A stretch of DNA of 64,000 bases, from the NCBI GenBank assembly GCA_963576785.1, contig OY756142.1:2604001-2668000 (forward strand), in the 5' to 3' direction. The DNA comes from Chlorophyllum brunneum (Eukaryota > Basidiomycota > Agaricomycetes > Agaricales > Agaricaceae). Position numbers and translations under genes: made by a program. Shown here piece by piece: positions 1-64,000 of the stretch. The notes under the pieces were generated by a model, which was given only the letters and a program-made list of their open reading frames with translations, ran no database searches and had not been told where the DNA came from. The stretch's first letter is position 1. The number at the start of each line of letters is the position of its first letter.

Positions 1-1158
1 GGGTACTGGCCACCTCGCTCACTTGCACTCACTGGGTTACCAGTGGTGGCAGCCTTTCTATTAATCCAATGGAGTTGTAGTCCCATATAGGGTTTGCATG
101 GTGGTTTTAACCCCTGCTGCAGCTCAAGTCCGGCTAGCATCTCCAGGCTGGGTTATCCTGGCTGACGACAGACATCCGGGCCTACCCCTAATCGTGCTTG
201 CATGTCGGTGGGGAGCGTGCTGAAAAAAGCCACCCTGTCACACCCAAAAGGGACCGAAAGGATAAGGGATGGTAATAGGGGGTATGGAGGTGAAAACAAG
301 CTGACCAAAAGGACAGGCCACCCCCCACCAGTGTTGCCATGCCTTTGGGAACCCCTCTGGGGATAGTGCCTGGTCGTTAGTAGGGATATGCCAAACTCCA
401 GGACACCAGGTGGGTGCAGGTTGACTCGGAGAAACTTGGGTTGATTGGTGCTTGTTCCACGGATTGCTTAGTAACCTGTTCCGTGGGTTGCTTATGTGAT
501 CCAATGTGAACACCACCCTAGTAGCGCCCCCTGTGAGACGGAGATCCCCACCAGTATTAGCATATGGATCTATGCCCAAAGACAAGTTACCTCCTCTGGG
601 GGTAGGGCATAGCAAAAGCATCTACGAGGGAACAGAAGCTAGTCCAGGGGTCACGCCTTGGAGGTATGCCTTCATGGCCTCTGCCTGCCCAACTAGTGGA
701 CTGTAGCAGGCCATTTACTAGGAGCATGCTGAAAAAAGCCACCCAGTTACCAAGAAGGAGCAGCCTGGCTCAAGAGGTCTAGATCCTCTGTCAATGGGTC
801 TCCGTCAACAACGGAGTGTACCCGTTTAAGTTGATACCACATAAGTAGTCTGGATTTGGGGTGGCGATATACACAGTCATGTGGTGAGATCCTGTCTGTG
901 CACCATATAGGAAGGATGCCTCAAGCAAACGGTGGGTTGGTCCTCAGGGATACCATGCTCTCTCAGTAGTGGGGTGTCCGCCCAAGCTAAAGGCTTTACC
1001 TCTTAGGAGGGAGGGGCAAAAAGTTCCCGCAACATGGCCAGATGCGACACCAATATGGGAGCCTGGGAACATGCTGGGCGTTCTACGGGCACATATCATC
1101 TCAAGACCCCCATCTCTGGGCTGCTAGGAGTTTACCTGCAAGGGACTCTGTGTACGGG
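1..1158 (+). repeat. R module, copy 1 (left part cut by window edge), fused to a LINE
   Basis: This stretch is repeated at about 5832-6992 with only scattered substitutions. It has no convincing ORF on either strand. A short motif (GTGCTGAAAAAAGCCACCC-like) occurs twice inside it, near 218 and near 725, and at the same places in copy 2. It ends at the motif TGTACGGG, after which LINE A sequence starts directly. In copy 2 the same R end is joined to a different LINE position. A fixed R 3' end with a variable LINE breakpoint is what template switching from a LINE RNA onto the 3' end of another RNA would produce (inference). Confidence 0.7.
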
Positions 1159-3861
1159 CCCTGCAAGGCTATCCAGTACAATGGAGAGCTATGTCATGCA
1201 CTTCCAGATCTCTGGGATGCACTCCACAATACCTACAACTCGGCCTTGGGCCGAGCAGTGGATATTTCGGTTCTTGATCTGCTACCCAGTCTTCCAGCTA
1301 GGGAGTGGGTCCATTTCTCAGCCTTAGAGCTGATGGATGCCCTGAGCGCATGCTTGGGTGTGTCCGCCCCAGGGCCAGACCACGTAATGTGGACCCACCT
1401 CAAAGAGATCGCTGAGGACCCTGATGTCCTTCGGTTATTCATCAGGATAGCTAATGCCTGCATGCATATGGGTTATTGGCCATCCCATTTCAAGGAGAGC
1501 TTGTCAGTTATCATACCAAAGCTGGGCAAGCCGTCCTACTCAATGCCCAAGGTATTCAGACCCATTGTGCCCCTGAACACCTTTGGTAAACTTATCGAGA
1601 AGATGATCTCGAATTGCCTCCAGTTTGATTCAGTCAAACATGGAGTTTTTCATCCAAATCAGCTCAGTGGTATCCGTCAGCAGTCCACTGATGATGCTGG
1701 GATGCTCCTAACCCACATTGTTGGTGTGGGGTGGGCCAAGGGCCTCAAGACTAGCGTTGTCGCTTTTGACATCACTTTTTTTTTTCCTTTGCTCAACCAC
1801 TCTATGTTGTTAGTGATTTTGCAGAAGCAAGGATTTGACCCCTGTGTGGGTAGATTCTTTGCCTCTTATTTAGTCGGCCACTCTACGCAGTATGCGTGAG
1901 GAGACCATAAGTCTGATCTCAGACAGGCGGACGTTGGGGTAGGTCAGGGCTCCTTGCTCTCTCCTGTCCTCTCTGGTCTTTATCTTGCCCCCTTCATGAA
2001 ACTCTATGACAGGGAGGCAATCATGCTTGGGAGTACCCTTCTCTCATACGTCGACGATAGCCTTGCTACTGCCCAGGCAAAAACCTGGGAACCTAATCTG
2101 GTATGCCTTAAGCAGGCATACCAGATTATATATTGCCTGACTACTTCGTTTGGGCTTGCCATTGAGCACAACAAGTCCGAAGTGTTTCACTTCTCCCATA
2201 AACAGGGAGATGACAACCCACCGCTGGATTTGGGGTATGCTCCCCATACCGGCAATACTCCATTATGCCCTAAGACCCATTGGAGGTACTTGGGTTTTTT
2301 TTTCAATCGTGCTCTTACTTTTAAAGAGCACGTTTGGCATTACACTACTAAGTCTTTGTCCATGGTCAAGGCCATGGGCATGCTTGGTAACTTGTTGCAA
2401 GGCCTTCTTCCTAATCAGAAGAGGACTCTTTATTGCTTATGTGTAGTACCTATCGCTACGTATGGGTTTCATTTGTGGTTTTATGAGGGTGCCTGGAACA
2501 AGGCCCTTCTGAGACAACTTAACACTATGCAGTGCAAAGCTGCACTGTGGATCACTGGTGCATTCCGCACCAGCCCTACCAGAGGCCTTGGCTGGCCTTA
2601 TCCCCATCCATCTCTATCTCAAGAAACTGGCTACCCATGCTGTCCACAGGATAGCCACCCTTTCTGAGAACCACCCTGTTTGCTCTGTTATAGGGCGTCA
2701 GTATATAGGGGATTGTGTTCCACACCCCAGGTTGATTGCTCTCATGACCCCTGCCTAGGCGGGTAAGGTCAAGGGGCCGGTCACAGAGGCAAACTCTCAT
2801 TTGCCAGACTTAACAGAGACATTTGAGCCATTTGTGCTCGAAGCATTGCCAGGTTCTCGTTTCCTGGACCACTACACGTGGCCTAGGTGACTTATAAAGT
2901 ATATAATGCCTCACTCGGTGGAAACCCTGCAGGTCATCAAGTGGATTTGCTCAATGATACTCTTTGTGAGTATTGTGAGGACAGACAGGTGGTCTATGCA
3001 GCAACGGACACAAGTCTGCCACTGGTTGGAGACTACCAGGCGGTTTTGGCTGCCTATGTTTATAGGGGGACACGTTTGCTTCAGGCTATGCGTCACCCAG
3101 CTGGCAAGGTTACAGCCCCAGATGCTGAACTTTTCGCCATTTGTATGGCTTTGGGAACTGCTGCAGCAGTCTCTGAGGTGGCACATATTGCGGTCTTTAC
3201 AGACTTGATTGGTTCTGCCAAGCGAGCTCTTGACTCATCCATACATTCTGGCCAGGAACACTCCCTGGCTGTTTGTCGCCTCTTGTTAGAGTGGTTCAGG
3301 GATCATCCTGACCATTCACTCATGTTCTGGTCCATTCCGTCTTTGGTGAAATGGTCCATCCATCAGGATGTGCATGTATTTGCCACTGACCTTCAGGTCA
3401 CCGCTGGACGCCGTCCAGCGACATCTATCAATGTGCTGTATAAAGTCAACGTAGCAACTGTTCAGAAGGCCTGGAAGGTTACCTTCCAGGACTCCTCTTA
3501 TCGAGGTTCAAACTTCCTTGTTCTCAAGGATAGCAAGAACAAGGTTCTACAGCCAACGTACCTCCATGGAGGGTCTTAGCTTCCTTCCTTTCCCTCTCAG
3601 TCCATTGTGACGAGGGCGAACCATGCCATTCTCGGGCACGCACCAACCAGCGAGTACCACTCCTGGTTCCATCCTCTAGAGCCTATTGGCTGCGAGTGTG
3701 GGGCTCCTTTGGAGACCTGCACTCATATCTTGTGCTCTTGTCCATTGTACAAGAGATGTTGTGGCCTGCCAGTCTCTATTGACCAGCTGGTATCTTTTCT
3801 TGGGCGTAACCCTGCTGTATTTGCGTTCAAGTCCAACAGACTGCCTGCGGGAGTTGGATAA
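1159..3861 (+). pseudogene. LINE A ORF2 remnant (reverse transcriptase - RNase H)
   Basis: Reverse transcriptase motifs are readable from about 1300, including the intact catalytic YVDD at 2047-2058. The RT region runs to about 2660. An RNase H-like domain follows at 2887-3330 (TDTSL, AELFAI and FTDLIGSAK blocks carrying the acidic residues). A C-terminal zinc-binding tail (CECG...CTHILCSC) lies at 3607-3861. Damage: an in-frame TGA near 1897 where a sister copy has a Trp codon, a frame change before 1954, another near 2586, a TAG near 2756 and one near 3577. The protein cannot be made whole from this copy. The domain order matches ORF2 of fungal Tad-like LINEs. Confidence 0.8.
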
Positions 3862-4163
3862 TGCAACACGGCCCCTGCTAGCTCCCCACGTCTCTGGCGT
3901 GTGTAGGAGTTAATTGCAAATTGACGCATACTCTTCCTAGGGAGGGGAGGCTAGGGGTCACTTGCATATTTGGTCTAGAATTTGTGTGTTCATGCATGTT
4001 TCTGCGACTGTTCACCCAGACTGCCTGTCAGCAGTCTAGTTCAGCCAGGGGAGAGCCCATCTTCATATACTACCCTCTTTGTAGCCTACATGTCATAGTA
4101 GATACAGGTGGACTGCAATTGCACACCACCTTAAACACATTGATTTAAAAAAAGAAAAAAAAA
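1159..4163 (+). mobile_element. LINE A, 5'-truncated non-LTR retrotransposon with poly(A) tail
   Basis: The element holds reverse transcriptase, RNase H and a C-terminal Cys/His zinc-binding segment in that order, then a 3' UTR ending in TTGATTT plus an interrupted A tract (about 4145-4163). This layout fits the Tad/I-type group of fungal LINEs (family knowledge; subgroup not proven). ORF1 and the endonuclease are missing because the copy is truncated at its junction with module R. The same 3' UTR recurs at 7500-7744 on the plus strand and at 10817-11100 on the minus strand. The copy is dead: its reading frame is broken several times. Confidence 0.85.
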
Positions 4164-5241
4164 ACATACTCTTCAGAGAAGTGGGCCATTCATGGTACCA
4201 TACACCAGTACTGCACCAAACTTCAGGTTGCTGCGGGTTCCTGTCCACAAACCTCCCTTGACTCCCTTTGTCAAAAGGTCGTCAAATCCTACCAGGATGC
4301 CTGGATCACTTGATTCCAGGATCCTACTTACTCGGGTAGCTAGTTTATGGCTCTCGAAGGATGTAACAGTAAGCCCCTCCAGCCCACTTACCTCCATGGA
4401 GGTTTGTGGCTGCCCTCTGCTGCAGCAGAGTCCAACTTGCTGTCTGCCCGCATATGTAGAGTTATACTCAACCATGCACCTATTGGGGCCTATAGGTCTC
4501 AGTTCTTCCAGGATGAACCATTCTGGTGTCCATGGGGGGCTCCTTTCGAGTCTCATGTGCATATTCTTACCAACTGCAGTCGGTTTGATTCCTCTAGGGG
4601 GTACCCAGCTATGCCAGGTGCCCTCGTCAAGTTCTTGAAGGCGAACCCTCTGGCGTTTGCCTTCCCATCCGTTCCTCAGGGAATTGGATAACTGGCTTAG
4701 GGTAGGTGGGTTATTGTCCAGTACTGGAGAATTCTGGTGGAAGTCCGGCGAAGACCTTCAGAGTTTTATGAACAGAGTTGTTCCCTTCAGTAACTAGGTG
4801 TGGTGAAGATGCTGATAGCCACACAAATAGTGCAGCCTATTACTCTGGCAAGGGTGACCGTGGCCAGGGGGATGACTCCTAGTAAGAAGGACTCCGGAGG
4901 CTAGTAGCAGGACCGATAACTGGGGACTTCTAGTGCTGGGCATTTACAGTGAACTGACACTTACTGACTGGGCCCAGTTTGTGGACTGGGTTGCTGGTTG
5001 GGGGACCTCTCTACCCACTTGCCTCCTCTGGCGTCCACTCCCCTCGCCCTTCAGGCTTGGGAGTAGGATGCAATTCTGTCTACTGTTGGTTTCAGGCAAC
5101 AGTACATCTGCTTGGTGGGGCATGTCCACCACTTCTCTGTAGATACCCACTAGTTTACTTGTTTGTACTCTGGCCACGGGCTGTGTTCGAGCACCACATA
5201 ATAAATTGGCCTTAGGCCATGATTTAAAAAAAAAAAAAAAA
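4164..5241 (+). mobile_element. LINE C 3' end, 5'-truncated, with poly(A) tail
   Basis: This copy starts immediately after the poly(A) of LINE A and ends in GGCCATGATTT plus about 18 A residues. The same sequence, reverse-complemented, runs from about 8697 to 9770. It retains the C-terminal zinc-binding part of ORF2 (FWCPWGAPFESHVHILTNC around 4520-4580, ending near 4690) and a 3' UTR of about 530 bp unlike that of LINE A. The upstream ORF2 was lost by truncation. I see no clear target-site duplication around it. Confidence 0.8.
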
Positions 5242-5561
5242 AAGTGGACTTGCTCAATAATACTCTTTATGAGTATCATGAGGACAGACAGGTGGTCTAC
5301 GCAGCGATGGATGCAAGTCTGCCACTGATTGGAGACTACCAGGTGGTTTTGGCTGCCCACATTTACAGGGGGATGTGTTTGCTTTGTGCATTGCATCACC
5401 CAGCTGGCAAAGTTACAGCTCCAGATGCTGAACTTTTTGCCATCCATATGACCTTGGGGACTGCTATAGCAATTTCTGAGGCTGTACATATTGTGGTCTT
5501 TACAGACTCGATTGGCTCTGCCAAGTGAGCTCTTGATCTATCCATGTACTCTGGCCAGGGC
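5242..5561 (+). mobile_element. Internal LINE A fragment (RNase H part)
   Basis: The fragment matches 2942-3257 of the first LINE A copy, covering the RNase H domain (DASLPLIGDYQVV, PDAELFAIHM and FTDSIGSAK). It begins directly at the end of the LINE C poly(A) tract and stops at the start of module R copy 2. It has no tail of its own. It may be part of the target into which neighbouring copies inserted, or a product of end-to-end template jumping; the two cannot be separated by eye. Confidence 0.75.
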
Positions 5562-6992
5562 AAATCACTCCTTGACTTGTTACCACCACTATCACTTTTT
5601 CCACTTCCTTTCCCCATTACACCATTTGTCTCCTGGGCTCTCTCTCATGGGCCTGGGTCTTTTCTGAGCCTTTGCTAGCTGTAGGGGGGTGGTCTGTGTG
5701 GCAACGTTACTTGGTCAATGGACGGTGCGCCCTTGGTAAAGGCAATTAAAGGTGGGTATATCCCCACCATTCATCTGACTGACACCTATACACACAGATT
5801 GACAGGGTAGCCCCTTGGTAAAGGGTCTTAAAGGCTGGAGTACTGGCCACCTTGCTCACTTGCGCTCACTGGGTCGCCAGTGGTGGGAGCTCTTCTATCA
5901 ATCCAATGGAGTTGTAGTCCCGTACAGGGTCTGCATAGCAGTTTTAACCCCTGCTGCAGCTCAAGTCCAGCTAGCTTCTCGAGGCTGGGTTATCCTGGCT
6001 GATGACGGATGTCCGGGCCTACCCCTAATTGTGCTTGCACATCGGTGGGGAGCGTGCTGAAAAAAGCCACCCTGTCACACCCAAAAGGCACCAAAAGGAT
6101 AAGGGATGGTAACAGAGGGTATGGAGGTGAAAACAAGCCGACCGAAAGGACAGGCCACCTCCCACCAGTGTTGCCATGCCTTTGGGAACCCCTCTAGGGG
6201 TAGCGCCTGGTCATTAGTAGGGATACGCCAAACTCCAGAATACCAGGCAGGTGTGGGTTGACATGGGGAAACTCGAGTTGATTGGCGCTTGTTCCGTGGA
6301 TTGCTTAGTAACCCATTCCACAGATTGCTTATGTGATCCAATGTGAACACCACCCTAGTAGCGCCCCCTGCGAGACGGAGATCCCCACCAGTATTAGCAT
6401 ATGGATCTGTGCCCAAAGACAAGTTACCTCCTCTAGGGGTAGGGCATAGCAAAAGCATCTGCGAGGGAATGGAAGCTAGTCCAGGGGTTGTGCCTTGGAG
6501 GTACACCTTTGTAGCCTCTGCTTGCCCAACTAGTGGACCGTAGTGGGCCGTTTACTGGGAGCGTGCTAAAAAAAGCCACCCAGTTACTGAGAAGGAGCGG
6601 CCTGGCTCAAGAGGTCTAGATCCTCCGTCAATGGGTCTCTGTCAACAACGGAGTGTACCCATTTAAGTTGATACCATATAAGTAGTTTGGATTTGGGGTG
6701 GTAATGTGTGCAGTCATGCGGTAAGATCCCGTCTGTGCACCGTATAGGAAGGATGCCTCAAGTGAATGGTAGGCCAGTCCTCAGGGATATGTGCTCTCTC
6801 AGTAGTGGGATGTCCACCCAAGCTAAAGGCTTTACCTCTTAGGAGGGAGGAGCAAAGTCCCCGCAACATGGCCGGATGCGGCACTAATATAGGAGCCTGG
6901 GAACATGCTGGGCATTCTACGGACACATATTGTCTCAAGACCCCCGTCTCTGGGCCGCTGGGAGTTTGCCTGCAAGGGACTCTATGTACGGG
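5562..6992 (+). repeat. R module, copy 2, fused to the LINE A 3' end
   Basis: This is the more complete copy of the non-coding module also seen at 1-1158. It extends about 270 bp further 5' than the window shows for copy 1. Near its 5' end two related segments (CCCTTGGTAAAGG... around 5728 and 5811) suggest an internal duplication. The GTGCTGAAAAAAGCCACCC-like motif appears near 6055 and 6565. It ends at TGTACGGG, exactly as copy 1 does, but the LINE then begins about 2.2 kb further 3' within LINE A. No long ORF stands out, and I do not recognise the sequence. Confidence 0.7.
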
Positions 6993-7744
6993 TCAGGTCA
7001 CTGCTGGACACCATCCAGCAATGTCTATTGATTCACTGCATAAGATCAATGTGGCAACTGTTCAGAAGGCCTGGACTCCTCTTATCACAGTTCAAACTTC
7101 TTTGTTCTCAAGGATAGTAAGAACAAAGTCCTACAGCCGATGTACCTCCATGGAGGTTCTTGGCTTCCTTCTTTTCCCTCTCAGTCCATTGCGACAAGAG
7201 CAAACCATGCCATTCTCGGACATGCACCAACCGGCAAGTACTGCTCCCGGTTTCATCCTCTAGAGCCTTTTGGCTGCGAGTATGGGGCTCCTTTGGAGAC
7301 CCATACTCATATCTTGTGCTCTTGTCCTTTGTACAAGAGACGTCGTGGCCTGCCGGTCTCCCTTGACCAGCTGGTAGTTTTCCTTAAGCGCAATCCTTTG
7401 GCGTTTGCATTTAGGTCCAACACACCACTTGTGGGAGTTGGATAATGTGGCACGACCCCTGCTAGCTTCCCATGTTTCTGGCATGTGTAGAAGTTAATTG
7501 CAAATTGACACATACTCTCCCTAGGGAGGGGAGGCTAGGGGTCGCTCATCATTCTGGTCAAGGATTTGCACGCCCGTGCGTGTTTCCACGACTATTCACC
7601 CAGACCACCTGTCGGCAGTCTAGTTCGGCCAGGGGAGAGCCCATCTTTGAATACCATACCTTTGTAGCCTACATGTCACAGTAGATACAGGTGGACTGCA
7701 ATCATGCACCACCTTAAACATGTTGATTTAAAAAAAAAAAAAAA
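6993..7744 (+). mobile_element. LINE A 3' end joined to R module, with poly(A) tail
   Basis: This segment corresponds to LINE A from about 3393 onward. It covers the end of RNase H, the C-terminal zinc-binding segment (FGCEYGAPLETHTHILCSC, ending near 7445) and the 3' UTR (TTGATTT then about 14 A). It is the 3' half of the R-LINE composite 5562-7744. Several bases near 7070 are missing relative to the first copy, breaking the frame. Confidence 0.8.
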
Positions 7745-8676
7745 CCGGGGATAGACCTACTCTCCTCGTTGAAAGCAGCCTTCTCCCACCTCTCTGCAGA
7801 GCAGCTCCTTAGACTTCATGCAAAAGCTGAGGCTGCAAAGCAACCTCCCTCATCCAATGCTTGCCCTAAGAAGCCAGTATTCACAATTCCTGGACTGTTA
7901 TGCAAGCAGGTCCTAGTTTCCTATAAAGACAAGTTGAATGCCTCAGCTGGTCTCCATACCCTTACCCAGCAGGCCTGCAAGGCGTTGAAGGCTGGAAGAA
8001 GCTCTCTGATTGTGAAAGATGCTATGCTCACATATGATGGCTATTCCATGGCCACCAACAAGCTTGCCACGACTAAGGATATTGAAATCCTTAGGGCATT
8101 GGTCAAATGTCTGTCCCCTCCAGGAGCCCCCTTCTGGATTGGTCTCCTCTCATCAGTGTCATACCTCCATGTAGTCGATGTCCCCTATCTCAAGAACTCT
8201 GCCACTGGAGTTCAATGTACCCCAGCAGATGTTGAGGAGGTTCTTACCTCATCAGTGCATGCTCCTCTTATCAGTCTCAAGGGTCCCCCGAGACTGGTGT
8301 GTAACTCCAGGATGTCCAACTTGTGTATGGCATTCTTTGACATCTGGGACTCCATGAGGGGTACCCGAGCTCTTGGTCTTCTGAACAAGAAGATCATGTT
8401 TGGGAACAAGCAGTGCATCATACTCTCTGCCAACCCTCACCACAACAAGTTGCTGTGTACTCGCTATTACAAGTGGGGCCATGCCTCTTCCTGGTGCAAG
8501 GCCGATGGCCCTGCATGTCCCGACTATGGTAGTGCACACTCTCATGCCAATCACCACACCTTTGCACTGTGTTGTAAGGGGCAACCAAAGGCTACGCCTC
8601 TGGTTCCTGCTATCCCAACTGGTCAACCTTGCCCTCACCCTCCTCATTGCCATAACTGCAAGAAGGAGTACCCCAC
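7745..8676 (+). pseudogene. LINE ORF1 (gag-like) fragment with zinc knuckles
   Basis: An open frame from 7769 encodes a gag-like protein. It resembles the middle and end of LINE B ORF1: conserved blocks such as FFDIWDSMRGT and the Cys/His array beginning CTRYYKWGHASSWC, followed by further C and H clusters. These are the CCHC-type knuckles typical of LINE ORF1 nucleic-acid-binding proteins. The 5' part is absent: the fragment starts right after the LINE A poly(A). The 3' part is cut at 8676 by the T tract of an inverted LINE C. The apparent continuation of the frame through the T tract to 8980 is an artefact of that junction. Confidence 0.75.
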
Positions 8677-10768
8677 TTTTTTTTTTTTTTTTTTTTTTAA
8701 ATCATGGCCTAAGGCCAATTTATTATGTGGTACTCAAACACAGCCCACGGCTGGAGTACAAACAAGTAAACTAGTGGGTATCTATGGAGAAGTGGTGGAT
8801 ATGCCCCACCAAGCAGACATACTGTTGCCCAAAACCAATAGTAGACAGAATTGCATCCTACTCCCAAGCCCGAAGGGTGAGGGGAGTGGATGCCAGAGGA
8901 GGCAAGCGGGTAGGGAGGTCCCCCAACCAGCAGCCCAGTCCACAGACCAGGCCCGGTCAGTAAGTGTCAGTTCACCGTAAATGCCCAGTACTAGAAGTCC
9001 CCAGTTACTGGTCCTGCTACTCGCCCCCAGAGTCCTTCTTACTAGGAGTCATCCCTCCGGCCATGGTCACTCTTGCCAGAGTAATAGGCTGCACCATTTG
9101 TGTAGCTATCAGCATCTTCACCACACCTAGTTACCGAAGAGGACAACTCCATTCATAAAACTCTGAAGGTCTTCACCAGACTTCTACCAGAATTCTCCGG
9201 CGCTGGACAATAACCCACCTACCCTAAGCCAGTTATCCAATTCCCTGAGGAACGGATGAGAAAGCAAACGCCTGAGGGTTCGCTTTCAAGAACTTGACAA
9301 GAGCATCTGGTATGGCAGGGTACTCCCTAGAGGAGTCAAACCGACTGCAGTTGGTAAGAATATGCACATGAGACTTGAAGGGAGCCCCACATGGACACCA
9401 GAATGGTTCATCCTGGAAGAACCGAGACCTATAGGCCCCGATAGGTGCATGGTTGAGTATAACTCTACACATGCAGGCAGACAGCGAGTTGGACTCTGCT
9501 GCAGCAGAGGGCAGCCACAAACCTCCATGGAGGTAAGTGGGCTGGAGGGGCTTACCGTTACACCCTTCGAGAGCCATAAACTGGCTACCCAAGTAAGTAG
9601 GATCCTGGAATTGAGTGATCCAGGCATCCTGGCAGGATTTGACAACCTTTTGACGAAGGGAGTCAAGGGAGGTTTGCAGATAGGAACTTGCAGTGACCTG
9701 AAGTTCAGTGCAGTACTGGTGTACAGTACCATGATTGGCCTACTTCTCCGAAGAGTATGTGTGCCAGATGTGAAGGGAGCATTCAGGGTGACCCCCAAAC
9801 CACTCCATAAGGGTGTTGCACACGGCAAGCAAGTGAGCCTGACCAGAGTGAACAGAAGGGTCTACTGCTCTCTTAGCTGAGCCAAGGGAGTCAGTAAACA
9901 AAACAATGGAGTCACAATCAGGAAGGCTGGTAGCCTTTCCAATCACAATCTGGATAGCGTACAGCTCCGCATTAGGAGCTGTCACTCGACTGGCTGCATG
10001 TCTTGTCTGGAAGACATGCTGGCCTGACTGGTAAATATGGGCAGCAGAGACTGCCTGGAATTCCCCCTGCAGCAGTAGACTAGTGTCCGTGGCTACAGTG
10101 AAAACCCAAGGATTGGCATTAGCACGTTCCAAAGTACTGTTCAGATGCCTTATATGCACAGCTCTCTCATCACGAGAATGGGGAGAGTTGTGGAAGGAGA
10201 CCTGGGCCGCAAAGTGGTCCAGGAGACTGAGCAAGTCCACTTGACGACCTGCAGGGTTTCCACCAAGTGAGGCATCGTACATTTTGAAAGTCACCTGGGC
10301 CACATAGCAGTCCAGGAGACGAGAACCTGGCAATGCTTTGAGCACAAATGGCTCAAATGTCTCCGTTAAGTCTGGCAAACAAGAGTTTGCCTCTGTGACC
10401 AGCCCCTTGACCTTGACTGCCTGGGCGGGGGTCATGAGAGTGATTGATCTGGGGTGTGGAACACATTCCCCTATATACTGATGCCCCATGATAGAGCGAA
10501 CAGGGTGGTTCTCAGAGAGGGTGGCTACCCTGTGGATGGCACGGGTAGCCAGTTTCTTGAGATAGAGGTGGATGGGAATAAGACCAGCTAAGGCTTCAGC
10601 TCCTCCAGTAGGGCTGGTGTGGAATGTGCCAGTAATCCACAATGCAGCTTTACGCTGCATAGTGTTAAGTTGTTTCAGAAGGGCTTTGTTATGGGCACCT
10701 TCATAAAACCACAATCAAAACCCATACATAGCAATAGGCACTACACACAAGTGGTAAAGAGTCCTTTT
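8677..10768 (-). mobile_element. LINE C, minus strand, 5'-truncated
   Basis: A run of about 22 T (the poly(A) tail on the minus strand) is followed by the LINE C 3' UTR, the C-terminal zinc-binding segment (about 9233-9592) and a long open frame (9740-10714). That frame holds the end of the RT/thumb region and an RNase H domain (VATDTSLLLQGEF, APNAELYAIQIV, FTDSLGSAKRAVD). Upstream RT is missing: the copy breaks at 10768, where the T tract of another insertion begins. The 10230-10714 part is very close to LINE A, whereas everything 3' of it differs, so A and C look like mosaics of one another. Confidence 0.8.
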
Positions 10769-10816
10769 CTTTTTTTTTTTTAAAAATCAACATGTTTAAG
10801 GTGGTGTGTGATTGCA
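10769..10816 (-). mobile_element. Micro-copy of the LINE A 3' terminus with its own T tract
   Basis: About 13 T are followed by only some 35 bp of LINE A 3' UTR (AAATCAACATGTTTAAGG on the plus strand) and then by the T tract of a second LINE A copy. It is best explained as an extremely 5'-truncated insertion into, or template jump at, a pre-existing tail. Confidence 0.65.
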
Positions 10817-11697
10817 GTCTTTTTTTTTTTTTTAAATCAACATGTTTAGGGTAGTGCATGATTGCAGTCCACCTGTATCTACTGTGACATGTAGGCTACA
10901 TAGCTAGGTAACAGAAGACGGGCTCTCCCCTGGCCAAACTAGACCACCGACAGGTGGTCTGGGTGAACAGTCATGGAAACACGCATGGACATGTGAATCC
11001 TAGACCAAAGAAGTGAGCAACCCCTAGCCTTTCCTCCCTAGGGAGAGTATGTGTCAATTTGCAATTAACTCCTACACACGCCAGAGACATGGGGAGCTAG
11101 CAGGGGCTGCGCTGCATTATCCAACTCCCACAAGTGGTCTGTTGGTCTTAAATGCAAATGCTGAGGGATTACATCTAAGAAAACCTACTAGCTAGTCAAC
11201 AGAGACTGGTAGGCCATGACATCTCTTGTATAATGGACAAGAGCACAAGATATGAGTGCAGGTCTCCAACGGAGCCCCACACTTGCAGCCAATAGGCTCT
11301 AGAGGATGAAACTGGGAGCAGTACTTGCCGGTTGGTGCATGCCCGAGAATAGCACAATTTGCTCTCATCGCAATGGACTGAGAGGGAAAGGAAGGAAGCC
11401 AAGACCCTCCATGGAGGTACATTGGCTGTAGAACTTTGTTCTTACTATCCTTGAGGATAAGGAAGCTCGAACTGCGATAGGAGGAGTCTTGGAAGGTAAC
11501 CTTCCAGGTCTTCTGAACAGTTGCGACGTTGAGTTTACATAGCAAGTTGATGGACATCGCTGGACTATGTCCAGCAGCAACCTGAAGATCAGTGGCAAAT
11601 AAATGCACATCCTGATGAATGGACCACTTCACCAAAGACAGAATGGACCAGAAGGTGAGGGAATAGTCAGGGTGATCCCTGAACCACTCCAACAGAA
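10817..11697 (-). mobile_element. LINE A 3' end, minus strand
   Basis: A T tract (about 10820-10834) is followed by the LINE A 3' UTR, the C-terminal zinc-binding segment (about 11190-11400) and the end of RNase H (to about 11690), all on the minus strand. It corresponds to LINE A from about 3285 to the tail. It ends abruptly where plus-strand LINE B sequence starts. Another minus-strand LINE block resumes at 13903, with about 700 bp of LINE A missing in between. Confidence 0.75.
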
Positions 11698-13902
11698 GAC
11701 AACCAAAACTCCTTTCTTTGACTCATACCACCACCATCGATTTTCACAAAGTCGATCTTACAGTGCTAGTCTACAGTACAAGGGATATACACCATGCCTG
11801 AGTTATGTTCTAACCTCTCCCTGAGGGAGCCTATGCCTGATAGCGATGAGGATGTCATTGGGTACACACCACGTGTTCCCCCCTCATCGATCTTCGCGGC
11901 CTCTCCGGCTCTGCCCCCCCCCTGGCATCCTGTTCCCCAGGATACCATCTACGCCCAGGCCCTTCGTCCATACAGGCTAGGCCTACAGCCAGACCATTCC
12001 CCCTTTGGTCATCAGCAGAAGTTTGTCGGCATCTACAAGACCGATGACTCCCACACGTACCACTGGTCCTGCCATTGGTGACATTCAAAAAATGGCCCAT
12101 CGAGCTTCTAAACATGCGTGGCTGGATGGAGACCACTACTACTCAAATGAAAGCACCTCGAGTAACAATTGGGCTGACCAAGTCAAAGACGAGTTGAAGA
12201 CGAAGACGAAGGTCAAAGAAGTTGCTGAGGAAGACACTGCAGAGCATGAAGGTGGTCCAGAGGAGTGCTATGAGGATGCAGTGAGAGAAGTAGGCAAGAT
12301 CTCTGAGTGGGTGAAGGCCTGCATCTCCTACAACTACTCTTACAACATGAGTGGCGACAAGGGCCTCGCGTTTGGGTGAGTTTTCTCAGAATTGATGGGG
12401 ACCTTGATGAAAGTGGGATGGCTCAAGGCTACCGTCGATGAGCAGAAGAACGACCTCCTAGGTTGGATGGGGGTCAACTTTGGTACCATCACCATCTGCA
12501 CCGAGGAGACACCTCAACCAGACACCTCCCCCCTACAACGTGCGGCCTCCAAAGGGCCTGTACAGACTCCAGACAATGTCCACATGGACGTCATCGAATA
12601 CATTGTCACACCGGGCATCACCGGCAATCAAACCAATGACACCACTGACAATGTCCAAATGATCACTGAGGCAGAGTTCAAGACTGTCACGAGGAAGAAA
12701 AAGGGCAAGGGGTGTAAACCCAAGCCCTCTAATGCAACCCCCCCTATCTCTGGACCAGTGACCGCAGCCCCTAAGGCCAAACCTGCAAAGTCCACCCCTG
12801 CTGCAAAGCAGATACCTGCTCTGGCCACTCCTACCCCACCGAAGGAAGGCCCAAAGACCTCTTATGCTTCGGCCGCTGCCAAGAATGGCAAGGCCCCTGC
12901 CCCCACTCCTTCCTCTGGGTGTGATCCTCTCAAACTACTGGAGTTTGCAAGCAAGTTCCCGGAACTATCAAACGAAAAAATAGTAGCTATGTATAATACT
13001 GCTTACTCTGCCCCCTCCACTGCGAACAAAAAACCGACCAAGAGCACTGGCACAGTTTGTTCTACGCTTAATGGTCCCTTGTGCAAGCAAGTAATCATCC
13101 CCTTCCTCTCCGGTCCCAACGTTACCAACTTCGGGGCCATAATCAACTCTCTCAATGCTTGCCTCATAGCCGAGAAGTCCAAAACCAGAGTCATCGCCAC
13201 CTTGCAGGGTAAGCTGGGCCTTATGGTCCACACCTCGGAAGTGTTGACCCCCGCAGAGCTTGACGTTGTCAAGGCATGGCTCAAGGAGAAGTTCGGAGGA
13301 ATCACTACTAGAGAAGTCTCCCTCCCTAAGTCCAAATCATTCGTGAAAGTCACGGATGTCACCTACATCATGCCACGAGGCCAAGTTCTCACCAAGGCTG
13401 ATGTTGTCTCCAGCGTCAGGAATTCTATCTACTCCGACACCATTCAATTCACGTCGCAACCGAGGGTGCGCCGCAACTCCAAACATGCTGATACTTGCAT
13501 GGTGTGGTTCGAGATCTGGGACTCCAAAGTGGGGACCAACATTGCCAAGATCGAGGATAAGTTCCTCAACATATACAGTAGCCTCTTCCGTATCAGAAGG
13601 GCCAATGCTAATCCTGGGGTTCCATTCTGCGCCAAATGCTGCAGGTGGGGCCACCCTCTCATCCGGTGCCATGCCCGACTCTTCACATGTGCTCATTGCA
13701 AGGGCCCCCACTCTACTGCCAACCACCGCTCCTTCACCTACTGTTGCAAGGGCAATGACAAGGCTGACCCCCCCATTGCGGCCATGCCCGCTGGGGAACC
13801 GTGCCCTCATAAGGCCATCTGCTCCGACTGCGGCAAGAATCACCTTGCCACCGACTGCAAATGCCAGTTCTGGAAGAAGCAATTTGACCACGACTGGCAT
13901 GC
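11698..13902 (+). pseudogene. LINE B 5' UTR and ORF1, plus strand, truncated
   Basis: The first 95 bp match the 5' UTR of the full-length LINE B at 32945-33027. ORF1 starts at 11794 (MPELCSNLSLREPMP) and matches the intact 734-aa ORF1 of the other copy. It carries lesions: a frame change near 12080 and a TGA at 12377-12379 where the intact copy has CGA. From 12392 the frame is open again through the zinc-knuckle array (CAKCCRWGHPLIRCHARL, then CAHCKGPHSTANH and CSDCGKNHLATDCKC) until the junction with an inverted LINE at 13902/13903. ORF2 is absent here. Confidence 0.8.
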
Positions 13903-16900
13903 CTCTCTGGTAGGGCTGGTGCAGAATGCACCAGTGATCCACAATACAGCTTTATACTGCATGGTGTCAAGTTGTTTCAGAAGGGTCTTGTTATAGGCAC
14001 CTTTGTAAAACCAGAGACAAAACCCATATGTAGCAATAGGTACTATACATGAGTGATAGAGAGTCCTCTTCTGAGTAGGAAGAAGGCCTCGAGACAAGTT
14101 ACCAAGCATGCCCATAGCCTTGACCATGGACAGAGACTTAGTAGCATAGTGGTAAAAGTACTCTTTAAACATAAGAGCTTGAGCAAAAAAGAATCCCAAG
14201 TACCTCCAATGGATCTTAGGGCATAACAGAGTATTATCAGTATGGGGGGCATATCCCAAATCCAGTGGTAGGTTATCATCTCCCTGTTTACAGGAGAAGT
14301 GAAAAACTTCGGACTTGTCATACTCAACAGCAAGTCCAAATGAGGTTATCAAACAATGTATAATCTGGTATGCTTGCTTAAGGCATACCAGATTAGGTTC
14401 CCAAGTTTTGGCCTAGGCAATGCCAGGCCATTGTTGACATATGAGAGCAAAGTACTCCCAAGTGCAATTGCCTCCCTGTCATAAAGCTTCATGAAAGGGG
14501 CAAGATAAAGGCTAGAGAGGACAGGAGAGAGCAATGAGCCCTGATCTACCCCTACATCTGCCTGTCTGAGATCAGACTTGTAGTCTTCCCATATGTACTG
14601 CATAGAATGGCCAACCAAATAAGAAGCAAAGAATCTACCCACACAGGGGTCAAATCCTTGCTTCTGTAGTATTGCCAACAATATACTGTGGTTGAGCAAA
14701 GGAAAGAACTGAGTGATGTTGAAAGTGACAATGCTAGTCTTGAGACCTTTGGTCCACCCTGCACAAACAATGTGAGTTAGGAGCATCCCAGCATCTTCAG
14801 TGGACCTCTAACAGATACTACCAAGCTGATTTGGATGAAAAACTCCATGCTTGACAGAGTCAAACTGGAGGCAATTTGAGACCATCTTCTCAATAAGTTT
14901 ACCAAAGGTGTTCAGGAGCACAATGGACCTAAATGCCTTGGGCATAGAGTAGGACAGCTTGCCTGGTTTTGGTATGATAACTGACAAGCTTTCCTTGAAA
15001 TGGGATGGCCAATGGCCCATATGCATGCAGGCATTAGCTATCCTGATGAATAGCCAAAGGACATCAGGGTCCTCAGTGATCTCTTTGAGGTGGGTCCACA
15101 TTACATGGTCTGGCCCTGGGGCGGACACACCTGAGCAAGTGCTCAGGGCATCCATCAGTTCTAAAGCTGAGAAATAGACCCACTCCTGAGCTAGGAGGCT
15201 TGGCAGTGGATTAAGAACAGAAATATCTACAGCTTGGCCAGAAGCCAAGTTGTAAGTATTGTGAAGTGCATTCTAGAGATTTGGGAGTGTGTGACATGGC
15301 TCTCTATTGTACTGGATAGCCTTGTAGGATGGAAGTTTCTGCTTCTGGACCCACTCCATAAGGACCTACAGTTGCTTGTTAGAAGAAGCAATCTTCTCAA
15401 TGCAAGTATCAAAGAAGTTGTACTTAGCATGCTTCTTAGCACATCTAAATATAGAATAGTCATCATGAAAATGAGTCTCACAATATCTCCCAAAGGTCTT
15501 GCAACATTCCTGGTTCCACCAGAGCTTAGAATAGTGAGTGATTGTGATGTCCACTACATGGGCTTCCTAAGCAGTAGAAATGGCCTCTGCCATGGCATGA
15601 ACCACAGCTTCAATCTCATCAGTTGTAGTGGGTTCTTGAAGCCTAGCAACTTCATGGAGATCCTGGATAACATCAGTGAGAAAGAGTGCTACCTCTTTGC
15701 CACCATCATATGGCAGAGTTTTCCTATGAGTTTCCACTATTGTGGGTGTGACTGGAAGTGTCAGAACTAGTGGAACGTGGTCTGATAGGCCTCTAAGAGA
15801 ATAATCCAACCTGGGTCTATGGGAAATAGACAGGTCTGATAGAACAAACAAAAGATTGATGACTGAAGGCCAAAGATCCTTATTGTGCAGAATATGAGTA
15901 GGCCTAGGCTCAACTGGAAGGGCAAGGTCCAGACCAATGTCAGTCCTGATAGAAATCAGAGACTGCACTGTTCCTGAGTGGGAGCTATAATTAGGGTCCC
16001 AAAGCTCAGAATGGCAATTGAAATCACTGCCTATATAGATATGTCTGGGAAAAGTAGCAGACTGGTCCAAAGGAAACCAAATCACTGTGTGTTCTGAGTC
16101 AGAATAAACATTCATGAGGTTCAGAGTCTCACCCCCTAAAAAGAGAGACAGAACTATGATGTCACAGTGATTGATGAGATCTGTCCAATAGAATGGCCTC
16201 AGAGAAGCCAACTGGTTATGGACAAATGTCATAACCTGTGGGTCAGAGCCAGGCTCTGGGGTGTATACCATGCACAGCCACTCAGGGTGCTTGGGGGTAC
16301 TAATAACATTGTCCCCCTTAACAGAAGTTGTGGAGGGAGCAGATCTGATGAACTGCTAAGACAGTTCCTGAATAAAGAGAATATCAAAGTGGTCTTTGAG
16401 ATTCTCAAGTAAAGTGTCCAATAAATTATAATTTTTGTTAAGATTCTGTTGGTACAATCAAATACTACATAGTTCTAGAGGCCACCTATTCATTGGCATA
16501 CTGTAGAGTATGAGGGATAGTGAGGGAAGATCACCATTGAAGACAGTTGTTACTCACCTTGCAATAGAATTTTTTGATTTTCTTAGGTTCAAACTGAGTA
16601 TCAAAATATTTACACTTCTTCAAGGTTGCATGGTGTGGACCTTGACAGTTGAGACAATGTGGCATATGAGGACAAGGCTTGTCCACTAGTGTAGGAGGAA
16701 TGGGAGGCTGCACATTAGAGTTTCTCCTGCAGTACCCACAGAGAGTGTAGTGATGTTTCTCATGATGGAAACTACCACAGGTCAGGCATTTCAAGGCCTG
16801 CACATTGCAGAATTGGATAGGGTGGCCCCAGTGGAAGTAACACTTGCATAGAGGCACCCCTAGAGAGGCAGTGGAGGACCTGATAAGATAGGCATAACCA

Positions 16901-16905
16901 CTGAT
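13903..16905 (-). mobile_element. LINE A-like element, minus strand: ORF1 end, endonuclease and RT; heavily mutated
   Basis: Read on the minus strand, the block starts with a Cys/His knuckle array (16531-16860; LCKCYFHWGHPIQFC, then CLTCGSFHHEKHHYTLC). An apurinic-type endonuclease follows (about 16270-15570; YIGSDFNCHSELWDP and the catalytic LSDHVPL). Reverse transcriptase runs from 15250 to 13903. Many stops and frame changes are present. The catalytic YVDD reads YVNN (14430-14441). CpG dinucleotides are almost absent, unlike in LINE B. The 3' part (rest of RT, RNase H, tail) is missing at 13903. It may be the 5' part of the same insertion whose 3' end is at 10817-11697. Confidence 0.75.
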
Positions 16906-17679
16906 ATGGAGTGACTTCCAAAGTAGAGAGGTTGCTTGTTGACCCTAGATTTGCTGTGTTCATTGGTCTCAGCAATTTCTATATTGGATGTGGTCTCAGC
17001 TTTACTGTGTTCATTCTTGTATATCTTGGCAATTTCTATATTGAATGGGACTTTGGCAACTTCTGTGTCATATGTAGTCTCAGCAACTTCTATGTTGAAT
17101 AAGGTCTCGAAGAGAGCTATATCTTTGTCTATACTGTGGTCTGATTTCTGTTGCTTAAGTCCTTTGGGAACTTCTGGTTCTGTTCATCTTTTGGATCCAG
17201 TTGTGACTGGTGATCTCTGAATATCTGTTGGTCTTGGAGCTCTGGGTCTTCTTGGTGTTCTTGATGAGCTACTGCTACTCATATACTGTTGTTCTGGTTG
17301 AAGGCTATTATTCCAAGCCTAGCTACAAATAGTGGCACCTCTCTTGCAAAGTAAGTCAGGTGACACTTTACCAAATGTTGCAACCTTAGTCTAGGACCCA
17401 GGTTGCAAGTCTTTGGATAAAGACAAGGAAGTAGAGAAAAGAGAAAGGGATAATACAATTGGTAAAGTGTAAGAAATACATCAAGTATTACTACACTTTA
17501 TATACTAGTAGTAGTTGCTAAGAATAAGGGAACAGAGTAAAGGAGTCATAGGGACAAGTAGAATGAGTCAGTAGAAGTACAGCCATAAGAGATGAAACAA
17601 AAGATGAAATGGATACACAAGAATAATAAGTACTACAGGTACATGATAGGAATGTAATGTCTATCTATAGTTCATAACA
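16906..17679 (-). mobile_element. Old gypsy remnant: 5' LTR, PBS and start of gag, minus strand
   Basis: This is a diverged relative of the intact element at 21900-28405. The LTR (17376-17679), the primer-binding region and about 370 bp of gag (from about 17280 down to 16906, starting MSSSSSSRTPRRPRAP) can be aligned by eye. CpG sites of the young copy appear here mostly as CpA or TpG. The rest of gag and pol are gone: LINE sequence starts at 16905. Confidence 0.8.
17376..17679 (-). repeat. Old gypsy 5' LTR (solo side), minus strand
   Basis: The repeat is about 304 bp long, with TGTT...AACA ends on the minus strand. It matches the 309-bp LTR of the young element, including the TATATAAA box (near 17495) and the ACACTTTACCAA block (17459-17470). 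The matching PBS lies just outside at 17363-17374. The other LTR of this copy is not visible in the window. Confidence 0.8.
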
Positions 17680-19702
17680 TAGATGGTACTGCTATCACCT
17701 TTTCTAGCTTCTATATCCTTACCACCTTCTTCAGATGCCTATCTTATTTGGGTGCTGGTTGTTCTACTGAGCTTGCAGAAGGTATCCAAGTGTGCTTCCT
17801 ACTTGAACCAGACTGTTTCACCTTCGACAAGGCCTCATACACCTTGGCTCATACCTCAGTGTCTTCCATATCAATATTGCCATAGAGGTTGTCCAAGTTT
17901 CCTTTTGAGTGTTTAGGAGTAGATGGTTTGGAGGCAGATGATTTGAGCATAGTAGAAGAGCAAGAATGAGTCATATAGTAGGGACCTGTCCAAGTTTTTG
18001 CAGGAGCTTATATGCACAGACAGAGATCTATGATATTGCAGTTCTAATGGTTTGTTAGCCTCATAGGTTCAGCTGTAAGAGGGAAATACTATTACAACTA
18101 GTAAACCATATGCCTGTTTTAGGATGTGATTTTACCTTAGTTCAGGTTTTCAGCTTGTATAGAGGATCACTTGCTGATTGGGCTTATCTTTGTTCTGAAC
18201 CTATCAATCAACCTTTCCTATATTTGTTTCTGTCCATTTTTGTACATCTTGTTTCCTTTTATATTCTGATTTCTTTCTACCTCTATTACTCCATACTTTA
18301 GTATCACCTGTTCTACTTATCATATCATGTTCCTGTTACTATTGTCATATGATGTTTTCCTTATCCTTTTTATGTCTAGTTACTCTGTTATCTTGTCTAT
18401 TGACCTTCTAATACTTTTCCACTACTAGTATATAAGTAGTCCTTCATACACTTGTATTTGGTAGTCTGATTATCAACTTAGTCTCTGGCTATCTTTCTCT
18501 ATGACTCCCTACTATATGAGTAAATCCTTCTGCTTGTCCACTACCTACATCCAACCTCTGTTCTAGTGACAAAAGGTCATCTAAGTGAAGACCACTATAA
18601 TATTTGGAGGGGTGCAGTATATAAGCTGAAGCCCAAGGTCCCTCATCCATCTGGTCTACTGTTCTATAAGGATCATACCCTTGTCTATAGTATTGAACTT
18701 AACAGGAAGATCAATTGAGTGGGCCCAATACTATAAGACCCTGTAGCTTTGGATTGTGATCTAGTTCTATAAACTGGAGATGTAGGTAGAGTAGTCTTCT
18801 TTTATTTTCCACAATGTCAGACTCATTCAATCTTGACTAGATTATACCTTTATCTCACCAACAATTATTTGTAACTTTTTTCTGTACTTTCTGGGAATAT
18901 ACAACAGGTTTTAAGAGTTTTTTCTACTAAGTACTCTTGCTTTTTGAGAGAATCTATTACTAATATAACAGCAACAAGGTATGATATATGTTTAGAGTTG
19001 CTAGTATTGACTGGCTAACTAGACAGTAGCTGCTTGGTTTAGCTTCTCTATGAATGGCTTTTTCATAGCCTAGTAGTTGTGACTTTCCATTTCTTCTAGG
19101 TCTTCTTTTAACTGGAGTACTTCTTGATGGAAATCTAGAAATGGGATGTATGCCAGGCAAGTTTCTCTCTTCTCAAGAAGGAAAACACAAAGTTGGTCAA
19201 TAGTATACATTCTATAAATAGATCTTCATGCTTAGTCTTACTAACTTAAGGAGTACTCCAAGTACTGGCAGATAAAGTGCGGGTCTTATGTGACTGGTAG
19301 CAGGTTATGCTCCTATGCAACAGATAGGCACTGTATACAACTCTTCTCAAGTTTCTGTAACAGTAACAATAGTAATAATACAAAAACATATCATCCTTAT
19401 TCAGTGACAACAGCAATAATGAGAATAACACTGGGGTTCTTATTCTTTATGCAAAAATTACTTAGCAAAAGCTTTGATCTATTGTTACAGATTCAGCTAC
19501 TAAGAGCAATCAAAGAAAATGCAACTCTAGAGTATGGCCTTAATACTTATCCCAGCCAAGTAACCAGATAAGCAAATATTATTAAACTGGTATTTCTCAA
19601 CCAAGAAATAGGAATTCTGTTTACCTCATAACTCTGAGTAATGAGGGTAAGTAAAGAGATAAAGCAGTTAAGCAATCTTCTATTGATTGACAGTAACTGT
19701 CA
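17680..19702. other. AT-rich relic DNA, no gene recognised (left half)
   Basis: The sequence is AT-rich and CpG-poor, with only short ORFs. A minus-strand ATG frame near 17850-17970 (MTHSCSSTMLKSSASK) and a TATATAAG box near 18430 in an LTR-like pyrimidine-rich setting suggest decayed retroelement pieces, but I cannot assign a family. The 8-bp target duplication shows that this DNA was continuous with 33036 onward before LINE B inserted. Confidence 0.5.
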
Positions 19703-19704
19703 AC

Positions 19705-19710
<6 letters not shown>
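19703..19710. repeat. Target-site duplication of LINE B (left)
   Basis: ACAGAAAC lies directly before the T tract of LINE B and is repeated at 33028-33035 directly after its 5' end. Confidence 0.75.
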
Positions 19711-19741
<31 letters not shown>

Positions 19742-21894
19742 TTCAACAATTTATATAGCGGTGCTTGAATGCAGTCTGCGTGTACATACATACAAAGGCA
19801 GAACATACAGAATGTTCGGAGAAGGGAAAGTAAACTACAAGTAAACTAACCCCATGAGACTCGTTGACATCTAGCGCGTACACTAGAGAGATATTTGGTA
19901 CCTATGATATTCAGCGGAAAGAAGAAAAGGAAGGAATTCGGGAAGAGAGAGAGTGAGAGAGAGAAAATGATAGAAGAGAAACTATCTACTCGCAATCACA
20001 AGGGGGAACATCAAACGGTACATAGCGTGTGGGCGGGTATTTTTCCCGGGCATCACGGGAGAGATGGAAGTTGAATGAAAACTATATAAAATAGTAGACG
20101 AGCGAGGAAAGGGGGAGATAGAGAAATGAATTGGAAATCAATAACCAGGAGAGCAAAAGAAAAAAGAGAAAAGAAAGGGATCCTACACAGGCACAGACCC
20201 AAACCTCCTTTGGACTTGATGACGATGTAATGGTGGGATTGAACCAGCATGGATACGAGGGTGGTCAGGTTCCGGGGGGAAGCTGAACGCGGAGGGGTTG
20301 TGACGCAAGAAGTTGACGAAGGTCTTGATCATGTCGATGCCAAAGTGGTGATTGAAGTTGTTACAACAAAACAGGATGTGTGACCACGTTTGCACCATTT
20401 GACTGTTGCAGTGGTGGCACAAAAGGTCCTTGTTAGAAAAGAATCGTAGTCGATATTCTCCAATCGGAGCGTGGCATAAGATGGCGCAACAAGCTCTTGC
20501 GAAGAGCTGGGGCTGGTATCTGCATTCTCGTATCCATGGTCCGGACTTGATGTGCGATGGTAAGGCAGAGGCCCCATTCGCTTACACCGGGAGGTGGAGG
20601 AAGGAGCTACCACTGTAAGTTTTGAACCCGAACATGGCCTGCCATGTGTGAATGGTGCGTTCAGCGGACTTCTTGCATAGGTAGTCGATCGAGTTTGGTA
20701 CTCGGTGGTTTCGACCCCGGTTAGGCCAGGCAACCGTTTGGATCCAGTTGTGAGTGGCTTTTTGAATCCCGTACTTGCATTTCGATGGTGTGTGGTAGAA
20801 GGAAAGGCGGTGTCAGTCTGACTTGCTGAACCAAGCCAGGAGCGCCTTTGATGTGAGGATGGACTGTTGTTGGCAGGAATGTGGCAAGTAGTCAAGCAGG
20901 AGCCGGGAGGCCATGATGGAGTCAGTGAACACGTGAATGTGCTCAACCTGGTCGTATTCGGCTGTAGCAAGCACCTTGGTGATACCTAAGTACTGCACTA
21001 CTAGTTCTGTGTCCGTCGACATGGTTCCTCTGAGCCTCTTCATGATAGAGCTCCCACCGTCAAGATGTCGAATTGTGGCTGCTGCCGTAAACTGGCTGGC
21101 AAGCGGATTGGGATTGGGATGGACCGAGCTGTCTGTACCGATCATGATGGATTTTGCGTCCATCGTCCCGTTCGTCATTACATTGTCCCAAAGCATCTTT
21201 GAGAGGTGAGGGTTGTCCTGGTTGAATCCTATAAAAGATACATTAGTAGAGAACCGGTCAAGTAACCTACGTCCGGGCCAGAGAGATTTAGAAACGGAAT
21301 TGAAATGTTCTATATACCAAGTCTCGGGGGTGGAGCGCGAAAAGTCCATCATAGCTCCTAATGTCTTCTTCTTCTGAACCTCCGTGAAGTTCTTGATGTG
21401 AAGTTGGTGGGGGGAAGAGTGGAATTCCTTCGTCAATCTTGCCAAAGCGTGTTCATCATCCAACGTATGAAGCCTCGACAATTGTCGTTCGGCCAACTTT
21501 TGTAGATGAAGTTTGATGGGCATGAGCCCCGCGAGGGACTCTATGCCACCAGTGGGAGAAGTCTGGAAGGCCCTGGTGATCCAGAGCGCTGCCCTTTGTT
21601 GCATTTTGTTGAGGATTTCACAAGTTCCCTTGGTGCAGGATCAATCATGAAACCATAGTCTGTATCCATATGTCGCCACCAGTATGACACACGAATGGTA
21701 GAGTAGTCTTTTATTGCTGGGGGATAGACCTCTGACGGAGTTCCCGAGCATTTTCATCACCTTGATCGAGGATATTGCCTTGGCAGAATAGAATCGAATG
21801 TGTTCTTTGAAGGTCAATGTCCGGTCGAAATAAAAGCTGAGGTACCACCAATGGGTTTTCGGTTTGAGGGGGTTACGACCCGTGAACAGCGGGG

Positions 21895-21899
21895 ATCCC
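21895..21899. repeat. 5-bp target duplication of the gypsy element (left)
   Basis: ATCCC precedes the 5' LTR and recurs at 28406-28410 after the 3' LTR, inside the LINE B reverse transcriptase. Confidence 0.9.
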
Positions 21900-22208
21900 T
21901 GTTACGAATCATAGACCGTTCATTCCTATCATTCCTATCATGCACCCGTTACCTCGTGTACCCTCATACTCGTTTCATCTTCTGTATCACCCTAGAGGCT
22001 GTGCCTCCTACCTGACTCGTTCTACTCGTCTCCTATGACTCCGTTACTCGACTCCCTTATTATTAGCCTCTACCACTAGTATATAAAGTGTAGTAATACT
22101 TGATGTATTCCTTACACTTTACCAATCGTATCATCCCTTCTTCCTTTCTCCACTTCCTTTCCTTTATCCAAAGGCTTGCAACCTGAGTCAGAGACTAAGG
22201 TCGTAACA
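21900..22208 (+). repeat. 5' LTR of the gypsy element
   Basis: 309 bp, TGTTACG...CGTAACA, with short inverted ends. It contains TATATAAA at 22080-22087 and the self-primer sequence at 22114-22125. It appears identical to the 3' LTR. Confidence 0.95.
22080..22087 (+). promoter_or_regulatory. TATA box of the gypsy LTR
   Basis: TATATAAA lies 34 nt upstream of A22114, the predicted first base of the transcript if this element self-primes like Tf1. The box is conserved in the old LTR near 17495 on the minus strand. The start site itself is inferred. Confidence 0.65.
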
Positions 22209-22209
22209 T

Positions 22210-22221
22210 TTGGTAAAGTGT
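22210..22221 (+). promoter_or_regulatory. Primer-binding site for self-priming
   Basis: TTGGTAAAGTGT begins 1 nt after the LTR end. It is an exact 12-nt complement of ACACTTTACCAA at 22114-22125 in the LTR. The Tf1/sushi mechanism uses the 5' end of the element's own mRNA as primer instead of a tRNA (established for Tf1; inferred here). Confidence 0.75.
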
Positions 22222-22301
22222 CACTCAACTCACCTTGCAAGAGAGGTGCCACTATTCGTAGCTAGGCTTGGAATAATAGCCTCCGACCAGGACAACAGTA
22301 T

Positions 22302-23573
22302 ATGAGCAGCAGTAGCTCATCGAGAACACCGAGAAGACAGAGAGCTCCGAGACCAACAGACATCCAGGGTTCACCCGTAGCAACAGGATCCAAACGATCA
22401 ACAGAACCAGAAATCCCTGAAGGCCTTAAACGGCAGAAATCCGAACACAGCGTAGACGAGACCACAGCTCTATTTGAAACCAAATTCGACACAGAAGTCG
22501 CCGAGAACACATCCGATATAGATATCGCCGAAACCTACGAGGAAGAATCCGAACACAGCACAGACGAAGAACCAGCTCCGGTTGAAGAAGAAATCGACAC
22601 AGCTTTATTCGAAGCCGAATTCGACACAGAAGTCGCCGACGCCACAGACGATATAGAAATCGCAGAGACTTATGAAAACGAACACAGCGAATCAGAGTTA
22701 GAACCAGAGATGACAGACGAAGTCAACGTACCAAAAAACCTAGCCCCGGAACCAGGATATTTCAATGGGGATAGGACCAAATTTGACGATTGGTGGAGAG
22801 CCATATCCTTATGGCTAATGTTCAACAAGATAGACGAAGAAGAACAGAAAATAGTAGCCATTCTGGCAAGGATGAAAGGAGGACTAGCAGGTCCTTACGC
22901 CAACACGCAACTACAAGCCATCCAGAATAAGAAAACACCGGCTTGGGAGGACTTTACGAAAGAAGTAGAAGCCACATTCTCCTTGGGGAATAGGAAAGCC
23001 ATAGCAGAAGGAGAAATAGAGACGTTCAAACAGGGAAAGAAGAACACAGCAGACTTCTTAATCGAATTCGAAGCATTGAGAGCCCAAGCAGGAACAGACG
23101 ACACACACGCGATATTCCTTCTCAAGCGCCACACCCGAGCAGACATTATTCGAACCATAGTAGGTTACCCGACAACCTCCGTCCCAACAACATACAGCAA
23201 ATGGAAAACCACGATCCTCGCAGTAGGACAAGGTTACGAAGCAACGGACATCACTAGAGGAGATGTCAAAACCACCACCGGAGTTATCTATGGGGGAAGA
23301 GGACAACCCATGGAGATAGGACGACAAAGGGCAGACACCGATCAGACTGGAAAACCGAGGTGCTACAATTGTAACCTCTATGGGCATATTGCCAAATACT
23401 GCAGGAAGAAGACAAAAGTCACGTACACCAAAATAACGTGTTACAATTGCGGTAAACAAGGCCACATCTCGAAGAACTGCCGGGCACCCAAGAAAGCCCA
23501 TATCAGAGAAGTCAACGAGGATGATGAACAAGAAATAGAGGAGAAAGAGGATTTTGTCGAAGGCTCCGAGTAG
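22302..23573 (+). CDS. Gag protein of the gypsy element
   Basis: 423 aa, starting at an ATG followed by a serine run. The N-terminal third is acidic with repeated motifs (ALFETKFDTEVAE and ALFEAEFDTEVAD), which looks like an internal duplication. The middle (about 140-290) resembles the helical capsid region of Ty3/gypsy Gag (FDDWWRAISLWLMFN, then TADFLIEFEALRAQAG). Two CCHC zinc knuckles follow: CYNCNLYGHIAKYC (about 352-365) and CYNCGKQGHISKNC (about 380-393); these bind RNA during packaging. The last codons carry the slippery site for entry into pol. The stop is TAG at 23571-23573. Confidence 0.92.
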   Translation: MSSSSSSRTPRRQRAPRPTDIQGSPVATGSKRSTEPEIPEGLKRQKSEHSVDETTALFETKFDTEVAENTSDIDIAETYEEESEHSTDEEPAPVEEEIDTALFEAEFDTEVADATDDIEIAETYENEHSESELEPEMTDEVNVPKNLAPEPGYFNGDRTKFDDWWRAISLWLMFNKIDEEEQKIVAILARMKGGLAGPYANTQLQAIQNKKTPAWEDFTKEVEATFSLGNRKAIAEGEIETFKQGKKNTADFLIEFEALRAQAGTDDTHAIFLLKRHTRADIIRTIVGYPTTSVPTTYSKWKTTILAVGQGYEATDITRGDVKTTTGVIYGGRGQPMEIGRQRADTDQTGKPRCYNCNLYGHIAKYCRKKTKVTYTKITCYNCGKQGHISKNCRAPKKAHIREVNEDDEQEIEEKEDFVEGSE

Positions 23574-23590
23574 GCGCAAACCCGCGAGCC
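23549..23590 (+). promoter_or_regulatory. -1 ribosomal frameshift site: slippery heptamer plus downstream stem
   Basis: The heptamer G GAT TTT (23549-23555) is in the correct phase for -1 slippage: gag reads GAT TTT. After a 6-nt spacer, GGCTC (23562-23566) can pair with GAGCC (23586-23590), with an inner GCG/CGC pairing (23574-23576 with 23583-23585). The pol frame is open from 23528 and overlaps the end of gag, as -1 frameshifting requires. GGAUUUU is a known slippery sequence in some plant RNA viruses (from memory). Confidence 0.7.
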
Positions 23591-26500
23591 AATAAACCTA
23601 GAGTTTCTATTTTATCCCACAATAGACGATATGTGATTCCCCAAAAACGAAACTCTACGCGCGAACTTCTCCTCGACTCAACAATCCAGACAAGAAAAGG
23701 ATGCAGACAAATCACAACCCTCGTAGACTCCGGATGCACCCACACGTGCATAGCACAACGAACAATAGACGAAGAACAGATCCCGACTAAACCTCTGGAA
23801 ACCCCAATCAGAGTGATCAATGCCGACAGCACAGAAAATAAAAAGGGAGAAATAACGGACAAGGCACAACTGGTATTAAACAACGGCAACCACACGGAAC
23901 AAATCGACGCTCTAGTAACACAATTGGAAAGCGCGGACTTATACTTGGGACACGATTGGCTGGTTAAACATAACCCGGAAATCGATTGGAACAATCATGT
24001 CATACGATTCACGAGATGTCCAGAAGATTGCAAAATATCACATAGTGACATACGGTTCAACGAGAAAATACGGACAGTCAAGGAACACATTGAAGAGAAA
24101 AAGGCAGATCGGACGAACGATGAAGATCTACCACCATACCTCCAACAGTACACCCATCTATTCAACAAAAAGAACTTTGATAATCTACCAGCACACACGG
24201 TATGGGACCACGAGATAAACCTGTCAGAAGATGCACCTCCGATACTGCAGTCCAAAGTTTACCCAATGACAATAACGGAAAAACAGGAACTACAAAAATT
24301 CCTCGATGAATACCTCGCCTCAGGACGTATCAGACCATCACAGTCCCCCTACGCCACCCCATGCTTCTTTATACCGAAAAAAGACGGAACAAAACGCCTG
24401 GTACAAGACTACAAGAAACTGAATGAACACACCATCAAAGATAAAACGCCACTACCACTTATAAGCGAGGTTCTAGACCGACTAAAGGACGCAAAAGTGT
24501 TTAATAAGCTCGACATCATTTGGGGATACAACAACGTCAGTATCAGAGAAGGAGACGAATGGAAGGCCGCGTTCGTAACAAACAATGGATTATTTGAACC
24601 TACGGTCATGTTCTTTGGAATGAGCAATTCACCGGCAACCTTCCAAAGAATGATGAACACGATATTCCGAGAACTATTACATGAAGGAACGCTTGTCAAC
24701 TACATGGACGATTTCGTCATTCCAGGAACCACACAAGAAGAACTCGAGGAAAGAACGACTCGGTTCTTAGACATTGCAGCCAAACACCAGCTCTACTTCA
24801 AACGATCAAAATGTATGTTCGACGCAAAAGAAATACCCATACTGGGCTTTGTGGTGGGACAGGGTAGCGTTAAAATGGAGGAAGAGAAGGTGAAAGCAGT
24901 AAGGGAATGGCCAACACCCAAATCTGTGAAAGATGTCGAAAAATTCCTCGGCTTCGCAAATTTCTACCGACGATTCATACAAGACTTCAGTAACATAGCG
25001 ACACCACTACATGAACTCAAAAAGAAAAACACACAATGGTCATGGTTAGAACGGCAACAGCAAGCATTTGAAGAAATCAAGAAGAAAATCACGAGCGAAC
25101 CAGTACTAGCGATGCCCCGAGATAAAGGACAATATAGAGTGGAAGTAGACGCATCAGGATACGGAGTAGGAGCAGTATTATCACAAGACCAGGATAACCA
25201 ATGGCACCCAATCGCCTTCCACTCAAGAACAATGACACCGGCAGAACGAAATTACCAAATCTACGACAAAGAATTATTGGCAATCCGAGAAGCAATCAAA
25301 ACTTGGAGACAATATCTACTCGACGCCGACAAACCATTCGAGATATGGACGGACCACAAGAACTTGGAATATTTTAGGAAACCGCAACAACTCACCGGGC
25401 AACAAGCGAGATGGCAACTGGAACTACAGGAATATCACTACACGTTAAAACACATACCCGGTAAAACAAACACAAAAGCAGATGTGTTATCAAGACTAGC
25501 GAAAACGGACACAACCAAAGACAACACAGATATCACGCTATTACCTGACCACTTATTCGACAACACTACCACCGAGATCAGACAGATGTGGGATATATCG
25601 GGAGAAGAAGACCTGAAACACCGACTACGAAAGGAGCAGAAGAGAGAAACACAGTGGTTAAGAGAAAAGGAGAAACGACCAGAGGAGATATGGGAAACTG
25701 ATGGATTACCCATCTTCGAAGGAAGAATATATGTACCACCAAACACCGAATTACGCCAAGAAATACTCCAACAACACCACGACAAAACGGACGTAGGACA
25801 CCCGGGACAACACAGAATGATCGAACTCCTCAAAAGGACATATTGGTGGCCACAAATGCGCAATGATGTTAAACGATACATCAAGGGATGTGACACATGT
25901 CAGCGAAACAAAATACTCCGAACACGACCCACCACACATCTCCACCCACTACCAATACCCAACGGACCATGGGAAGAGATATCAATTGACATGATAGGAC
26001 CACTGCCAGAATCGGAGGGATACGACGCGATACTTGTCATCGTTGATCGTTTCAGCAAAATGATCAGACTACGGGCAGTTAATACCACCCTATCATCTGA
26101 GGAGTTAGGAGATATATATCGGGACGACATATGGAGACAACATGGGATACCACGCAGGATCATCAGTGACAGAGGTCCACAATTCGCATCAAAATTCATG
26201 GCAGAACTTTGCAGAGCAACCGGCACCCAACGTAACCTATCCATGGCATACCATCCACAAACAGACGGTCAAACGGAGCGCATCAACCAAGAGGTTGAGA
26301 CCTACCTCAGGAATGTAATCAATCATGCACAGAACAACTGGAAGAAATGGCTTAGCACGGCAGAATTCCAGTATAACGATAAAACACATAGTGCCACAGG
26401 ACATTCACCGTTCCAGATAGTATACGGACGACACCCATGGAAAGGAGACATCTCAAACGAGATCAAGGCTCCAGCAATCACGGAAAGAATACAAGAACTA

Positions 26501-27055
26501 CAAGACATACGCCAAGAGACGATCAAGATGCTCCAACAAAACCAGGTACAGATGGAAAAGCGGAACAGCACAAAACCAGAACACGAGTACCAAGCAGGAG
26601 ACCAAATTTGGCTGGAAGCAGACAATATTAAGACAACAAGACCAACGAAAAAACTAGATCACAAGAGATACGGACCCTTTCGAGTAAAAGAAAAAATAGG
26701 AGAAACAAGCTACCGCCTGGAGCTACCTGAAACATGGGCGATACACGACGTGTTCAACAGCAGACTACTTTCCCCCTATCATAACCCCGAGTATGACAGC
26801 CAGCGCACTCCACCACCACCGATCCCCGAGATAGTCAATGATGAGGAACACTACGAAGTAGATGAAATCCGAGGACACCGCACAAAAGGGAAACGAAAAC
26901 AGTACCTAGTACACTGGAAAGGATATACGTCCGAAGAAGATACATGGGAAGACGAAACAAACTTAGACAGCGCCAAGGAAGCGGTACAAGAATTCATAAG
27001 CAAGATTTCGAGGACGAAACCTATAAAAAGGGGAGGTAAAAAGCAGCAATTATGA
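23555..27055 (+). CDS. Pol polyprotein of the gypsy element (PR-RT-RH-IN-chromodomain)
   Basis: Pol lies in the -1 frame relative to gag and is open from 23528 to the TGA at 27053-27055. No good ATG occurs near its start, so it is probably made as a Gag-Pol fusion through the heptamer at 23549; I set the start there. Domains: aspartic protease (LVDSGCTHT, about 23720), reverse transcriptase with catalytic YMDD (24701-24712), RNase H (VEVDASGYGVGAVLSQ, about 25141), and integrase with an HHCC zinc domain (about 25775-25910). The integrase D,D-35-E core follows (SIDMIGPLP, ISDRGPQF, NQEVETYLR; about 25980-26300), then a GPF module (KRYGPFRVKEKIG) and a C-terminal chromodomain (YLVHWKGYTSEEDTWED, about 26850-27000), which usually guides integration to chromatin. 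I see no internal stop. Confidence 0.93.
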   Translation, partial: CRRLRVGANPRANKPRVSILSHNRRYVIPQKRNSTRELLLDSTIQTRKGCRQITTLVDSGCTHTCIAQRTIDEEQIPTKPLETPIRVINADSTENKKGEITDKAQLVLNNGNHTEQIDALVTQLESADLYLGHDWLVKHNPEIDWNNHVIRFTRCPEDCKISHSDIRFNEKIRTVKEHIEEKKADRTNDEDLPPYLQQYTHLFNKKNFDNLPAHTVWDHEINLSEDAPPILQSKVYPMTITEKQELQKFLDEYLASGRIRPSQSPYATPCFFIPKKDGTKRLVQDYKKLNEHTIKDKTPLPLISEVLDRLKDAKVFNKLDIIWGYNNVSIREGDEWKAAFVTNNGLFEPTVMFFGMSNSPATFQRMMNTIFRELLHEGTLVNYMDDFVIPGTTQEELEERTTRFLDIAAKHQLYFKRSKCMFDAKEIPILGFVVGQGSVKMEEEKVKAVREWPTPKSVKDVEKFLGFANFYRRFIQDFSNIATPLHELKKKNTQWSWLERQQQAFEEIKKKITSEPVLAMPRDKGQYRVEVDASGYGVGAVLSQDQDNQWHPIAFHSRTMTPAERNYQIYDKELLAIREAIKTWRQYLLDADKPFEIWTDHKNLEYFRKPQQLTGQQARWQLELQEYHYTLKHIPGKTNTKADVLSRLAKTDTTKDNTDITLLPDHLFDNTTTEIRQMWDISGEEDLKHRLRKEQKRETQWLREKEKRPEEIWETDGLPIFEGRIYVPPNTELRQEILQQHHDKTDVGHPGQHRMIELLKRTYWWPQMRNDVKRYIKGCDTCQRNKILRTRPTTHLHPLPIPNGPWEEISIDMIGPLPESEGYDAILVIVDRFSKMIRLRAVNTTLSSEELGDIYRDDIWRQHGIPRRIISDRGPQFASKFMAELCRATGTQRNLSMAYHPQTDGQTERINQEVETYLRNVINHAQNNWKKWLSTAEFQYNDKTHSATGHSPFQIVYGRHPWKGDISNEIKAPAITERIQELQDIRQETIKMLQQNQVQMEKRNSTKPEHEYQAGDQIWLEADNIKTTRPTKKLDHKRYGPFRVKEKIGETSYRLELPETWAIHDVFNSRLLSPYHNPEYDSQRTPPPPIPEIVNDEEHYEVDEIRGHRTKGKRKQYLVHWKGYTSEEDTWEDETNLDSAKEAVQEFISKISRTKPIKRGGKKQQL

Positions 27056-27152
27056 ACAGCAAACCTCGCATCTCAAGTAACCACTACACTCACCGCATCA
27101 CTCGTAGTATTCACTTCACCCTTGATTTCGCCAACTATCTATACAACACACC

Positions 27153-27989
27153 ATGCCTGCTGAACGCCAACTTACCCCCTACCCATACCTCAAAGAATTT
27201 GAAGAACTCGTACCAGAAAGGACCAACCATGAAGAAATCGTAGAAGGAGAAACCCTAGTCGACACCATAATACTATTGGGAGCAGCAGTAAAAGCAACCC
27301 AAGAAGGAGCCTCGAAAATTATGGACACATTATCCGAAGCCACTCCAAGACTCAATCAGTTCATCATCGACGAAGGAAGGAGAGACCAACTGGAGAGGCA
27401 CTTGTACGAGATCAACGACGACTTACAACTCCTCGTTATTTCCAACATACGAGCTCGGATGCACAGTATCCTTGTAGCTCTAGCCGAACGACTCAATACG
27501 TATGAATCAAGAAGCACAGATAACCTCTCCCACCACATCGTTAATCGACTACTCGTTAGTAACGACCCGTTCCCCATCCAACACCACATCTGCCACACAT
27601 GCGAACAAAAGACTCAAGAAAGAACCGTCGCTGACCAGCTACTCCACCCCGACATCGAAGAAGAAGTCGCTCACCTCCAAACCATACTCACCACGGTAGT
27701 ACCCCCCATCACACCCATGACTTTCCACCCGCCGACAGGATATAATACGTTAAAATCAGAAGGTGAAAAGGACAACGATTACTGGAAGGACATCGTGTAC
27801 AAACTGTTAAACAATCACACCAACGATAACACCACGTACAACAATCACACCCACTTCCTGTTCAAAGAAGGACCGCCACACGCACCCCTCTGGATTGGCT
27901 TACGCCGTGTTGACAAAACACCTCTCATCGGAGGAAACAAAAAGGACTTGGCCAGAGCCCTGGGCGCGGCCGTACCTATGAACGAGTGA
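27153..27989 (+). CDS. Third ORF of the gypsy element, unknown function
   Basis: 278 aa, between pol and the 3' LTR, where retroviruses carry env. I do not recognise it. It starts MPAERQLTPYPYLKEF and looks mostly helical. It has one close Cys/His cluster (HHICHTCEQK, about 145-154) and an Asn/Thr/His-rich stretch (about 215-235), and ends with PLWIGLRRVDKTPLIGG. There is no signal peptide or hydrophobic segment long enough for a membrane anchor, so it is not an envelope protein by inspection. It shares the A-rich codon use of gag and pol. It could be expressed from a spliced or internal mRNA. Being open for 837 nt in an element with identical LTRs proves little by itself; conservation in sister copies is the needed test. 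Confidence 0.65.
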   Translation: MPAERQLTPYPYLKEFEELVPERTNHEEIVEGETLVDTIILLGAAVKATQEGASKIMDTLSEATPRLNQFIIDEGRRDQLERHLYEINDDLQLLVISNIRARMHSILVALAERLNTYESRSTDNLSHHIVNRLLVSNDPFPIQHHICHTCEQKTQERTVADQLLHPDIEEEVAHLQTILTTVVPPITPMTFHPPTGYNTLKSEGEKDNDYWKDIVYKLLNNHTNDNTTYNNHTHFLFKEGPPHAPLWIGLRRVDKTPLIGGNKKDLARALGAAVPMNE

Positions 27990-28083
27990 ACACTCGTCGC
28001 ATTTTCTTACCATCACCAAATCCCATATGCTCTATTCTACAAAGGACCTTTACAGTAATACGTATCATGAGGACATGAAGCTT

Positions 28084-28093
28084 GAAAAGGAGG
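28084..28093 (+). promoter_or_regulatory. Polypurine tract
   Basis: GAAAAGGAGG lies 3 nt upstream of the 3' LTR. It is the expected primer site for plus-strand DNA synthesis in LTR retrotransposons. Confidence 0.75.
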
Positions 28094-28096
28094 TAT

Positions 28097-28405
28097 TGTT
28101 ACGAATCATAGACCGTTCATTCCTATCATTCCTATCATGCACCCGTTACCTCGTGTACCCTCATACTCGTTTCATCTTCTGTATCACCCTAGAGGCTGTG
28201 CCTCCTACCTGACTCGTTCTACTCGTCTCCTATGACTCCGTTACTCGACTCCCTTATTATTAGCCTCTACCACTAGTATATAAAGTGTAGTAATACTTGA
28301 TGTATTCCTTACACTTTACCAATCGTATCATCCCTTCTTCCTTTCTCCACTTCCTTTCCTTTATCCAAAGGCTTGCAACCTGAGTCAGAGACTAAGGTCG
28401 TAACA
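28097..28405 (+). repeat. 3' LTR of the gypsy element
   Basis: 309 bp. I found no difference from 21900-22208 on direct comparison. It is followed by the target duplication ATCCC (28406-28410). Confidence 0.95.
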
Positions 28406-30739
28406 ATCCCAAGTCGATCGAAGGATTTGAGTCTTGTCTTGCACATGTGAAGTAAAAGATCTCCGACTTGCCATGTTCAATTTCCAGGCCGAATTCGTTC
28501 ATGAGCCACTCCATTTCGCGGTACATGTGTTGCAAGATTTCCACGTTCTTTTCCAGAGACGGGGATTGCACGACCAGAGTGCCATCGTCGACGAACGACA
28601 GGACATCGAAGTCCCACTTGTCGCGGTGTTCCTCCATACGGATGTCAAAGACGTGTAAGAGGGGGGCGAGGAATAGGGCGGAGAGGATAGGGCTGAGGGC
28701 TGAGCCTTGACCTACTCCTACCACTGCGTCAAATTCCGGGGAAGTCTCATTGTTCCACCGGTAGGTGGTGCGGCGTTCTTTGAGGTAGTTGTTGAAGAAC
28801 GCAGTGACCTGAGGGGGAAATCCTTGTTGTCGTAGAATTTTGATGAGGAGATCGTGGTTGAGGGAGAGGAAGAATTGGGCCACGTCAAACGCGAGCACCA
28901 ACGTCTTCTTCTTCTTCATCCAAGCTCCCCGAATAATGTGTGTCAGGAAGAGACCCGCGTCCTCAGTGGACCTTTGGCGGATCGCTCCCAATTGGTGTGG
29001 ATGGAGGACCTTGAATTTAACGGCCTTGAATTGGAGTCATTTAGCAAGCATTTTCTCTATTAGCTTGCCGAACGTGTTGAGGAGGACGATCGGTCGGAAC
29101 GCCTTTGGAGTGGAGTAGTCGGGTTTGTTGGGTTTTGGAATGATCACCGACGTTGACTTTTTGAAGTGGGTAGGCCAGTACCCGATGTTCAGACATGCAC
29201 TACCGATTTTGAGGAGTAGACCGGCGCAAGTTTCATCAGTGACGATCTGTTTGAGATGGGACCAGGAAATATGGTCGGGACCGGGGGAGGAAGAATTTGA
29301 GATATCCTTGAGTGACTCCATCATCTCAATGAGAGAGAAATCAACCCAAGTCCTATTCTCCATTCCATTTGGGGGAGGGAGCTTGTCCAGAACTGCCGTG
29401 TTTGTTGGTCTATCACGGGCAGCGTTGTAGTGGGAGTCGAGAGCCGTCCACAGGTTGTCTAGTGTGAGACAAGGTCAGCCGTTATGATGCATGGCTTCCG
29501 TGGCCGGGAGTGCGTGGTTTTTAACCCATGGCATGAGATCCCACAGGCATTTTCGGTCGACAGAGATTTCTTGTATCTTCTTGTCGAAGTATGTTCTTTT
29601 CGTCTTCCTTGTGGTCTTGCGAAAAGCGTTCCACTTGCGCTTGTTCTTTCGGTCCACGCGGTGCATAGCGAGTGCGGCCGAGCACTCCTCGTTCCACCAG
29701 GTCTTGGATCTAGTGGTGATCTTGGTCTTCTTCGCATTTTGAGTCCACGATCTGTCAAACAAAACTCCCAATTCGGCAACAGCTCTCTCCAGCTCATCTG
29801 CATCATTCATCGGCCAGTTCTTGTTCTTGATTCCCTCTACGATGTCTGTCAGGAACCTGGTCTCCTCTTCCGAATCCTTGGGGATGGTCAATCTTTTGAT
29901 GACGACATCTATCTGTGGAATAGGTAACCTGATTAGCAGGGGGGCATGGTCCGAATTGTACCAATCACTATCCTGGATAGCGTGGGAGGGAATGTGTGGA
30001 AGCGTTCCCGAAACGAAGATCAAGTCGATGACCGTGTCTGGTAAGTTGGGGTCCGAGGCATATCGGGTCGGCTTAGCCTCAGACAGAGTTGTCCTCACTA
30101 GATTGAGGGCTTCGGTGACCATAAGAAGTTGGTCCGCACTTGCTGGATGTTGATCCATCGAAGGGTCCCAGAATTCCGATCTGATGTTGATGTCTCCTCC
30201 CAAAAGAAGAAAAGGCGGGAGGTTGAAGAGTCGCTCCTCGAAGAAGTGGAGCGCAGTGTTATGGCTGTTGTTATAGACGTTTAGCAGCAGTAGTTCTTCT
30301 CCTCCCGCATATAGAGATATACACAGGAGGTCTCGATGGTCGATTACGTCTCTTTGGATGGAAGGTCGGAGTCATTTCAGCCTTTTGTGAGCAAAGGCGA
30401 GGACTCGCGGAGTGGTATGGTGTTCCATATTGACCGTACGTTGAGGGTATCATCAGCGTCCCACCTGCAGGACTTCTTCGGCGATAATTGGATATGAAAG
30501 GAGCGTCCAGTCCAGGTGAACTGGGCCTCCTACAAGAGGTGAACCATTGTTAGAGACAGATGAGGGAATGTCTCGGAGGTATCTCCAAGGGGGTTCTTGT
30601 ATGAGGAGGAGGTCAACATCACCTCTATGCGCAAGGACTGTCTCCATCACTCCATACAATTTTCCTACATTGTGAGAGCAGACCTTCAACTCGTTCAGGA
30701 GTGAACGGGGAGGCCTGTCTTGCTCGTCGGGGACGTTAT

Positions 30740-32944
30740 TCATTGAGGGGGGGTAGTTTGGCTTTGACTAGCCCGGGATGATGAGGAGGCAGGTGATGGA
30801 ACTCCTTTGTTCACTTGCAGTTCAAGCGCCTTGTTTGCATGCCAGTCATGGTCGAATCGCTTCTTCCAAAACTGACATTTTCGGTCAGTAGCGAGGTGGT
30901 CCTTGCCACAATTGGAGCACGTCGCCTTGTAGGGGCATGGTTCTTCAGAGGGGGTAGCCACAATAGGCGGAGTGGCCTTATCATTGCCCTTGCAACAGTG
31001 GGTGAATGAACGGTGGTTGGCGGTGGCATGTGGCCCTTTGCAGTGTGCGCATGTGAAGAGCCTTGCTTGGCATCGGACAAGAGGGTGGCCCCATCTGCAA
31101 CACTTGGAGCAGAATGGGACTCCCGGGTTGGCTGTGGCCCTCCTGATGCGGAAAAGTCCTCTATAGATATTGAGGAACTTGTCCTCGATTTTTGCGATGT
31201 TGGTCCCCACCTTCGAGTCCCAGATTTCGAACCACACCATACAGGTGTCTAAATGTTTTGAGTTGCGTTGTACACGTGGTTGCGATGCGAATTGGATGGC
31301 ATCGGAGTGGATCAAACTCTGGATGCTAGAGACCACATCAGCCTCGGTGAGGATCTGGTCTCGGGGGGTGATGTAATTAACATCCGTGACTTTCACGAAC
31401 AACTTGGACTTGGGGAGGGAAACGTCACCCATGGTGATTCCTCCGAACTTCTCTTTGAGCCACTCCTTGACGATGTTAAGCTCCGTGGGGGTTAAGACCT
31501 CTGAGGTGTGGACCATAAGGCCTAGCTTACCCTGCGAGGCGGCGATAACCCTTGTCTTGGACTTCTCCGTGATAAGGCATGCATTGAGAGAGTCGATGAT
31601 GGCTCTGAAATTGGTGACGGTGGGACCAGTGAGCAGGGGAATGATCACTTGCTTTTGCGAGGGACCATTAAGAGTGGAGCAAACAGTACCAGCTTTCTTG
31701 GCCGGCTTCTTGTTCGTGGGGGTGGCAGAAGGTGAGTAGGTGGTGTCGTACATAGCCACTATCTTCTCGTTGGATAACTCAGGGAATTTACTAGCAAACT
31801 CTAAGAGTCTGAGAGGGTCCCGAGCATTGGTGGAGGGGGTGGCCGTAGGAGAGGCGTCTTTGCCCTTTTTAGCTGCCATTGCAGCATAGGAGGATTTTGC
31901 TCCTTCCTGGAGTGTGGTTTTTTCTCCTTTACCATTGGGCGCGGGAGCCGGAGTTTTGGTGGCCGCAGTAGTGGGGGCGGCCTTGGTAGGCGCGGTGGGG
32001 GTCATTGATTTCGGCCCGGAGGTTCCTGGAGCCAGAGTTCTTGGTTTCCTGGCCTGCTTCTTCTTACCATGAGATACGGTCTTGAACTCCACCTCAGAGA
32101 TCATTTGAATGTCATCATCGGAGATACCCAAATGAGTGACATCATTGCCACCGGTGATGCCCGGAGTGACAATGTGTTCGATGACCTCCATGTGGACATC
32201 GTCAGGTTTGCGCGTGGGGCTTTTGGAAGCCACGCGGAGGGGGTGTGCAACGTCCAGCTGAGGGGATCCCTCAGCGTGGACAGCATAATTACCAAAATTT
32301 TTCCCCAACCATCCTTGGAGATTGTTCTTACCTTTATTGACCGCTACCTTGAGCCATCCCGCCTTGCTCAAGGTTTCTGTCAATTCCATGAAAGCTCGCC
32401 CAAATGCCAGCCCTTCATCACCGCTCATATTGAAGGTGCTGCAGGCTTTCACCCACTCTGAGATCTTTCCGACCTCTTTCACAGCATCTTCATAGAAATC
32501 TTCAAGACCTTCTCCTTGGTCCTCTTGGGTTTCGTCCTCGTCTTCTTCGATTTGGACTTTCTTCTTGGGTGTGAGCTCTTCTTCAACCTGCTCAGCCCAG
32601 TTTTCTCCGGAGTAGTATTGGTCTCCACTGATTCTTGTCCATTTGGAGACCCGGTGGATGGTATGGTCTCCTTCGCCCTGGAGGGGGTTCGAGATGACCG
32701 AAGTGGGAGTGGTCGGACTACTGCTTTGGACCGAGGGGGAGATAGTGTTGCTGTAGGCTTGGTCCGTGGGTATGAACGGCCTAGTCATAGCTGGTGTCCT
32801 AGGGAACAGGACACCGGGGGGTGGCAAAGCCAGAGGGGCCGTGAAGATGGAGGGGGTTGAAACACATGTTGTGTTTCCGAAGATTTCCCCCTCGCCGTTG
32901 GGCATGGGCTCTCTAGGAGAGAGATTTGAACATAGCGCAGGCAT
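30740..32944 (-). CDS. LINE B ORF1, gag-like nucleic-acid-binding protein
   Basis: 734 aa, fully open. The N-terminal half is Pro/Ala/Thr-rich with acidic patches. Around residues 380-560 lies a conserved block shared with the other LINE ORF1 copies (LLEFASKFPELSNEKIVAMY, then MVWFEIWDSKVGTNIAKIED). A Cys/His array follows at about 590-690 (CSKCCRWGHPLVRC, CAHCKGPHATANH, CSNCGKDHLATDRKC). These CCHC-type knuckles are typical of ORF1 proteins that coat the LINE RNA. The start at 32944 is supported by alignment with 11794 in the plus-strand copy. The stop overlaps the ORF2 start as ATGA (30743-30740), suggesting stop-restart translation of ORF2. This is the only intact LINE protein in the window. 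Confidence 0.85.
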   Translation of the reverse strand: MPALCSNLSPREPMPNGEGEIFGNTTCVSTPSIFTAPLALPPPGVLFPRTPAMTRPFIPTDQAYSNTISPSVQSSSPTTPTSVISNPLQGEGDHTIHRVSKWTRISGDQYYSGENWAEQVEEELTPKKKVQIEEDEDETQEDQGEGLEDFYEDAVKEVGKISEWVKACSTFNMSGDEGLAFGRAFMELTETLSKAGWLKVAVNKGKNNLQGWLGKNFGNYAVHAEGSPQLDVAHPLRVASKSPTRKPDDVHMEVIEHIVTPGITGGNDVTHLGISDDDIQMISEVEFKTVSHGKKKQARKPRTLAPGTSGPKSMTPTAPTKAAPTTAATKTPAPAPNGKGEKTTLQEGAKSSYAAMAAKKGKDASPTATPSTNARDPLRLLEFASKFPELSNEKIVAMYDTTYSPSATPTNKKPAKKAGTVCSTLNGPSQKQVIIPLLTGPTVTNFRAIIDSLNACLITEKSKTRVIAASQGKLGLMVHTSEVLTPTELNIVKEWLKEKFGGITMGDVSLPKSKLFVKVTDVNYITPRDQILTEADVVSSIQSLIHSDAIQFASQPRVQRNSKHLDTCMVWFEIWDSKVGTNIAKIEDKFLNIYRGLFRIRRATANPGVPFCSKCCRWGHPLVRCQARLFTCAHCKGPHATANHRSFTHCCKGNDKATPPIVATPSEEPCPYKATCSNCGKDHLATDRKCQFWKKRFDHDWHANKALELQVNKGVPSPASSSSRASQSQTTPPQ

Positions 32945-33027
32945 TGTGTATCCTAGTACTATAGACTAATACCATGTAATCAACTTTTTGAAAATCGATA
33001 GTGGTGGTACAAGTCAAAGAAGGGATG

Positions 33028-33035
33028 ACAGAAAC
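33028..33035. repeat. Target-site duplication of LINE B (right)
   Basis: ACAGAAAC, identical to 19703-19710, directly beyond the LINE B 5' end. Confidence 0.75.
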
Positions 33036-34250
33036 TCTTCTTGGGCAATTAAGAAGGCTATTTCCATAGAAAATCAATGCTTAAGCTTTGACTTCCTAAT
33101 ACAGTCAGCTATTTATACTAACTACTTTTTTTTTTTTTTCTATAAATACTACAGAGTATAGATGGCAAGGCTAAAACAAGTTTCACAATGTGAAACTGAT
33201 AGATATGAAACACAAGATGAAATACTACTAAAGATAGCAATAAAACTGATAGATATGCAACAGCTAAGTAAAGAATAGAGTGAACTGATAGAGGTGCAAC
33301 AGATAAGTACTTACTCATCCTCAGAAATCTCAGATCCAGATGAGAATAACAAATAATCATCAGAGCAGCTGTTAGTCACAAGATGTGTAGGACAAGATAG
33401 TAGATATTGACAATAGTAATAATAGTAGGGACAGAAGAACTATATCTATCAGATGATCAAAGTATAAGAATAGTAATTATGTCAATGTAATTTGTTCTTT
33501 AGAAAGATAGGATTCTGGTGACTTGATGAAGGCTTGAGTAGACTGTAATAGTAGATGAGAAGAGTTGTTACTATCACTACTTGGTACAGCAGGTTTGTTA
33601 TCAATTGGTAAATCCTCTAGATGCATTTTTATAAAGTAGATCCCATCACTGATTTGTTGATGGATAAGCACTTCAAGTACAGGGCTGCAGGTGTACATGT
33701 ATGGGTAGATATACTGTATTATAATGTCTCTTCAGTGGTAGGTTGTGTCTTCCAGCCATTATTCTAAGTGCTGTACATATTGTTCTTGATGGTGCATAGG
33801 TATAGTCCATCAGTGTTGTATATGTGAAGGTAGGGCACATATTTCCAAGCAAGATGAAGCAATGAATTGATGACAATATCATTAGAGTATGGTAGTGGCA
33901 CAAGTAATATCTTTTTGGGGAATCTATCATATTCCCTGATGTAGGTTCTGGACTTGGACATAACAATTTTCACCTTCAACATTAGTATATAGGACCCATA
34001 TATCTTACAGTAGTCTTTAGTCTTTCAGACAATTCCTACTTTTCAGCTAAAACATTTACTTTGACTTATCTCCCTGCTCTAGGATCAATCACTGTGAGTC
34101 CTAATTATACCACTGTGTGAACAGTATCTATGCTCAGTAGTACTATCATTCTCAACAACTCATGTCCAGTAGTTACTTTGTTCTTAGGAATATATTCAGA
34201 CATATTGCTATCATTATACTGAGTTACTTTGTTCTTTACTTTGTTGTAGA
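33036..34250. other. AT-rich relic DNA, no gene recognised (right half)
   Basis: Continuation of the AT-rich relic at 17680-19702. It contains a T tract (33125-33139), two GA-rich repeats of CTGATAGATATG near 33195 and 33245, and minus-strand ORFs of at most about 97 codons (for example 33673-33966) that I cannot assign. It has the look of an old mutated transposon. The gene-dense region begins just beyond. Confidence 0.45.
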
Positions 34251-34449
34251 ATAAAATAGACCATTTGACATATTGAGAGACCTGTGATATCTTGAGAGCA
34301 ATGGCTTTGCCACAGTAGCACTCAAGACAACAAACAATCCAGATGGAAAGCCAACAATGTTACTGTCGAACCTGTATCCACGTGACTGAATACACGCATG
34401 TGACCAGTGTGAACCTAGACACAGCCACAGCACTCCGATCCCTACTTCC

Positions 34450-34868
34450 ATGTACCCCTCTCTGTGTAGATATGCAGCACGGCCTCATCAGCCCTTGATT
34501 CGTTTTATCGGCAGACGACAGTGGCCCTCGTGTAAGCATAATCACATCTGCTTGTATTGGCGTCGTCTCAGTGGTCCATCCAGCGGCTGGCACTCCTCAC
34601 CCCCACCCTGCCGCGTCTGCGGAGTTTCGGGACCATTTTACAGAATTTCTGAAAAAACGACAGTCATCCGCTCCGACATCTGCTACTGCCCCACGATCAT
34701 ACAGTCAGTACTGGGAAGCCCCTTCAAAGTTCTGGAAACCGAGGGTACGAGAACTTGAGGAGGTAGAGATGGAAGCTATCATGGTGCGTTCTCGTCCGGT
34801 ATATAGGTACAGAACTTTACTGAACTACTTTACAGAGTGGAGGTGCCTCGTCCTATAACAGAAACTAG
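34450..34868 (+). CDS. KGD4: KGD4 / YMR31 family, alpha-ketoglutarate dehydrogenase subunit 4 (mitochondrial)
   Basis: Three exons (34450-34531, 34572-34783, 34836-34868) give 108 aa. Family marks are the N-terminal PLIRFIGRRQWPS, HPHPAASAEFRDHF in the middle, YWEAPSKFWKPR, and the short C-terminal MEAIMSGGAS tail. Yeast Kgd4/Ymr31 and animal MRPS36 are small mitochondrial proteins that recruit the E3 component (dihydrolipoamide dehydrogenase) to the 2-oxoglutarate dehydrogenase complex of the TCA cycle. The first intron is only 40 nt. The basic N-terminus (MYPSLCRYAARPHQ) fits a mitochondrial targeting signal. The last splice acceptor is slightly uncertain: CAG at 34835 gives the family SGGAS ending. 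The gene converges on the proteasome gene 65 bp away. It is the first host gene after the transposon-rich region. Confidence 0.82.
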
Positions 34869-34933
34869 TGCAAGGCCACACTCATTCATCGCTCTCCTTG
34901 TAGAACGGAGATAATAGACAATCGCATTCCCCT

Positions 34934-36028
34934 TCAATCCTTCTCTGCGTAAGCCAGAAGGTGCTGCTCAATCTCGGCTTCGCCCATAACTCGCCACTTC
35001 CCTCTAGTCTTAGCATCCTCCTCTGCACTGTCCGAGACGATACCAATTTCGATTTCGCCAGGTTTATAGTCTGTGGCGTGAACCGTCGACATAATTTCAA
35101 CAGCCATCTGCGTTCGCTTCAGAACAACAGCTGACAAGGTAGTATAGCCTACTCACTTCTATAACCTCGTTGCGGCTCAGAGTCTTTCCTGCTTTTGCCG
35201 GTTCATCCGCACCCCCACCCGAGTCCAACTTTTTCCATTTCTTCTCAAGTTGGTTCATGGCCTCTTGCTGTTTTTGTCCTGCAGACGTCGCATGATAACC
35301 AACAAAGTAGCCTGCTGGGTCGAGCCTAAAACACTGGGGGCCGGATTCAGAATCAATTCCGATGAGGATCATGGCTACAGGAGCAAATTAACAGATAATT
35401 TGCGGGGTATGATGACTCCTTACAGATTCCCAATGGTCGCATGGCAGCTCTTTGAGTGTATACTTGGTTAATATTAGCAATTCTGCGGGCAAGGGCATCT
35501 GGTGTAATTTCGTAACCGAATTTGTACCGGAAGTCTGCAGCTTCTGCACGAGCACGAGCGACCTGAGCATGCGCATCAGCTATGTTTCCTGGTTAGTCCT
35601 TTAACAGAGAGGCTCTGAAAACTTGCAGACCTATAAGTCCTGTCATTACGCAGCCGATGTATGGCGTGATGCTAAAGAGATGAGTCACAGTTGACGCGTC
35701 CAAGAGCTTGTCCTAGGGCACAGGAAGTGAGCGGGGTATATGGTGTCAGGAAGAAAATGCGCACTGGAACTTTCCGTTGTGTGATGACTACTGCCGTGTC
35801 CTTTCCTCTTATTGCAATTGCGGTGTGTCCTGAGCCCGAAATGGCCTTGAAGGCATATTCTGTTGGGTGATCATTGATTAGGTGGCCCCCGAGGACGACT
35901 GACGCACTCGCCGACTTGGTACAAACGACCCTCTGGAGAAAAAACCGTAAGATATCTGGAGGAGTAATGAGACTTGTGGTAGTGGATGATATAAAAGCTG
36001 CGTGCCTGTCGTAGGATGTTCTGGACAT
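34934..36028 (-). CDS. SCL1: 20S proteasome subunit alpha-1 (Scl1/PSMA6 type)
   Basis: Seven exons join to a 263-aa protein, normal for the family. It opens [20 protein letters not shown], followed by QVEYAFKA, the alpha-subunit N-terminal signature that gates the 20S core. The body includes [38 protein letters not shown] and [18 protein letters not shown]. Alpha subunits form the outer rings of the proteasome and have no catalytic Thr, as here. Two introns appear to start with GC instead of GT: 36005-35956 (GCACGC...CCAG) and 35911-35860 (GCGAGT...ACAG). Both splice choices are fixed by the conserved YDRYLT and QVEYAF sequences. The start codon lies 115 bp from that of the divergent RPC1 gene. 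Confidence 0.93.
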
Positions 36029-36143
36029 GGTGGGCGATAAGTTGGAAGAGGCTAATGGCCTTGGACGCGCAAGTCGTCACGCGATCGCGTTACGCTACGT
36101 CACAAACTTGCCGATATGATTCGTCTATTTCTTGACCCCACCC
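36029..36143. promoter_or_regulatory. Putative bidirectional promoter, PSMA6/RPC1
   Basis: Only 115 bp separate two divergent start codons, so both genes must share this interval for initiation. No clear TATA box is visible. It contains CpG-rich blocks (CACGCGATCGCG near 36076). Confidence 0.6.
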
Positions 36144-39100
36144 ATGAAGGAGGCGGTTTCGCACAAAAGCCCAAAAGCCATGTCAGTATCCAAAGCCTGT
36201 CTCGCAATGCGGCTTACCTTCCTCTAGAAAGAAACTCCAGTTCAGCCTCCTCAATGCCCAAGATACTGTCAAGATCTCTGAGTTTGAAATCACACACCGC
36301 GACCTCTATACCCCCGCCGATAGACTCCCCGTCCAGAATGGTGTCCTAGATCGGCGCTTGGTATGTGACGCACATCCCGCGTAAAAGAATTCCGTATTCA
36401 CACTGACCAGGGGACAACAGACAAAAACGTATTCTGCGAGACTTGTGGCCAATCGTATGTAAACTGTGTAGGACATTACGCCTACATCAAGCTCGTGGTC
36501 CCAGTTTTTCACATCGGTTACTTCAAACATACCATCTCAATTCTTCAGGCGATATGCAAAGTAAGTGAGTCTCCACCAACTTCTTCCCTGCCCTTCATTT
36601 CCGCTCCAGACTTGCGCAAGGGTCCTCCTAGAAGAGCCGGATAGACGAACCTTCATCAAAAGGTTTCGGCGATCAAATCTCGAGAACATTCACCGTCAGG
36701 CTCTCTCAAAATCTGTCAATACCATGGCCCGCAAGGTTGTGTATTGCCCCTATTGTTCAGCAATAAATGGTTCCGTCAAGAAGGCTGGAGCGTTGAAGAT
36801 CATTCATGATAAATTTCGTGCCAAGAAAACAGCAGAAGAGATGGAGAAATGGAAGAAGACGTTTATACCGGCGATTGAAGCACAGAAGGAACTGTCTATG
36901 TACATAAACAAAGCTGTCCACGAAGAACTCAACCCCCTCAAAGTTCTCGACCTGTTCCGACGTATCTCCGACGAGGTGAGCCTCTCACTACCACAAAATT
37001 ACAGACATTTCATAATGAGCTCAGGATTGCGAGCTCCTTGGCTTGCAACCAGCGTGGGGTCGACCTGAGGAGTTCATTTGGCAGTATTTGTCCGTACCAC
37101 CCGTCTGCATTCGACCTTCAGTAGCGCAAGATGGTGCTTCGAATGAGGACGATCTAACTGTTAAACTGACGGAAATCGTGTTCACGAATGCTCTCATAAA
37201 ACAAGGACTCGCGCGAGGTTCACCGACTCCCCAGTTCATGGTAAGTTTGCTTATTATCGCGTACGGCGCTTGATGGATGAGCTTTCATACCTGATAGGAA
37301 CAATGGGAATTCCTTCAGCTCTCAGTAGCGATGTATGTCAATTCCGAGCTGCCGGGTGTGCCATCACAACCAGGCCAGAAACCTATTCGTGGTTTTGTCC
37401 AACGGCTTAAAGGAAAACAGGGTCGGTTCAGAGGTAACCTATCTGGTAAACGTGTCGATTTTTCCGGAAGAACGGTCATTTCCCCAGATCCCAACCTCCG
37501 CATTGATGAAGTGGCAGTACCAGAGAGAGTAGCCAAAATCCTCACCTACCCCGAACGAGCCACGCCACACAACATTGAAATGTTACGAAAGGCGGTGAGG
37601 AATGGTCCGGACATCCATCCTGGTGCAAACTATGTCAGCCGTGCAGATACAAAGAAATTCCTTAAGTTCGCCAACCGAAATTCTATTGCGGATGGACTCG
37701 CAGTTGGAGACATGGTTGAACGTCACGTAATTGATGGTGACATCGTCCTATTCAACCGACAACCGAGTTTGCACAAGGTTCGTGCATTTACTCTCTATCC
37801 CAGCTGTACGTCAGTAACTTTCCATTCTATAGCTTTCTATTATGTGCCATCGGGTACGAAACCCTGCACTGTATAACTACTTTCTCTCTCCCCCTGATGA
37901 TTTTCCTCTAGGCTAAAGTGAGACCGTGGCGAACGTTCAGGCTCAATGAGTGCGTTTGTGGGCCGTATAATGCTGACTTTGATGGAGATGAGATGAACCT
38001 CCGTATGTAGTCAGTCAAATGTCGATCCTAGGCACGTGGATGACGAATATCTCCAATAGATGTTCCTCAAACAGAAGAGGCGAGGACAGAGGCACTCGAA
38101 CTTATGAGTGTCAAACACAATCTGGTAACGCCACGAAACGGCGATCCTGTCATCGCAGCCATCCAAGATTTCATCACGGCATCCTATCTACTTTCCCGCA
38201 GGGACACATTCTTGAATAGACGGCAGTTCACTCAGATCTGCTGTTATCTTGGAGACGCAAGCTTGCACATTGACATACCTCCACCAGCGATATGGAAGCC
38301 CGCTAGACTATGGACGGGTAAGCAGATTTTCAGTGTCCTGATGCGCCCCAACAAGAATTCGAACATCCTGGTCAACGTGGAGTCCAAGTGCAACAAATGG
38401 GAAGAAGCCAAACCAGAAAACTACCCCAAACGAATGATCCCAGCAAATGATCTTTCTCCCAATGATGGATGGCTAGTGGTTGTCAACAGCGAGGTCATGT
38501 GTGGTGTCATGGACAAGGCAACTGTCGGCAGCGGCAAGAAGAAATCCATATTCGGTGTCATTCTCCGCGATTATGGTCCACACGAAGCCGCCGCTGCCAT
38601 GAATCGACTCGCTAAGCTTTGCGCTCGTTACTTGGGTATGTTTATACCTGTTCGAGATATGTATCAACTGAACTGAGTTTCCCTATACCAGCGAATTACG
38701 GATTCTCCCTTGGGATCAATGATGTTATACCGGGACCAGAGCTGAAAGCCAGGAAAGAGTCCTTGGTTGAAAAGGCTTACGCCGATTGTCAGGATTTGAT
38801 TGCACTCGCTAAAAAAGGCAAGCTGGAAAATAAACCCGGCTGTAACCAAGAACAGACCCTTGAAGCCCTTATATCTTCCGTATTGTCGAAAGTGCGCGAA
38901 GCTGTCGGCCAAATATGCATGAAGGAGCTGAGCCACCACAATGCGCCTCTCATTATGGCGACTTGTGGTTCAAAAGGTATGTACCCCGTGTCATGCCCCC
39001 ATAATACTACTTAGTTCTCCGTAGGTTCAGTCATCAATGTCTCACAAATGGTCGCCTGCGTGGGACAACAGATTATTGCTGGACATCGCGTTCCGGACGG

Positions 39101-41335
39101 TTTCCAGGATCGGTCGCTCCCTCATTTTCCAAAGAAGTCAAAAGAGCCCCCCTCCAAAGGTTTCGTCCGCAACAGCTTTTATTCTGGCTTGGTCGCTACC
39201 GAATTTCTGTTTCACGCTATTTCGGGTCGTGAGGGTCTAGTGGACACCGCCGTAAAGACAGCCGAAACCGGCTACATGCAACGCCGCTTAATGAAGGCTC
39301 TGGAAGATTTGACAACCCAGTACGACCTTTCTGTTCGAAACTCGACTGGAGGTGTTGTGCAGTTCCGCTATGGAGACGATGGTTTAGACCCGGCTTGCTT
39401 AGAGGGAGATGCACAACCTATCGACCTTGATAGGACCTGGATGCATGTTTCCGTAAGTATTTTCTTATCGTACTTGACTTGGTTGGTGTAACTGTTTCCA
39501 ATAGGCATCTACGTGTCGTGCTGGGTGCGGTCTATTGCCTTTCGAAATCCTTGAAATGACTGACAAAGAACTCGCAACTCCTCGTTTCACAAATGAGTGT
39601 ACCCAAGCATACTTAGATGCTCTCCGCAATTTCATCCAGGACAGTGTCACGCGCAAAGTCGCTGAAAACAGGAAGAGCCGTGGTATGTTCGAGGCGTTGG
39701 AGCGTGAAGACGAGTGGGATGCGAGCACTGACCTGTCAATGGGCGCCACCGGTAGGCTACGAGTTTCGAAGAAACTTCCTATCTCTTATGTTGTTACTAG
39801 ATGCCGACCTCATGATCGTCGACAATAAAGCCAAGGTGACAGAAGCCCAACTCCGCAGATTCCTTCATGTCTGCTGGGTCAAGTACGTGAAGGCACGTAT
39901 AGAACCAGGTATGTCATGTTCATGGCTCCTGCAGCAGCATCCTGACGGAAAGTTCCCAGGTTCCACCGTAGGCGCTGTAGGTGCCCAGTCGATCGGTGAA
40001 CCAGGCACCCAAATGACTTTGAAAACATTCCACTTTGCTGGAGTTGCGTCAATGAACGTGACCTTGGGGGTGCCGCGTATCAAGGAAATCATCAATGCCG
40101 CCAAAGCGATCAGTACACCAATTATCAGCTGTAAACTTGTAACGCGCAATAGTGAAGCCTCTGCGCGCATTGTCAAAGGTCGCCTAGAAAAAACATTGCT
40201 GGGAGACGTACGTTCTGTATCTTGTTGTGTATTCCTTTAAATGATATCTTCTATCAGGTTGCAAGTGTTCTTGAAGAAGCTTGGGCTCCCGAATATGCCT
40301 ATATCGGCATCATCGTCGACACCAATGCGATAAGGAAACTTCAGGCATGCCTAAAAGTCTCATGATGAAACAAATCCTGATGAGGTATTTAGCTTGAGCT
40401 GACGCTTGACGACATCAAATGGGCTATCGTGAACGCAAAGAAATTGAAGATCAAACAAGAGGTAAGACGAACCCTAAAATACAAAAATACGTTCATCTTG
40501 TGACAAGCACTGCAGTCGATAACCGTAATCCCACACAAACAACGTCTTCGTATCTATGTCGACGGCCAAGACAAGTATTATCGACTCCGTGAATTGAAGC
40601 GTGGCCTCCCAGACATCGTCGTCAAAGGTGTTCCAACCATTTCACGCGCAATCATCAATATCAAGGACCAGGATGACGTTAAAGGTAAAAAGGGGGACAA
40701 GGAACTGCTAGTCGAGGGATACGGTTTGCAGAGATGCATGATCACAGAAGGTTCGTGGGCACTTCGAGATATTCCTCATCACCTCACTGTTTTATCATTT
40801 CTAGGCGTCGTCGGAGAATATACTACGTCAAATCATGTCATTGAAGTTGCTCAAGTCCTAGGAATTGAAGCAGCACGAAGGACAATCATCAACGAAATCC
40901 AGTACACCATGAAGTCGCATGATATGATTATCGACCCGCGGCACGTCATGCTTCTGGGGGATGTGATGACGTATAAGGCGAGAGATCTTCTCACTAGTAT
41001 TTTCAGTGTCTAACTTTGGGAAACCCAGGGTGAAGTCCTTGGAATTACGCGGTTCGGTGTCGCCAAAATGAAGGACAGCGTGCTGATGTTGGCATCATTC
41101 GAGAAGACAACGGATCACCTTTTTGATGCATCTGCATATGGTAAGAATGACAACATCTCAGGCGTTTCTGAAAGTATCATCATGGGCAACCCCGCAGCGA
41201 TGTGTGGGACGTCAATGTGAGATCTACCTTCGTTTCAGATAGCGCGTGCGTTGACGCCCTTCTAGGCCCACACTCATTGGACCATCACCTTTTCTGAAAA
41301 AGCCTCGTAAACTATTGTTTGAGGGTGCACTGTGA
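36144..41335 (+). CDS. RPO31: RNA polymerase III largest subunit (RPC1/Rpc160)
   Basis: About 1,400 aa in roughly 20 exons. The start at 36144 ([13 protein letters not shown], then [16 protein letters not shown]) matches the yeast Rpo31 N-terminus. Recognisable parts: a zinc site ([14 protein letters not shown]), [44 protein letters not shown], the catalytic Mg-binding [11 protein letters not shown] (near 37970-38000), and GFSLGINDV (funnel). Also visible are VRNSFYSGL with [12 protein letters not shown] (bridge helix side), [20 protein letters not shown] and PRIKEIINA (trigger loop region), and the C-terminal [13 protein letters not shown]1 forms the active centre of Pol III, which makes tRNA, 5S rRNA and U6. 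A 21-nt microexon (37833-37853) is needed to complete [21 protein letters not shown]. Introns 40345-40392 and 40978-41028 look GC-AG; the first has a weak GT alternative 12 nt downstream. Confidence 0.95.
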
Positions 41336-42965
41336 TATGCCATCATCCTCGGTCATTTATTACGGAATTATCACAATGATTACATTGTATCTGTAGGACA
41401 AGTGTTGCGACTACTTGAGGTGGCCCCGGCGCCCGGAACAAATGCGGCAGTATGACGACAAAGGACCGCAACTCGCGACTCTGCGTCCTGGATAGGGTCC
41501 TATGACGCTTTATTACTCTGCTCAACAAGAGGGTTCGAGTGCGTCATCGCCCGGAGGATGTCGAGAAGCATAACGAAAGGCGAAGAAGAGGGCGATCTGC
41601 AGAACTCCACGAGAAATTCCCGTTATATCCGTAGTTACCGACGCCGACCGACTTATGAGGACGCCGAGGACAAAGGTGACGATCCCCTATGAGATGTATA
41701 ACTGTTTGGGGAATGATGCCTATCGACCCTGACGATCATTGGATACCCCTCGGCAATGTCACTTTCCAGACCACAGGCGAGGGAAATCTCACAGGACAGC
41801 GCCTAAAACCCAAGATGATGGTTCATCGAGAACATCGGGAACCCGGGTTTGTAGACGTTTTAGTAGAAGATCCCGGGTTCAGCTTTCCATTGGCCATTTG
41901 TTGGACCTCCGAGGGGAATGAGGTGAGTAGAATAGTGTCCAAGGTGGTCTGTTTCCGTGGTGTTGTTACTTTTAAATACATCGCTTCCTCATCAAGTTCC
42001 CGAGGAGACAAGCTAACATCTGGCGAACAACCAGTGACGTAGGTAGACATCTACTAACGAGGACGCTGACGACGTCACTATACTCTGCACGTTCTTGTCT
42101 CCTCCGACGTCCTCAACCTCCACGGAGGACAAACCTACCCGCAGCCATCTGATGGGCCCAGACTTACAATATTCTCCAAACAAAATAAATCTGAATTGTC
42201 ACCAAAAAACGGTGCATTAGTTAATGCAAGTAGGTTTATCCAACCCTCGCTGCACATACCGGCGTTCACGCAGGACACCCAGGGAGAGGCGGGTTATGAA
42301 GAAGGGGAGGTATTGGGTTCATTGCAACTCGTTGAAAAGGGGGTTGAGCGGGGGCGTAGAGAGGGCTGTAATCTTCATTCGCAAGAGTCCTGGGCTTTAT
42401 ACAAAATGTTCAGGATGTTCCCTGGCACGAAGACCCTCACTTGTTCTGCGCCGCCCGGAAGAAGAGACGACTGTGTTCTTCGAGATGAGACAAGCAGGGA
42501 CTTGATTGGTCCTAGGACGTCCGCAGGCATGAACTGGCGGGTATGTCCAGGGCCCAGAAAGGAAGGTATTACCTGCCTACCCGCCCAAACGACGTCATCA
42601 CCCGACAAACTCCGCCTTCCGCCCACAGGCCCTGTGACTTCGTAGCACCCTTTCCTCGGACTCTCATCATCCTACCCACTTCTTGGCAAGGGCGTTGGCA
42701 CGTCACTAACATCACCTCAGTCATTCCTCGGACTCCACTTCCAAACACTCACGGACAAGGAGGCCACAGCTCAATTACGACCTCGACGAATATGGTATAT
42801 ACCAACAACAATCCAAACAACCAATATAGCCACGGTGACAAATGAAACTAGAGTGAAAGTGTTCATGAAGCAACAAGGTGCAAGATCGGGAAGGATGTGG
42901 GCACATGGACTAGATTGTAACTTAAGAGAAAAAAAAACGCAACACAGATCAAACCCCGTAAACTC
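41336..42965. other. Gene-poor interval between RPC1 and the phosphoesterase gene
   Basis: No recognisable gene lies in these 1.6 kb. Plus-strand ORFs at 41559-41693 (44 aa), 41689-42042 (117 aa; DPDDHWIPLGNVTF...) and 42196-42645 (149 aa) resemble nothing I know. A GTGAGT donor-like site near 41922 could make the second one spliced. GACGTC palindromes occur near 42070 and 42590. It is either a fast-evolving small gene or spacer. Confidence 0.3.
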
Positions 42966-45129
42966 TCAAGTATCACCACTTGTGGCGTCACCATTACTGT
43001 TGTTTCTAGGCGCACCTCCCCTACTCGTAAGGCCGGCTGCTGATAGACCTCTGGCAGCATAACCGGCACCACCGCCTCGTCCTCGGCCGCGGCCCATTCC
43101 TCTGTACGATGGTTCGCGTGATTCGCGGTCTGTCGCTTGCTTCACTTCGGGTGTGATGTCTTTGATTTTCTGCGGCAGCGGGTGAGAGGCTATAGGTGAG
43201 CAGAAGGAAATTAAGGGAACGGACCTCGGCATGCTTCTCCAGGCCGAGTTTCATTCCAGCTTCGTCGATAAATTCGATGTACGCCAGTTTAGCGCGACCA
43301 GGGTGAGGGGGGAAGTTGATTTTTGTTATCTAAAAATGCTCGAGTGAGGTGCTAGCGGCATAGTATAGGACTCGAGACTTACTCCCTCCTTGGCTTCGGC
43401 AAAGAATTCTCTTACGTCTGCATCAGTAACATGAATAGTGGATGGCATTTTCATGAAAATAGTCCAAGGATGACGCGCTGGTCTAGTGGGTTTGGGCGAG
43501 CGAACTCCCGAGCCAGCGGTTTCAACAGGCGACTTTGGTTCATCTGTTGGAGTATTCTCGGTCATGGACCTGTTGTGCTCGGGTGTTGACGTTTCAGGAA
43601 GAGCGGGTGTGGAGGATGCTTTGGGTACATCTGGTGTGTTCCGTCCAGACTTACTATCTCTCCTGGGATCACGCTTCCTGTCTTTTCTGGGACCCTGTTT
43701 CTCCTTCTCTTTGTCTGCTTGAGGGGTACCGTTGAGCTTCGGGGTAGAGGGAGCAGGACTAGCAGCACCGGAAGCTGGGGCTGGTGGTGGGGTTGGCGCA
43801 TTGGATTTATTGGCGAGATGAGGAGGAAGAGGCCTTTCAGCTTGTGCCGGCGGAGCGGGTGTTGATTGCTTGGTTGGGGGCTGGCTACCATTGACTGTTT
43901 GGGGTGGAAGGGCTGATGCAGCAGAGTTGGGGGTGGGCGCGACAGCCGCGCTACGTCGGTAGGCATAGTTGAAGCCTGAGAAATATGTTAGAGCCGGGGG
44001 GACGTAAGAGGACAAAGCGAGGGGCCGTACCCTGACTTTTGAGTTCGGAACTGACGCGTCCGTCTTTCACATCAAGGACTAACGAACCATAAGCGGCGTC
44101 ACAAAGATTCCAATTCCAGCAATTTTTCCATGAGGGCTCTTCCCCCGTGGCAGTAGCACCAGGACCTGTAGACGGTTGGGGCCCCGGTATGCGTTCCACG
44201 ACGGAGAGAGCCTTTTCAAGTAGGATGCGTTGATTTTCATCAATCACGAGATCAACTTGATTTTTGACACTATCCCAAACTCTGTCCCAACCCTCTTTGC
44301 CAATGGAAAGCTTATGACGGAAACCTTCGAAATCAGGTTGGACGCTAAATTCGTTATAGGAGGTGGCATAGCGGAAATGAAGACCGGCTGATATGGTGAG
44401 ATCCGCTTTGAGGACGAGAGAGAGCTGTGAAATAATACCCTCGCGTCCTGGGCTGGCGTGGGTAACAAGAAGACGGGTTTCCGATGAGTCAAAGACGCGT
44501 TGGGCAGTGTCAACGAGCTCGCCAAGCTGAAGTGCGGTTGTCCACATTGTTCCACCGCCTCCTGCAATAGTTGCTTTTCCTTCACCGTTATCAAACATTT
44601 TGTGTGGGACGAGAGCACCACCAAGGCCAAAGAGTCGGAGTTTGACGCCACCGAGGTCGATGAGACGTGTCGTAGCCTCGTCAATGATGTGTAGGTTCTC
44701 GACGTTGTATGTTCCTACTCTGAAATTTTCGAGAACGCAGACGTCTTCACAGGTGCCCCAGACTGTGAAAACTGGCACGTGGAGTTTGATCTGGCCTGCG
44801 AGGAGAAGAGGAAATTCGGACAGTAGGGATACATTTACTGTGGAGCGAATAGCGTCAGGGTTGTCTGCAGAAAGAAGATGGGCACGCTGGGCCTGTGGGA
44901 TGAGGGGTGAGTACTGGGTGACATGACGAAGGGTGCGATCTGTGATGCGGTCGAGACTGTCTGCCTCGAAGAAACCAAAGTCGCCGGTGTGGATGATAGC
45001 GGCGGCATTCTCCTGGCGGGCGAGGTCGTTGAGTGCGGAGAGCTTTCCACGGATGTCTGCGATGCAGAGGACGCGTGCATGCGTGCCGTCGAGGGCGACG
45101 GTGAGGGTGCGGACGGCGGAGGACGACAT
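42966..45129 (-). CDS. Calcineurin-like phosphoesterase (DUF2433-type) fused to RRM-like and RGG domains
   Basis: Four exons, about 670 aa. The N-terminal part (VLCIADIRGKLSALNDLA, IIHTGDFGFFEADSLDRI, VFTVWGTCEDVCVLE, LVTHASPGREGIIS) has metallophosphoesterase-like motifs, but the usual GDxHG/GNHE residues are altered (ADIRG, GTCED). The canonical metal site may therefore be degenerate. A Pro/Ala/Ser-rich linker (about 370-540) follows, then an RRM-like domain (WTIFMKMPSTIHVTDADVRE, ITKINFPPHPGRAKLAYIEF). A C-terminal Arg/Gly tail (GMGRGRGRGGGAGYAARG) is typical of RNA binding. This architecture matches fungal DUF2433 proteins of unknown role (from memory). The start at 45129 (MSSSAVRTLTVALDG) is preferred over an in-frame upstream extension because it leaves 81 bp to the divergent MED13 start. 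Confidence 0.82.
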
Positions 45130-45210
45130 GGTGGAGGACAAGAAATTCGCACCCAGCTGCGTGCAAAGCCCTCTCGGCATTCTCCGGCACACGTTTCCCC
45201 ACTTTCCTCC
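45130..45210. promoter_or_regulatory. Putative bidirectional promoter, phosphoesterase/MED13
   Basis: 81 bp between divergent start codons, the tightest pair in the window. No TATA box is seen. Upstream in-frame extensions exist on both strands because the region is GC-rich and open, so one or both starts could be misplaced. Confidence 0.5.
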
Positions 45211-48200
45211 ATGGCCTCGTCTCTCCTCGCCGCAGCCATCCCCGTCCCCCCCCACGCCGCCGTCCACACCGTCCTCCTCGTTCCCGCCCACGCCCACGCC
45301 GCCCCCCTCGATGTCCTCGACACTGCCCGCCGCCGTCTCGCCACCACCCCCGCCATCCTCGACACCCCTCTCTCCAGCATCCACCTCGGCACCAAGCCAG
45401 CCCTCTATGTCTTCTCCATAGCCCCAGCCAGCAGTACGCCGATGAGCGAACTCAGCTTTGACGGCCTCGTAGCGCCCAGCCCCGCATACTCTTTCCCTTT
45501 TCAGAACATCTATCAACAACCCCGTCACATCATCTCCCACTTCCTCAATGCCCTCCGCACCCGTCTCATCAACAACATCGTGTCATCCGAACCAGGTGTA
45601 CAGCGTTGTAAGGAAGGGTTCCTCCTGTTCCACCGACGCTCAACAGCGGGCACGGACTGGGGCACTGGCTGGGAATACAAGGCCCTTAGCCGACCCCTCA
45701 TCTTCTGTCATATACAGCTGCAACCGATGACGTCTGCCATTCTTATCCGACCGACATTACTACCCACACCGTATCTTCCTCTGAACTCTTGTCTCCCACT
45801 TCTACCACGTTCACCCATCCTCCTCCTACCCTATGCAACTCCTGCCTACTTTCTCACTACCTACTCTGGTCCAACTTCTGCGCTTGTGCGGCAGTTTTCA
45901 CAGTCGCTCCAGGGGTATGGACAACCTTCTTTAGAACCTTCATTTATCATTGGATGGATCAGTGTCGAAAACCGGCAGGGCGAGGATAAGGGTATCACCT
46001 TTATATATCCGACCCAGCTTTGCCTCGCCTTTACTCCAGCCCTTAACAGACCCCTTCTGGACTATACTCCTGACTTGCCAGGTCCCTTGCAACCTTCCCC
46101 TAAACTCCAGAGTGCGAGCACTCCTCTATCTGAATGCCCTCCCGCATACCCCTGCCGGCCCTCCCTCCTGGGCTCGCCGAGCACAGAACTTAGAGCGTTC
46201 CGTGCACTGACCCTTTCCAAATCGAAGAATATACGTACTATTGCAGCCCAGGTCAGCAGCTACGTAGACCATGTCGCCAAAGACAGGGAGCGTGAGCGCG
46301 AACGCCTAAAACGGGAACGTGAAGGAGGGTCTGCTCATTCTCCTAACATGCTTTCGCGTGCTACCCCCTCCACCTCTGTAAGTGTCCTACCTCAGACTCC
46401 CTCAGCTGCACCATCTCTTTCTGTTCATACACCCACTCCAATGCAAACCACCATACCCACACAGAATTTCTACCCCTCCCCACCTCAAGCAGATATCACA
46501 ACAGTTTCCATTCCTGGTAACACCTCTCCAGTACTTCCTGCCGTACCTCAACCACAGAGTGTACAACCCCCTCTTACTAATGCCATTGCCGCACAACCGC
46601 CTCCCCTCACATCTTCCTCTTCCTCATCCTCTTATGATCCTTTTTCTTTCTCCATGAATATGGTTGGCATGGGTATGGATTTCGGCATGGACTTTGGGAT
46701 GGGTATGAGTATGAACCTAGGCGGAAACTCTAGCACGAATCCCAGCGGCAATGACAGCAGATCGGGATACAACGATCATAGTTCCCGAGGGATGGGCCTC
46801 GGCAGCAGCTCGGGAATGGACTTTGATGACTTTACGGACGATGACTTTAATTTTTTCGATCAGCCCTCAAGCCATGCGTCTGCACCACTTCCACAACAGC
46901 CATCCGCCATGACTGCTGTACCAAATTCTTCGCAGGTGGTTTCTCCGCCTCTATTTGGGGACCTACATCTTTCTGGACCTGGACCTCCACACCCAACACC
47001 TCATTCACCTCATTCCACCTCAGCCTCACAAGTTCCCTGGTCTTCAAACTTCCCCGAAGGTTTCACTCCGCGTTCCGTAGACCACATAGATTCTGTTATT
47101 CCACCCGAATTAGTATCTTCTTCTCCGGGTCCCACACCTCCGGACGGCGCTGAGCGAGGTCCCACGACTCCCAACGTACACTTAGACCATAACGCTTCCG
47201 CACAGGTGTCTGATGTGGTTATCGTCGAGCCTCGGAAAATTTTTGATCCCATCCCATTCGCCAGCTATCATCGTGTTGCCGATGGCAAGTACGCTCCGAC
47301 CGGAAAATTCGGATTGCCCAGCCCGCCTCCGGATGAACCCGAGGTTCCACTTACGGTCACCAGCTATGCGCGCAGTCGATCCCCCCTCGCGCGTCGACTA
47401 TCACTTCAACGGAGTGAGAACACCTTGACGGCGGGCTGGCGGAATCAGTATGATGCAATCACGGACCCGCGAGTTGGAGTGATGCGCAAATTGATTGGCG
47501 TAAAGAGGAGGCATACAACACAGGGTGGAAGGACCGGAAAGGATGTTAGGAAATCGCCTTGGACTACAGAATATGAAGAGTGGAACATTCATAGACAGTC
47601 TCAGGGAACCGATGCGAAAGACTTGGACTCTGAGCCATCTGAAGATGAAGCTAGCCAATCCGAAGAAGAGGAGGTGGAAGAAGATACCCCTGTTACCTCC
47701 CGTCCAAGTACCCCCCCACCATCTTACCTCCCCCTCGGGCCTACTCTCTTACATACGCAATTCCACCATACACACCTCCTTCCTCTGAGCAAGCCCCTTC
47801 GTCCACCGGGTTCCTCTATCTCAGGTTCGGGGGGTCAAGGAGGTTTGGCGGCGACACCCATTCCCATTGTAAACGTTCCTACACCCGTGTCACCTGCGGC
47901 TGGTCTGGGACTGACAGCAGAGAAATGGAGGACACTCGAAATGGTGGTTAACGTTCTTGCAAAAGAGGCTATTGAGAATGCGGTGTGGCGTGATGCATGG
48001 GGTGCGAGTAATGCATTTGGCCCGTTAAGCAAGTCCAGTGACGTGGAGGGAAAGAAGTTTACAGAGGTGTGGGCTAGCGATGTCAAGTGTGTTGAGAAGA
48101 TTTTTGGCAACTTGGAAGGCGTTCAAGGAGGCTTGACAATTGGTGATGTGTTTGGCTTAGGTATAGCTACAACCTTTCTCCTCTGTCTCCTCTAACTTTG

Positions 48201-50257
48201 AGTCCCTCTTAGACTCAACGCTCATGACCTCCGATTCCCTTAATTGCCACGCCCAAGCTGTCCAAATGCTAGACACGCCGAAAATCTCAGTCGGCAAAGG
48301 TGATGCCATCATCAGTATACTTCCCCCCGCTCTACGGTTTTGGGAAAAACTTGGCTTGGGACCAAAGAGTGGAGACAAAGATGGTACGGTGTACGCCCTG
48401 TTCCCAGATGACGGTGAACAACACCGGCAGGGCGATGTCGCAAGTTGGCTTGCTGGAGTATGCACTGCCTACCAGGTATGATTCACGATTCTCGTTTAGG
48501 ATATCGTTGGATTCATGGTGGTTTATAGGCAAAGCATTTAGGCAAGCTGAGGCTTGGAACGGGCACGCATTGTGTCAAAGATGGTCTGGTTCCGTTGAGG
48601 TTCGACCTTTCTTTCAGAAAACCTTTTGGTATGTCGTATTCGATTGTGCTTCCTTTCTTGCTAACATACCCTTTAGCCTCGTTCGCGACGAGTCTTGCTG
48701 GACTACCGGCTCCGGTTCTGCTCTTCTTGATTGTACCTATCACTCTCACAAGTCTCTCCTCTCCTATTTTCCGCCAGATTCTCTCTTCGATGCAAAAATC
48801 TCTCAGGTCGCTTCCCCCAAACCGAGTCATAGTTCAATTGATACCCGAACATGTGGTCAACTATATGGAAAACGATCCGGCGTGTACAAACCAACTCGAA
48901 TCCTTCTGCGTAAACCTGTACGACCGCATTCTCGTCCCCGTTGATCAACCTTTGGCCCGCAAATTCTCCCCTGACAATACGCCCATATCCCTTAAAGCAT
49001 ACCTCCAAAAACCTATATTCACTCTTGCGAGACCAACCTACAGCAAAGTAACATATACACGGAGCGCGCCTGCGTCTCTAGGCGTGTTGGATCGATACAC
49101 TTTATTGCATGTCGGATACCGGATAAGCATGTGTGGAAAGTGGGTGATGGCTGCGTGCGTCGATCAGCGTGGAGAAGCTTGGGATCAGTCCGTGTGGCTC
49201 GTGAAGAGCGACCATCAAGACATGGACGGTGAAGGAAATGGAAATGGGAGTGGTGCTACCCCTGCATCTTTGTCTGGAAGTAATGATGAGGCTTTCATGG
49301 TGAGAAAAATTTGGGATTTTGCAGCGGTGTTTACTTCCCGGGCCGACGTTGAGTGGAGGATCGTGATCTCAAAACTTGGTATCATGGAAGAGGCAGAATT
49401 TACAGGTAATGTTATCCTGTCCTTCTTCTGTCCCATCACTTAATTGTTTCCCAGCGTGGACGACACTCATACCCGCCGTGCTCGCGACGGATTATTCCCA
49501 CCTCGTACACGTTTCTCTGATTTGTGCCGATCCATATAGCCCCTGGTTATTTACTAAACTGAACACAGACACCTTCCCCTCGCAGCCCCACAGCAGTAAA
49601 ATCTCCAAACAGCATACTGTATTCTCAGACACTTCAAGTACGACATATGCCATCTTCTCGGACGCTATTCTTCCTATTGCCGTTCCTCCAGCTCAGTCTG
49701 ACATTGGAATTTCGCTACCCTACGTCGCAGATCCATCGAGTTACGGACTAGGTGATGGAGACGCGGAAATTGCAGCCACAAGTCCAGCGTCCACAACTAT
49801 AACAAATCCTGCTGCTATCCCTACTCCCCCCTCTTCCTTGATATCTACGACAGCAGCAGGGTCCATACCCCACACAGTTGGATTACTCCCAAAACTCACA
49901 TCATGTCTCATTCGCGTTCCATGCTCAGCACCTCTTACCTCGATATGTATGCTCCACATTCATCTTCTGTCGACATACTGCTCCCCAGCATCGTCGGTAC
50001 CCAAGTCCAACATGCTGGAACCCAAGGCGGTCCATGCGGATATAACGAAGAACTTCTACGAGTTGAGCGTGCTGGCTCAGTCGCAGTGGAAGATGTCGGC
50101 TTCTGAAAATCCAGATATCATTGGAGCTAGTGGTCGTAATGGAGGAGACTCCAATTTCAGGATGGGCGTTAATCCGATATTACCTGTTCATTTGGCAATG
50201 GTGGACATTATGAGCCAGGTTACCGATGGTGCAGATGGTGCAGAAATTGATTCTTGA
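45211..50257 (+). CDS. MED13: Mediator of RNA polymerase II transcription subunit 13 (MED13/Srb9/Ssn2)
   Basis: Five exons (45211-48160, 48213-48475, 48529-48628, 48677-49405, 49455-50257) give 1,614 aa. The C-terminal half matches the Med13 C-terminal domain: PPALRFWEKLGLGPKSGDKD, VYALFPDDGE, WLAGVCTAYQAKHLGKLRLG, NRVIVQLIPEHVV, YTLLHVGYRISMCGKWVMAA and a late PLPVHLAM-type end (NPILPVHLAMVDIM). MED13 links the CDK8 kinase module to core Mediator and mostly represses. The middle is disordered, with Ser/Pro/Gln stretches, a Met/Gly-rich run (about 46650-46720) and an acidic patch (about 47630-47690). The N-terminus (MASSLLAAAIPVPPHAAVH) is typical of the first half. All four introns use GT-AG. 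An in-frame extension upstream of 45211 overlaps the divergent gene and is not used here. Confidence 0.9.
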
Positions 50258-50540
50258 TTCATTTTCTTGTCTTAGTATTTTCGGGTTGTATTGAACCTCC
50301 CTTCGTAATATCCTCAACCATCTTATTTGTGTTCTGCACGGTCTTCGTTTGTTCTCAGCTATCACATTGCATTGTAGAGTGTAATTTATTACTCCAGCCA
50401 ACAGTACATACCTATTCTGATTCGTAGTTGGATTTGCGCAATACCATTTTAATCTTGCATATACACACAAGGGGACAAGTGAATTGAAGCAGGGTAATAG
50501 AGTAGCAGAGTCCGATGTACGCATTGGTAGGAGAAACTGA
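50258..50540. other. 3' intergenic region between MED13 and BIG1
   Basis: AT-rich convergent spacer of 283 bp. It should hold both polyadenylation regions; no other feature is seen. Confidence 0.4.
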
Positions 50541-51513
50541 CTACTGGTTCTTTTTCTCAGCTGCGCTGTATCCTTTTGGAGCATCCATACGCGTCGGGGT
50601 TTGTATACTTGACAGAGCCCCGACACCCATGATGAGAACGGGGAGAAGGATGAAGAAGACGATGAGCAGAGCCGTAATTAAACCGGTCGTGAAGAACACA
50701 GTGCTTTGTGCAGTAGTGTCTATGGGTACTTGAGAGGAGTTGGAGACCTCAATGACTGGTCGGGCGGCTGCATCTGGTGCTTGGCGGACATGAAGATTTG
50801 AAAGACCAGGGCCAGTATAGATAATGAAATGATAAGGAAACACGGATGAGATGGTAGCAAGCTCCGCAGCGAGTGTGGACTCTAGATCAATTGACTCCAG
50901 GTAAGTTGGACGCCCTTTCACAGCAAGTAGCAAAGAACGCACCATGTTTCTCGGTGTCTGAGCCCTCATAGGGATGGGGCATCTTTAGGCAAAGGACGTG
51001 CTTCTTCCCTTCCTCGAGGGAAACATCACCAGAGGAAGAAGGCCCAGGTGAGTAGTGGAGGAAACGGGAGCCACAGCGAGATGAGAGTGTTTCTGCCGTG
51101 ACCGGTAGGTTCAGAGACCCAGAAACTTTGAAGGAGCGTGCATATGGTGCTGAAGAGAAGCTGCGTGCGATATGGGATGAAGGAGCGCGGCTAGCCTGAA
51201 AGGAAGAATGGATTGAACGATGCTGTATGATTTTGAAGGGAAACAAGAGCTTACTCCTGACTGTTCAATAAGCACGACAGCATCAAAGTCACACAGCTGG
51301 TCGTTGTTGAGGATGTGGTTGGTGAACTTGGTCGACCTGACGTTTTCTGGGAGCGCATCGAGCGCAGTCGACCTTTTCATAGCATTGTCAGACAATAATC
51401 ACCCAGAGACCCAACACACACCTCAAAGAAGACCATGTAACGAGAGACGTGTCCGCAAGGGCTGCTGCTGCAAAGGCAAAGGCAGTGATGATGGTGAGGA
51501 GTCTGGCGGTCAT
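50541..51513 (-). CDS. BIG1: BIG1 family ER membrane protein (V-ATPase Ac45-like, cell-wall glucan)
   Basis: About 268 aa in four exons. The N-terminus (MTARLLTIITAFAFAAAALA) is a signal peptide. The lumenal part includes LCDFDAVVLIEQSG and VPIDTTAQSTVFFTTG. A C-terminal transmembrane helix (LITALLIVFFILLPVLIMGV) is followed by GALSSIQTPTRMDAPKGYSA and a Lys-rich KKNQ end resembling an ER-retrieval signal. In yeast, Big1 is an ER protein needed for beta-1,6-glucan, and the family is related to the V-ATPase accessory subunit Ac45. The intron 50942-50882 (61 nt) is chosen so that EKHE joins STLAAEL. The gene diverges from the acyl-CoA dehydrogenase gene with 152 bp between starts. Confidence 0.82.
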
Positions 51514-51665
51514 AATGGTTGTGGACGTTGAGTCGGAGGAGCGCTGTCCAAATCGAGGCAGGTGGCGGATAAGCACGTGACGCGGATTGATGGGCAATTA
51601 ACATATGACACTTAACTCGATATTCAGATATTCACCCGAATACACTCTTTTTCTCTTTCTCATCC
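51514..51665. promoter_or_regulatory. Putative bidirectional promoter, BIG1/acyl-CoA dehydrogenase
   Basis: 152 bp between divergent starts. The acyl-CoA dehydrogenase side has an AT- and CT-rich run (CTCTTTTTCTCTTTCTC near 51645) just before its ATG, a common core-promoter look in fungi. Confidence 0.5.
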
Positions 51666-53303
51666 ATGTTCAGGTACGCTACCCTTCGCTCCCGCTCTGC
51701 TCTCCGCCCTCGTTATCTTCCAACAGCCAGGTATGTATTCCATTCACTCACCCTCCTCTACGGACCCACCATGCCTTGGTAAAGCAGGGCTTTCTCGACC
51801 TCGAGATGCATTCGGAACGAGGTCACTGTGCCAACGTCGTTGGACATCTTCACCGAGGAGGAGCAGATGCTAAGAGAAGCCGGTAGGTTCGACACTAATG
51901 ATAACTTCTCTTGCCACCCCTTTACCTTTACTCAGTTCGACGGTTCGCCGTCGACATTGTCGGCCCCAAGGTCCGAGAGATGGACGAGAACGAAAAAATG
52001 GACCCCTCAATCGTCAAGGGTCTCTTCGAACAAGGCGTACGTCGTCCCGGTTTTCTTTCTATCTTCCCGGCGCTCAGAGTGTTTCGTTTCCGCCAGCTCA
52101 TGGGTATTGAGATCAGTTCGGATCATGGTGGCGCCGGATGCTCTTTCATGTCTGCAATCATTGCTATTGAAGAGCTCGCTAAGGTTGATCCTGCTGTCTC
52201 CGTGTTGTGCGACGTCCACAACACCCTCGTCAATACTATTATCCGCACCCATGGTACACAAGAGCAGAAGGATAAATGGCTACCACTACTCGCGCAGACG
52301 ACAGTACGCTCGCTCGATGCTACCTATGTGCTCCGTCTTAACAATTCCTTCAGCTTAGTTCTTTCTGCTTGTCTGAACCAGCTTCTGGTTCCGATGCATT
52401 TGCCCTACAAACCCGTGCAAGAAAAGAAGGCGACCACTGGATTCTCAATGGTTCCAAGATGTGGATAACTAACTCGTACGAAGCCGATATCTTCCTCATC
52501 TTCGCCAACGCAAGTGTTACCACTTTCTCGCCTTTACCCAGAACACTGATAAACCCTTCAGATTGACCCTAGCAAAGGGTACAAGGGCATCACCTGTTTC
52601 ATCGCCACAAAGGACATGGGTATCCAGATCGCGAAAAAGGAACAGAAACTCGGCATCCGTGCTTCCTCGACATGTACCCTCAACTTTGACGATCTGAAGA
52701 TTCCCGCCGAGAATGTCATTGGCGGTGAAGGAAAGGGCTACAAGATTGCTATCGAAATGTTGAACGAGGGTAAGTCCCCGCATGAGGAAACCCAATCCCT
52801 TTAACTCATCATCTGCCAGGGCGTATCGGGATTGCTGCTCAAATGCTCGGTCTCGCCCAAGGTGCCTTTGACAAGGCCGTCCCCTATACCTATCAACGTA
52901 AACAGTTCGGCCAGCCTATTGGCACCTTCCAGGGCATGCAGTTCCAAATTGCCCAGGCGGCCGTCGAGATTGAATCTGCTCGTCTTCTCACTTACAATGC
53001 TGCACGCCGTAAGGAAGAGGGAAAACCGTTCACAAAGGAGGCCGCTATGGCCAAGTACTGGAGTAGTCAAGTTGCCCAGCGAGTTTCTGGCTCAGCCATT
53101 GAATGGGCTGGTGGTGTCGGCTTTACTCGGGAGACCGGTATTGAAAAGTACTGGAGGGACTCCAAAATTGTACGTCTTGTGCCCGAGGCGAATCCCGCAA
53201 AGAACAACCAGCTGACCCTATTCCACAGGGTGCCATTTATGAGGGAACATCTAACATCCAACTACAGACGATTGCGAAGTTCATCCAGAAAGAATACTCA
53301 TGA
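51666..53303 (+). CDS. Mitochondrial short/branched-chain acyl-CoA dehydrogenase
   Basis: Eight exons, about 420 aa. The N-terminus ([20 protein letters not shown], then AFSTSRC) is a mitochondrial presequence. Next come [57 protein letters not shown] (FAD/substrate signature), [28 protein letters not shown] and the C-terminal [17 protein letters not shown]. The Glu in IYEGTSNIQ is the catalytic base in this family. The enzyme oxidises short or branched acyl-CoAs (for example 2-methylbutyryl-CoA from isoleucine), passing electrons to ETF. Substrate range is inferred from overall similarity to ACADSB-type enzymes. Intron 52510-52561 starts with GCAAGT: a GC-AG intron, because no GT donor keeps the frame between FAN and IDPSKG. 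Confidence 0.92.
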
Positions 53304-53620
53304 TCTTCTATACTCAAATCTTTCCCCTTCCGGGGAGCAGGCGGATGATATTATGGTGTATAATTATCCTTAATCTCTTTCATCGGGACAAATATAATAG
53401 ACATTCTCACACGAGAAATACGCATGTGCATGAATCCAAGAAGTCTGAGTGGAGTGTGCTACAACTACAACAGGACCAAATTAGTAAGTACAGCCAATTG
53501 AGAAGGTCTCTGTCGATAGTCACAGATAAAGATAACATCTGTCCAGGAAGGTAATTAGTATTAAGGGGTTGAATATATATCATAGTATCCGCGAGCGTCG
53601 TAAAGGTCACTCGGGAACTT
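53304..53620. other. 3' intergenic region between acyl-CoA dehydrogenase and HEM25
   Basis: AT-rich convergent spacer of 317 bp with no ORF or RNA gene that I can recognise. Confidence 0.4.
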
Positions 53621-54931
53621 CTAAACATGCTGTTTTCGAAGATTGGAGGCTCTCACAAACATTAGGATGCCTTCGTATACAGCCCATCCAATCGCGGAAC
53701 TCAGAACCTTGCGAGACATGCGAAGAGAAGCACCGTCAAAATAGCCAGAAATGCCCCTTTGCTAAGATGATGAGCGATATCAGATAAACTATGAATTGGG
53801 TTAGGATTCACAAAAGATGGAACGCACTTTCCAGATTGTTGAAACGGTTCTAAGGAATCCGTGGTATCTATCCTCTTGGCGAACCTGTATTTTTGTCTAT
53901 GTGATTTATGTCAGGGTCATGATAGGCTGAGCGTTATGGAAGCCGTACCTTGATGACGTCGAAAGGTTGGGTTATCATTGTTGCCATTGCACCTGCTGAC
54001 GCAGCGGAGATAGCATGAACGACGGTGGAGTGTGAGGTGCTCGTTGGAGGCACCAAGTATGCTAAGCAAGATTGAGTCACAGTCCAGCGTGGTGAACTGA
54101 GAACTCACTCGCTTCACGTTTGATGCCTTCATAAAACACAACGAAAAGACCTGCGTAGGGTGCATCTCGTAATGATGAAGCCAAGAATCCACGTAGAAGT
54201 TCATTGGGGCCTTGTCTAGCAATAGATACGAGTGCACCACTCAGACTCTCATAGGCGTATATATTACTCTGATTGAGTATTTCCATGTTAGCACAATCCG
54301 GCCGGAGCCCGCGGGTAAAATCACCCACCTCGTACCGAGCTTTGAGTACAGAAAACGGATTCAACAACAATCCCACTCCCACTCTTGTTGTGGCTCCGGC
54401 CAACAGATTCCCAGTGCTCGTAAGTTTCGGAAGGACTGAGGCATTGGTATTTTCTATGGATGACCGTCTGTGAGGCAGAGCGAAATACGGTGAAGTCGCC
54501 AGCCATGCGCGTAATTGGGTCAAACCAGTCATGTAGAGAGCGACGCCTGGTACGTTGCGTATGAGAGAGGCCTCTGTGCCGCGCCACAGTCCTTTCCACC
54601 CGTTTGCTGCAAGAACTTCCTGCGTTGTGCTTAAGACGAGGGAAACGCTGCGCCTAACCCAAGCTCAGAAATGGTATCGGTAAGCAGGCGAAATCGCATA
54701 CTTATGCCGTATTTTCCCATCACCCTGTTGCATGCGCGTTTTCAACAAGTCGACTGTGATGATGGACTATTTATTTTCAGAGGTCTTTTTTTTTTGAATA
54801 TAGGCTTACAAGGCTGGAGGCATACGGTTGTTGCAAAACCCGAAAGCGCGCCTGTGAAAAGGATTATCATTTGATTTAGAACACGCCCAGACCGACGTAC
54901 CGGAGAAGAGCTGGTTGGTGACATTGCTCAT
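53621..54931 (-). CDS. HEM25: Mitochondrial glycine carrier, SLC25A38/HEM25 family
   Basis: Eight exons, about 310 aa. The three mitochondrial-carrier repeats each keep a Px[D/S]xx[K/R] signature: QPFDLLKTRMQQ (first), NPFSVLKARYE (second, with Ser in place of the acid, as in this family) and QPFDVIKTKIQV (third). Other family sequences: GWKGLWRGTEASLIRNVPG, LLRGFLASSLRDAPYAG, FDGASLRMSRKVLSSAIGW. Hem25/SLC25A38 imports glycine into mitochondria for 5-aminolevulinate, the first step of heme synthesis. The start is MSNVTNQLFS at 54931, with the second exon completing GALSGFATTVCLQP. The last exon joins at CAA AGG GGC after a 66-nt intron. It is divergent from MET2 (96 bp). Confidence 0.88.
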
Positions 54932-55027
54932 GGACGATGGATGGACGTCATCCAAGGCGACCCGATCCGAGATAGGTGTGCACGTGACCGGGAATCATGG
55001 TGCCGGAGTCATTTTATCGTTCTCGTT
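54932..55027. promoter_or_regulatory. Putative bidirectional promoter, HEM25/MET2
   Basis: 96 bp between divergent start codons. It contains GTGCACGTGACC near 54978, a CACGTG E-box. In yeast, MET genes are controlled by Cbf1 at CACGTGA sites, so this site is a plausible regulator of MET2 (established for yeast, inferred here). Confidence 0.55.
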
Positions 55028-56484
55028 ATGTCTTCCCTCACAGAACTCATCGAGCAGCAGCTCCTCACAGTCCCCCAATTTGACCTGGACTGTGGTGCGA
55101 CTCTCACACAAGTCCCTATAGCGTACAAAACATGGGGAGAGCTCAACGCCGCTAGGGACAATGTCATGATCATTTGCCATGCATTTACTGGAAGCGCTGA
55201 TGTCGAGGATTGGTGGGGACCTATGATGGGCAGAGGCAAAGCTTTCGATCCAAGGAGATTCTTCATCTTCTGTGCCAATACCCTCGGTTCACCATATGGT
55301 TCTGCTTCACCTGTAACCATCAACCCGGATACTGGTCGCCCCTACGGTCCTGAGTTCCCACCCACCACCATCCGCGACGACGTGCGGTACGCCAATTCAC
55401 TCTTAGCACCGGTATCTACAAACTTACGCAACATACCTCCAAATCAAGCCTACACAAGCTCGTACTAGATCATCTGGGTGTCACATCTGTTGCCGTCGTT
55501 ATTGGCGGATCCATGGGTGGAATGGCCGTTCTCGAATGGCCCCTGTGCACACCCCAAGGATATGTCCGACACGTTATACCACTCGCGACCTCTGCCCGCC
55601 ATTCAGCCTGGTGTATCTCCTGGGGTGAGGCCCAGAGGCAGAGTATTTACAGTGATCCAGGGTATCTCGATGGTTTTTATGAAAAACAGCCAGCAAGTGG
55701 GCTAGCTGCTGCTAGGATGAGTGCACTGTTGACGTATCGGTCGCGCGATTCTTTCGAAGCAAGGTTTGGGAGGAAGCCACAGGTGCAGATAGGGGAGAAA
55801 GGGCCGGGTGAAGGAATAATCACTCCCCCCGAGTCCCCGAAAACTGGGGAGAGGGATAATGCAGTGATACTTCATAACGATGGACTTAAGAATGCAAAAC
55901 CACGGACTAATACCACTAGTACTACTAACAGTCTATCGTCCAACTCATCTACAGATAATACCGGTGCACCTACATCCCCCGTCTCTTCCCCCACCACATC
56001 TAGACCACAGATTTTCTCAGCACAGTCCTACCTCCGATATCAAGGCGATAAATTCATCGCCCGCTTCGACGCAAACTGCTACATCCATATCACACGAAAG
56101 CTTGACACACACGATGTAGCCCGCGGTCGTATACCACCTGGTGCTTCTGACTCTGGAGCTCTCAAACAAGTCCTAGAAACGCTCCCTTCCCGTGCGCTTG
56201 TCATAAGCATTGCGACAGATGGACTGTTCACACCTTCGGAGCAACAGGAAATTGCAGACAATATACCTGAAGCCGAGTTGGTTACTGTGCCATCTCCGGA
56301 TGGGCACGACGGATTCTTGTTGGAGTTTGAGGTGATTAATGGGCATATCTTGAGGTTTTTGAAGAGGGAATTTCCCGAATATTATGTTGCTGCGGATGAA
56401 GACACGGGTGGTCTACAGGAGGGCTTTTCCATCAAGAAGACGAGTGTGTTTGGGGAGGCTGAGGTAGATATAACGAGGTGGTAG
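55028..56484 (+). CDS. MET2: Homoserine O-acetyltransferase (MET2)
   Basis: Two exons (intron 55387-55448) give 464 aa. It transfers acetyl from acetyl-CoA to homoserine, the entry step to methionine via O-acetylhomoserine. The alpha/beta hydrolase fold shows NVMIICHAFTGSADVEDWW, the nucleophile elbow VIGGSMGGMAVLEW (catalytic Ser), IPLATSARHSAWCISW, and the acid/base region ISIATDGLFTPSEQQEIAD with the catalytic His in PDGHDGFLLE. The start at 55028 (MSSLTELIEQQLLTVPQF) is better than an in-frame ATG at 54941 that would overlap the promoter. A low-complexity insert (about 255-330; Thr/Ser/Asn-rich) separates the cap from the second half; such inserts are common in fungal MET2. A CACGTGA box lies about 50 bp upstream. 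Confidence 0.92.
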
Positions 56485-56588
56485 AGCTTGAAATTATTCG
56501 TATCTATAGGGGAAGACAAGTAGAATCAATTGGTCACATGATACTCGCTTTCTGACCTAAGTGTGTAGTCCTGGCTGGACACTGCACC

Positions 56589-57045
56589 ATGTCCGCTCCC
56601 ATTCCCCAACAGGCCAGAAGCAAGGCCCTGCGTGCATGTCTCCTCTGCTCAATCATCCTTACACCTGCTGATTTTCGTAAAAATGGGTGCCCCAACTGCG
56701 AGGAAATTATGCAGGTATATTCCTCTTCCATCTTGAAATGCACTATTCAGACCTGAATCTCTTTAGCTCAAAGGTAGTCCAGACCGGATAGCGACGTGTA
56801 CGACAACTTCCTTCGATGGCGTCATATCCGTAATTAGTCCTGAGACCAGCTGGGTCGCTCGGTGGCAGAGAACAAGTGCGTAGCCACCTTCACAGAGCTC
56901 TCCTTACTGACATCTTCCTGTAGCGAATTATGTCCGCGGAATATATGCCGTTCATGTCAGAGGTCGCATCCCCGACGACGTTGAAGCCGAGCTCGAGAAC
57001 CGAGGGATCAAATACCGACCACGCGACCAAACCGACCAGGATTAA
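56589..57045 (+). CDS. SPT4: Transcription elongation factor SPT4
   Basis: Three exons (56589-56714, 56767-56875, 56924-57045) give 118 aa, the normal size. The N-terminal zinc finger is C-x2-C...C-x2-C (RACLLCSIIL... and GCPNCEEIM). The NGN-binding core follows: CTTTSFDGVISVISPETSWV, ARWQRT, then GIYAVHVRGRIPDDVEAELE. Spt4 pairs with Spt5 (DSIF) to clamp RNA polymerases during elongation. The gene lies 105 bp downstream of MET2 on the same strand; both presumably have separate transcripts. Both introns are GT-AG. Confidence 0.93.
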
Positions 57046-57719
57046 TATTCTCACTGAAAGCCTCTTCTGCACCTCCTCAGAGGCTGATTCGCGTTTTACA
57101 ACCTGGCCGCGGTCGCTACACACTGTGATGGACTCCCGCACTTGCTGTTGAAAGTTTTATCGGTGTGATGCAATGCTACTGCCTGCTTCTGTAAACACCC
57201 TATAATATAATTATTAAACACCCAGGCGTCCGGCACATCCTCCGTTTCCCCGACGCCGACCACATGCCCGAGTCTTTGTACCTATGATCCACACACCACC
57301 CCAAACCCTTCTAAATGGTTGAAGAATACTCCAAGTTTGGGTTGACTCCGATGCATCAAATGAAGGAATGAAGCCTTCGGTTGAACGCTCACCCGAACAC
57401 GGGCTAGTATCCAAGAATTAACACACACCCAGCCCGTCTTGTCCATGATATCCGCTGTTTACCGGAGACAACGTATCCCGACGAGCTTACTATCACCACT
57501 TATCCAGGAAGTTCGCAAGTTGACGGTGGCTTCTCATGGTCAAAATTTCAATTGATCACAACGGACCATGTGCTTTACAGACCACGAACGCCACTCGAAG
57601 TGGAACTTTACCCACAAGAATCTTTAAATATGACAGCAAGTTCCTACTTCATTTTGGTTGCTTCTTTTCATCTACCAGGTCCTGCCGACCTCCTATCCAC
57701 CCCCTCCTCCTTTAACGAT
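57046..57719. other. Intergenic region upstream of the permease gene
   Basis: 674 bp with no recognised gene. It should hold the SPT4 3' end and the permease promoter. An in-frame upstream ATG at 57552 would add 56 residues to the permease; I did not use it. A TATAATATAATTATTAAA stretch occurs near 57200. Confidence 0.4.
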
Positions 57720-60021
57720 ATGAGCACACAGAAACAGCCGCAACAGGCTGCAATTCGTCAAGCTGACGAAGCTCTACTAGCGGCACTAGGGTACAAACAG
57801 GAATTCAAGAGAGAATTCACACCCTTAGAGGTGTGATGGTTTCACCATTCAACTACTTACAACTTACTCTTCTAACAGGTGTTCGGTATTGCTTTCTCTA
57901 TCATCGGACTCGTACCCTCAATTTCGTCTGTGCTGTTCTATGCGATTCCCAACGGGGGAGGACCCGCCATGGTTTGGGGGGTGCGTACAGACCAAAAGCA
58001 CCCCGTACTGCCACTCTAACACCCTTGTTGCAGTGGTTGGTCGCCAGTATATTTATCCTGTGTGTAGGATTATCAATGGCGGAGCTGGCGAGTGCAGCGC
58101 CCACGTCGGGTGGTGTGAGTTTTCGTCAATCCACACACCCCTTTCTCGCTTATCCGGACCTTCTCCTAGCTGTATTTCTGGACATATTCATTAGCATCAA
58201 AACGGTGGAGGAATCTCCTCTGTTGGATTGTTGGATGTATGTTCCAAAGCACTGATTGGAAGATCAAACACCAAAGTTTTTCCAGATGCTAATACGATCG
58301 GATCCATTGGTGCCATTGCGTCAATCGACTGGGGGGCGTCAGTCCAAGTAATGGCTGCCATAACCATCGGTACTAACGGCACTTTCGAGGTCACGAACCC
58401 TCGGCTATTGTGAGTCTATTCTTTCTATTTTTGCTTCGCCATCTCCATCAGACCTGAGCTTACTGTCCCCTTATAGCGGTGTATACGCCGCTATCGTAGT
58501 CAGCCATGCTGTCGTCTGCTGCCTAGGAACTCGGGCCTTAGCCCGTCTACAAACCCTTTATATCATCCTGAACGTCCTGTATGTAGTTTCCCTATCGCCT
58601 ATGACGTCATACTAAAAATACGGTTAATACTTCCAGATTTTGCATTGCTCTCATCATTGCGCTCCCAGCCGCAACCCCGAAGGAGTTCAGGAATACAGCT
58701 AAATTTGCCCTATGGGATTTCACTAACTGCGAGTGTGGACAGTTCTATCCGAAGCGCTTCAGCTAACCTATTTGCATTTCAGTGAGCGGCTGGCCTAATG
58801 GTTTCGCTTTCATCTACAGTTTTCTTGCCCCACTGTGGACTATCTGTACGACTTTCCGCAGTCGGTGTTTTATTCACTCTCTCACCATAACCCCAAGGTT
58901 CATTCGATTCGAGTGTACACATCAGTGAAGAGGCATCGAACGCATCTACAGCAGTGCCATGGGCTATTGTTGGAGCCATCAGTATCGCAGGGTTATTGGG
59001 ATGGGGCGAGTAGTTCAACCACAACTGCCGATGCAACTGGATGCTAATCCACCTAAAGCTATCAACATGGCCCTGGCATTCTGTATGGGAACGGATCTTC
59101 AGGGTCTGGCTAACAGCGACCAACCTATGGCACAAATTTTTGTGAACAGCTTCGGTCAGAGGGGTACATTGGCCATCTGGGTCATTGTCGTCATTGTTCA
59201 GTGAGTGTTTCCCGTCTCTGGAGTTGTAACTCTGCTAATCCCACCAGATACATGATGGGCTCAAGCATGGTAAGAACCCCCCTCATATACGATCTTCTTC
59301 AGCTCATCCTCTTTAAAGCTTCTGGCAGCTAGTAGACAAACTTTCGCCTTTAGTCGTGACGGAGGTAGGCCTCCTCCCGTTGTTTTGCTATCACTAGCCT
59401 CTAACCACCATCAAATACCCCAGCTCTCCCCTTCTCAAAATGGCTCTACAGAATGAATTCATATACTCGAACGCCTGTCAATGTCGTCTGGTTTGACGCT
59501 CTCTGGGCCGTTGCCCTTGGTCTCCTCGTATTCGCCGGTGAACAAGCCATCAACGCTGTTTTCTCCATGTCCGTCACAGCCATTTATATCGCATACGCAA
59601 TCCCTATCGTCGTCCGATTCACCGGTGGGACTGATTTCCAGCCTGGGCCATTTGATCTTGGTGCCTTTGTGTGTGGCCTCGTCCTATTCCTTCACTTGCT
59701 TTTATCTGACATTGAATTTTTTTCAATCAGAGTCTCCCACTGGCGATTGTCTCTGTTTTGTTCATGCTCTTTCTTGGGATGGTCTTCCTCTTTCCGGGAG
59801 GACCAGCTCCGGGTGCAACAGAAATGAATTACAGCGTTGTAGTGGTTGGTGGCATTATGATCCTTTCCATATTGTGGTACTACTTCCCCAAATATGGAGG
59901 AGTACACTGGTTCAAGGGCCCAATACCCAACATCGATTTGGACGTTAAACCTTCCGATAGTTCGGTTACACCTTCAGATGTAGGGGTGGACGAAAAACAC
60001 TTGGATGTAGATGGAAGATAA
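57720..60021 (+). CDS. Amino-acid/GABA permease, APC superfamily
   Basis: About 14 exons, roughly 530 aa, with about 12 hydrophobic segments. The N-terminus is MSTQKQPQQAAIRQADEALL, then ALGYKQEFKREFTPLEVFGI with the FSIIGLVPSI helix, the typical first transmembrane part of fungal GABA/choline-type permeases (UGA4/HNM1 group). Others: LSMAELASAAPTSGGLYFWT, GTDLQGLANSDQPMAQIF, ASRQTFAFSRDGALPFSKWL, FSMSVTAIYIAYAIPIVVRF, and an acidic cytosolic tail. It probably imports amino acids or related amines at the plasma membrane; the exact substrate is not deducible. Two introns appear GC-AG: 58729-58782 and 59006-59058, both GCGAGT donors, fixed by the flanking conserved sequence (FTN/LSGWPNG and LLGW/AINMALAF). 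Confidence 0.88.
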
Positions 60022-60249
60022 ACAATAAACCGTAGCATACAATTTATATCATAATTTACATGGGATCTACGACCTGTGACTCGAATCCGTAAAATTCAGC
60101 CTGTTAGAGTGCTTCTCTGGGATATACAATGGAATAAATGGGGTGATCTGAATAATGTACACGGTGGGTAAGCTGCTACGCAAGCGTGAGTATGCAAGGA
60201 AATCAGTGGAATAATGGTGAATATAGGAGGGTATGAGAGAGGGTATGAG

Positions 60250-63058
60250 CTACAACAGATCATGGAGAACTTTGTCATACTGATGAGGCATATGTGCACT
60301 GCTCCGAGTGGTAAGCTTTTAATCAGTATTGACGCGCCTGTGTAACGAACGATGGGACGTACGTTAACATATTCCTCGCAAATACAATTTGGTCGAAAAC
60401 CTTCTCCACATCCGACACCTCGAACAGTCTCAATTTATCCTTCTTCTGATCCTTTCCGTTTACCCCCTGTTCTTGCTCCTTTCTTTGATGTGATGGATGT
60501 AGATCACTATCCCTCATGGCCCACAGTACACGTCCAGGAGGGAACATATTCTGATCCTGCATATTCGCCTCCAACGTCTTTCTTACCGCGACTAGCTATA
60601 CACATATTAGTACAACTGAAATAACCGGAATAAAGGGAACCAACACACCCAGTCCATATCCTCCTTACTCGTACCAGCACCAGCTTCCTTCCATCTTCTC
60701 GCACGACCCGTGACAGCAGACCACCCATCTTCCTTCAACTGCTCTCCATTCTTTCCATATTCATGCTTCCCCTCCTCTGCTTCACATAACCACAGCGCTG
60801 CGTTCCGTAGGTCACGGACAGAACCTAACGAGAGCCGTGCGACTACGTCGTGTGAATAGACAAAGGAAGTGATTAGTTTCTTGGCGAGGCGACTTAGTCT
60901 GGCGTCTGTTAGCGAGCTGGAATGTCGATTGTCGTCAAGGGATCGGTACAAAGATGCCCGAGGCGGCATGGGACGTACGGAGGTGCAAAACAATAAACAT
61001 AGACTCTCCGACCCACTGGGAGGCCACTTGATCTTACAGTTAGGCATGTGATTGGATCGGCCCACATCTGCAAGATGTCAACTCTTAAGGCTGGTACCAG
61101 AAATACCAAGACACGCACCAGCCCTAGGATAGCCGCCACACCAGCTCCCAAACTATGTCCACAAAGCACCAAGTCTGGAAAATCGGATTAACGTCACATC
61201 GATGCCACTAAATATATAGTGAGCCCCACCAAAACCGGGATTATGATATAGAGCCTCCTGCACAGCCAACTGTACGGGTTTGCCCACTTCGCCCATGGCT
61301 TTGGCCATACGCAACATGCCAGAATGCGCATGGTAGGATGGGGTCTTGAGGTTCTGCCGTTCGGGCTCCTTGGCTTTCTGATATGGGACAAGGTTCCCCG
61401 GAGCAAAATCTTCGTAGATTTCATTATCTTCCTCGCTAATATCCACGCCTTGGGTTTGAGCGGGCTGGAAGGACTCGGGGTGGCATGTCAAGTCAACGGC
61501 AATTTCGTTGAGGGACATGGTGCCTAGGAACCCTGAGAACGGAATTCGAAATAGATATAATCTAAATCTTACCTCTGATGACGAGTACGATTTGGCCCCT
61601 ATTATAATCCGTTAGGACCCAAAATCTTGGCATGAGATGTTCAGTTCCAACGATGGCTGTCGACTTCGTTTTATCCCTCTTTCTCTTCTCTGATGCCTTC
61701 TGCTTCTCTTTTGCTCGGACAGTTTCTTTCCTTTTCACTTCCTCGTCACTGAGCGCAGATTCGAATATCTCTTGATCATGCTTTCCCATCAGCTGGTCCC
61801 ACCAAGAGTATTTTGGCTGTGACGGAGAACTATTTTGGTAAGGACTATCTCCGGCTGCTTCTGCTTCTGCAGCGTCGACCGCAACTTCGAGTTTGGCTTC
61901 CTCTTCTCTCTTCTCCCCTACTTCCCCTGTGTCCGAAGTTTTGCTGTATGGAGTTACGCCGAAGAATAGGAGTGAGGCTCCACCATATCCCGCTAATACC
62001 ATTTTGGATAAACGACGGAGGGTTGCTTTGAGTTCCTCTAGTGGGAGTGGCTGGGGTTCATATGGGCCTGGGGTGGGGAAAGGATAGCCTGTGTATGAGT
62101 GAAAAGAGGCCGACGGGGAATGCAATTGCTGGTGTGAAGGCTTGTGAGAAAGCTGCTGAAAGGAGGGGGTGGGAGATAAAGGGGGAGATGGTGGGTGTAT
62201 GGAGGTCATGGTAAGGGATGAAATCGAAGATATTGTCGAATTCCTTGAGCGGGCGGTGAGAGCGGCATGGGGAGGTGCGTCTCCGATATCCGCAGAAATA
62301 ATCTGAGGACCTCCGTGACCGGGAAAAATGACGTCCGAAGTAACGCGGACTCTTGAATTTCTAGGTACTGTTGAGTAGATTGGGTGTCAAGGTGGGTGAA
62401 GACCATACCTCCGTGGCCGACGTCTAACGGGCATTTCACGTTCGGTGCAGGCTTTGTCCATGACATCCAATTCTTTGAGGTATTGAAACCAACGTTTCTC
62501 TTGCCATTCCTGAGTGACGCCTTGTAAGGCAACCCAAGCAACGACAGCCCTAGCGATCTGTGTCAAGCCATAGCTCTTGTTGGGCAAGGAGCCGTCTCGA
62601 TCCGACCACTCCCTGCGGACAAGAGTGATGAAAGAGGCCAAAGAAAAACTAGCCTCATTGCTGCCTGGAAAGATAACTGAGAGAACGTTTATGGAGCTGT
62701 GTGCAGCCATGAGGGACGTGGAGGTTAGGTACTCGGAGAGATGGATTGGGGCGAGGACAAGTTGTTCTGCAAGGGTGAAGGCAGAGTGGACTGCTGAACC
62801 GGCAACAGGGCCGATGACGGGGCCGCCGCCAAAGAGAGCATGGTCAACGACGGTGGTTGTAACGCCCACAGCGGTGCCAGCGATGCCGCGAGCGACACGA
62901 AACTAGGCAGGGAGGCGAGGATGAGAGGAATCTGTGGGAGAGAGTGAAAAGCGTACGGTGAGACGGGTGCTTAGTTTTACTGCGGAGAAGGCGAGCGAAG
63001 TTGCGGTGGAGGCAAGGTCGATGCCCTGGCGCGAGTAGGCATCCCACTTGGTCGCCAT
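60250..63058 (-). CDS. Class 3 lipase, sn1-specific diacylglycerol lipase-like
   Basis: Multi-exon gene. The start at 63058 (MATKWDAYSRQGIDLASTAT) leads into a membrane-associated N-terminal region (GIAGTAVGVTTTVVDHALFG). A Pro/Ser-rich and charged linker (62200-61650) precedes the catalytic part. GQIVLVIRGTMSLNEIAVDL marks the oxyanion region, LVLCGHSLGAGVAAILGLV (near 61150) the nucleophile elbow with the catalytic Ser, and SHDVVARLSLGSVRDL the following helix. The C-terminal ARNMLTAHMPHQYDKVLHDL is typical of fungal class 3 lipases of this type. It hydrolyses acylglycerols, probably at an internal membrane (inferred). I did not fix every exon border; the intron near 60365-60300 is placed so that RNMLT joins AHMPHQY. 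Confidence 0.82.
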
Positions 63059-63116
63059 CAGTGCACTTGCTCAGCGCGACATACCTGATAACATGTTCTA
63101 TTGTCATGTGATTCTG

Positions 63117-64000
63117 CTACTCATCTACGTTAAAGTTCACAGCCACGTCCCCAGTCCCATCGTAGCTACCTGTCGCTGCCATGAACTCGCTGTTGTCGTA
63201 CACCGCCGCATCTGACTCGCCGTAGTAGTCCTCGTTATTATCTACCCCGCTGTCTTCATAGTAGCACTCGTTTGCACCTCCATCTTCGTAGTAGACATTC
63301 TCGTTTGCTCCGTCAATGTCCTCCTCATCCTCCTCATCCTCATCCTCATCCTCATCCTCATCCTCATCCTCATCCTCATCCTCATCCTCCTCGCTTTCAT
63401 CGCCCTCATCCTCCCCATCCTCCTCATCTTGCTGAGCCGTAAAAATATCCAGGCTATTTCCTTGATCTCCGCCGTCATCATCCTGCTGAGCCGTAAACCG
63501 GCCATCGCCTTGGTTGTCGTCTCCTTCATCACCTTGCTGGTCACTTGCTCCCTGTGCTCCCTGCGCAGCCTGACCTTGTCTTTCTCGTCTTGGAACAGCT
63601 CTGTCACGGCGACCTGCCCTCTGTATTGCTCCTTGGCCTGCTACCCCTATTCCCCCTGACTGTGACTGCCTACCACCACCCCGCATTGCGCGTTTCTTGC
63701 CCCTCGTGGTACTCGGCGCAGTCGGTGCCATGGTTTGCACTGGCCCTCTCTTCTTCTTCCCCCCAGGAGCAGCTGGCAACGCCTTCTCTTTTCTACTCTT
63801 CACCCCTTGCGTTCCTACCGTAGCCAAATTTGCAACCTGTTGTCCCTTCCTTCCTTTCTTTCCCTTTTTTCCGGCGGTCGCTTGAACCCTCATAGGTCTC
63901 CTCTGCATCATCGGATTGGCGATAGCCCCAGTCGGTTGCATCTGAAGTCCCATCTGCGGCCCCATCTGTTGTTGATTCATCATCATCGGGACTTGTCCCA
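63117..64000 (-). CDS. Low-complexity acidic/basic protein, 3' part (5' end beyond window)
   Basis: At least 289 aa on the minus strand, open to the window edge, so the N-terminus is probably outside. The first part is Met/Gln-rich, then Lys/Arg/Gly-rich (AGKKGKKGRKGQQV, TTRGKKRAMRGGG), which could bind nucleic acid. The rest is strongly acidic, with a long Asp/Glu alternating run (about 63320-63390) encoded by a TCCTCA hexamer microsatellite, and a tail with repeated YYED or YYGE motifs (NVYYEDGGANECYYEDSG). I do not recognise the family. Composition suggests a disordered nuclear protein. It sits 58 bp downstream of the lipase start on the same strand. Confidence 0.6.
   Translation of the reverse strand, partial: GQVPMMMNQQQMGPQMGLQMQPTGAIANPMMQRRPMRVQATAGKKGKKGRKGQQVANLATVGTQGVKSRKEKALPAAPGGKKKRGPVQTMAPTAPSTTRGKKRAMRGGGRQSQSGGIGVAGQGAIQRAGRRDRAVPRRERQGQAAQGAQGASDQQGDEGDDNQGDGRFTAQQDDDGGDQGNSLDIFTAQQDEEDGEDEGDESEEDEDEDEDEDEDEDEDEDEEDEEDIDGANENVYYEDGGANECYYEDSGVDNNEDYYGESDAAVYDNSEFMAATGSYDGTGDVAVNFNVDE
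63320..63390. repeat. TCCTCA/TGAGGA hexamer microsatellite inside the acidic ORF
   Basis: About 10 near-perfect tandem copies of TCCTCA, which read as Glu-Asp dipeptides on the coding strand. Being a multiple of three, length changes would preserve the frame. Confidence 0.85.

What the first reader, a model, noticed from the sequence alone, without database searches (positions are those of the whole stretch)
1..7744. Two R-LINE composites sharing one R 3' end but different LINE breakpoints
R (up to 1.43 kb, non-coding) ends at TGTACGGG in both copies (1158 and 6992), but LINE A joins at positions about 2.2 kb apart. A constant foreign 3' end plus a variable LINE start is the hallmark of template switching from LINE RNA onto another RNA during target-primed reverse transcription. 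MINE elements of the rice blast fungus (a 'WEIRD' module fused to variable lengths of the LINE MGL) have this layout, as I recall. Here the R sequence is unfamiliar and may be a second such system in a basidiomycete.
Basis: partly seen in the sequence, partly recalled or inferred. Interest (0 to 1): 0.8.

Follow-up and report, generated by a model that had tools for sequence, protein, structure and literature searches.

The report
RNA hitchhiker that targets LINE RNAs
A 1.4-kb non-coding RNA in this (probably fungal) genome is repeatedly fused, by its fixed 3' end, to LINE retrotransposons at many different points, and a short guide-like stretch inside it appears to choose the point of fusion, which suggests that it joins itself to LINE RNA much as a self-splicing intron would.

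Summary
R is about 1,430 nt with fixed 5' and 3' ends. In 29 of the 30 best R hits the 3' end is intact and runs straight into LINE. Overall I found 77 distinct R|LINE junction sequences; 57 fall at 40 different starts in LINE A. Composites end in poly(A), and 7 of 13 testable ones have target-site duplications, so they entered as one unit. This is the MINE (WEIRD-MGL) layout. Plain template switching does not explain the junctions. LINE bases just before the break, never copied into the chimera, carry a motif that differs between R lineages of the same genome: YYU|Y or YUY|Y. A scan of R for columns that track the motif puts three of the five best in one 12-nt stretch. There one lineage lacks a single G, which shifts the expected pairing by one base, as the motif shifts. 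Best reading: R carries a guide that spans the break, its 3' G is joined to LINE RNA by intron-like partial reverse splicing, and the chimera is then retrotransposed. Catalysis is inferred; no group I/II core was recognised.

The parts
1..1158 (+). R copy 1 (lineage a), 3' part; its 5' end lies 274 nt upstream of the window at G000:C4:2603727
   Evidence: L001
286..290 (+). Guide-like stretch GGAGG of copy 1 (type 1); expected to pair with LINE bases +1 to -3 around the join
   Evidence: sequence
1159..4162 (+). 5'-truncated LINE A joined to R copy 1; parent sequence at the join is CTTCCA|CCCT (3 of 4 guide pairs)
5564..6992 (+). R copy 2 (lineage a), full length with both ends
   Evidence: L011
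6123..6127 (+). Guide-like stretch GGAGG of copy 2 (type 1)
   Evidence: sequence (L011)
6993..7744 (+). 5'-truncated LINE A with poly(A) joined to R copy 2; parent sequence at the join is TGACCT|TCAG (4 of 4 guide pairs)

Best explanation
R is a mobile, structured non-coding RNA that rides on LINEs. A 4- to 5-nt guide in a loop near R position 560 pairs across a short pyrimidine site in a LINE RNA. The 3'-terminal G of R is then joined to the LINE base just after the break and the 5' part of the LINE RNA is dropped, as in the partial reverse-splicing step of a group I or II intron. The R-LINE chimeric RNA, with its LINE 3' end and poly(A), is copied into the genome by the LINE machinery. R would later be freed from chimeric transcripts at the same joint, which would explain why no R without LINE was seen. 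Shown here: constant ends, variable LINE starts, insertion as a unit, lineage-specific motif upstream of the break, and association of that motif with the guide loop. Inferred: that the loop acts by pairing, that the joining is RNA-catalysed, and the release step.
For: 77 distinct junction sequences with R ending at the same G. LINE parent base before the break is G in 0 of 77, AG in 0 of 77, and the first LINE base is G in 0 of 77. Site motif by guide type over 45 unique guide-and-site pairs: type 1 (GGAGG), pairs at -3/-2/-1/0 in 24, 26, 19, 25 of 26; type 2 (GGAG, one G fewer), 19, 19, 19, 17 of 19. All four pair in 16 of 26 and 17 of 19 with the own guide, and in 6 of 26 and 5 of 19 with the other guide. 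0 of 50,000 shuffles of guide type reach the observed sum; U at -2 is 8 of 26 against 19 of 19 (Fisher 1.1e-6). Lineage consensus scan: position 564 is the only place with the best possible score for both lineages; shuffled columns reach it in 5 of 300 (-3..0) and 0 of 300 (-3..+1). Unbiased association over 30 unambiguous copies: 5 columns with one error, three of them (557, 563, 568) in the guide loop; no column of the 3' tail is among these five. Of the copies with a mixed 3' end and guide, L094 and L089 follow the guide. Composites have poly(A); 7 of 13 have 12-15+ bp target-site duplications and L024/L028 carry exchanged halves. R has compensatory pair changes, some by transversion.
Against: No group I or II core found. 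Counting allowed pairs alone, plain G runs in R do as well as the guide (92 of 100). In a per-copy log-odds scan with 23 copies position 564 was first for -3..0 in 3 of 4 settings but fourth in one, and not first with +1 included in any of 4; permuted best scores reach the observed in 12 of 400. In two of five guide windows (-4..0, -5..+1) the null reached the score often (62 and 89 of 300). Guide type is largely confounded with lineage, and positions 431 and 743 associate as well as the guide columns. L100 has a type 1 guide but a CTC|C site. L012, L084 and L097 do not discriminate. Sites are more folded upstream than motif-matched controls (p = 0.001, 0.020, 0.021, 0.097 in four windows), which reverse-transcriptase pausing would also predict.
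Confidence: 0.55

Rival explanations
1. Template switching during target-primed reverse transcription: the LINE reverse transcriptase stops on LINE RNA and jumps to the 3' end of a separate R RNA, perhaps placed nearby by R-LINE pairing.
For: This is the published explanation for MINE (PMC2104539). Full-length 5' RNA, truncated LINE, poly(A) and duplications fit. LINE RNA upstream of sites is more folded than motif-matched controls. Lineages a and b share hot regions of LINE.
Against: The motif lies in LINE bases that are not copied and differs with the R lineage. No microhomology: parent base -1 is G in 0 of 77. The break lies inside the inferred guide-target helix, not at its edge. No separate R gene was found in what I examined.
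Confidence: 0.2
2. Guided or motif-specific cleavage of LINE RNA followed by ligation to the R 3' end by a cellular RNA ligase, as proposed for U6-L1 chimeras.
For: Gives RNA-level joining and one exact R end. RNA ligation is named as one route for U6-LINE-1 chimeras in PMC13174262 (passages seen).
Against: Needs a second activity that cuts LINE RNA at sites set by R; the simplest holder of that specificity is R itself.
Confidence: 0.2
3. R is an ordinary 5' part of the LINE or is spliced to it by the spliceosome.
For: R is always 5' of LINE and in the same strand in the junctions examined.
Against: 40 LINE A starts; AG before the break in 0 of 77; the same R lineages are joined to LINE parts that do not map to LINE A, such as those matching window 4265-5243.
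Confidence: 0.03

Closest known systems
MINE (WEIRD-MGL) chimeric retroelements of Magnaporthe (PMC2104539)
   Same: Full-length structured or unknown 1.1-kb non-coding RNA fused by its 3' end to variable starts of a LINE; target-site duplications; no solo copies found there; a motif (GCC*A/U) upstream of the break.
   Different: R is 1.43 kb. Four R lineages occur in one genome with different motifs, which argues against the pausing explanation given for MINE. The relation of R to WEIRD in sequence was not tested, as no WEIRD sequence was available.
Group I / group II self-splicing introns (partial reverse splicing)
   Same: Works like: a guide that spans the junction, a terminal nucleotide of the RNA joined to the base after the target site.
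   Different: No core recognised by Rfam models; the last base of the target is not always U; R ends in GGG.
U6-LINE-1 chimeras of mammals (PMC13174262)
   Same: Full-length non-coding RNA 5' of a truncated LINE, same strand, target-site duplications (passages).
   Different: Here hundreds of nt longer RNA, several lineages, and lineage-specific target motifs.

Membership tests
MINE-like chimeric retroelement | Full-length copy of a non-coding RNA at the 5' end | tested here: met
   23 R copies full length in 30 loci; others are 5' truncated, e.g. L061, L093
MINE-like chimeric retroelement | 5'-truncated LINE at the 3' end with variable start | tested here: met
   40 distinct LINE A starts
MINE-like chimeric retroelement | Flanking target-site duplication of the whole chimera | tested here: met
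   7 of 13 with own duplication, 2 with exchanged halves, 4 without
MINE-like chimeric retroelement | Sequence motif upstream of the LINE break | tested here: met
   motif differs from GCC*A/U
MINE-like chimeric retroelement | 5' RNA is WEIRD or a homologue | not testable with these tools
   No WEIRD sequence and no fungal collection at hand
Group I intron | Conserved catalytic core | tested here: not met
   No RF00028 match at E up to 10
Group I intron | 3'-terminal G of the intron | tested here: met
   R ends in G at the junctions, with a few decayed to A (L017, L022)
Group II intron | Domain V and 3' end AY | tested here: not met
   No RF00029 or D1-D4 match; R ends in GGG
Spliceosomal trans-splicing product | AG before the acceptor break | tested here: not met
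   0 of 77
Self-splicing-like RNA | Covalent joining catalysed by the RNA | not testable with these tools
   needs bench work

The most novel reading that the evidence does not exclude
R is a new class of mobile ribozyme: a non-coding RNA with no gene of its own that frees itself from chimeric transcripts, chooses new LINE RNAs by a 4- to 5-nt guide, splices itself onto them, and is spread by LINE retrotransposition. WEIRD of Magnaporthe would be a second member.
Probability: 0.42. Interest if true: 0.95.

Novelty: new variant of a known kind. Interest (0 to 1): 0.82.

Why it matters
Chimeric LINE insertions are usually put down to reverse-transcriptase template jumps. A guide inside the partner RNA would mean that the joining is chosen by that RNA and happens on RNA, would reopen the twenty-year-old MINE/WEIRD case, and would add a new way for a non-coding RNA to become mobile. 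The claim is directly testable with two synthetic RNAs in a tube.

Tried and rejected
Spliceosomal acceptor: rejected, AG before the break in 0 of 77. G microhomology between R end and LINE: rejected, parent base -1 is G in 0 of 77. R as a known RNA family: no match above gathering or with a plausible score in window 5500-7100 or in L006, L024, L027, L030. A TTAGGG-type telomerase RNA was considered only in thought. Guide search by counting allowed pairs: not informative, G runs score alike. Wider guide windows including -4 or -5 were weaker. Prediction for base +1 was not clear and is not claimed. L093 was first scored as a contrary case and then dropped, because its R covers only 930-1431 and has no guide; the recount without it, with L107 and L109 added, is. 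One scan of viral contigs with an R word found nothing. RPC1 search did not name the organism. Literature: searches turned up no paper that describes a guide or ribozyme behind LINE chimeras; only titles and abstract starts were seen except for PMC2104539 (parts 1 to 3 of 5 of the main text) and PMC13174262 (abstract and passages). The U6-L1 RNA ligation work itself was not read.

Full report
What is there. The window lies at G000:C4:2604001-2668000 in a genome of 38.9 Mb and 14 contigs. Its first 7.7 kb hold two composites, each R followed in the same strand by a 5'-truncated LINE. The LINE carries RVT_1 and Exo_endo_phos_2 domains. R has 44 hits in the genome, a lower bound because 40 of 172 candidates were scored. 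Its 5' end pattern has 67 hits and a core pattern near the 3' end has 68. On 11 of the 14 contigs the hits cluster in one stretch per contig, with single outliers such as C1:1.84 Mb.

Ends. In L001-L030, 23 R copies are complete, 1,418-1,434 nt, and start at (AT)CGCTCCTTGACTTG. The 3' end is intact in 29 of the 30 loci; L020 is broken by another insertion. Four lineages differ in the last 40 nt: a, b, c and d. Some other copies are 5' truncated (for instance L061, L093), as expected for LINE-made copies, and L095 and L099 have R cut short before the 3' end and then LINE.

Junctions. Over all loci 77 distinct junction sequences were collected (36 lineage a, 38 b including two d, 3 c), and two further c junctions later (L107, L109). 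57 map to LINE A at 40 starts. Of the other 20, 19 match other LINE parts of the window; L097 matches none there but has four parents elsewhere. So in every intact junction examined R is followed by LINE; I did not follow all 5' end hits to their 3' ends, so a solo R is not excluded.

Insertion. For 13 composites both ends were in reach: 7 have a target-site duplication of 12-18 bp with at most one mismatch, 4 have none, and L024 and L028 carry each other's half, as after an inversion between them (the pairing is my reading of the printed flanks). L024 and L028 share the junction and 99.4% of R, so chimeras can be copied again as units.

Motif. For each junction I read the LINE bases before the break from other LINE copies that lack R there. 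In unique sites of lineage a: -3 C19/T4 of 27, -2 C21/T6, -1 T21, 0 Y25. Of lineage b: -3 C29/T4 of 34, -2 T33, -1 C20/T13, 0 Y29. At shared hot regions the two lineages break one or two bases apart, for instance GACTCCT|CTTATC (a) and GACTC|CTCTTATC (b).

Guide. A log-odds scan of the two lineage consensus sequences finds one place with the best possible score for both motifs, R position 561-564: GGAGGUGA in a, GGA-GUGA in b. With the G of GUGA opposite -3, type 1 predicts YYU|Y and type 2 YUY|Y. Shuffled columns reach the score in 5 of 300 for -3..0, 0 of 300 for -3..+1, 62, 10 and 89 of 300 for three wider windows. Read copy by copy (53 copies, 45 unique), the own guide pairs at all four positions in 16 of 26 and 17 of 19, the other guide in 6 and 5; no shuffle of 50,000 reaches the observed sum. 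An association scan that knows nothing of guides, over 30 copies with unambiguous sites out of 43 (45 aligned), gives five columns with a single error: 557, 563 and 568 in this loop, and 431 and 743 elsewhere. L094 (a-type tail, type 2 guide, CCTC|T) and L089 (b-like tail, type 1 guide, TCCT|T) follow the guide. L012, L084 and L097 are neutral; L100 disagrees. In lineages c and d, 6 of 7 sites fit type 1 fully (L089, L097, L098, L102, L107, L109; not L100), although 3 of those 6 (L097, L098, L107) would also fit type 2. The loop is closed by GGGGG/CCCCC in the predicted fold.

Limits of the guide claim. Because all sites are pyrimidine rich, simple pair counting cannot tell the guide from G runs, and a per-copy log-odds scan with 23 copies is only moderately in favour. 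Guide type and lineage are mostly confounded. What is firm is that the motif depends on the R lineage; that the loop is the cause is likely, not proven.

R as an RNA. Nine 300-column windows fold better than column shuffles, z from -1.6 to -8.3, with pair changes such as G-C to C-G at 348/397 and U-A to A-U at 1121/1129. Many other double changes may come from CpG decay, since 1,081 of 1,912 transitions (235 transversions) fall on consensus CpG. No Rfam family matches.

Comparison. PMC2104539 (parts 1-3 read) describes WEIRD-MGL chimeras with the same layout, no solo WEIRD and a GCC*A/U motif, explained by pausing. In its table the base before the break is C or T in all 18 rows, which a G-containing guide would also give; that is a prediction, not a test. 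PMC13174262 (passages) names RNA ligation and template switching for U6-LINE-1 chimeras. Two lineages with different motifs on the same LINE in one genome are hard to explain by pausing alone.

Mechanism. Reverse splicing of the R 3' G into LINE RNA explains the exact end, the motif in uncopied bases, its lineage dependence, the break inside the paired stretch, and the lack of solo R. Ligation after cleavage and guided template switching remain open.

Noticed in passing
G000 contigs 1, 2, 3, 4, 5, 6, 7, 9, 10, 11, 12 (positions): R-LINE composites cluster in one stretch of each of these contigs, which looks like centromeres; the window lies at the edge of such a cluster.
   Followed up: no
window 22266-27055: LTR retrotransposon genes with gag, protease, RT, RNase H, integrase and a C-terminal chromodomain, a chromovirus-like element beside the LINE cluster.
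   Followed up: partly
L024 and L028 (C11 about 805-810 kb): Two composites with the same junction and 99.4% identical R carry each other's target-site duplication half, as if an inversion had occurred between them.
   Followed up: partly
R in L006, 1387-1423/1469-1505 and 1711-1741/2221-2251: R holds internal repeats of 37 nt (78%) and 31 nt (90%), so part of it may have arisen by duplication.
   Followed up: no
L016 1408-1498: A tRNA-Leu-like gene on the minus strand sits exactly where R is broken near its 5' end; similar sequence in L017.
   Followed up: no
R copies in L001-L030: Strong transition decay, over half at CpG (1,081 of 1,912), as expected from cytosine methylation.
   Followed up: no
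window 4164-5243 and 8681-9760: Inverted pair of a second LINE 3' end, 92% complementary.
   Followed up: no
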